From Rhodopseudomonas sp. AAP120 (lineage in GTDB: Bacteria > Pseudomonadota > Alphaproteobacteria > Rhizobiales > Xanthobacteraceae): a stretch of 36,485 nt of DNA. The notes under the pieces are model-generated. The model did no database searches. It was not told where the DNA came from and worked only from the letters and a program-made list of their open reading frames with translations. The DNA lies in NCBI RefSeq assembly GCF_001295845.1, contig NZ_LJIC01000105.1:1-36485 (forward strand). The letters run 5' to 3'. Of the stretch, positions 1 through 36,485 are shown piece after piece. Position numbers and translations under genes: made by a program. The stretch's first letter is position 1, and every line of letters begins with the position of its first letter.

Positions 1-59
1 CTGCCACACAGGCCGGGCACGATGAGAGGCCCCCTCACCCGCCGCGCTTGTGCGCGTCG

Positions 60-85
60 ACCTCTCCCCGCGCACGGGGAGAGGT
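60..85. repeat. Intergenic palindrome downstream of the NrtA-like gene
   Basis: A 10-bp perfect inverted repeat (ACCTCTCCCC / GGGGAGAGGT) encloses the 6-base loop GCGCAC. Looser flanking complementarity extends it (CCCCTCACC near 31-40, GGTGAAGGGG near 83-93). It lies just after the stop codon of the minus-strand gene ending at 111, so it could end or stabilise that transcript, but there is no T-run. Elements of this CTCTCCCC...GGGGAGAG type are common intergenic repeats in related Bradyrhizobium/Rhodopseudomonas genomes (from memory, not searched). Confidence 0.6.
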
Positions 86-110
86 GAAGGGGCTGGCGCC
101 AGCCGCAACA

Positions 111-1496
111 TCAGGACGCCTTCTTGATCTTGAAGCTGGCCAGATAATCGTCCGGCTTCTGCGGATCGAAGCTCTTGCCCATCACGGTGAAGGACTTGTA
201 CGCCGTGGTGGGCGGCGTCAGACCCATGTCCTTCATCACCTTGGCGGTGTCGGTGGCGAGGAAGACCTGCTCGGCAACAGCCTTGTAGTCGACGTCGCCC
301 TTGATCTGGCCCCAGCGCTTCATCTGGGTCATGATCCACACCGCGAACGACTGCCACGGGAACGGATCGAAATCGACCCGCTTCGGATCGGTCTTCACCT
401 CGCCGAGGCCGTCCGCATAGGTGCCGGTCAGCACCTGCTCGACCACCGTCACCGGCGCGTTGAGATAGTTGGCGGGCGCGATCGCCTCGGCGATCGACTT
501 GCGGTTCTCCGCCTTCGACGCATAGGCGGTGGCGTCGACGATGGCGCGGGTCAGCGCCGCGAACGAATTCGGCGCAGTGGTGATGAACTCACGGCTGGCC
601 GCGAAGCTGCAGCACGGATGCCCGTCCCAGATCTCCTTGGACAGGATGTGCATAAAGCCGACGCCGTCATAGATGGCGCGCTGGCAGATGTTGTCGGGCG
701 CCAGGAAGCCGTCGATATTGTCGGCGCGCAGATTGGCGACCATCTCGGGCGGAGGCACCGAGCGGATCTGGACGTCCTGATCCGGATCGAGGCCGTGCTC
801 CGCCAAGTAATAGCGCAGCAGATAGTTGTGCATCGAATAGTCGAACGGCACCGCGAGCTTCATGCCCTTCCACAGCTTCGGATCGCGCTTGTCCTTGTGC
901 TTGGTCGCGAGCGTGATGCCCTGGCCGTTGATGTTCTCGATCGCCGGCACGGTGAACGGCACCGCATTGGCGCCGAGCCCGAGCGAGATCGCGATCGGCA
1001 TCGGCGCCAGCATGTGGGCCGCGTCGTATTCCTTGTTCATCGTCTTGTCGCGGATCACCGCCCAGCCCGCCGTCTTGACGACTTCGACGTTGAGGCCGTG
1101 CTTGGCGTAGAAGCCCATCGGCGCGCCCATGATGATCGGCGTCGCGCAAGTAATCGGGATGAAGCCGACCTTGAGGTCCTTCTTCTCCAGCGGACCGCCT
1201 TGGGCGAACACTTCGGTCGCGGTCGCCAGCGGGAAGAACTGCGACAGCGCTGCCAGCGCGGAGCCGGCGCCGACCGCCTTCAGAAAGGCGCGGCGCGAGG
1301 CGTCCTGCGGAAACATCGCCCGCATCACCGCCGAGGCGACGACGCCCTCGAAGCGCTTGTCTTCGCTCTGCACCATCGGCTGCTGCGCCAGTGCCGCGGC
1401 GTCGGCGGCATGGTCGGCCTCGGTCGCATGTTTGCCACAACTGCACCCGCCGCCGAGGCGGCGATTGGGATCGAACGGATTGTCAAATGTGGACAT
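111..1496 (-). CDS. NrtA/CmpA-family ABC transporter substrate-binding protein, Tat-exported
   Basis: A 461-residue protein of the nitrate/bicarbonate-type (NrtA/CmpA, PF13379-like) substrate-binding family, which delivers small anions or related ligands to an ABC permease. The N-terminus carries a twin-arginine signal (SRRAFLKAVGAG, Arg-68/69, hydrophobic stretch to about residue 98), so it should be exported folded to the periplasm. The mature part contains typical family stretches (VGFIPITCATPIIMGAPMGF, TMNKEYDAAHMLAPMPIAIS). About 65 residues precede the Tat motif and include GGGCSCGKH (Cys-18, Cys-20), which is unusual. The ATG start is supported by AGGAG 6 bases upstream. A sigma-54 promoter lies about 73 bases upstream and the divergent neighbour is a sigma-54 activator. 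Permease and ATPase genes, if present, would be beyond position 1. The ligand (nitrate, nitrile, cyanate or another) cannot be told from the sequence. Confidence 0.9.
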   Translation of the reverse strand: MSTFDNPFDPNRRLGGGCSCGKHATEADHAADAAALAQQPMVQSEDKRFEGVVASAVMRAMFPQDASRRAFLKAVGAGSALAALSQFFPLATATEVFAQGGPLEKKDLKVGFIPITCATPIIMGAPMGFYAKHGLNVEVVKTAGWAVIRDKTMNKEYDAAHMLAPMPIAISLGLGANAVPFTVPAIENINGQGITLATKHKDKRDPKLWKGMKLAVPFDYSMHNYLLRYYLAEHGLDPDQDVQIRSVPPPEMVANLRADNIDGFLAPDNICQRAIYDGVGFMHILSKEIWDGHPCCSFAASREFITTAPNSFAALTRAIVDATAYASKAENRKSIAEAIAPANYLNAPVTVVEQVLTGTYADGLGEVKTDPKRVDFDPFPWQSFAVWIMTQMKRWGQIKGDVDYKAVAEQVFLATDTAKVMKDMGLTPPTTAYKSFTVMGKSFDPQKPDDYLASFKIKKAS

Positions 1497-1568
1497 GGGA
1501 CTCTCCTGCGGTGATGCGGCCGGAGATCGGGCGATGCGCAGAGTCGCCGATCGTTCTGCCTAGCAAAC

Positions 1569-1583
1569 GCAAAGAGCATGCCA
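1569..1583 (-). promoter_or_regulatory. Sigma-54 (-24/-12) promoter of the NrtA-like gene
   Basis: Read on the minus strand the sequence is TGGCATGCTCTTTGC. It has the invariant GG and GC separated by exactly 10 bases and matches the TGGCAC-N5-TTGC consensus at 9 of 10 positions. Predicted transcription start is near 1557, giving a leader of about 60 bases before the ATG at 1496. The partner activator is encoded divergently. Confidence 0.8.
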
Positions 1584-1630
1584 GGGGCGACCCACCAGCT
1601 TTTCGAGCATTTGTCGCGATTTGCGGAGTT

Positions 1631-1657
1631 CGAGATTTCGTAATATACGAAATCTCG
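1631..1657. promoter_or_regulatory. 27-bp palindrome, probable binding site of the divergent sigma-54 activator
   Basis: A perfect 12-bp inverted repeat CGAGATTTCGTA / TACGAAATCTCG is separated by ATA. A further half-site with one mismatch (TACGAAATATCG) follows at 1667-1678 and overlaps the ribosome-binding site of the activator gene. The palindrome lies about 75-100 bases upstream of the predicted sigma-54 start near 1557, the usual place for an upstream activating sequence. The extra half-site would suit autoregulation. The assignment to this activator is inferred from position. Confidence 0.7.
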
Positions 1658-1686
1658 TAAATGGATTACGAAATATCGGAGTTCAA

Positions 1687-3615
<1,929 letters not shown>

Positions 3616-3630
3616 CTGCGACGGCGTCGA

Positions 3631-5031
3631 TCATCCGATCGGCGGCCGCCGCGTGTGCCAATCGGTGATCGACTGATAGGCGTGGCCCGCGCGCGCCAGC
3701 ACGTGTTCGGACAGATGCGGCCCAACCAGCTGGAAGCTCAGCGGCATCGCGTCGTCCGACATCCCCATCGGCATCGTAATCGTCGGGCTGCCGCTGAAGT
3801 CGAACACCGCGGTGAAGCGCAGGATGCTCAGCAAAATGTTGGGATCGGCGCCGTATTCGCTCATCTTGGTCAGGGTCGGGATCGGCACCGGCATGGTCGG
3901 CACCAGCAAAAGGTCGATATCCTCGAACAGCGCGGCCAGCGCCCCGGAGAATTTCAGCCGCTCATGATGGATTGCGGCGATCTCGACACCGGTCGTGGCG
4001 TGGCCCTGCTCGATCAGTTGCGCCAGATCCGGGCCGTACTCCTGCTTGCGCGCCTGATAGGTCGCCAGATGCGCCTCGGCGGTTTCGACCGAGCACATCG
4101 GGATCCATTGGCTCACCAGCTTCTCGTAAACCGGGAACTTCACCTCGCGGACGTGGGCGCCGAGCGACGCCAACGCCCGCTCCGCTTCGAGCAGCGCCTT
4201 GACCACTTGCGGATCGATACCGTCCTGCGTGTAGCTGCGGTCGACGCCGATGCGCAAGCCGCGCACGCCGCCGCCGATCTGCGCCAGATAGTTCGGCACC
4301 GGCGCCTGCAGCGCCGTCGGGTCGTTTAAGTCAGCGCCGGCGATGACGCCGAGCATCGCCGCCGCGTCGGCCGCGCTGCGGCACATCGGTCCGACATGGT
4401 CGAGCGAATCCGCCAGCGGAAACACGCCGTAGCGGCTGACGCGGCCCCAGGTCGGCTTGATGCCCGTGAGGCCGCACGTGGCGGAGGGAAAGCGGATCGA
4501 GCCGCCGGTGTCGCTGCCGATCGCGCCGTAGCACAGGCCAGCGGAGGTCGCGACGCCGGAGCCGCTTGACGACGAGCCGACCCAATGATCGGCGCTCCAC
4601 GGATTGAGCGGCGCGGCGTCGTCCGGATGATGGCTGGTGTAGGCGCCCTCGGTCATCTTCAGCTTGCCGATCGAAATCGCGCCGCCGAGTTCGAGCCGGT
4701 CGACCACGGTTGCATTGTAGGACGGCACGAACTTGGCGTGGATCATCGTCCCGCCACCGGTCGGCGCAAACGTCGTGTAGCAGAGGTCCTTCAACCCTAT
4801 CGGCACGCCGTGTAGCGGTCCGCGATTGATGCCCCTGGCGATCTCACCATCCGCCTGCTCGGCCTGCCGCAGCGCGCGTTCGCCGAGCACAGTCATGTAG
4901 GCGTTGAAGCGCTTGTCCAACTGCCCGATGCGATCGAGCGTCGCCTGCGTAACCTCGGACGGCTTCAGCTCCTTGCGGCGATAGAGATCGGAGAGCTCGG
5001 TGATCGATTTGTAGTGCAGATCCGCGGTCAT
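3631..5031 (-). CDS. Amidase, amidase-signature family (distal copy)
   Basis: A 466-residue amidase-signature enzyme (PF01425) hydrolysing a carboxamide to acid and ammonia, presumably cytoplasmic. The Ser-cisSer-Lys triad is visible: Lys-81 in GLKDLC, cis-Ser about 155 in GSSSSGSG and nucleophile Ser-178 in GSDTGGSIR. The glycine-serine loop is SSSSGSG rather than the usual GGSSGGS, as in its paralogue at 11903-13303, which has exactly the same length. The two enzymes bracket the formamidase and amide transporter genes. This one is last on the strand, after a 228-bp gap that contains a palindromic repeat, so it may be transcribed partly on its own. It is not GatA, since gatB and gatC are absent. 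The amide substrate is unknown. Confidence 0.9.
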   Translation of the reverse strand: MTADLHYKSITELSDLYRRKELKPSEVTQATLDRIGQLDKRFNAYMTVLGERALRQAEQADGEIARGINRGPLHGVPIGLKDLCYTTFAPTGGGTMIHAKFVPSYNATVVDRLELGGAISIGKLKMTEGAYTSHHPDDAAPLNPWSADHWVGSSSSGSGVATSAGLCYGAIGSDTGGSIRFPSATCGLTGIKPTWGRVSRYGVFPLADSLDHVGPMCRSAADAAAMLGVIAGADLNDPTALQAPVPNYLAQIGGGVRGLRIGVDRSYTQDGIDPQVVKALLEAERALASLGAHVREVKFPVYEKLVSQWIPMCSVETAEAHLATYQARKQEYGPDLAQLIEQGHATTGVEIAAIHHERLKFSGALAALFEDIDLLLVPTMPVPIPTLTKMSEYGADPNILLSILRFTAVFDFSGSPTITMPMGMSDDAMPLSFQLVGPHLSEHVLARAGHAYQSITDWHTRRPPIG

Positions 5032-5134
5032 TGATGACCCCTTGTTGTTGGGTGCGTTTCCTCGTGCGGCGCGGATCGATGCCGCGACGCCTTCTCATTG
5101 GATCGGCCTGCCGGCTGGGCGCCTGCCTCTCCAT

Positions 5135-5221
5135 CCGTCATTGCGAGGAGGCGGAGCCGACGAAGCAATCCAGCGGCGCGCATGGGACCTCTGGATTGCT
5201 TCGCTTCGCTCGCAATGACGG
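5135..5221. repeat. Dispersed palindromic repeat element between amidase and SDR genes
   Basis: An 87-bp element with two nested perfect inverted repeats: outer arms CCGTCATTGCGAG (5135-5147) / CTCGCAATGACGG (5209-5221), inner arms GAAGCAATCCAG (5162-5173) / CTGGATTGCTTC (5191-5202). As RNA it would form a long hairpin. Highly similar elements are scattered in many copies in intergenic DNA of Bradyrhizobium and Rhodopseudomonas (remembered, not searched). It sits inside the minus-strand amide gene series and could stabilise or attenuate the transcript. It has no coding capacity. Confidence 0.85.
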
Positions 5222-5259
5222 GGGAGGCCTTCATTCAGTCGATAGCAGCAATGGGGTTG

Positions 5260-6021
5260 TTAGAACTGCACGCCCTTGGTCAGTGCGCCGTCCACGACCA
5301 GATTGGTGCCGGTGATAAAGCTCGCCGCCTTGCTGCCGAGGAACACCACCGCGTTGGCCATCTCCTGCGGGGTGCCCATGCGGCCGGTCGGGTTCAGCGC
5401 GAGCGCGGCGTTGTACAGCTCGGGGTTGCCGTCCTTGATCTGATTCCAGACGCCGCCCTCGAAATACGTATTGCCCGGCGACACCGAGTTGGCGCGAATG
5501 TTCTTGGCGGCGAGCTGATAGGCGAGGCCTTGGGTGTAGTGGATGATCGCGGCCTTGAAGGTGCCGTAGGGCCCGGCGGCGAAATCGACTTCGCGGCCCG
5601 AGACGCTGGAGATGGTGACGATCGCCCCGGCGCCGCTCTTTTCCAGATACGGCATCGCCGCATCGACCAGCCGCACCGTGCCCATCATGTCGGTGGCGAA
5701 TTCCTTCTCCCAGCTCTCTTCGTCCTGCCCAATCGCCAGCGCGCTGACATTGGCGACGATCACGTCGATGCCGCCGAGCTTGGCGGCCATGTCGGCAACC
5801 CAGGCCTTCAGCGCCGGCCCGTTGGCGACATCGACCGCGCCGCCAAACGCCGCGACGCCCTTCGCCTTCAGCGCCGTGATCGTCGCGTCGACCTCGGCAA
5901 CGTTGCGGGCGCAGATGCCGACGTCGGCGCCCTCAGCCGCGAACGTCTCGGCGACCGCACGGCCGATGCCTTTGGTGCCGCCGGTGACCAGCACCTTGGC
6001 GCCCTTCAAACCCAGATCCAT
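5260..6021 (-). CDS. SDR-family NAD(P)-dependent oxidoreductase
   Basis: A 253-residue short-chain dehydrogenase/reductase of classical length. The cofactor motif TGGTKGIG is at residues 13-20. The catalytic Ser (about 138/139 in TISSVSG), Tyr-152 and Lys-156 (YGTFK, the Y-x3-K motif) are intact. The usual NNAG is replaced by NVSA. The start at ATG 6021 (MDLGLKG) is chosen over an in-frame ATG at 6060 because AGGGGAG lies 6 bases upstream and the family starts just before the Rossmann strand. It lies 69 bp after the transporter ATPase gene on the same strand. Its role in amide use is not evident. It may act on an alcohol, aldehyde or hydroxy acid released from an amide, which is inference only. 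Confidence 0.88.
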   Translation of the reverse strand: MDLGLKGAKVLVTGGTKGIGRAVAETFAAEGADVGICARNVAEVDATITALKAKGVAAFGGAVDVANGPALKAWVADMAAKLGGIDVIVANVSALAIGQDEESWEKEFATDMMGTVRLVDAAMPYLEKSGAGAIVTISSVSGREVDFAAGPYGTFKAAIIHYTQGLAYQLAAKNIRANSVSPGNTYFEGGVWNQIKDGNPELYNAALALNPTGRMGTPQEMANAVVFLGSKAASFITGTNLVVDGALTKGVQF

Positions 6022-6090
6022 CTCATGCTCCCCTGCTGTCGCGCGCGCCGCCGCACGCATTGATACTAAGCTTTGTGGCGCCCCTGCTGC

Positions 6091-6816
6091 TCACAGCAGC
6101 AGCTGCGCCCGCACCTTGTCTTCGTTGACCTCGTCGCCGACCAGCGAATGGGTGATCCGGCCCTTTTCCATGATGTAGCAGCGCTGCGCGATCGCCAGGA
6201 TGGTGTCGAGATTCTGCTCGACGAACACGATGGTGGTGCCGAGCTCGTCCCTGAACGATTTCAGCGCCTCGCAGATATGTTGCACGATCGACGGCTGGAT
6301 GCCCTCCGACGGCTCGTCGAGGATCATCAACGCCGGATTGCCGATCAGTGCCCGCCCGATCGCCAGCTGCTGCTGCTCGCCGCCCGACATCGTGCCGGCC
6401 GCCTGCTTGCGCCGCTCCTTCAGCCGCGGGAAATACTCGTAGACCAGCTCGGGCAGCTTCTTGCCCTTCGGTCCGCCGATCAGCTCGCCGACCTGCAGAT
6501 TTTCCTCGACTGTCATTTGCGGAAACACGTCGCGGCCCTGCGGGATGTAGCCGAAACCGGCGCGCGCCCGCGCGTCCGCTTGCAGCGGCGTGACGTCGCG
6601 ATCCATGAAGCTGATCGAACCGCGCCAGCTATCCAGCAGGCCGATGATGCAGCGCATCAGCGTCGATTTGCCGACGCCGTTGCGGCCGATCACGCCGACG
6701 ATCTCGCCGCGATACACCGTCATGTCGACGCCCTGCAGGATCGGCGTGGCGCCGTAGCCGGCCCACAGGCCGCTGACGTCGAGGATGCGATCGGCCGGCG
6801 CGCGCTCAGTGGGCAT
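6091..6816 (-). CDS. urtE: Urea/short-chain amide ABC transporter ATP-binding protein (UrtE type)
   Basis: A 241-residue ABC ATPase. Walker A is GRNGVGKST (the GRNGVGK form is typical of UrtE/FmdF rather than LivF), the signature is MSGGEQQQLAIGRAL, Walker B is ALMILDEPSEG, and the H-loop region reads VFVEQNLD. It energises import together with the UrtD-type ATPase and the two permeases. The preferred ATG at 6816 overlaps the end of urtD. A TTG 12 bases further upstream (6828) is also in frame. Fmd and Urt importers are hard to separate by sequence. The neighbouring formamidase and AmiC favour short-chain amides or urea. Confidence 0.9.
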   Translation of the reverse strand: MPTERAPADRILDVSGLWAGYGATPILQGVDMTVYRGEIVGVIGRNGVGKSTLMRCIIGLLDSWRGSISFMDRDVTPLQADARARAGFGYIPQGRDVFPQMTVEENLQVGELIGGPKGKKLPELVYEYFPRLKERRKQAAGTMSGGEQQQLAIGRALIGNPALMILDEPSEGIQPSIVQHICEALKSFRDELGTTIVFVEQNLDTILAIAQRCYIMEKGRITHSLVGDEVNEDKVRAQLLL

Positions 6817-7525
6817 GGGTTTTCCCAAGATAGATTTCGGCGACCTGCTCGTCGTTGAGAATCTCGTCGAGACTGCCGCGCGCGAAGATCTTGCCGAGGT
6901 GCAGCACGGTGACGCGCTGCGCGATCTGGCGGACGAACGCCATGTCGTGCTCGACCACCAGCACCGTCATGCCCTCGGCGTTGAACGACTTGATCAGTTC
7001 GCCGGTCTTGTAGGTTTCTTCCGGGGACATGCCGGCGGTCGGCTCGTCCAGCAACAACAGCTGCGGCCGCAGCGCAAGCGCCATGCCGATCTCCAGCCAT
7101 TGCTGCTGGCCGTGCGACAACGCGCCCGCCATCTTTCCGGCGTCGGTGGCGAGACCGAGCAATTCAAGCAAGCGCTGCTCTTCGAGCGCGCGCTCGGCGC
7201 CGGTGACGCGGTCTTGCAGCGCGATCTGAATGTTCTGCTGCACCGGCAGTTCCTTGAACACGCTCGGCGCCTGCATCTTGATGCTCATGCCGCGCTGAAC
7301 GCGCGCGAATGGCCGCTCGGCGGTGACGTCGACCGAATCGAACAGGATGCTGCCATTGGTCGGCGGAAACAACCCGACGATCAGCTTGAACAGCGTGCTC
7401 TTGCCTGCGCCGTTCGGGCCGATCAGGCAATGCACTTCGCCGGCCTTCACGGTGAGATCGACATCGGACACGGCGGTGAGGCCGCCGAACCGCTTGGTGA
7501 CGCCTTTGACTTCGACGAGGGACAT
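6806..7525 (-). CDS. urtD: Urea/short-chain amide ABC transporter ATP-binding protein (UrtD type)
   Basis: A 239-residue ABC ATPase with Walker [10 protein letters not shown], signature [15 protein letters not shown] and Walker [12 protein letters not shown]. The WLEIGM sequence after the signature is characteristic of the UrtD/FmdE branch of branched-chain-type transporters. ATG at 7525 begins 2 bases after the urtC stop, and GAGG-type purines lie within the end of urtC. The open frame continues upstream to 7858, but that part is out-of-frame reading of urtC and is excluded. It pairs with UrtE to power the importer at the inner membrane. Confidence 0.92.
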
Positions 7526-7527
7526 GA

Positions 7528-8604
7528 TCAGGCCTCGTCCGTCTTGAGTTTGGACTGTGCTGGCAAATCTGTGACCGCGGTTCGTTTGCCGCGCCCGCTC
7601 AACCGATCCGCCACGAATTTGCCGATTCCGAGCACGAAGCCCTGCGGTGCCGCCATCACGGTGGCGAGCAGCAGCGCCCCCATCAGCACCAGCGCGGCCT
7701 GCTGGCTGTAAACTGTGATGGTCTGGAAGCCGAATAGCAGCAGGAAGGAGCCGACCAGCGTCGCCGTGAGATCGCTGCGCCCGGAGAACGCCACCCACAC
7801 GATCGGCATCGCCGCCGCAGGCAGGCCGATGCTCGACGGCGTGATGAACTGCCCCCATGAGGTGTAGAGCGCGCCCGACAGCCCGGCGAGACCGCTGCCG
7901 AGCACGAAGGTCAACAACTGATATTTACGGACATCGTAGCCGAGCATTTCGGCGCGCTGCGGATTCTCGCGGGTAGCGACGATGACGTTGCCGATGCCGG
8001 AATTCACCAGCATGCGCAGCGCCAGATAGACGATCACGATCAGCGCCACCATCACGTAGTAAAGCGCCGAGCCTTCGATATAGAGGTCGCCGATCGCCAG
8101 CGGATCCATGCCCTTCATGCCGTTGAAGCCGTTGAGCCGCGCGTCGCCGATATGCCACTCCGGCCCGGCCGTCTGGCCGAGGAAGAATGCCAGCACCAGC
8201 GTCGCCGACAGCGTGACGATGCCGAAGAAGATGCCGTTGATGCCGCCCCAGATCATGAAATAACCGAGGATTCCGGCGGCGATCATCGCCACCACGACCG
8301 ACAGCAGCAGCGCCGCGATCGTGGTGGTGCCGCCGCCCATGTTGATCGCCAGCACGCCGTACGCATAGCCGGCGATGCCGAAGAACAGCGTCTGGCCGAA
8401 CGACAGCATGCCGCCATAGCCCCACATCAGGCACAGCCCGAGCGCCATGAAGATCCAGATCAGGAAGTAGGAGAAGTTGCCGACATCGTAGGAGTCGGCG
8501 AACAGCGGATAGATCAGCGCGCCGGCCAGGATGGCGATGAAGCAGCCCCAGAACATCGGACCGCGCCCCAGTGTCTGAGGACCTTCGAGCAGTCTGAACA
8601 TCAT
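7528..8604 (-). CDS. urtC: Urea/short-chain amide ABC transporter permease (UrtC type)
   Basis: A LivM/UrtC-type inner-membrane permease of 358 residues with about ten hydrophobic segments, first at about 17-35. It contains the family stretch [20 protein letters not shown] and the cytoplasmic coupling segment [20 protein letters not shown] that contacts the ATPase. The start is placed at ATG 8604, with GGAGAG a few bases upstream. A second ATG follows directly at 8601 and an upstream ATG at 8625 lies inside urtB. Translation is probably coupled, with an 11-base gap after the urtB stop. The tail ends in a charged cytoplasmic segment of about 30 residues. Confidence 0.92.
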
Positions 8605-8614
8605 CTCTCTCCGC

Positions 8615-9481
8615 TCAACGTCCACGCCGCGCCAGCACGCTGGATAATCCTTCCGGCAGCACCCGGATGATCAGGATGACCGCCACCAGCATGCCGATCT
8701 GGCCGATGATCTGGCCGTAGCTCGCATTCAGCGTCATCCGGATCGCCGCCAGCAGCAGCGCCGCCGGCGCGGTGCCGAGCAGCACGTTGGCGCCACCGAT
8801 CACCACGGTGACGAAGCTTTCGACCACGAAGGTCGCGCCCATCGTCGGAATCAGCGTCATGGTCGGCGCATACAGCGCGCCGCACAGGCCCGCGAGCCCG
8901 GCGCCGATGCCGAAGCTGATCGCGTAGATGCGCCCGGTGCGCGCGCCGAGCGCCCGCGCCATCGCAGCGTTCTGCATCGTGGCCCGCGCGATCACGCCGA
9001 ACCGGGTCTTCATGAATACGATATAGAGCCCCACCAGCACCGCGACAGCGGCGCCGAACAGCACCAAGCGATAAGTCGAGAACGTGTAGGCACCAATCGC
9101 GAAGCTGCCTTCGGGCGTGCCGATGCCGCGGATCGACGAGCCGACAATCAGCAGCATCGACTGGGTGACGATCAGGCTCAGCCCCCAGGTCGCGAGCAGC
9201 GAGTCCAGCGGACGCTTATAGAAGCGACGGACGACGAAATATTCGACGACCACGCCGATCAGCCCGGCGGTGATCGCGGCGGCGATCTGGGCGATCGGCA
9301 GCGGCACACCAAGATTGACGAGGCCGACCGTGACGTAGGCGCCGCACATGATGAACTCGCCATGCGCCATGTTGATCACGCCCATCATGCCGAACACGAT
9401 GGCGAGGCCGGCGGCCGAGAGGATCAGAAAGGCGAAGACGTCGGCGAACTGATAGAAGACCGAGAATACTTCAGCCGACAT
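8615..9481 (-). CDS. urtB: Urea/short-chain amide ABC transporter permease (UrtB type)
   Basis: A 288-residue LivH/UrtB-type permease with about eight membrane segments. The N-terminal signature GLAIVFGMMGVINMAHGEFIMCGAY is recognisable in parts (for example GVINMAHGEF), and the coupling loop NAAMARALGARTGRIYAISF is typical of this family. ATG at 9481 is preceded by AGGAG 6 bases upstream. It forms the transmembrane pore with UrtC. A hairpin in the 134-bp gap upstream separates it from the binding-protein gene. Confidence 0.93.
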   Translation of the reverse strand: MSAEVFSVFYQFADVFAFLILSAAGLAIVFGMMGVINMAHGEFIMCGAYVTVGLVNLGVPLPIAQIAAAITAGLIGVVVEYFVVRRFYKRPLDSLLATWGLSLIVTQSMLLIVGSSIRGIGTPEGSFAIGAYTFSTYRLVLFGAAVAVLVGLYIVFMKTRFGVIARATMQNAAMARALGARTGRIYAISFGIGAGLAGLCGALYAPTMTLIPTMGATFVVESFVTVVIGGANVLLGTAPAALLLAAIRMTLNASYGQIIGQIGMLVAVILIIRVLPEGLSSVLARRGR

Positions 9482-9502
9482 CGAGGTCTCCTGGTTGCGA
9501 GG

Positions 9503-9530
9503 ATCGGCGCCGCCGCAGAGCGGCGCCGAT
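9503..9530 (-). other. Hairpin in the gap between binding-protein and permease genes
   Basis: A perfect 11-bp stem ATCGGCGCCGC / GCGGCGCCGAT encloses a 6-base loop. There is no U-tract, so it is unlikely to be a full terminator. Stable hairpins after a periplasmic binding-protein gene often protect the upstream mRNA and lower permease expression, which fits its position here. Function is inferred. Confidence 0.6.
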
Positions 9531-9615
9531 ATCGTTGTGATCCGTCACGCGATCAGCCTCAAAGGTCTGGCAAGTTCGATGCCGCTGCGCGTGGCGGGAG
9601 CTATAGCCATCACAC

Positions 9616-10854
9616 TCACGACTTCTTGGGCAGATGGCTCGGCGTGTACTGATCCTTGTCGTTCTTCTTGGTGAGATCGCAGCCGATCTCGCCGAGCCAA
9701 TACGGCTGGATCGTGCCGTAGTCCTTCTCGACCTTGACCTCGTGCTTCGGGCCGACCGAGATCAGCCGCATGCGGTGCGAGGTGTGCTGGCTTTTTGGAT
9801 CGATGCAGACTTTGCCTTCAGGCGCATCGATGCAGGCGTCGCCGGTGGCGATGACCTTGCGCAGATCTTCGAGCTTGGTCGACTTCGCCTTCTCCACCAG
9901 CGTTTTGTACATGTAAAGCGCGTTGTAAGCGTTGTAGCCCATGTCGTTGATGTACATCTCGTCCGGGAACTTGGCCTTCCAGCGCTTCTTGAACTCGTTG
10001 GCTTCCGGCGTATCGATTTCCTCGAACCAATTGGCGGTGGCGTGCATGTTGTTGAGCGCCGGCGGCTTGAAGCGCTTGTGCTCGAAGCCAAGCATCACCT
10101 TGATGGACGAGCCCATCGGCAGATTGAGATTGGCTGCTGCGGCCTGTTCGAAGAACGAATCCTGCGCGGCGCCGACATTGATGGTCAGCAACCAGTCCGG
10201 CTTGGCCTTCTGGATGTTCTGGATAGTCTGGGCGAATTGCGAGACGCCGAGCGGGATGAACTCCTCGCCAACGACTTCGCCGCCGAGATCCTTCATGATC
10301 TTGCGGTTCCACTCGGCCGAGATCTGGCCGAAATTGTAGTCGGCGGCGATGACGTAGACCTTCTTGCCGAACTTCTCGACCATCCAGGGGATCAGCGTCG
10401 AGAACTGCTGCTCGGGCACCGCGCCCATGCTGATCATGCTGGCGTCGCAGACGCCGCCTTCATACTGGTTGGTGTAGAAATACGGCGTGGTGGTGCGGTC
10501 GACGATCGGCCGCACGGCTTCGCGCGACGCCGAGGTGATGCCGCCGATCAGCACGTCGACCTTGTCGCGGTTGAGCAGGCGGCGCGCGAATTCCTGATAA
10601 CGCGCGTTGTCGCCTTGCGGATCGAGATGGATCAGCTCGATCTGCCGGCCCATGATGCCGCCGCTCTTGTTGATCTCCTCGACCGCGAGCTGCGAGCCGT
10701 GCAGCTTTGGCATCCCCATGAAGGCGAGGTCGCCGGAGATGTCTTCGAGCAGGCCGACCTTGAGCGGCGGATCGGCCGCATGGGCGGCGAACGGCGCAGC
10801 GGCGCCGAGCGCGAGGCCGAGCAAGGCCGTGCGGAGCAGATATCTCTTGTGCAT
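9616..10854 (-). CDS. urtA: Urea/short-chain amide ABC transporter periplasmic binding protein (UrtA/FmdD type)
   Basis: A 412-residue type I periplasmic binding protein. A Sec signal peptide covers residues 1-26 (hydrophobic core LLGLALGAAAPFA, cleavage after AHA). The mature start LKVGLLEDISGDLAFMG and the segment TTPYFYTNQYEGGVCD resemble UrtA, FmdD and AmiC proteins that bind urea or small amides. It captures ligand and presents it to the UrtBC-type permeases. The start ATG has GGGGA about 9 bases upstream. It lies 33 bp after the formamidase gene in the same direction. Substrate choice between urea, formamide and acetamide is open. The formamidase next door favours amides. Confidence 0.88.
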   Translation of the reverse strand: MHKRYLLRTALLGLALGAAAPFAAHAADPPLKVGLLEDISGDLAFMGMPKLHGSQLAVEEINKSGGIMGRQIELIHLDPQGDNARYQEFARRLLNRDKVDVLIGGITSASREAVRPIVDRTTTPYFYTNQYEGGVCDASMISMGAVPEQQFSTLIPWMVEKFGKKVYVIAADYNFGQISAEWNRKIMKDLGGEVVGEEFIPLGVSQFAQTIQNIQKAKPDWLLTINVGAAQDSFFEQAAAANLNLPMGSSIKVMLGFEHKRFKPPALNNMHATANWFEEIDTPEANEFKKRWKAKFPDEMYINDMGYNAYNALYMYKTLVEKAKSTKLEDLRKVIATGDACIDAPEGKVCIDPKSQHTSHRMRLISVGPKHEVKVEKDYGTIQPYWLGEIGCDLTKKNDKDQYTPSHLPKKS

Positions 10855-10887
10855 GTCTGATCGTCCCCTTGTCGGAAAGCCGGTGAG

Positions 10888-11886
10888 TTAGGTCTTCAGG
10901 TAGTTCTTCAGGATCGACGCGCCCATCGTGTATTTGGGGTCGACCATGTTGCCGAGGCGGATGCGGCCGGCCTGGCTGAGCAGCATGTAGGCGTCGATCT
11001 CGTCGAAGCCGTAGTCGGACGCCATCCAGCGCGTCAGCTCGCGATAGGCGATACGTGCCGCGTCTTCGAGCGGACGGGCGCTACCGATCGTCATGATGAA
11101 GTCCTTGGTCTCCAGCCGCGGCCAGGCGAAGCTCCAGTTTTTGATTAGATCGACCTGCAGCGTCACAGTCGCGCGCTGTTCGAGCGCGACGCCCGACAAT
11201 TCGCCGTCACCTTGCGTGGCGTGGCAGTCGCCGACATAGAGCATGCCGCCGTCGGTATGCACCGGGAAGTAGATCACCGCGCCGGGCGCGACGTCGGGCA
11301 GATCCATGTTGCCGCCGTGATAGTCCGGCTGCAGCGACGAGATCGCCTCGATCTCCGGCGACACGCCGATGGTGCCGATGAACGGTTCGTAGGGCAGCGT
11401 GATCTTGTCGCTCCACTTCACGCCGCTACGGTCGACGTGGAGTTTCTTGACGCGCTCGGGTAGCGGCGGGTTGAGCAGCGCCGTCGCCGCCGTGCCGACC
11501 AGACCGCCGAACTCCGGCATGATGCAGGTGGTGCCGGCCGGCTGCTCGCCGCGGGTCTCGACGTCGCGGATGTAGATGGCGAGGCAATCCCCCTTCTTGG
11601 CGCCGTTCACGGCGATCGGGCCGCATTGCGGGTTGAGATAGGGGAAGTTCAGCTTCGCAGTCGGGCTGTGGGTTTCGCTGGTGATGACGCCGCCGAACGC
11701 GTCCTCAGTCTCGACCACGACGACCGAGCCTGGCTCGATCGACAGCGTCGGCTTCGCATAGGGCCCATAGACGTAATGAAACGGTCCCTGCTGCTCGATC
11801 GTCAAGCTGTGGGTCGCGCCGGTCGCGCCCTTGGCGACGCCGCGCGCCGCCATGATCGAACTCTTCAGCCACTCTTCGGATGACAT
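10888..11886 (-). CDS. fmdA: Acetamidase/formamidase family protein
   Basis: A 332-residue member of the FmdA/AmdA family (PF03069), zinc-dependent enzymes that hydrolyse formamide or acetamide to ammonia and the acid. Recognisable segments are SIEPGSVVVVETEDAFGG, the GPIAVNGAKKGDCLAIYI turn and HTDGGMLYVGDCHATQGDGE, whose Asp, His and Cys residues are conserved in the family. ATG at 11886 is preceded by AGGAG 7 bases upstream. Upstream in-frame codons to 12021 lie inside the preceding amidase gene and are excluded. It is shorter than Methylophilus FmdA (about 400 residues) but normal for the subfamily. The gap to the upstream amidase is 16 bp, so they are co-transcribed. Confidence 0.9.
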   Translation of the reverse strand: MSSEEWLKSSIMAARGVAKGATGATHSLTIEQQGPFHYVYGPYAKPTLSIEPGSVVVVETEDAFGGVITSETHSPTAKLNFPYLNPQCGPIAVNGAKKGDCLAIYIRDVETRGEQPAGTTCIMPEFGGLVGTAATALLNPPLPERVKKLHVDRSGVKWSDKITLPYEPFIGTIGVSPEIEAISSLQPDYHGGNMDLPDVAPGAVIYFPVHTDGGMLYVGDCHATQGDGELSGVALEQRATVTLQVDLIKNWSFAWPRLETKDFIMTIGSARPLEDAARIAYRELTRWMASDYGFDEIDAYMLLSQAGRIRLGNMVDPKYTMGASILKNYLKT

Positions 11887-11902
11887 GTGAACTCCTCGAA
11901 TC

Positions 11903-13303
11903 TCAGAGAGACGGATGGCGCTTGTGCCAGTCGGTGGCGCGCTGGAAGGCGTCGCCGGCGGCGACAAGACGCCCCTCGTCAAAGTGACGGCCGACGAACT
12001 GGAACGCCACCGGACCTCCATTGGGCGCGAAGCCGCCGGGCAGCGTGATGGTCGGACTGCCGGTCATGTCGAATGGACAGGTGAAGCGCAGCAGGCCACC
12101 GATCAGCGAAGGGTCCTCGCCAAGCGACGCCATCTTGGCGAGCGTCGGCGCCGCATAGGCCTGCGCCGGCACCGCGATCAGATCGACCGTCTCGAACAGC
12201 GCCCGCAGCGCGCCGCGGAACGCTTCCCGCCGCAGCACGATCTTCTGATAGTCCGTGCCGGATTGCTGCAGGCCGAGATCGAGAAGGCCGGCGAGGCCGG
12301 GACCGTATTCGTCTTTGCGTGCCGGATAGGTCGCTTCGTGCGCCACCGCGGCCTCGATGCCGCACAGCGGGAACCAGTCATCGGTCACCGCCTGCGCGTC
12401 CGGGAAAGTGATGTCCTTTATGGTGGCGCCGAGATCCTTGGCCACGCGTAGCGCATCGTCGAGCACCTTGACGGCGGCTTCGTCGGTGCCCTGCGAGGTC
12501 CAGCGCCGATCGACGCCGATCACCACGCCCTTCAAATCACCGGAAAGATTGGCCGTGTAGTTCGGCACCGGCAGTGGCACCGCCGTGGTGTCGTGCGGAT
12601 CGGCGCCGGCGATGACACCGAGCATGGCGCCGCAATCGACCGCGCTGCGCGCCATCGGGCCGATGTGATCGAGCGTGGCGGCGAGTTCGTAGGCGCCGTA
12701 GCGGCTGACACGCCCCCAGGTCGGCTTCAGCCCGGTGATGCCGTTCGCTGCCGATGGAAACCGGATGGAGCCGCCGGTGTCGGTGCCGAGCGAGCCGAAG
12801 CACAGCCCGGCCGCGGTCGCCGAGCCGGATCCACTCGACGATGCGCCCGACCACAGTTGCTTGTCCCAGGGATTCTTAGGCGGATCGATCTTGGGATGAT
12901 GATCGGCGTAGGCGCCTTCGGTCTGCTGCAGCTTGCCGAGAATGATCGCGCCGGCGTCCTTGAGGCGAACCACCACGGTGGCGTCTTCGCCCGGCATGAA
13001 GTCGCGATGGATCGTCATGCCGTGCGCGGCCGGCATGCCCTTGACCCAGCACAGATCCTTCACGGCGATCGGCACGCCGTGCAGCGGCCCTTTCACCTTG
13101 CCGGCGGCGATTTCCTTCTCGGCCAGCGCAGCGTCGGCCAACGCTGATTCAGGCGAGACGAACGCATAGCTCTTCAACGCGCCGTCAAGCTTCTCGATGC
13201 GTTGCAGCATCACCTTGGTGACTTCGACCGGAGACAGCTTCCTCGCCTGAATGTCCTGGCCGATCTCGACGAGTCCGCGATAGTGAAGATCTGTCGTCCC
13301 CAA
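11903..13303 (-). CDS. Amidase, amidase-signature family (first gene of the amide operon)
   Basis: A 466-residue amidase-signature enzyme, paralogous to the one at 3631-5031. Triad: Lys-82 (AVKDLC), cis-Ser about 156 (GASSSGSG) and Ser-179 (GTDTGGSIR). The start is set at TTG 13303. It gives MGTTDLHYRGL, which aligns with MTADLHYKSI of the paralogue and yields identical length, and GGGAG lies 8 bases upstream. In-frame ATG codons at 13339 and 13417 are less likely. The latter directly abuts the leader terminator, and the former has no good ribosome site. It is the promoter-proximal gene of the amide operon, preceded by an untranslated leader of about 250 bases with an intrinsic terminator. 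It is unrelated to the nitrilase-type AmiE that AmiC/AmiR control in Pseudomonas. Confidence 0.88.
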   Translation of the reverse strand: MGTTDLHYRGLVEIGQDIQARKLSPVEVTKVMLQRIEKLDGALKSYAFVSPESALADAALAEKEIAAGKVKGPLHGVPIAVKDLCWVKGMPAAHGMTIHRDFMPGEDATVVVRLKDAGAIILGKLQQTEGAYADHHPKIDPPKNPWDKQLWSGASSSGSGSATAAGLCFGSLGTDTGGSIRFPSAANGITGLKPTWGRVSRYGAYELAATLDHIGPMARSAVDCGAMLGVIAGADPHDTTAVPLPVPNYTANLSGDLKGVVIGVDRRWTSQGTDEAAVKVLDDALRVAKDLGATIKDITFPDAQAVTDDWFPLCGIEAAVAHEATYPARKDEYGPGLAGLLDLGLQQSGTDYQKIVLRREAFRGALRALFETVDLIAVPAQAYAAPTLAKMASLGEDPSLIGGLLRFTCPFDMTGSPTITLPGGFAPNGGPVAFQFVGRHFDEGRLVAAGDAFQRATDWHKRHPSL

Positions 13304-13406
13304 TGCATTCACTCCCGATGTGCCGACATCGCGCGGCATTCGCCGGGCGTGCAGCAACGTTCCGGCGACGCGCCTGCGTCGCCAAATTGGTTTCGAGCGA
13401 CAAACG

Positions 13407-13445
13407 AAAAAAGCCACCCGCTCCTCGAAACGAGGCGCGAATGGC
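13407..13445 (-). terminator. Leader intrinsic terminator of the amide operon (probable AmiR target)
   Basis: On the minus strand, arms GCCATTCGCGCCTCG and CGAGGAGCGGGTGGC pair over 15 positions (one G/A mismatch, two G-U pairs) around a TTT loop and are followed at once by six T residues. It lies about 110 bases after the predicted start and 100 bases before the TTG start of the first amidase, so it would stop transcription before any gene. An alternative small stem upstream (GGC 13452-13454 / GCC 13443-13445, loop ATTCGA) uses the start of the left arm and could compete with the terminator. Antitermination by AmiR is inferred from gene context. Confidence 0.82.
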
Positions 13446-13544
13446 TCGAATGCCGCGGCTATGGTCTGTCGCGCAGGTGCTTAGTCGAACGCTAGTTTCA
13501 TGCTTGAATTCGGACGTCGTCGGCCAAATTCAAACTCAATTCGA

Positions 13545-13558
13545 TTGTCACCTGACAA
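13545..13558. promoter_or_regulatory. Palindrome at the predicted transcription start of the amide operon
   Basis: TTGTCA-CC-TGACAA is a perfect 6-bp inverted repeat with a 2-base spacer, covering the expected start site (about 13556). It could be an operator for an additional repressor or, in RNA, a small 5'-end hairpin. No candidate DNA-binding protein is encoded nearby, as AmiR-type proteins bind RNA. Confidence 0.5.
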
Positions 13559-13562
13559 CGAA

Positions 13563-13592
13563 AGTCTAGGTTGGGGAGGTTCGCGATGTCAA
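13563..13592 (-). promoter_or_regulatory. Sigma-70-type promoter of the amide operon
   Basis: On the minus strand a perfect -35 TTGACA (13592-13587) is followed by an 18-bp spacer and a -10 TAGACT (13568-13563, 4 of 6 matches). Predicted start is near 13556. A strong constitutive -35 fits a system regulated after initiation by antitermination. Confidence 0.6.
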
Positions 13593-13708
13593 CGCGTGAG
13601 CATGCACAAATCCTGCACGAGTGCTGCGCAGCAAATCAGCAGCGCCGCTCTTGATCAGTTCGTGCACTTGATGGTCTCATGCACGCCTTGCGCGAGTGAC
13701 GATGCTTC

Positions 13709-14866
13709 ATGTCGAAACCTTCGATTCCGGTCGGGATAATATCGTCGACGTCCGGTCCGTATCAGGCGATGGGCCGCGAAATCCTGAAATCGGCGCTGAT
13801 GGCTGTCGACGAGGTCAATAGCAGTTCCGAATTCGATTTCAGCCTCCAAGCGCATGTTCGCGATCCAGGCGGCGTGCTCGGCGACTATCACACGGCCTGC
13901 GACGACCTGATCCGCAATGTCGGCGTCGATCACATCGTCGGCTGCTACACCTCCGCAGCGCGCAAGCAGGTGCTGCCGATCGTCGAACGCACCGAACGGC
14001 TGCTGTGGTATCCGGCTCGCTATGAAGGCTTCGAGTGCTCCGACAACGTGATGTATGTCGGCGCTTCGCCGAACCACAATGTCGTGCCGCTGGTGCGCTA
14101 TGTGCTCGACAATCTGTCGCGGCAGCTGTTCTGCGTCGGCTCCAATTACATCTGGACGTGGGAAACCAATCGCGTCACCCGCGAATTGGTGACCGCCTCC
14201 GACGGCCGCATCGTCGCGGAGCGGCTGCTCGAACTCGGCGAGAGCCGCGTCGAGCACATCGTCGACGAGATCGTCCGCAAGCGGCCACCGATCGTGTTCA
14301 ACACCCTGGTCGGCAGTTCGAGCTACGACTTCATCCGCGCCTTTCACGCGGCGACCAATGGCCTGAGCATTCCGATGCTGAGCTGCAGCCTGTGCGAGCC
14401 GGAGCTGAAGATCGTCGGCGCGGCGGGCGCCGGCTGCATCACCTCGTCGGCCTATTTCGAAAGTATCCGTCTGCCGGAAAATCGCGCCTTCGTGGCGCGG
14501 TGGAAGGCGCGCTACGGCGATGACAGCAGTCCCTCGGTCGACGGACAGTCGGCCTATGTGGCAGTGTTTCTGCTGGCGCGGGCGATCCAGCGCGCCGGCA
14601 CAGCGAATGTCGCCGAGGTGCGACGTGCCGCTGCCGGGCATCGTTACGACTCGCCGCAAGGTCCGGTGTGGATCGACGGCGATAACAACCACTGCGTCCT
14701 TACGCCACGGCTGGCGGTGTCCAACGCCAGCGGGCAGTTCGATATCTTCTGGGAAGCGGACGCTCCCGTGAAGCCCGACCCTTATTTGTCGCAACTCGAT
14801 GTCGCGGTCCGGCCGTCGAAGGACGGACGGGCTCCCCATGCGCCTCACCTGAGGATCGTCAAATGA
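13709..14866 (+). CDS. amiC: AmiC-like amide-sensing negative regulator
   Basis: 385 residues, the same length as Pseudomonas aeruginosa AmiC, which it resembles along its length. Shared segments include RDPGG, DLIRNVGVDHIVGCY, QVLPIVERTERLLWYP, YEGFECSDNVMY and the C-terminal DSPQGPVWID. AmiC is a periplasmic-binding-protein fold used in the cytoplasm. It sequesters AmiR and releases it when a short amide binds. Consistent with that, there is no signal peptide, unlike the transporter binding proteins at 9616 and 17813. The gene overlaps amiR by 4 bases (ATGA), which would couple their translation and support complex formation. The ribosome-binding site is weak (GAGTGA). It is transcribed away from the amide operon that it probably controls. 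Confidence 0.9.
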   Translation: MSKPSIPVGIISSTSGPYQAMGREILKSALMAVDEVNSSSEFDFSLQAHVRDPGGVLGDYHTACDDLIRNVGVDHIVGCYTSAARKQVLPIVERTERLLWYPARYEGFECSDNVMYVGASPNHNVVPLVRYVLDNLSRQLFCVGSNYIWTWETNRVTRELVTASDGRIVAERLLELGESRVEHIVDEIVRKRPPIVFNTLVGSSSYDFIRAFHAATNGLSIPMLSCSLCEPELKIVGAAGAGCITSSAYFESIRLPENRAFVARWKARYGDDSSPSVDGQSAYVAVFLLARAIQRAGTANVAEVRRAAAGHRYDSPQGPVWIDGDNNHCVLTPRLAVSNASGQFDIFWEADAPVKPDPYLSQLDVAVRPSKDGRAPHAPHLRIVK

Positions 14867-15450
14867 GCAAGCCGTCGTCGTTTTCACTGCGCGGTCGCAA
14901 GGCCCTGCTCGCCATCAAGGACGAGCGCGACGCTTCGATCGTCCGGCGTCAGTTCGATCGCCTCGGCATCGAGATGGTCAGCTGGGCCCCAGGCGAAACG
15001 CCGGCTTGCGCTGCCGACATCGTGCTGATCGACGATGATCATCTGCCGATCGCCGGTGTGGAGAATTGCCCGCTTCCGGAAGGCTGCGCCGTCATCGTCC
15101 TGCTCGGCACCGAAACGCCGAGCCGGCTGAAGCTGGTGCTCGATCTCGACCCGGCGTCATTCCTGGTCAAGCCACTGCGATCCGCCGGCATCTATGCGGC
15201 CGTGGTGATGGCGTTCGAACGCGTCACGCGGACCAATGAATTGAAGCAACAGCTCAGCAAGATGGATGCGCGGATGCGGGCGCGGCGCGTGGTCCTTGCC
15301 GCCCTGGTGCAGATCATGCACGCGCAGGGCCTGCCCGAGCCGGCCGCCTTCGCGCTGCTGCGGCGGATGGCGATGGAGCAGCGCAAGACCATCGAGCAAC
15401 TCGCCGCCGAACTCGTCGCGCAAGATCCGCTCGCCCGCGCCACCGGCTAG
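14863..15450 (+). CDS. amiR: AmiR-like antitermination regulator with ANTAR domain
   Basis: 195 residues (Pseudomonas AmiR has 196). It has an N-terminal pseudo-receiver domain (about 10-125), a coiled-coil linker (about 125-140) and a C-terminal ANTAR RNA-binding domain with the family pattern (about 140-190: ALVQIMHAQGLPEPAAFALL, RRMAMEQRKTIEQLAAEL). It should bind a leader RNA and prevent termination once freed from AmiC. The likely target is the leader terminator at 13407-13445 on the opposite strand. It starts inside the amiC stop (ATGA) and ends 4 bp before the convergent xth gene. Confidence 0.9.
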   Translation: MSKPSSFSLRGRKALLAIKDERDASIVRRQFDRLGIEMVSWAPGETPACAADIVLIDDDHLPIAGVENCPLPEGCAVIVLLGTETPSRLKLVLDLDPASFLVKPLRSAGIYAAVVMAFERVTRTNELKQQLSKMDARMRARRVVLAALVQIMHAQGLPEPAAFALLRRMAMEQRKTIEQLAAELVAQDPLARATG

Positions 15451-15454
15451 CTTC

Positions 15455-16225
15455 CTAATCGAGCACGATCCACGCCGGCGCATGATCGCTGGCGTTCTCG
15501 GCAGCGCGCACTTGGCGATCGACACCGGCGCGCTTCAGTCCCGGGGCCAGCGATGGGTCGAGCAGCAAATGATCGAGCCGCAGGCCCTTGTCCTGCTCGA
15601 AGCGGTTGCGCCAATAGGTCCAGAAAGTATAAGGCGCGTCGTCCGGATGCATCTCTCTGAGCGCGTCGGTCCAGCCCTGCTTCAGCAGCGCCGCGAACAA
15701 CGCGCGCGGCTCAGGCTGCACCAGCGCGTCCTTGCTCCACGATTTGGTCGGATAGATATCGTGCGGCGTCGGCACCACATTGTAGTCGCCGGCCAGCACC
15801 ACTGGCGCGCCGCTCTTCAACAACTTGGCGGAATTGCGGTTGAGCCGCTTCAGCCAGGCGAGCTTGGCGTCGAATTTCGGGCCCGGCTGCGGATTGCCGT
15901 TCGGCGCGTAGATCGACGCGATGATGATGCCGGACACGGCGGCTTCGATGTAGCGCGCCTCGTTGTCCTTCGGATCACCCGGCAGCCGCTTGCGCGTCAC
16001 CACGATCTCAGCCTTGCGGGCCAGGATGGCGACGCCGTTCCAGCTCTTCTGCCCGACCCACGCGGCCGAGTAGCCGGCCTTGCGCAGCGCCTCTTCGGGA
16101 AAATCGGCCTGTGTCGATTTCAGCTCCTGCAAACAAACGACATCCGGCTTGGCCGAACGCAGCCACGCCAGCAGGTTCGGCAGGCGCTTGTTGACGTTGT
16201 TGATGTTGAAAGTCGCGATCTTCAC
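15455..16225 (-). CDS. xth: Exodeoxyribonuclease III / AP endonuclease
   Basis: A 256-residue member of the exonuclease III family (Xth), which nicks DNA at abasic sites and removes 3' blocking groups in base excision repair. Catalytic features are present: Glu-34 in CLQELKST, Tyr in SIYAPNGNP, Asp/Asn in AGDYNVVPTPHD, LRLDHLLLD and the terminal ASDHAPAW histidine. GTG start with AGGG upstream. It lies 77 bp downstream of the aldehyde dehydrogenase gene in the same direction, so it may be read through from that operon, but there is no metabolic link. Confidence 0.95.
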   Translation of the reverse strand: MKIATFNINNVNKRLPNLLAWLRSAKPDVVCLQELKSTQADFPEEALRKAGYSAAWVGQKSWNGVAILARKAEIVVTRKRLPGDPKDNEARYIEAAVSGIIIASIYAPNGNPQPGPKFDAKLAWLKRLNRNSAKLLKSGAPVVLAGDYNVVPTPHDIYPTKSWSKDALVQPEPRALFAALLKQGWTDALREMHPDDAPYTFWTYWRNRFEQDKGLRLDHLLLDPSLAPGLKRAGVDRQVRAAENASDHAPAWIVLD

Positions 16226-16302
16226 GCCGGCCCTTTTTGACGGACGCGCCCGTGGCGCGCTCCATCAATGGCGACGATGCGGGCGGAGTTCCGCCAAGCC
16301 GG

Positions 16303-17742
16303 TCAGCCCGAGAACTGGCTGACGTATTTAATCGACTGGAAGTCCTGCAGCCCTTCGATGCCGCCTTCCGTGCCGACGCCGCTGTCCTTGAAGCCGCCAA
16401 ACGGCGTCTCCGGCAACGAGGCCTGCCAATGATTGATGATCACGTTGCCGGCCGCGATGCCTTCAGCCATCGCGGCGGCGTTGCGCAGATCATTGGTCAT
16501 CACATAGGAGGCGAGGCCGAACGGCAGCCGGTTGGCGAACGCGAGCGCTTCATCCCGCGTCCGGAACGGCGCCGTCACCGCCAGCGGACCGAACGGCTCG
16601 ACATTCGAGGCCATGCAGTCCTGATCGACGCCTGTGAGCACGGTCGGCCGGAAGAAGAAGCCGCGCTCACCGCAGCGCAGGCCGCCGGCCGAGACCGCGA
16701 TGCTGCGCGAGCGCGCATCGTCGACGAAGCGCTCCATCGCCTCGACCCGCCGCGCATTCGCCAACGGGCCCATCTTGGTGGCCGGATCGAACCCGTCGCC
16801 GACGACAAGCCCATTGGCCAGCTCCGACAGCTTTGCGGCGAAGCGATCGTAGATCGACTCGTGGATGAAGAAGCGCGTCGGGGAGGTGCAGACCTGCCCC
16901 GAATTGCGGAACTTCGCCGTCACCGCCGAGATCGCCGCGGTCTCCGGATCGACGTCGCCGAAGATCACCACCGGCGCGTGGCCGCCGAGTTCCAGCGTCA
17001 TCCGCTTCATCGTCTGCACGGCGAGCGCGCCGAGCTGTTTGCCGATCGCGGTCGAGCCGGTGAAGGTGATGCCGCGGATGATCGGCGAGCCGACCAGCGC
17101 ATCTGAAATCGTCGCCGGCTGCCCGAACACGACGTTGAGCACGCCGGCCGGCAGTCCCGCCTCCTGCAACAACTCGGCGATCGCCAGCGCGGTCGCAGGC
17201 GTTTCCTCCGAGGGTTTGATGATCACCGAGCAGCCGGCGGCGAGTGCGCTGCTGATCTTGCGGGCGGGCGTGATCGCCGGCGCATTCCACGGCGCGAACG
17301 CCGCGATCGGGCCGAGCGGCTCGCGCACCGCGATCTGCTGGATGGCGCGATTGCGCGGCGGGATTACGCGGCCGTAAGCGCGCCGGCCCTCCTCGGCATT
17401 CCAGGCGAAAATGCCGGCCGCGGTTTCCACTTCCACCCGTGCCTCGGCGATCGGCTTGCCGAGTTCGAGCGTGATCAGGCTGGCGATGTGGTCGCTGTGC
17501 TGCTGGATTAACGCGGCAGCCCGCTGCAGGATAAGGCCGCGATCGACCGCGGACATCTTGCGCCAGACCTCGTGGCCGCGCGCCGATGAAGCCAGCGCCT
17601 CGTCGAGATCGGCCGCGGTGGCGTGCGGCAGCTCGCCGAGCACCGCGCCGGTCGCAGGGTTGAGCACCGGTTCGGTGTTGCGCCCGGCGGCATCCAGCCA
17701 TCGGCCGCCGATCAGTAGGCGCAGCGCAGGATAGTCGATCAC
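16303..17742 (-). CDS. Aldehyde dehydrogenase (NAD(P)-dependent, succinate-semialdehyde-like)
   Basis: A 479-residue aldehyde dehydrogenase with the full active-site set: Asn-153 (PWNAPA), Lys-176 (IIKPSEETPA), Glu-251 (LELGGHAP) and the catalytic Cys-285 (SGQVCTSPTR). The C-terminal EPFGPLAV and PFGGFKDSGVG segments are typical. It oxidises an aldehyde to the acid. The exact substrate is not set by sequence. Closest in style are succinate-semialdehyde and benzaldehyde-type enzymes. GTG start with AGGAG 6 bases upstream. It is the last metabolic gene of the minus-strand series starting at the acyl-CoA dehydrogenase, 70 bp after the binding-protein gene, and may supply a carboxylate for CoA activation by the operon's synthetase. 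Confidence 0.93.
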   Translation of the reverse strand: MIDYPALRLLIGGRWLDAAGRNTEPVLNPATGAVLGELPHATAADLDEALASSARGHEVWRKMSAVDRGLILQRAAALIQQHSDHIASLITLELGKPIAEARVEVETAAGIFAWNAEEGRRAYGRVIPPRNRAIQQIAVREPLGPIAAFAPWNAPAITPARKISSALAAGCSVIIKPSEETPATALAIAELLQEAGLPAGVLNVVFGQPATISDALVGSPIIRGITFTGSTAIGKQLGALAVQTMKRMTLELGGHAPVVIFGDVDPETAAISAVTAKFRNSGQVCTSPTRFFIHESIYDRFAAKLSELANGLVVGDGFDPATKMGPLANARRVEAMERFVDDARSRSIAVSAGGLRCGERGFFFRPTVLTGVDQDCMASNVEPFGPLAVTAPFRTRDEALAFANRLPFGLASYVMTNDLRNAAAMAEGIAAGNVIINHWQASLPETPFGGFKDSGVGTEGGIEGLQDFQSIKYVSQFSG

Positions 17743-17812
17743 GGCCGTCTCCTTTGCCCGCGGCCGCGCCGATCCGCGCCTGCCGGTTTTTCACGTCATT
17801 CGCGTTAAGCGA

Positions 17813-19027
17813 TTACTTCGCCGCATTCACCAGCGGGCAGCCGCCGTCCTTGAGCGGGCGGAACGCTTTGTCGCCCGGAACCGTCGACAAGATCTTGTAA
17901 TAATCCCACGGATACTTCGACTCCGACGGCTGCTTCACCTGCAGCAGATACATGTCGCGGATGACGCGGCCATCTTCGCGGATCGAGGCGTTGGTGGTGT
18001 AGAAGTCGTTGATCGGCATCTTCTTCATCTCCGCAACCACGACGGAGCCGGCGTCGCTCTTGGTGGCGTCGACCGCCTTCAGATAATGCGTCACCGCGCC
18101 GTACACCGCGGCCTGCAGGCTGCCCGGCGCCTTGCCGCCGAATCGCGCCATGAAGCGCTTGCTCCATTCGCGGGTCTTGTCATTGGCGTCCCAATAGAAG
18201 CTGTCGGCGAAGATCAGGCCCTTGGCGCTGGCAAGACCGAGCGCATGGATATCCGGCAGATTGACCAACAGCGCAGCGATGCTCTGGCCACCCGTGGTGA
18301 TGCCGAACTCGTTGGCCTGCTTCAGCGCCGACATCATGTCGGCACCCGCATTTGCGAGTCCGATCACCTGCGCCTTGGAGGCCTGCGCCTGCAGCAGATA
18401 GGACGAGAAGTCCGACGAATTCAGCGGATGCTTCGACGAGCCCAGAACTGTGCCGCCATTGGCGACGATCACCTTGCTGGCCTCGGCCTCGAGCGCCTGG
18501 CCGAAGCTGTAGTCGGCCGTGAGGAAGTACCAGCTCTTGAGGCCCTTCTGCACCAGCGGCGCGGTGGCGACGTTAGCCAGCGCGTAGTTGTCGTAGGCCC
18601 AATGCACGCCGACCGGCGAGCACGCCTTGCCGGTGAGATCCGGCGTGCCGGGACCGGTCGCCAGGAAGGCCTTGTCCTTGTCGCGCGACAATTGCTGAAC
18701 GGCGAGCGCCACGCCCGACGACACCACTTCGGTGATGGTGTCGACACCTTCGGTGTCGTACCACTTCCGCGCCAGCGCGAGGCCGATGTCGGCCTTGTTT
18801 TGATGGTCGGCAGAAATGACCTCCACCGGCATGCCGGCGGCCTTGCCGCCGAAATCCTCGACCGCCATCTTGGCGGCCAGCACCGAGCCGGCACCGACAT
18901 TGTCGGCATAGGGGCCGGACATATCGGTGAGCACGCCGATCTTCACAGTGCCGTTGGAGATTTCAGCCGAGGCCGACGCAACCGACATCAGTACGGCGGC
19001 GGTCGCCAGACAGGTTTGCAGCTTCAC
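17813..19027 (-). CDS. Branched-chain amino acid-type ABC transporter substrate-binding protein (orphan)
   Basis: A 404-residue type I periplasmic binding protein (Peripla_BP_6 family). Signal peptide about 1-21 (core LATAAVLMSVASASA, cleavage after ASA). The mature protein begins with GTVKIGVLTDMSGPYAD, the family hallmark, and contains YFLTADYSFGQALE. This subfamily commonly binds aromatic or aliphatic carboxylates rather than amino acids, as known for R. palustris relatives. GTG start with GGAGG 9 bases upstream. No permease or ATPase genes accompany it, so it must use a transporter encoded elsewhere. Its place in a CoA-dependent catabolic operon suggests it collects that pathway's substrate. 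Confidence 0.92.
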   Translation of the reverse strand: MKLQTCLATAAVLMSVASASAEISNGTVKIGVLTDMSGPYADNVGAGSVLAAKMAVEDFGGKAAGMPVEVISADHQNKADIGLALARKWYDTEGVDTITEVVSSGVALAVQQLSRDKDKAFLATGPGTPDLTGKACSPVGVHWAYDNYALANVATAPLVQKGLKSWYFLTADYSFGQALEAEASKVIVANGGTVLGSSKHPLNSSDFSSYLLQAQASKAQVIGLANAGADMMSALKQANEFGITTGGQSIAALLVNLPDIHALGLASAKGLIFADSFYWDANDKTREWSKRFMARFGGKAPGSLQAAVYGAVTHYLKAVDATKSDAGSVVVAEMKKMPINDFYTTNASIREDGRVIRDMYLLQVKQPSESKYPWDYYKILSTVPGDKAFRPLKDGGCPLVNAAK

Positions 19028-19078
19028 GATTGGGTTCCTCCCTTGTGTTTTTTGAGCAGGCGCGAAAGCGCCCGCCGC

Positions 19079-19921
19079 TTACTTGATGGCCGCGAGCACC
19101 GGCAGCAGATGTCCGAGGAACGCCTCGGGATCTTCGCTCATCGGAAAATGGCCGAGGCCCTTCATGATCGAGACGCTGCTGCCCGGGATGCTGCGCGCGA
19201 CCGCCAGTGTCTCCTCAGGCGTGCACGAGTAGTCGTATTCGCCGGACAGCAGGAACAGCGGGCACTTCTTGGTATCGATCTGCGCCACGCGGTCGCGGAT
19301 GTCGCCGTCCTGCTTGTAGAAGTGCAGGTCGCCCTTGAACACGCCGGGGCCGCCCTGCATGTAGTGCCAGAGGGTTTCCCAGCGCTCCTTATCGGGCGCA
19401 TCGGGGCCGACGAGGCCCGACACGATCGCGGCGCAGACTTCGCCGCCGTGCACGTCCGGCCGGTGCAGGAAGTTGAGGTCGTAATACGGATCGACATGCG
19501 CGCCGGCCTGCAGGCCGATGATGGCGCGGAAGCGCTCCGGATGCTCGAGCGCCAGATGCAGCACGATGCGACCACCGATCGAGCAGCCCATCACGATCGG
19601 ACGATCAAGCTCCAGCGCCGTCATGATCTCGAGGATCATGCTGGTGTATTGCGCCGAGGTGAGTTGATACTCTTCGTTATGCCAGCCGGCGGGAGGCGAC
19701 GATTTGCCGTGCCAGGGCATGTCGAAGGCGATGACGCGATGGTTCGCGGTGACCCGCGCATCGTTCATCAGGCCGCGATACTGTCGGCCGTCGGCGCCCG
19801 CCGTGTGTAGGCAGAGCAGCGGCGTGCCTGAGCCGGCCTCTTCCACATAGACGCGATGGGAACGGCCGAACAGATCGAGATTGAGATAGCGCCCGATGAC
19901 GGGCTCGAACGAGACGGTCAT
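19079..19921 (-). CDS. Alpha/beta-fold hydrolase
   Basis: A 280-residue alpha/beta hydrolase with a complete triad: nucleophile Ser-114 in the elbow GCSIGG, Asp-230 in LLSGEYDYSC and His-258 in KGLGHFPM. The oxyanion region reads LCLHTAGADGRQYR. There is no signal peptide, so it is cytoplasmic. It probably cleaves an ester, thioester, lactone or a ring-fission product. The substrate is unknown. It overlaps the upstream 122-residue protein gene by 4 bases (ATGA), so the two are translationally coupled. The binding-protein gene follows after 51 bp. Confidence 0.9.
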   Translation of the reverse strand: MTVSFEPVIGRYLNLDLFGRSHRVYVEEAGSGTPLLCLHTAGADGRQYRGLMNDARVTANHRVIAFDMPWHGKSSPPAGWHNEEYQLTSAQYTSMILEIMTALELDRPIVMGCSIGGRIVLHLALEHPERFRAIIGLQAGAHVDPYYDLNFLHRPDVHGGEVCAAIVSGLVGPDAPDKERWETLWHYMQGGPGVFKGDLHFYKQDGDIRDRVAQIDTKKCPLFLLSGEYDYSCTPEETLAVARSIPGSSVSIMKGLGHFPMSEDPEAFLGHLLPVLAAIK

Positions 19922-20286
19922 GCCGAAGCTCCGGTCGCACGCAGTTTCGTCAGCGCTTCCTTGAAGTAGCGCAGGTTCGCCATGAAGATCTGCAGATTGC
20001 CTTCTGCCTTCAGGGTGCGCCGCTTGATCAGCGCCATTAGGTCATGCGAGCCCGGCCGCGGCTTGGCGGCCCAGAACTGCGCCCACTCCTCCTCTGAGGC
20101 ACGCAGTGCGAACGACCAGGAGGGCATCACGAACGGCCCACGCGTGACGGAGACGATGCGGCCTTCGGCAATGGTCACCAGCCAGTCGGTCGGACCGACC
20201 GCGAGCAGCAGCGTGGTCGACAGAAAGCGGCCGCGCCTCACCAGCATCTCGTCGGCATTGACCCTGGATGTCAGATCTTCGATCAT
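19918..20286 (-). CDS. Small conserved protein, possibly SCP2-like
   Basis: A 122-residue soluble protein with no signal peptide. The pattern (LLLAVGPTDWLVTIAEGRIV, a WSFALRASEEEWAQFW segment, then MALIKRRTLKAEGNL followed by a hydrophobic end) resembles the sterol-carrier-protein-2 fold, which binds acyl chains or acyl-CoA. I recognise this only by shape and am not sure. It overlaps its neighbours by 4 bases on each side (ATGA with the synthetase upstream and the hydrolase downstream), so it is certainly part of this operon and probably works with them. Confidence 0.75.
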   Translation of the reverse strand: MIEDLTSRVNADEMLVRRGRFLSTTLLLAVGPTDWLVTIAEGRIVSVTRGPFVMPSWSFALRASEEEWAQFWAAKPRPGSHDLMALIKRRTLKAEGNLQIFMANLRYFKEALTKLRATGASA

Positions 20287-22388
20287 GTGTCCTCCTCGTC
20301 CACGAGCGCTACCAGCGCATCCACCGCGACGACGCCGCTCCCCGCCTCGTTGATGATCAGGGGGTTGATCTCGGCGTCGCGCACATGAACCTTGTCATCG
20401 ACCGCCAGCCGCGACAACGCAACGATCGCCCGCGCCAGCGCCTCGAGATCACCGTGCGGCTTGTTACGAAAGCCGCGGAAGACGCGGGTGATCGCCAGTT
20501 CGTCGATCATCTCGCGTGCGCCGTCGAGATCCACGGGCGCGAGGCGGATGCTGCGGTCGCGATAGATCTCGGTGAAGATGCCGCCGGCCGCGAGCAGCAC
20601 GATCGGACCGGCCTCCGGATCGACCCGGTAGCCGAGCAGCATCTCGCCGAGCCCCGCCGTCATCGGCTGCACCAGCACCTGAGCCAGCGGGGCGCCGGGC
20701 TGATGCGCCGCGACATTCGCGGCGATCCTGGTGGCGGCCTGCTTGACGCCGGCCTCGTCGCCGACATTAAGAACGACGCCGCCGACCTCGGTCTTGTGCG
20801 CGATCTCCGCCGACAGCAGCTTGACGGCGACCGGATAGGCGAACGGCAGGTCAACGGATTGCGCGCCAACGTCGACCGCGACAGCCGGCGCATGTGCGAT
20901 GCCGAGGCGATCGAGCAGTTGATAGGCCTGCAGCTCATCGAGCTGACGCGTCGCGGCTCCGGCCCCGCGCCGTAACGGCAGTTCGCGCCGCGGCTGCTGG
21001 CGCAGCAGCGCCGCGCTGATCGCGTCGGCGCAGCTCTCCGGCGTACGGAAGTTAGGCACGCCAGCCTGGGTGAGCATCGCCAGCGCGTCAGGCGCTTCCG
21101 GCACCACGAAGGCGACCAGCGGCTTGGCCGAGCCGGCGCTGTCGATCACCGGCTTGACGGCGAGCTCCGGTTGAAACCGCGCGGATGAGCCCGTAACGGC
21201 GACCACGACATCGAATTCGGGCGCGGCCAGCATGGTCTGCAGCGCCGCCTTCATCACCTCGTGGCGCGTGCCGGCCAGCGTCAGGTCGATGATGCGCTCG
21301 TGATGAGCCGTGACGCCGGCTTCGCCGAGACGATCGAATGTGTCGTTACTGGGCTTGACGACCTCGATGTCGCGGATGCCGAGTTCATCGACCACCATGG
21401 CGGCGCCGCCGCCGGTCGTGGTGACGACGCCGACGCGCTTGCTACGTTGACCGGCCGCGCGCGCCGGCAGCTTGTGCAGCAGCGGCAGCGTCTCGATCAG
21501 CGTCTCGAAATTGTTCACGCGGGCAATGCCGCAATCGGCCAGAAACGCCGCCGCAACATCATCCTCTCCGGCCAGCGCACCGGTGTGGGACAGCGCCAGT
21601 TCGGCGGCTGCCGCAGACCGTCCGAGCTTATAGGCGACCACCGGCTTGCCGCGCCTGGCCGCGGCGAGCGCAAAGTCGCGCAGATCCTGCGCGCGCCGGA
21701 TGCTCTCGAGGAACAGCATGTAGCCGGTGACGTTCGGATCATCCAGCGTGGCGGCGCAGATCTCGCCGAGGCTGAGATCGATCTCGTTGCCGACCGACAC
21801 CAGTCCGGCGAAGCCGACATTGCGCGCTTTGCCGCGCGAGATCAGCCCGCCGAGCAGGCTGCCGCTGTGCGAAGCGACAAAGATGCCGCCGCGCGGCAAA
21901 TCGCTCTCGGCGAACGCCGCGTTGGCGGTGATGATGGTGCGGCTGTGCAGGTTGATGGCGCCGAGGCTGGACGGGCCGAGAATGCGCAGCCCACTCGCGG
22001 CGCAGATCACCTTCAGCCGCTCGACCCGCGCGAGCCCTGCTTCGCCGCCCTCCGAGAAATTCGACGCCAGAATGGTCGCAACCGGAATACCGAGCCGCGC
22101 GCAGGCTTCGGCGGCGGCGATGGCGTCCTCGGTCGGCGTCAGGATGAACGCGTGATCCGGCACCGCAGGCAACGCATCGAGCGACGGCCATGCCGTTTCG
22201 CCCAGCACCGTGGCGCGCCGCGGATTGATCGGATAGATCGTGCCTGCATAGCCGGCGCGCCGCAGATACTGCAGCGGCCGCGCCGAGGTCTTGGACAGAT
22301 CATCGGACGCGCCGACCAGCGCGATGCTGCGCGGCGCCAGCAGCGCCCGCGCCCAACGGCCTGATGTCGGCGCGTTACTCTGCGGCAC
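20283..22388 (-). CDS. NDP-forming acyl-CoA synthetase (acetate-CoA ligase family)
   Basis: A 701-residue single-chain ligase of the ADP/GDP-forming acyl-CoA synthetase family (related to succinyl-CoA synthetase and Pat/AcdAB fusions). It has an N-terminal CoA-binding Rossmann domain (20-120, RSIALVGASDD), succinyl-CoA-ligase-like domains with the phosphohistidine His-268 in ALSHTGALAGEDD, and a C-terminal ATP-grasp domain from about 480 (AHKTEVGGVVLN, EMLLGYRVDPEAGP, DAEINPLI). It forms or breaks an acyl-CoA with ATP or ADP. GTG start. The gene overlaps the acyl-CoA dehydrogenase stop by 14 bases, which implies coupling. It probably activates the acid oxidised by that dehydrogenase. Confidence 0.92.
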   Translation of the reverse strand: MPQSNAPTSGRWARALLAPRSIALVGASDDLSKTSARPLQYLRRAGYAGTIYPINPRRATVLGETAWPSLDALPAVPDHAFILTPTEDAIAAAEACARLGIPVATILASNFSEGGEAGLARVERLKVICAASGLRILGPSSLGAINLHSRTIITANAAFAESDLPRGGIFVASHSGSLLGGLISRGKARNVGFAGLVSVGNEIDLSLGEICAATLDDPNVTGYMLFLESIRRAQDLRDFALAAARRGKPVVAYKLGRSAAAAELALSHTGALAGEDDVAAAFLADCGIARVNNFETLIETLPLLHKLPARAAGQRSKRVGVVTTTGGGAAMVVDELGIRDIEVVKPSNDTFDRLGEAGVTAHHERIIDLTLAGTRHEVMKAALQTMLAAPEFDVVVAVTGSSARFQPELAVKPVIDSAGSAKPLVAFVVPEAPDALAMLTQAGVPNFRTPESCADAISAALLRQQPRRELPLRRGAGAATRQLDELQAYQLLDRLGIAHAPAVAVDVGAQSVDLPFAYPVAVKLLSAEIAHKTEVGGVVLNVGDEAGVKQAATRIAANVAAHQPGAPLAQVLVQPMTAGLGEMLLGYRVDPEAGPIVLLAAGGIFTEIYRDRSIRLAPVDLDGAREMIDELAITRVFRGFRNKPHGDLEALARAIVALSRLAVDDKVHVRDAEINPLIINEAGSGVVAVDALVALVDEEDT

Positions 22389-23538
22389 GGGCCACAGCTC
22401 CGCGCTGATCGAAGCGGCGCTCGAACACGTCTTCGGCGATCCGGTTCTTGAGGATTTCGGTCGAGCCGCCGGCGATCATCCAGCCGCGGGTGCGGCGCAT
22501 GCAGTACTCGGCGAGCGCCTCCTGGCTGTAGCCGAGCCCGCCCATAATCTGCACCGCCTCGTTCGCCACCTCGAAGCCGGCCTGATTGCAGGCGAGTTTG
22601 GCGATCGCAGTCTGATAGGGCGAGGGCAGCCCCTCGGTGATGCTTGCGGCCCGATACAGCAGCAGCTGTGCAGACTCCAGCTTCAGCGCCATGTCGGCGA
22701 ATTTCCACTGCAGGCCCTGGAATTCGCACAGCGGACGGCCGAACTGCTTGCGGATCAGCGCATGTTCGCGTGCCAAGTTGAAGGCGTGTCGTCCCAGTGC
22801 GAGCGACCGCGCCGAGTTGCCGAGCCGCTCGACGTTGAAGCCTGAAATCTGTTTCTTGAAGCCGCCGAGCCCGAGCAGAACATTCGCGGCCGGGATCCGG
22901 CAGTCCTCGAAGTACAGCTGGCTCCACTGCTCGCCGCTCATGAAGGCGGTCGGCTTGCCGACGGTGAAGCCCGGCGTGTCGCGCTCGATCAGCACCGAGC
23001 CGATGCCGCCGACGCCCGGACCGAACCGGACGTAGACCAGATACACCGCCGCATCCGGGCTGTGCGTCCCGAACACCTTGCTGCCGTTGATCAGGTAACC
23101 GTCGCCGTCGGCGGTCGCGGTGGTCTTGAGCTCCGTCGCAGCGGAGCCGGCGTCGGGCTCGCTCATGCCGAGGCTGATGCAGCTTCGCCCGGCCAGCAGG
23201 TCGGGCAGGAAGCGCGCCTTCTGCTCCGGCGTGGCGTATTCCACGAAGGTGCGGATCGGGCCGAAATTGCCGGCCTGGACAATGTCGGCGCTGCGCGGAC
23301 ACACCGCCGCGACCTGCTCGATCGCGATCACCGCGTCCATCAGCGTGCCGCCCTGGCCGCCATCCTCCGGATCGAACGGGATGCCGAGCAGCCCCTGCTC
23401 GGCGAGCAGCTTGGCGGTTTCGAACGGGAAGTGCGGGTCGTGGGCACGCGCCAGCGCACCATCCTTCAGATGCGCTTCGGCAAAGCGCCGCACCGAGGTG
23501 GCGAAAGCTTGTTGTTCTTCTGTGAGTTCGAAATCCAT
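22375..23538 (-). CDS. Acyl-CoA dehydrogenase family protein
   Basis: A 387-residue flavoprotein of the acyl-CoA dehydrogenase family, starting MDFELTEEQQ as most do. FAD-binding features include ISLGMSEPDAGSAAT, then GKQ-type RKQFGRPLCEFQGLQ, and C-terminal QIMGGLGYSQEALAEYCMRR. The segment that often carries the catalytic Glu (YEGT) reads AGGSTEI, so the base must lie elsewhere, as in several subfamilies. It introduces an alpha,beta double bond into an acyl-CoA and passes electrons to ETF. An upstream in-frame codon at 23595 lies toward the regulator. ATG 23538 is preferred by homology. It is the first gene of the operon, 107 bp from the divergent LysR gene. Confidence 0.92.
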   Translation of the reverse strand: MDFELTEEQQAFATSVRRFAEAHLKDGALARAHDPHFPFETAKLLAEQGLLGIPFDPEDGGQGGTLMDAVIAIEQVAAVCPRSADIVQAGNFGPIRTFVEYATPEQKARFLPDLLAGRSCISLGMSEPDAGSAATELKTTATADGDGYLINGSKVFGTHSPDAAVYLVYVRFGPGVGGIGSVLIERDTPGFTVGKPTAFMSGEQWSQLYFEDCRIPAANVLLGLGGFKKQISGFNVERLGNSARSLALGRHAFNLAREHALIRKQFGRPLCEFQGLQWKFADMALKLESAQLLLYRAASITEGLPSPYQTAIAKLACNQAGFEVANEAVQIMGGLGYSQEALAEYCMRRTRGWMIAGGSTEILKNRIAEDVFERRFDQRGAVARAAE

Positions 23539-23614
23539 AGGTCCGCCGCAGATCGAGATGGCCTTCTGTTTCCCAGCGCAGCCCAAGGCGAGCAACTGTG
23601 CATCGGTTATTGCG

Positions 23615-23633
23615 GCATTACATTTTGTAATGC
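23615..23633. promoter_or_regulatory. LysR-type operator between the acyl-CoA dehydrogenase and the regulator
   Basis: A perfect inverted repeat GCATTACA-TTT-TGTAATGC. Its core ATTAC-N5-GTAAT satisfies the T-N11-A rule for LysR-type recognition sites. It lies 12 bases upstream of the regulator's ATG and 76 bases upstream of the divergent dehydrogenase start, so one bound site could control both directions. Confidence 0.8.
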
Positions 23634-23645
23634 TACGATCGCGAC

Positions 23646-24581
23646 ATGACCGAAAAGGAAGTGCCCCAATCGGAGTGGCTGCCGCCGCTCAATCCGCTGC
23701 ATGTGTTCGAAGTCGCGGCGCGGCTCGGCAGCTTCACCAAGGCGGCCGAGAAGCTGCGCGTGACCCAGCCGGCGGTCAGCCGGCAGGTCCGCACGCTCGA
23801 AGACTTTCTCGGCGTTCGGCTGTTCGAGCGTGACCAGCAAGGCATTCGGTTGACGCCGGCCGGTGAGCAGTTTCAGCGCGAAGTCTCGCCGGCGTTTCAA
23901 ATCATCCGGACCGCCGCCGCGAACCTCAAAGAGACCCGCAAGGTCGAGCCGCTCAAGATCCGCGTCTATACGACCTTCGCGTCGAAATGGCTGATCCAGC
24001 GGCTGCCGTCATTTCACGTCGCGCATCCGAACATCCGGCTGAACATCAGCAACGTGGTCGCCCCGATCGACTTCTCCAAGGACCGCGTCGATCTTGCGAT
24101 CCAGTTCGGCGACGGCAAATGGCCGGGCGTCGTATCGGAATTGCTGTTCACCGATCTCATCCAACCGGTGTGCAGCCCGAAACTGCTGAAGACTGCGCGG
24201 CTGACCGAGATCGACGATCTGCGCAACGTGCAGATGCTGCACTCGCATTATCGCCGGACGGACTGGCACGACTGGCTGGCCGCCGTGAACCGCACCGATC
24301 TGCTCACCAGCAATGAAATCAGTTTCTCGTCGTCGATCCTGACGTATCAGGCCGCGGCCGAAGGCGTCGGTGTGGCGATCGGCCAAATTCACTTGCTGCG
24401 CAACGAAATCACCGACGGAACGCTGGTGCCGCTGTTCGATGCGCCGTTCGAGCGCAAGCTGGCGCACTACGTCGTGCGGCCGAAAGGCCGGCCGCTGAAC
24501 CGCAAGGCGCGCAGCTTCTTGATCTGGCTACGCAAGAGCATGGATGAGTTCACGGCGGCGAGCCGGACGGCGTCACCTTAG
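23646..24581 (+). CDS. LysR-family transcriptional regulator (GcvA-like)
   Basis: A 311-residue LysR-type regulator. The winged helix-turn-helix is at about 14-75 (FTKAAEKLRVTQPAVSRQVR, LGVRLFERDQQGIRLTPAG), followed by a substrate-binding effector domain from about 95 with the GcvA-like LKIRVYTTFASKWLIQRLP opening. It is divergent from the acyl-CoA dehydrogenase operon with a perfect T-N11-A palindrome in the gap, so it is very likely that operon's regulator and its own repressor. The inducer is unknown, probably a pathway intermediate. It converges on the next gene with a 4-bp overlap of stop codons. Confidence 0.93.
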   Translation: MTEKEVPQSEWLPPLNPLHVFEVAARLGSFTKAAEKLRVTQPAVSRQVRTLEDFLGVRLFERDQQGIRLTPAGEQFQREVSPAFQIIRTAAANLKETRKVEPLKIRVYTTFASKWLIQRLPSFHVAHPNIRLNISNVVAPIDFSKDRVDLAIQFGDGKWPGVVSELLFTDLIQPVCSPKLLKTARLTEIDDLRNVQMLHSHYRRTDWHDWLAAVNRTDLLTSNEISFSSSILTYQAAAEGVGVAIGQIHLLRNEITDGTLVPLFDAPFERKLAHYVVRPKGRPLNRKARSFLIWLRKSMDEFTAASRTASP

Positions 24582-26287
24582 AACAGCTCGAAGTCGCATT
24601 CGTCAGCGGCCGCCGGCTCCGGCTCCTTGGTGACGATGCCGAAGCGCCGCAGCGCATCGCGATGCTGGTTGCGCTCGCGCTCCATCGTGTAGCGCGCATA
24701 AAGCTGGTCGAGCACCGCCTCGTCGGATGGATCGATCGCGACCGTGCCGAGATCGCCCACGGCGCTTTCCAGTCGCTGGGCGACCGCCGGCAGCGCCGCA
24801 GCGCCGACGCCGAGCGTCGCCATCTGATCCATCGCGCCGTTCATGACACGGTCGAACTCGCCGCCTTCCTGAACCAAGCGGAGAATCAGGCCGCCGAGCC
24901 GCTCGTTGCCGGCTTCCACCTCGTGCAGCGCACGCAGGATTTCGGCTTCCATGCTGCTGAGTTCGTGCTGCTCGTTGCGGGATCGCGTCGCCCGAAGTTC
25001 GTCGGCCGCTCCTCCGATGCCGGCCAGTAGCGGCTCGAGTCGCACCGCGACGCCGCTCATATGGTCTGCCGTCACCTTCATCTCGTTGGCGATGACGACG
25101 AATGCTCGTCCCTTCGCGCCGAGGTGCCCAGCCTTGAGACTGGCATTCATGCCGATCAGTGTGATGTCGATGACCGAGTCCGCCAGATTGGCGATCGCAT
25201 CGCGGAACTTCACCAGCGTGCCTTCCACCACGCTCAGCGCCTCGTCGATCGAGCGGCCGCCGTCCTCGCACATCGCGATCAGATTCGAAGCCTGGGCCAA
25301 GGTCCCGCGGACGCGAGACAGAAACGACGAATCGCCGTCCTTGCCGCCGTGCAGCGAGCGGCCTCGCTCGATCAGCAGCGATACTTCGGAGATGATCGTC
25401 GACAGCGACTGGACGATCTCGCCGATGCCGCTCTCGAATTCCTGCTGCGCATCCTTCAATTGCGCGGCTTCGAGTTGGACGATGACCCGGTCGAGCGAGC
25501 CGCCTGCCGTCATCGTCGGAACGAGGGTGGGGCCGGCGTCGCCGACCCGCTGCAACCCCTCGCAGACATGCTCGAGGCGTTGCCGCGTGCTGTCGCCGGC
25601 TTGCAGCAGAACGATCGAGCGGCCGACCACGTCGCTGATCTTGCGCGCGCTGCCGCCCGCGAGATCGGCGACATGGATGCTGCTGTTGCGCTGGCGCTGG
25701 AGATCGGCAAATGCCGAGCGCAGCTCGGTGGTGGAGGCGCCGAGCTGCGGCCGGTATCGACGTTCGAATTCGGTCTGCCGGCTCCAGGCGGTCTCCACCG
25801 CCGCGGCGAGCAATTGCTGGTCGCGCGCGCAGTCTTCGATCGAGATCTGCACGGCCTTGCCGAGGTCGAAGGCCTCCTGAGTGAAGGCGACGAAATCGCC
25901 GCGATCGCCGTCGAGCGAGGCCGACTCGATCTTCGCGCTTCGGGCGACGATCATGATCATGCCGACATACTTGGCCAACTGCTTCAGCAGCCCGCCCGAT
26001 TCGATCACGGTGATCCGCAGCCTGTCGAGGAGCGCGCTCTCCGCCGGCAACGCCTCGGCAAGATCGTTCAGCCTCCGGGCGATATCCTGCAGCGCCCCCG
26101 AAGCGCCCTCGATCTGGGCGCAGGACAGTTCGCCCGATAGCGCGCTGAGCGACTCGTTGAGGCCCTGAAAGATCGTGTGGCCCTGACCGAGCTGACCTCC
26201 GACCTGGGCGAATGTGGTTTCGATCCGCGACGAGACCTGTTCGATCGACGTGATCGCGGCGGCGAGCTGATAATCTGACGATGTCAC
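24578..26287 (-). CDS. Soluble coiled-coil, receptor-like chemotaxis protein with tether pentapeptide
   Basis: 569 residues, no membrane segment, predominantly helical. Two stretches resemble the methyl-accepting receptor tip: residues 109-145 (VGMIMIVARSAKIESASLDG, then GDFVAFTQEAFDL) and 377-412 (IGMNASLKAGHLGAKGRAFV, then VIANEMKVTADHM), compared with the [20 protein letters not shown] type in the canonical receptor of this cluster. Around 229-240 the sequence GDSTRQRLEHV has the D-x3-Q spacing (Asp-232, Gln-236) of the CheZ phosphatase motif. The last five residues DFELF fit the x-aromatic-x-x-aromatic tether that binds CheR/CheB, after a Pro/Ala-rich linker. GTG start, 4 bases after the cheB stop. 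Possible roles are soluble sensor, CheY phosphatase or scaffold. None is proven. Confidence 0.75.
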   Translation of the reverse strand: MTSSDYQLAAAITSIEQVSSRIETTFAQVGGQLGQGHTIFQGLNESLSALSGELSCAQIEGASGALQDIARRLNDLAEALPAESALLDRLRITVIESGGLLKQLAKYVGMIMIVARSAKIESASLDGDRGDFVAFTQEAFDLGKAVQISIEDCARDQQLLAAAVETAWSRQTEFERRYRPQLGASTTELRSAFADLQRQRNSSIHVADLAGGSARKISDVVGRSIVLLQAGDSTRQRLEHVCEGLQRVGDAGPTLVPTMTAGGSLDRVIVQLEAAQLKDAQQEFESGIGEIVQSLSTIISEVSLLIERGRSLHGGKDGDSSFLSRVRGTLAQASNLIAMCEDGGRSIDEALSVVEGTLVKFRDAIANLADSVIDITLIGMNASLKAGHLGAKGRAFVVIANEMKVTADHMSGVAVRLEPLLAGIGGAADELRATRSRNEQHELSSMEAEILRALHEVEAGNERLGGLILRLVQEGGEFDRVMNGAMDQMATLGVGAAALPAVAQRLESAVGDLGTVAIDPSDEAVLDQLYARYTMERERNQHRDALRRFGIVTKEPEPAAADECDFELF

Positions 26288-26291
26288 TGCA

Positions 26292-27383
26292 TCAATCCGT
26301 CAGAGCCGTCTGGGCGGTCTGCTGCCACATCATGATCTCGCGCGGAATCTGGGTCAACGACACCACCTTCTCGACCGCGCCGCATTCGATGGCTTCCTTG
26401 GGCATGCCGAATACGACGCAGCTTTCCTCGTCCTGCGCGCGAGTGGATGCGCCGAGCTTCCGCATCTCCAGAAGGCCGCGCGCGCCGTCGTCGCCCATCC
26501 CGGTCATGATGATGCCGAGCGCATTGGGGCCCGCGTGCTGCGCGGCGGAGCGGAACAGCACGTCGGCCGACGGCCGATGCCGCGACACCGGAGGGCCGTC
26601 CTTGATGGCGATGCTGTAGCGCAGCCCGGTTCGTTGCAGCAGCATGTGCCGCGCACCCGGCGCGATATAGGCCCAGCCCGGCAGCACCGGATCGCCGTCC
26701 TCGGCTTCCTTGACGTTGATCACGCAGCCGGAGTTGAGCCGCCGCGCGAACGCCGCGGTGAAGCCCTGCGGCATGTGCTGCACGATCAGAATCCCCGGAC
26801 AGTTCGGCGGCAGCACTTCGAGCACGTCGTGCAGCGCCTCGGTGCCGCCGGTCGACACGCCGATGCAGACAATGCGTTCGGTCGTCGGTCGCGACTTGGT
26901 CGCCACCGGCGGCGGGATGATGGCGTCGGCGGTGAGCTTTTGTTCGATCACCCGGCGCGCCGCACGCGGCCGCACGCGCGCGCGCGCTGCCGACTTGACC
27001 GCCTCGCGCAGCCGCCCGGAGCTTTCCCACAGCGCCTGCCGCGTATCGATCCGCGGCTTCGGCACGATGTCGACCGCACCGGCCTCGAATGCCTCGAACA
27101 TCAGGTCCGAGCCTTCGGGGGTCAGCGACGAACAGATCACCACCGGAATCGGCCGCTGCGCCATGATCTTGCGCAGGAAGGTGATGCCGTCCATGCGCGG
27201 CATCTGGATATCGAGGATGATGACGTCGGGCAGCTCTTCCTGCAGCCGCCGAGCCGCCACGAACGGATCCGACGCGGTCCCCATCACGGCGATCTCCGGA
27301 TCCTCGCTCAGGATGCTGCTGAGGATCTGACGCACCGAGGCCGAGTCATCGACGATGAGCACGCTGATCGGTTTCTTCGGCAT
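26292..27383 (-). CDS. cheB: Chemotaxis protein-glutamate methylesterase CheB
   Basis: A 363-residue two-domain CheB. The N-terminal receiver has phospho-acceptor Asp-58 (IILDIQMPRMDG) and acidic pair Asp-12/13. The linker is about 110-165, unusually Arg/Ala rich. The C-terminal methylesterase has catalytic Ser-177 (GVSTGG), His-203 (QHMPQGFT) and Asp-298 (GMGDDGARG). It removes methyl groups from receptors in the adaptation loop and is activated by CheA. It lies 126 bp after cheR and is followed by the soluble receptor-like gene at a 4-base gap. A tandem 16-bp repeat sits in its upstream gap. Confidence 0.96.
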   Translation of the reverse strand: MPKKPISVLIVDDSASVRQILSSILSEDPEIAVMGTASDPFVAARRLQEELPDVIILDIQMPRMDGITFLRKIMAQRPIPVVICSSLTPEGSDLMFEAFEAGAVDIVPKPRIDTRQALWESSGRLREAVKSAARARVRPRAARRVIEQKLTADAIIPPPVATKSRPTTERIVCIGVSTGGTEALHDVLEVLPPNCPGILIVQHMPQGFTAAFARRLNSGCVINVKEAEDGDPVLPGWAYIAPGARHMLLQRTGLRYSIAIKDGPPVSRHRPSADVLFRSAAQHAGPNALGIIMTGMGDDGARGLLEMRKLGASTRAQDEESCVVFGMPKEAIECGAVEKVVSLTQIPREIMMWQQTAQTALTD

Positions 27384-27453
27384 TCAATGCGTTCCCTTCA
27401 GATCTCGAACTTGCCGTACCGATCGCGCCAGGACCAAACTCCGGCGCTGACTT

Positions 27454-27485
27454 CCGCTGATCACACAAGCCGCTGATCACACAAG
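27454..27485. repeat. Two tandem 16-bp repeats upstream of cheB
   Basis: CCGCTGATCACACAAG occurs twice head to tail (27454-27469 and 27470-27485) in the 126-bp cheR-cheB gap. Each unit contains the palindrome TGATCA. It may be replication slippage or a double regulator site for cheB. No promoter is evident. Confidence 0.85.
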
Positions 27486-27509
27486 GCGACCAGGCTTCGC
27501 GGTGACCGG

Positions 27510-28352
27510 CTAGATCTTAAAGATCGTTGGTTGAACCTGCCTTAACTCCGGCAGCGCGCTGTGAATCATCGATTCGGAATGTCCCACCAACAAGTAGCCG
27601 CCCGGCCGCAGGTGCGAGGCGAGCCGCTGCACCACCCGGCGCTGGGTTTCACGATCAAAATAGATCAGGACGTTCCGGCAGAAGATGATGTCGACGTCAC
27701 GATCGACCGGATAAGACGCATCCATCAGATTCATGCGGGTGAAATTCGTCAGACGCCGCAGCTCCGGCACGACCCGAACCTCGGTGCGGGTGTGGTCTCG
27801 CGCTTTGAGGAAGTAGCGCTTGGCAAACTCTTCGGGCACCGGCTCGATCGTATCGCGGTGATAGATCGCGGAGGTCGCGATTCGCAGCACCGCGGTCGAG
27901 ATATCGGTGCCGAGAATGCGGAAGTGAAACCGCGATCCGGTGCGGGTCATGTCGTCCAGCACCATCGCGGCCGTATAGGCCTCCATGCCGGTGGAGCACG
28001 CGGAACTCCAGATTTTCAAATCGCGGGACTTGCGCCCGTGCTGCCTGAGCAGATCGGGGACCGCCACCCGGCGGATGAAATCGAAATGCTGGGGCTCGCG
28101 AAAGAAATCGGTCTTGTTGGTGGTGACGACGTCGATCAGATGGATCAGTTCGTTCTCGAGGGCGTCCTCGTCCGACAGATGATCGACGTAGTCCCCGACC
28201 GCGTCGAACTTCAGCGCGCGGACGCGCTTGAACAGGCGCCCCTCCAGCATCAACCGCTTGGCATTCGGCAGTCTGATGCCGACGTGGCCTTCGATTAGTC
28301 CGGCGATCGACTTGAATTGCCGATCCGACAGTTGACGCCTGGCTTCGTGCAT
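27510..28352 (-). CDS. cheR: Chemotaxis receptor methyltransferase CheR
   Basis: A 280-residue CheR with an N-terminal helical domain (1-75) and a SAM-dependent methyltransferase domain. The motif IDVVTTNKTDFFREPQHFD is typical. The SAM loop reads IWSSACSTGMEAYTAAM where most CheRs have a STGEEPYS form, so Glu-Glu-Pro is altered to Met-Glu-Ala. FCRNVLIYFD is the conserved C-terminal motif. It adds methyl groups to receptor glutamates. It lies 158 bp after the membrane receptor gene and 126 bp before cheB, in the same direction. Confidence 0.95.
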   Translation of the reverse strand: MHEARRQLSDRQFKSIAGLIEGHVGIRLPNAKRLMLEGRLFKRVRALKFDAVGDYVDHLSDEDALENELIHLIDVVTTNKTDFFREPQHFDFIRRVAVPDLLRQHGRKSRDLKIWSSACSTGMEAYTAAMVLDDMTRTGSRFHFRILGTDISTAVLRIATSAIYHRDTIEPVPEEFAKRYFLKARDHTRTEVRVVPELRRLTNFTRMNLMDASYPVDRDVDIIFCRNVLIYFDRETQRRVVQRLASHLRPGGYLLVGHSESMIHSALPELRQVQPTIFKI

Positions 28353-28383
28353 TCCGCGGCACTTTCGAGAGTTGGAAGGAGGA

Positions 28384-28442
28384 ACGAGGGGCCGTTCGGC
28401 TCGCCCGGGCTGTGACGCCGAACGGCGGAAACGGCCCCTCGT
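28384..28442. other. Long inverted repeat between the receptor and cheR genes
   Basis: Arms ACGAGGGGCCGTT (28384-28396) and AACGGCCCCTCGT (28430-28442) pair perfectly over 13 bp. Further partial pairing lies in the 33-base interior (CCGTTCGGC / GCCGAACGG, which competes with the outer stem). There is no T-run on the minus strand. It could attenuate or process the transcript so that the receptor is made in excess over CheR. It is read here as an RNA hairpin; a DNA repeat is also possible. Confidence 0.65.
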
Positions 28443-28510
28443 CCAGATTGCTCATCCGGCGCTCGGCATCGTCACGCTCGCGGTCGGAGCGCGACGAACG
28501 CCGGCCTCGA

Positions 28511-30319
28511 TCAGCGCTGGAAGTCCGCGTCGCGATCGTCCTCGCCGTCGCCGAGCGCGAAGGCGAAGCCGCCGCCGCCCGCGGCCTTCAGCTGGCGCTG
28601 CGGCTTGGCCGCCGGCTTCTTCGCCGGGCCACGATCAACAGCCGCCATGTGCGCGGCCTTGCTGCGCAGCTGGCTGACGGCCTTGTCGATCGGCGCGCTG
28701 CGCAGCTGCGCTCCGCTTTCGTCGATGCGGAAGAAGGCGATCGTCGACTGCAGCTGCTCGGCCTGCGAGGCGAGCTCTTCCGAGGTCGAAGACACCTGCT
28801 CCGAGGCGCTGGCGTTCTGCTGGCCGACCTTGTCGAGTTGCTGGATCGCCTGGTTGATCTGCGACGATCCGACGTCCTGCTCGCGGCAGGCCGAGGTGAT
28901 CTCTTCGACCAGCTCGGCGGTCTTCTTGATGTCGGGCACCAGCTTGGCCAGCATCTCGCCGGCTTCGCGGGCGACCTTCACGGTCTCGGCCGAGAGCGAG
29001 CCGATTTCAGCCGCCGAGGCCTGGCTGCGCTCGGCGAGCTTGCGCACTTCCGACGCCACCACCGCAAAGCCCTTGCCGTGTTCGCCGGCCCGCGCCGCTT
29101 CGACCGCCGCGTTCAGCGCCAGCAGATCGGTCTGGCGAGCGATCTCCTGCACGATGGTGATCTTCTCGGCGATGGTCTGCATTGCTTCGACCGCACGACC
29201 AACCGCCGCGCCGCTCGCCTCGGCGTCCTTGGCGGACTGCGCGGCGATCTTCTCGGTCTGGTTGGCGTTCTCGGCGTTCTGCTTGATGTTGGAGGCCATC
29301 TCCTCCATCGACGAGGAGGCTTCCTCGGCCGACGAGGCCTGCTCGGTCGCGCCCTGCGAGAGCTGCTCGGCGCTGGCCGAGAGTTCCTGGCTGCCGGCCG
29401 AGACGTTCTGCGCGGCGGTCAGTGCTTCGGACACGATCTGGCGCAGCTTCTCCACCATCTGCTCCAGCGCGATGCCGAGCGTATCCTTGTCCGACAGGCG
29501 CTTGGCATCGACCGTGAGGTTGCCCTGCGCGATCTGGTCGGCCATCGCCGCGGTCGCGTTGAGATTCGCGGTCATCGCATTCAGCGACTTCACCAGATCG
29601 CCGATTTCGTCGTTGCTGGCGACGTCGATCTTCTTGCTGAGATCGCCGATCGCCACCGCATCCGCCAGATCGACGGCGCTCGCCAGGGCCTTGCTGATGT
29701 TGATCGCGATCCAGGTCGCGGCGATCAGCGCGATGACGAGCGACGCGATCACCAGGCTGATCAGCATCAGCTGAGCGCGCGCGCCATTCTCCTTCGCCTG
29801 CTCGGTCTGATCGGCCATCAGCTTGCGAACGAAGGTGGTGTACTCTTCGAGGTTCGCGGTGGCTTCACTGACAGCCCTGCGGACTTCCGTGGTCGACAGC
29901 TCGGTCGCCTTCGGCTTGTCGGTCTTGGCGAACCGGAGTGCCTGATCTTCGCTGCTGTTCAGACGCAGGTAGGAAGCCGAGAACTTGTCGAGAATCTTCT
30001 TGCCGTTCTCGGTCGCGGCCGCGTGGATCTCGTCCCGCAGCTGCGTCAGCTTGATGCGGATGCTGCCGATCTCCGCGATGTAGCGATCCGTCTCGCCTTC
30101 ATTGACAGCCAGGATCGCGTTTTTCTCGGCGCGGATCTGCTGCAACACCATTTCGTTCAGGTGGCTGGCCTTGTCGAGCCGGGCGGCTGCCGCCGTGAGC
30201 GACTCGGTGGTGGCGCTCATTTCGCTCAGCTTCATGTAGGCAAGCCCGCCGGCGATGGCGGTGAGCAGAATGACGAGGCCGAACCCGCTCGCGAGCTTCG
30301 CTTTGACCGTGAATCTCAT
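28511..30319 (-). CDS. Methyl-accepting chemotaxis protein
   Basis: A 602-residue membrane receptor. TM1 is about 11-29 and TM2 about 184-207, enclosing a periplasmic helical four-helix-bundle ligand domain (30-183). HAMP follows (about 208-260, [18 protein letters not shown]), with a second HAMP-like repeat, then a long signalling domain with the tip [18 protein letters not shown]. The C-terminus is an Ala/Lys-rich linker with no aromatic pentapeptide (it ends DADFQR). ATG 30319 is preferred over 30379 because TM1 then begins about ten residues in, as usual. It sits between the two cheW genes and cheR and probably feeds CheA in this cluster. Confidence 0.95.
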
Positions 30320-30386
30320 CTTTGATCTCACACTTGAATTGATCGGTTGAATTGGGTTGCTACGCCTGACACCACTCACGCTTCAC

Positions 30387-30872
30387 CTAGGCGGCACGGG
30401 ATGCCTCCATGGCCATCTCGTGCTCCGGTAACTTGGCACTCGCCATCAGCTTGGAGAGATCGAAGATGATGACGAAGCGCTCGCCTTTACGGCCGATGCC
30501 GGCGATGTAGTCCGACTTCCATTTCCCTCCGACCTCCGGGACCGCCTCGAGCGAGGAGTCCTCGATGCCGGTGACCTCGTAGACGCAGTCGGCAACGAAG
30601 CCGACGCCGACGATGCGGTCGCCGATCGGAACGTCGAGAATGATGATGCGCGTGGCTTCGGTGGCGGGGACCGCGGGCAGATCGAGCTTCAGCCGCAGAT
30701 CGAGAATCGGATAGCCGGCACCGCGGACATCGATCATGCCCAGCATGAAGTCGGGCGCGTGCGGCAGACGGGCGATCGGCCGCATGTCGAGGATTTCGCG
30801 GACGTTGCGGATCGAGATGCCGAAAGTCTCTCCGGCCAATCCCAACGTCAGATATTGCGCCATTTCGGCCAT
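30387..30872 (-). CDS. cheW: Chemotaxis adaptor CheW (first copy in map order)
   Basis: A 161-residue CheW-domain protein with the standard fold (QYLTLGLAGETFGISIRNVR, LGMIDVRGAGYPILDLRLKL, RFVIIFDLSKLM). It couples receptors to CheA. Start at ATG 30872, with GGAG 8 bases upstream. Another ATG follows at 30863. The tail EHEMAMEASRAA is unstructured. It lies 60 bp downstream of the second cheW and 67 bp before the receptor gene. The usual VRGxxxPV motif reads VRGAGYPI. Confidence 0.95.
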   Translation of the reverse strand: MAEMAQYLTLGLAGETFGISIRNVREILDMRPIARLPHAPDFMLGMIDVRGAGYPILDLRLKLDLPAVPATEATRIIILDVPIGDRIVGVGFVADCVYEVTGIEDSSLEAVPEVGGKWKSDYIAGIGRKGERFVIIFDLSKLMASAKLPEHEMAMEASRAA

Positions 30873-30932
30873 CTTACACTCCGCCCCAGCACAGCCAGTC
30901 GCACCCAAGCGCGTTCTTCAGGGAGAGCGCGC

Positions 30933-31397
30933 TCAATTGAGGATCCGTTCCATGTTCGGCACGATGACGAACTCCTCGCGCCATTTGGTGATGAAGCGGA
31001 TGTAGTCCGGCTTCCAATGCATCCCGACGCGCGGCGTCTGCTGCACGTCGACCTTGGAGATCTCGGTGACTTCGTACACCTTGTCGGCGGTGACCCCGAC
31101 CAGCACCGGTTCGTTGTCGATCCGCACTTCGAGAACGACGATCCGTGTATCGACGGTTTCGCGCGCGGCCGGCATACCGAAGCGGATACGCAGATCGGCG
31201 AACGGGATGACATTGCCGCGGACGTTGATGACACCCGGGACGAACGCTTTCGCGCCCGCCACCTTGGTGGCCGGAATCGGATCGATGATCTCACGCACCG
31301 ATTCCGCATCGAGCGCGAATTTCTCGTCGCCGAGCCCGATCATCACCACCTGGATGGCATCGTCGTGGGTCGCGTCTTGGGCTTGGTCCCTGCTCAT
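30933..31397 (-). CDS. cheW: Chemotaxis adaptor CheW (second copy)
   Basis: A 154-residue CheW-domain protein (VVMIGLGDEKFALDAESVRE, GVINVRGNVIPFADLRIRFG, EFVIVPNMERIL). Its start ATG at 31397 overlaps the cheA stop by one base (TGATG), giving tight coupling to CheA. An upstream open frame into cheA exists but is not coding. It differs clearly from the neighbouring CheW and has a more acidic N-terminus, so each may prefer a different partner (CheA versus receptor array). Confidence 0.95.
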   Translation of the reverse strand: MSRDQAQDATHDDAIQVVMIGLGDEKFALDAESVREIIDPIPATKVAGAKAFVPGVINVRGNVIPFADLRIRFGMPAARETVDTRIVVLEVRIDNEPVLVGVTADKVYEVTEISKVDVQQTPRVGMHWKPDYIRFITKWREEFVIVPNMERILN

Positions 31398-33457
31398 CAG
31401 GCCGCCTCGCTCATCTGCTGCTTCTCCGATTGCGCCTGTGCAAGCGCGACGAGCTGGACCACGTCGAGGATCAGCGCCGCGGTGCCGTCGCCGAGGATGG
31501 TGGCGCCGGAGAAGATCGTGACGTTGGAATGCAGCTTCGACAGCGACTTGATCACGGTCTGGTGGTTGCCGATGATCTGGTCGGCGACCAGACCGACGCG
31601 GGTCTCGCCGGTCGAGATGATGATCGTCTTCTGGTGTTCGTCCGGCTCGCCGGTGGACTCGAAGGCGTCGCGGAGCCGCATGAACGGCACGAGGTTGCCG
31701 CGGACGTTGAGGAAGTTCCGGCCGCGCGAGCGCTCGTCTTCGGCCGTCAGCTCGACGCATTCTTCGACAGCCGACAGCGGGATGATGTAGCGCTGGTCGC
31801 TGACGCGGATCAGCAGACCTTCGATGATCGCCAGCGTCAGCGGCAAACGCAGCGTCACCGTCGTGCCCTGACCCGGCACGGTCGACAGATCGATCGAGCC
31901 GCGCATGTTCTCGATGGTGCGCTTGACCACATCCATGCCGACACCGCGGCCGGACAGCGCCGAGATCGTCTGCGCGGTCGAGAAACCGGGGTGAAACAGG
32001 AATTGGTGGATCTCATGGTCGGACAGCGCCGCGCCGGGCGCGATCAGCCCCTGCTCTTCCGCCTTGGCGCGGATGCGCGCGGTGTTGAGCCCACCGCCAT
32101 TGTCCTTCACCGTCACCAGCACCTGGGCGCCGGCATGCACCGCCGCGAGTTCGATGCGGCCCTGCTCCGGCTTGCCGGCCGCTGCGCGCGCCGACGGCGC
32201 CTCGATGCCGTGGTCGATCGAGTTGCGGATCAAATGAACCAGCGGATCGGCCAGGCATTCGATCATGGTCTTGTCGAGTTCGGTATCCTCGCCAGAGGTG
32301 ATGAACTCGACCGGCTTGCCCAGGTCGCGCGACAGATCGTGGATCAGGCGGCGGAAACGGCCGAACAGCGACCCGATCGGCACCATGCGGGCGCCCATCG
32401 TGGTGTCGCGCAGGCTGGAAGCGAGCCGCTCGATCTCCTCGGCGATCATCTTGATCGACAGATCGGAGCCGTGCGCCGCGAGCTGGCTGAGACGCGCCTG
32501 GGCGATCACCAGTTCGCCGACCCGGTCCATCAATTCGTCGAGCCGCTCGGCCTGCACGCGTACTGTCGCGATGCCGCGATCGTCGGCGCGGCGCGGTTCA
32601 CCGCTGCGCCGCTCGGGCTTCGCCGCAGGGCCCGGCTGCTCGGCTGCCGCGACCTCGACCGGCGCCTGGGCCGGCACCAGCGGCACGTCGGCCGCCAGGA
32701 TGTCCGGAAACGGTTCGGCGGCGACGGGGGCCGAGTCACGCTCCTCTTCGAGCAGCGGCTCCAGCGAGAGCTTCATTTCGTCGATCACGAACATGAAGAC
32801 GTCGTCGATCGCGGCCTTGTCGCAATCCGAATGCAGCGCGACGTCCCATTTCAGGTAGCAGTCTTCCGGCTCGAACTCGTCGATGAACGGAATGTCGTCG
32901 GTCAACGGCACGACGAAACAGGGGCCGAGCTTGGCGAGGTCTTCGAGCAGGTCCAGCGGATTGGAGCCGTTGCGGAGGATTTGCTGGTCGAACTCGAGGC
33001 GGAGCCGCCAGCCGACCGATCGTTTTTCGGCAGGCGCGGCGACGACGGGCGCGTGGGTTAACTCGACCTCGGCAGCGCCCGCTTCCGGCGGCACGAAGCG
33101 GCTGAGATCGGCCAGGATCGCATCGCCGATGATGGCGTCGGTGTCGTCCGGCGTCTCGATCAACGCGCGGATGAAATCTTTGGCGGCGAGCGCAACGGAG
33201 ATCAGATCCTGGGTCGGCTTGATCTCGCCCTTGCGGACGCGCTCGAACGCGGTCTCGAATTCATGGGTGAAAGTCGCGACCTTGTCGAACCCGAACATCG
33301 CGCCCGACCCCTTGATGGTGTGCAGGGCGCGAAATGCCGAGTCGATCAGCTCGCGATCGTCGGGGTTTTGCCCGAGATCCAGCAGGGCCGCTTCCAGGAC
33401 CTCGAACAGCTCGGCGGCCTCCTGGCGAAAAATCGCTGCCGGATCGATCATGGTCAT
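31397..33457 (-). CDS. cheA: Chemotaxis histidine kinase CheA
   Basis: A 686-residue CheA with all main domains: HPt with phospho-His-46 (ALHTIKGSGAMFGF), a CheY/B-binding-like region with acid patches (about 155-235), a proline/alanine linker, dimerisation helices (about 295-360), the HATPase with N-box HLIRNSIDHGIEAP, G1 DNGGGLN and G2 SGRGVGMDVVK, and a CheW-like domain from about 530. It autophosphorylates and passes phosphate to CheY and CheB. It overlaps cheY upstream by 4 bases (ATGA) and the second cheW downstream by 1. A second ATG follows at 33451. Confidence 0.97.
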   Translation of the reverse strand: MTMIDPAAIFRQEAAELFEVLEAALLDLGQNPDDRELIDSAFRALHTIKGSGAMFGFDKVATFTHEFETAFERVRKGEIKPTQDLISVALAAKDFIRALIETPDDTDAIIGDAILADLSRFVPPEAGAAEVELTHAPVVAAPAEKRSVGWRLRLEFDQQILRNGSNPLDLLEDLAKLGPCFVVPLTDDIPFIDEFEPEDCYLKWDVALHSDCDKAAIDDVFMFVIDEMKLSLEPLLEEERDSAPVAAEPFPDILAADVPLVPAQAPVEVAAAEQPGPAAKPERRSGEPRRADDRGIATVRVQAERLDELMDRVGELVIAQARLSQLAAHGSDLSIKMIAEEIERLASSLRDTTMGARMVPIGSLFGRFRRLIHDLSRDLGKPVEFITSGEDTELDKTMIECLADPLVHLIRNSIDHGIEAPSARAAAGKPEQGRIELAAVHAGAQVLVTVKDNGGGLNTARIRAKAEEQGLIAPGAALSDHEIHQFLFHPGFSTAQTISALSGRGVGMDVVKRTIENMRGSIDLSTVPGQGTTVTLRLPLTLAIIEGLLIRVSDQRYIIPLSAVEECVELTAEDERSRGRNFLNVRGNLVPFMRLRDAFESTGEPDEHQKTIIISTGETRVGLVADQIIGNHQTVIKSLSKLHSNVTIFSGATILGDGTAALILDVVQLVALAQAQSEKQQMSEAA

Positions 33458-33819
33458 GCCCGCACCAGCCTGCTGACGACGGACACGAGTTGCTCGGGCT
33501 TGAACGGCTTGGTGATCCAGCCGGTCGCACCGCAGCTCTTGGCCTCCTGCTTGACCGCGTCGTTGGATTCCGTGGTCAGGAAGACGATCGGCAGCCCCAC
33601 CAGGCTCGGCAGTTTGCGCAGCGCCTTGATCAGTTCGAGGCCGTTCATCACCGGCATGTTGAGATCGGTGATGACGAGATCGACCTTGCTGGCCTGCGCC
33701 TTGGCGAGGCCCTGGGCGCCGTCGCCGGCCTCCAGAACGCTGTGCCCGGCCGGCTCCAGCGTCACCTTGATCATCTGGCGGATGCTGGGGGAATCATCGA
33801 CGGTGAGAATCGTGGCCAT
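33454..33819 (-). CDS. cheY: Single-domain response regulator CheY
   Basis: A 121-residue stand-alone receiver: acid pair Asp-8/Asp-9, phospho-acceptor Asp-52 (VITDLNMP), Thr about 82/83 and Lys-104 (TKPFKP). There is no output domain. It probably takes phosphate from the downstream CheA. Start ATG overlaps the STAS gene stop by one base (TGATG), and its stop overlaps the cheA start. Whether it acts on a flagellar motor, pili or another target is unknown, as no motility genes are in view. Confidence 0.96.
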   Translation of the reverse strand: MATILTVDDSPSIRQMIKVTLEPAGHSVLEAGDGAQGLAKAQASKVDLVITDLNMPVMNGLELIKALRKLPSLVGLPIVFLTTESNDAVKQEAKSCGATGWITKPFKPEQLVSVVSRLVRA

Positions 33820-34142
33820 CAGGAGCCACCTTTCTTCTGCGGGAAATGCTGATCGATCGCCGCGTCGCTGGAAAAGCCGGCGCGCCGAATAGTGTTACGC
33901 AGAGGTTGGGACAGCTCGGTCAGGACGACGGGCCGTCCTTGCGCTTCGCCGGTCTTCGCCGTCGACAGCAGGAGCTGGACCGAGGTGACGTCGGCCTTGT
34001 CCACGCTGGAGCAGTCGATCTCCAGCCGGCCCTGTCGGCTGAAGGCTTCTCGGACTGCCTCGTAGATTCCCCGGATTGAGCTGATACTGAAGTCGGAAGG
34101 AAGCCGTAGCGAATTCTTCGCACCGGCAGAATCGTGCGTCAT
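33819..34142 (-). CDS. STAS-domain protein
   Basis: A 107-residue STAS-domain protein of the anti-sigma-antagonist type (LEIDCSSVDKADVTSVQLLL, then VVLTELSQPLRNTIRRAGF). The usual phosphorylated Ser/Thr position appears as DVTS. It is the first gene of the chemotaxis operon and overlaps cheY by one base, so it is produced with the kinase complex. Such proteins are found at the head of several alternative chemotaxis-type clusters, where their partner is usually not known. There are no cysteine or membrane features. Confidence 0.85.
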   Translation of the reverse strand: MTHDSAGAKNSLRLPSDFSISSIRGIYEAVREAFSRQGRLEIDCSSVDKADVTSVQLLLSTAKTGEAQGRPVVLTELSQPLRNTIRRAGFSSDAAIDQHFPQKKGGS

Positions 34143-34528
34143 TGCAAGCCCCAGTCACACGGCGACTCACGCGGGGACAATTGGTGATGCAATCGCCGCG
34201 CATTCGCTCAGTGCCCTGAGTGTGCCGATGAGATATTAAGAAATTATACTTGGAGGATTTAAAGTTACGCCCCCCGCGTAGCGCCGATTATTACTTATCG
34301 AGGCGGAGACGCGCCCACCTGTTCGCGGTTACCAGGCGGAGTATCGCCTGCCGCTCAGGCACAATTCTGCACCCGTAATCTGATACTGCGTACATTTACG
34401 TAGGCGGGCCTCTTCGCTCGACGACAATCGAATCGAGCAACCGTCTCAGTAGACGTTTAACTTCCGACAGGTAGGTTTATCGCGACTGCCGCTCATAAGC
34501 GCCAGTATTAATACGGGGACCAGCCGAG
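34143..34528. promoter_or_regulatory. Divergent gap between the chemotaxis operon and the HD-GYP regulator
   Basis: 386 bp with no gene. It is AT-richer than its surroundings at 34230-34265 and 34480-34510. For the minus strand a perfect -10 hexamer TATAAT is at 34248-34243, with no good -35 (weak TTTAAA-like region at about 34258-34263), leaving a leader of about 95 bases to the STAS gene. A weak -10-like TATTAAT lies near 34504-34510, upstream of the plus-strand regulator. I see no long palindrome or terminator. Confidence 0.4.
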
Positions 34529-35644
34529 ATGCTCATCCAGGCGCTTCTTGTCGACGACAGCCGTTCTGCCTTGGAGTACATGAAGCGTCAGATCGAAGCC
34601 GCGGGCGACGTCGGCGCGATTACCTTCACCGACCCGCTCGAGGCACTTGCCGCGGCCAGGCATACGGACATCGCTCTTGCGCTGGTCGACTACGAGATGC
34701 CGCATCTCGACGGCATCAGCCTGATCCGTGAGCTTCGCGCGCTTCCGCACTTCTCGGACATTCCGATCGTGATGATCACGTCGATCGAAAGCGACGACGT
34801 CCGGCTCCGCGCCCTCGACGCGGGCGCCACCGACTTCCTGTCCAAGCAGCAGAAGACCCTGGAAACCCAGGTGCGGCTTCGCAACCTCGTCAAGCTTGGG
34901 CTGGCGATCCGAAAGCTCAACGATCGCGCCGCACATCTGGCCTGGGAGGTCGCCGAGGCGACCCGGCAGTTGCAGGAACGAGAGGAAGAAATCATCCTCC
35001 GGCTGGCGCTGTCGGTCGAGTATCGCGACAACGACACCGGCGACCACACCCTTCGTGTCGCCAAGTACAGCCAGCTGATCGCGGGCCAACTCGGCCTTCC
35101 GCCACGACTATGCCGCGACATTTATCTCGCCGCACCGCTGCACGACGTCGGGAAGGTCGCGACACCCGACCACATCCTGCTGAAGCCGGGCGGCCTCACT
35201 CCGGAAGAGATCGCCGTGATGCGGACGCATACGACGGTCGGCGGCACGATTCTCGCCGGCAGCCGGTGCGAACTGATTCAACTCGCCGCCGATATCGCGA
35301 TCGCCCACCACGAACGCTGGGACGGCGCCGGCTATCCGCACCGCCTGAAGGGCGAGGACATCCCGATTGCCGCCAGGATCGTCGCCGTCGCCGACGTGTT
35401 CGACGCGCTGACGACCAAGCGTCCCTATAAAGAAGCGTTCACGCTGCCGACTGCGCGGCAACAGCTCGAAGAAGGAAGGGGCCGCCACTTCGACCCCGCC
35501 TGCGTCGACGCGTTCTTCGCGCGCTGGCCGGACGTCGTGGCCATCGCGACCGGACAAAGCCTGCCGATCGCCGCCGACGCGCCGGCGCTGCAGCCGGGCC
35601 TGAGCGTGACAGCTCCAAACGAGGTGGTTGCCTTACCGTCCTGA
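34529..35644 (+). CDS. Response regulator with HD-GYP domain (cyclic-di-GMP phosphodiesterase)
   Basis: 371 residues. A receiver occupies about 1-120 with phospho-acceptor Asp-54 (LVDYEMPHLDG), followed by a helical linker (120-160) and an HD-GYP domain with the metal-binding HD at 205-206 (APLHDVGKV) and the diagnostic HHERWDGAGYP (260-270). Such RpfG-like proteins hydrolyse cyclic di-GMP. A C-terminal tail of about 40 residues has no domain. The ribosome site is weak (GGGGACC). It is divergent from the chemotaxis operon. A receiver without a kinase partner nearby suggests CheA of that cluster may phosphorylate it, which is inference. Confidence 0.95.
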   Translation: MLIQALLVDDSRSALEYMKRQIEAAGDVGAITFTDPLEALAAARHTDIALALVDYEMPHLDGISLIRELRALPHFSDIPIVMITSIESDDVRLRALDAGATDFLSKQQKTLETQVRLRNLVKLGLAIRKLNDRAAHLAWEVAEATRQLQEREEEIILRLALSVEYRDNDTGDHTLRVAKYSQLIAGQLGLPPRLCRDIYLAAPLHDVGKVATPDHILLKPGGLTPEEIAVMRTHTTVGGTILAGSRCELIQLAADIAIAHHERWDGAGYPHRLKGEDIPIAARIVAVADVFDALTTKRPYKEAFTLPTARQQLEEGRGRHFDPACVDAFFARWPDVVAIATGQSLPIAADAPALQPGLSVTAPNEVVALPS

Positions 35645-35763
35645 GCGCTTGGGCGATGCATTCAACGCCGCCGACGTCGGGTCGCGAGATCTGCTGATCA
35701 CACGCATGACAACCGAGCAGGTCCCGGCCGTCCGCCTTTCGCCCGCCTCGCCCTCGCCTGTGG

Positions 35764-35988
35764 TTAGCCGCTCGGAGCCTCGTTGGAATCGCCGGGGTCG
35801 GACAGCATCCCGCTGCCGGGCGTTTTGCTCTCGTCGGTCAATTCGGGCTTGGTGTGCGGGCCGGCCGGGTTCGGCTCGGTTTTGACGTTGGCCTCCCGGG
35901 ATGTGGCCTTGCCGGCAGTTCCGCGGCTCTCGGCATGCTCATCGTCGCCCGCCTCATGCCGTTGCCCGACTAGATCCCTGTCCGCCAT
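35764..35988 (-). CDS. Small hydrophilic conserved hypothetical protein
   Basis: A 74-residue, highly charged and Gly/Pro/Thr/Ser-rich protein, probably disordered. It contains TPGSGMLSDPGDSNEAPSG at the C-terminus, a tail type I recall from small alphaproteobacterial hypothetical proteins. ATG 35988 is preceded by AGGAG 7 bases upstream. An upstream ATG at 36030 is less likely. Function unknown. It converges on the HD-GYP regulator gene with a gap of about 120 bp. Confidence 0.6.
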   Translation of the reverse strand: MADRDLVGQRHEAGDDEHAESRGTAGKATSREANVKTEPNPAGPHTKPELTDESKTPGSGMLSDPGDSNEAPSG

Positions 35989-36485
35989 GATGTCACTCCT
36001 GCCTATCCAACTTCTGCCGCGCGACCGCACCCTCCCAAGGGGAGTCCGCAGCGCAGCGTCATCACGGCAACAGCGAATGGCGTGCGTCTGTTCCTGGCAG
36101 CAGCCGCGTCAAAGCCTGCGACCAAGTGAGCGTCTCTTAAGCCGACGCCCTCGGCGGAACCTGCTTGGCGGCGAAGACGCGGACGCGCACCAGCGATCCT
36201 CAACCCATTGAAATCGTTGGCTGGGGCGGGAGGGTACTCAGCCAGCAGCCAACCGGATCGAACTTATTGAAATTATTGCGTTTCTATTCGCGACACAGGG
36301 CGTGTGTAGCATCCAAGTGTAGCATCAGCAAGTCCCGTGGCGGGACGAGCGGAAAGGCGCAGGCGCCCAGTGTCCCTACAGGCATGGGAATACGCCAACC
36401 TCGCTCGATCTCGATTGTCCGGTCGAGTCCGGGAAACAACATCCGGCTGCCGACCTCGAATTGAACGATTCAAGGCCGATAGGCG
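35989..36485. other. Right-end stretch without a convincing gene
   Basis: About 500 bp. Visible structures are an 8-bp inverted repeat GTTGGCTG (36216-36223) / CAGCCAAC (36246-36253), a short hairpin GTCCCG-TGG-CGGGAC (36332-36346), and a direct repeat GTGTAGCATC beginning near 36303 and again near 36317. Open frames here (for example 36165-36464) look random by composition and have no ribosome site. It might be an edge of an integrated element, but I see no integrase or tRNA gene. Confidence 0.4.

Follow-up and report, generated by a model that had tools for sequence, protein, structure and literature searches.

An amide operon with divergent amiC-amiR-like genes

The window (the whole stretch of 36,485 nucleotides that was analyzed, from a genome of 6.16 Mb) carries an amide operon on the minus strand and, next to it, a divergent pair of regulatory genes (Table 1). 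The open frame of the first operon gene, an amidase, extends up to 13417; we took the TTG at 13303 as its likeliest start because relatives show TTG, GTG or ATG at the same point (by inspection). This codon lies 104 nt past the U tract of the leader terminator, close to the roughly 100 bases given in the original prediction. The FmdA/AmdA-like gene probably starts near 11900. Genes for a Urt-type transporter follow, and a short-chain dehydrogenase gene probably belongs to the operon as well; a second amidase gene is possibly also part of it, despite a gap of ~230 nt.

Sequence matches bore out the earlier naming of the divergent genes as AmiC and AmiR: a gene for an AmiC-fold sensor (215.7 bits to 1PEA) adjoins a gene whose product carries both AmiR_N and ANTAR domains, the combination by which AmiC-AmiR systems are recognized. 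The two open frames overlap (14863-14866). The sensor resembles urea-binding proteins as well, and the enzymes encoded downstream suggest amides as its ligand. Named Rhodopseudomonas strains gave 92-93% matches to the AmiR of the window, from which the genome probably belongs to this genus. We infer that the product of the adjacent amiR gene is the cognate regulator of the amide-operon leader.

Table 1. Positions of the genes and leader features in the window, with one hairpin from another locus of the same genome
Feature	Position	Strand	Evidence or remark
-35 element TTGACA	13587..13592	minus	kept in 50/50 distinct leaders
-10 element TAGACT	13563..13568	minus	18-nt spacer from -35 in 50/50 distinct leaders
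5' hairpin UUGUC-AGGU-GACAA	13545..13558	minus	read from sequence
Long-range helix, UCGAA (13544-13540) with UUCGA (13489-13485), enclosing the mid-leader hairpin	13485..13544	minus	covariation alignment
Mid-leader hairpin, apical sequence CCGACGACGU	13504..13533	minus	covariation
Conserved stretch GCGACAGACCAUAGCCGC directly 5' of P2	13455..13472	minus	leader alignment
P2 antiterminator hairpin GGC[AUUCGA]GCC	13443..13454	minus	leader comparison and folds
Intrinsic terminator stem-loop	13412..13446	minus	fold and scan
U6 tract	13407..13412	minus	read from sequence
Second inverted repeat in read-through RNA, 11-bp stem and tetraloop	13361..13386	minus	inspection of relatives
Amidase (Amidase signature family), operon gene 1	11903..13303	minus	putative start TTG 13303
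FmdA/AmdA-like acetamidase/formamidase	10888..12021 (open frame)	minus	PF03069, 121.9 bits
Urt-type substrate-binding protein	9616..10854	minus	TIGR03669, 633 bits, over cut-off
UrtB-like permease	8615..9481	minus	below NCBIfam cut-off
UrtC-like permease	7528..8625	minus	below NCBIfam cut-off
UrtD-like ATPase	6806..7858 (open frame; match from residue 114)	minus	below NCBIfam cut-off
UrtE-like ATPase	6091..6828	minus	below NCBIfam cut-off
Short-chain dehydrogenase	5260..6060	minus	sequence match
Second amidase	3631..5031	minus	sequence match
amiC-like ligand sensor	13709..14866	plus	215.7 bits to 1PEA
amiR-like ANTAR antiterminator	14863..15450	plus	ANTAR PF03861, 39.0 bits (cut-off 27.3); AmiR_N, 32.8 bits
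Canonical P2-type hairpin GACAGC[AACGCU]GCUGUC	L126:1813-1761 (own genome, C74)	minus	overlaps a strong terminator with an eight-U run

The promoter, the terminator and the overlapping P2 hairpin

The amide operon is preceded by a strong sigma-70-like promoter, as had been predicted: TTGACA-18-TAGACT scored 10/12 in a consensus scan, the highest value among the three promoter-like sites that it picked out over 10 kb (1.6 expected from shuffles). Among 50 distinct leaders of the family, described below, the -10 hexamer reads TAGAAT in 25, TAGACT in 22, TACAAT in two and TACACT in one. Approximately 32 nt upstream of the -35 element lies a block, TTTGCTGCGCA (13625-13635, minus strand), which is conserved in 45/50 leaders and is possibly an operator or a piece of the amiC promoter.

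The leader (13558-13405) folds with a z-score of -3.6, and none of 200 shuffled sequences folded as low. Near the site of the 5' hairpin, many other leaders contain ACAGG...CCUGU in a different register. The conserved stretch GCGACAGACCAUAGCCGC reads GCGAUAGAUCAUAGCCGC in many relatives, and comparison of the 50 leaders revealed no conserved hairpin within it. Past the terminator, the second inverted repeat starts ~20-25 nt after the U tract; inspection placed it at the matching position in 28/33 loci, with compensatory changes, and a looser script criterion (any 8-bp stem) found one there in 31/33. Attenuation by a leader peptide was rejected: downstream of the promoter only one short frame opens with ATG (MKLAFD, by eye), and inspection showed that this codon is missing from the Bradyrhizobium leaders.

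The predicted terminator, with a 15-bp stem and a six-T tail, was found at 13446-13412, with its U residues running to 13407. Folded alone it reaches -26.4 kcal/mol (z -4.9; 0/200 shuffles as low), and its stem comprises 15 Watson-Crick and GU pairs around one mismatch, or 16 with a terminal G-U. The competing stem that was suspected to use the left arm of the terminator also exists. It is the P2 hairpin GGC[AUUCGA]GCC, which shares the nucleotides AGCC (13446-13443) with the 5' arm of the terminator. Among the hexaloop hairpins of at least 3 pairs that can form in all 50 leaders, only P2 overlaps this arm; the other one consists of the terminator 3' arm and the U tract. We folded the growing RNA of the window leader at every second base, and the outcome fitted a terminator/antiterminator pair: P2 was present in the minimum-energy structure at 12/15 lengths preceding the complete terminator 3' arm, vs 0/4 lengths once this arm was complete. 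Forcing P2 into the finished leader costs 5.4 kcal/mol, while P2 alone is worth -2.8 kcal/mol; P2 would therefore need a holder such as a bound protein. A P2 hairpin of at least 3 bp with a hexaloop, exclusive with the terminator as in ANTAR targets, can be drawn in 56/56 family leaders, with the competition between folds computed for the window leader.

Conservation of the leader in Rhodopseudomonas and Bradyrhizobium

A search with AmiR gave matches at E 1e-10 or better in 114/391 genomes of the family, 37 of them with at least 44% identity. Another genome collection yielded 32 loci, of which 31 carry a Rhodopseudomonas or Bradyrhizobium label. From 66 loci, 60 with an alignable amiC start were retained, and these gave 50 distinct leaders; L001-L003 (other ANTAR loci), L004 (a duplicate from the own genome) and L021 and L058 (amiC start unmatched) were dropped. 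In 397 genomes of the order, the AmiR of the window was matched at E 1e-25 or better in only three, all from the family of the window and one of them the own genome. The exceptional label belongs to L043, a contig assigned to Bryobacterales (Acidobacteriota); the locus groups with Bradyrhizobium in the AmiR tree, and the label is probably a binning error.

P2 is present in all 50 distinct leaders, 49 of which also have 5-7 consecutive T; together with the promoter, conserved to the same extent, these features are not a product of chance. Six further family members (L067-L072, AmiR 44-50% identical), which served as the outgroup, all keep the promoter, the mid-leader hairpin, P2 and the terminator. 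The genes that follow are conserved as well: in the other collection the amidase is present in 32/32 loci, and FmdA and the transporter binding protein come after it in 30/32, the two exceptions being L043, where the record ends, and L058, where the fetched stretch ends. A search of the own genome for the family leader signature gave a single exact hit; with up to two mismatches there were 242 places vs 100 in a reversed control, and a relaxed P2-plus-tail pattern gave four places (one of them the window site) vs five in the control.

The locus L058 (2380-5149, Bradyrhizobium barranii subsp. apii 1S5) has transposase-like open frames, recognized by eye, between the leader and amiC and also inside amiC. 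P2 and the terminator are present in its amide-operon leader.

The strong terminator fold would also suit a terminator that merely ends a constitutive short RNA, or that imposes a constant, unregulated reduction on expression of the operon. We regard this as extremely improbable, since the conserved P2, the stretch preceding it and the mid-leader hairpin exceed what a terminator needs. An attenuator under the control of AmiR is the reading that we follow below.

A covarying hairpin in the middle of the leader

Covariation, proposed along with the original prediction as a check on the leader, was present and was concentrated in one helix. Three helices were scored, and 32 double-change cells were counted vs 12.2 in shuffles, with 0/500 shuffles as high (the shuffles ignore relatedness); 30 of the 32 fall in the mid-leader hairpin, which lies ~50 nt upstream of P2. 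Its two-sided changes affect 8/14 pairs and 83.0% of its cells are paired, one inner position being unpaired in 40/47 sequences. The apex reads CCGAYGACGU in 54/56 family leaders, and the two apical pairs are kept in all 56, in L068 and L072 by way of G-C to G-U and G-C to A-U replacements. The long-range helix that encloses this hairpin is paired in 98.6% of cells; it is almost invariant, with zero two-sided changes. P2 and 8/14 terminator pairs show zero variation within the 50 leaders, so covariation is silent on both.

If the C-G pair is taken as closing the apical loop, the loop reads GAYGAC (AAUGCU in L072), with G at position 4. This G makes the mid-leader hairpin a candidate distal docking site for AmiR.

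The same hairpin could be taken as the mark of a riboswitch, or of a target of some other regulator, with AmiC-AmiR as mere neighbours: it covaries most strongly, its apex is nearly invariant, and it is not recognizable as an ANTAR P1. However, none of 4227 Rfam families matched the window at the gathering score, and the best match in the leader region, and the sole one at E up to 5, was a microRNA model at E 1.2. The overlap of P2 with the terminator in every family leader, and the retention of both elements at distant AmiC-AmiR loci within quite different leaders (see below), likewise speak against this explanation, which we judge highly improbable.

The P2 loop departs from the textbook ANTAR site

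P2 loops begin with the expected A1 in 50/50 leaders, or 56/56 with the outgroup. The G of the loop is at position 5 in 49/50 leaders, including the AUUCGA loop of the window. G4, which defines the textbook site and is important in EutV and NasR, was found in only two leaders (L030 and L031, the latter having both G4 and G5) and is absent from the window. In the sister lineage L067-L072, A1 and G4 occur together in 6/6 leaders. The leaders with G5 clustered in the AmiR tree, whose bootstrap was unsettled and whose distant branches were long, and which we used solely to contrast the clade of the window with L067-L072.

The second textbook element is a P1 hexaloop hairpin with A1 and G4 a few nucleotides before P2, and no conserved one was found in the 50 leaders compared. 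One could argue that AmiR does use a textbook dual hexaloop whose P1 was overlooked, for example GCG[AUAGAU]CAU just before P2, where the AUAGAU stretch has A1 in 49/50 and G4 in 50/50 leaders. We rejected this candidate as a conserved hairpin: the bases on either side of the stretch cannot pair into a 3-bp stem, the six outgroup leaders do not retain it, and P2 itself would still be short of G4. An overlooked P1 thus appears unlikely to us. As far as sequence comparison goes, the leader is not a member of the textbook dual-hexaloop class, the two defining features examined both being absent.

The method detects textbook-type P2 hairpins where they exist, because it found one at L126 in the own genome. 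This locus encodes a receiver-ANTAR protein and two binding proteins of the NMT1 type; a 6-bp A1/G4 hairpin lies downstream of the ANTAR gene and ~75 nt upstream of the second NMT1-type gene, and is probably part of a NasT-type attenuator. L126 was one of three other ANTAR loci of the own genome that were scanned for A1/G4 hexaloops at terminators; the one at an L125 terminator was taken for chance.

Lys149 of EutV contacts G4 according to the available text of PMC8934654. The equivalent residue is Leu in the AmiR of the window, and all family sequences covering the position have Val, Leu or Ile there (numbering matched by alignment spacing). Loss of this lysine alone cannot explain the loop: the AmiR proteins of L096, L099-L104 and L106, with Val, Thr or Ile, are accompanied by G4 loops, and the sister clade L067-L072, which has G4, is without the lysine as well.

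Related leaders beyond the family

Comparable leaders occur in other Proteobacteria, either next to amiC or following amiR. GGC[N6]GCC was present in 41/50 terminators near AmiC-AmiR genes vs 3/60 other terminators of the same 45 loci, an enrichment inflated by kinship, as 33 of the 45 loci are the window and 32 close relatives. One of the three background cases is the L058 leader of the amide operon, where other open frames intervene before amiC.

The leader beside amiC was examined in a further 36 loci that contain an AmiC-like gene. Sixteen (L084, L086-L092, L108-L114 and L117) have a terminator-overlapping GGC[N6]GCC, with a loop beginning with A in 14. Twenty have no such terminator beside amiC, and some of them have one after amiR. 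These include L093, with swapped P2 arms (GCC[AAAUGA]GGC), L085 and L116, with a terminator but no P2, and 17 further distant loci that show no such leader. At L122/L123 the arms are GGU..ACC. In L093 and L122/L123, then, the 5' arm of P2 changes along with the terminator arm. P2 and terminator are kept at distant AmiC-AmiR loci inside otherwise very different leaders.

Plasmids of Skermanella, Paracoccus and two Rhizobium carry an operon for an ABC transporter and an acetamidase/formamidase that begins with amiC-amiR, and a P2-type leader lies directly upstream of amiC. The window appears to hold this module with the amiC-amiR pair inverted. When 19 loci were scanned whole, three of them from the own genome, GGC[N6]GCC terminators were found in 12; in ten of these they sit after amiR and have G4 loops, e.g. 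UAUGUA or UGUGCA.

Several loci deserve mention in their own right. In two AmiC-AmiR-like loci of the own genome, L124 (2184-2224) and L125 (2179-2223), amiR is closely followed by a terminator that resembles an attenuator and contains GGC[UGUGUA]GCC or GGC[GAUGCA]GCC. In the leader of L089 (G796), two hexaloop hairpins, GCGG[AAUCGU]CCGC and then GGC[GAGCGA]GCC, are 3 nt apart and both have G5. For an AmiR-like ANTAR gene on a Bradyrhizobium japonicum plasmid (L083:5001-5588), the incomplete gene table lists no amidase operon within 5 kb; the 1.2 kb before this gene, empty in the table, could hold amiC.

Proposed mechanism

We conclude that the leader is very probably an AmiR-controlled transcription attenuator of the operon for the amidase, FmdA and the Urt-type transporter, and we have high confidence that it works like an ANTAR attenuator. 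Sequences and fold predictions show how the leader is built, that it is conserved, that P2 and the terminator exclude one another and that the leader is associated with AmiC-AmiR genes. RNA polymerase would start at the promoter (13592-13563) and by default stop at the terminator (13446-13407). Binding of an amide- or urea-like ligand by AmiC would release AmiR, which may then bind the weak P2 as it emerges from the polymerase and hold the AGCC that the terminator needs. With P2 held, transcription would continue into the amidase, FmdA and transporter genes. The amiC-amiR genes are divergent from the operon, so AmiR would act in trans. The mid-leader hairpin (13533-13504) may be the first docking site for AmiR, in place of the canonical P1.

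A more specific and tentative suggestion, to which we give somewhat less than an even chance, is that the ANTAR code has changed in this AmiR lineage, which would recognize a single A1/G5 P2 together with the distal CCGAYGACGU hairpin as a docking site instead of P1. The sister lineage, with A1/G4 and a docking hairpin of the same kind, would then be intermediate between this code and the textbook one.

ANTAR proteins are widespread, but predicting their targets is difficult: the known site is very small and is specified by A1 and G4 in two adjacent loops. The leaders of this family keep the antiterminator geometry while the G moves and the adjacent P1 is absent, and a close sister clade retains A1/G4; the G5 family and the G4 clade can therefore be set against each other, as a matched set of variants provided by nature, to test which features ANTAR domains read. 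Beyond the original prediction, sequence comparison points to leaders in cis before amiC-amiR in other Alphaproteobacteria, a non-canonical loop register and the lack of a canonical P1.

Comparison with known systems

The published design of ANTAR targets, as given in the available parts of PMC3369931, PMC8934654 and PMC3369936, has a P2 held by the protein, and the P2 of the window matches it. Like the window, the ami operon of Pseudomonas aeruginosa combines an AmiC-type sensor, an AmiR-type ANTAR protein and amide catabolism, and its leader has a terminator with an overlapping antiterminator hairpin. In P. aeruginosa, however, amiE and the regulators form one operon, amiECBRS, and the amiE loops have A1 and G4 (both as described in the accessible text of PMC3369936), whereas in the window amiC-amiR are divergent, the P2 loop has A1 and G5 and a close P1 is missing. 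The target differs too: it comprises Amidase-signature and FmdA-type enzymes and a Urt-type transporter.

In the EutV-controlled eut leaders of Enterococcus, as in the window, P2 overlaps the 5' arm of the terminator and A1 is kept. The published 13-nt eut element AGCAANGRRGCUY can be read as a stem AGC..GCU with a loop AANGRR; by our own reading, the outgroup loops AUGGAA, AUAGAA and AGUGAA fit ANNGRR. Unlike in EutV/eut, the loop of the window has G5 and the residue at the Lys149 position is hydrophobic. EutV is, moreover, a phospho-receiver protein, whereas the AmiR of the window matches the AmiR_N type.

The NasS-NasT attenuators, for example that of Bradyrhizobium nos, resemble the window in having a sensor and an ANTAR protein, leaders reached in trans and hosts among related bacteria (PMC6759348, in the part available), but they respond to nitrate and control nitrogen genes. 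The probable NasT-type leader at L126 of the own genome, with a 6-bp P2 and the canonical A1/G4 loop AACGCU, also differs from the P2 of the window. In the titles and abstract openings of papers that searches on ANTAR antitermination and on amide and transporter leaders brought up, we found no description of this leader. The same kind of attenuator stands in cis in some Alphaproteobacteria and before the divergent operon in Rhodopseudomonas and Bradyrhizobium, and the leader of the window looks like a conserved RNA switch of a familiar type, arranged in a new way and fitted with an unusual recognition loop.
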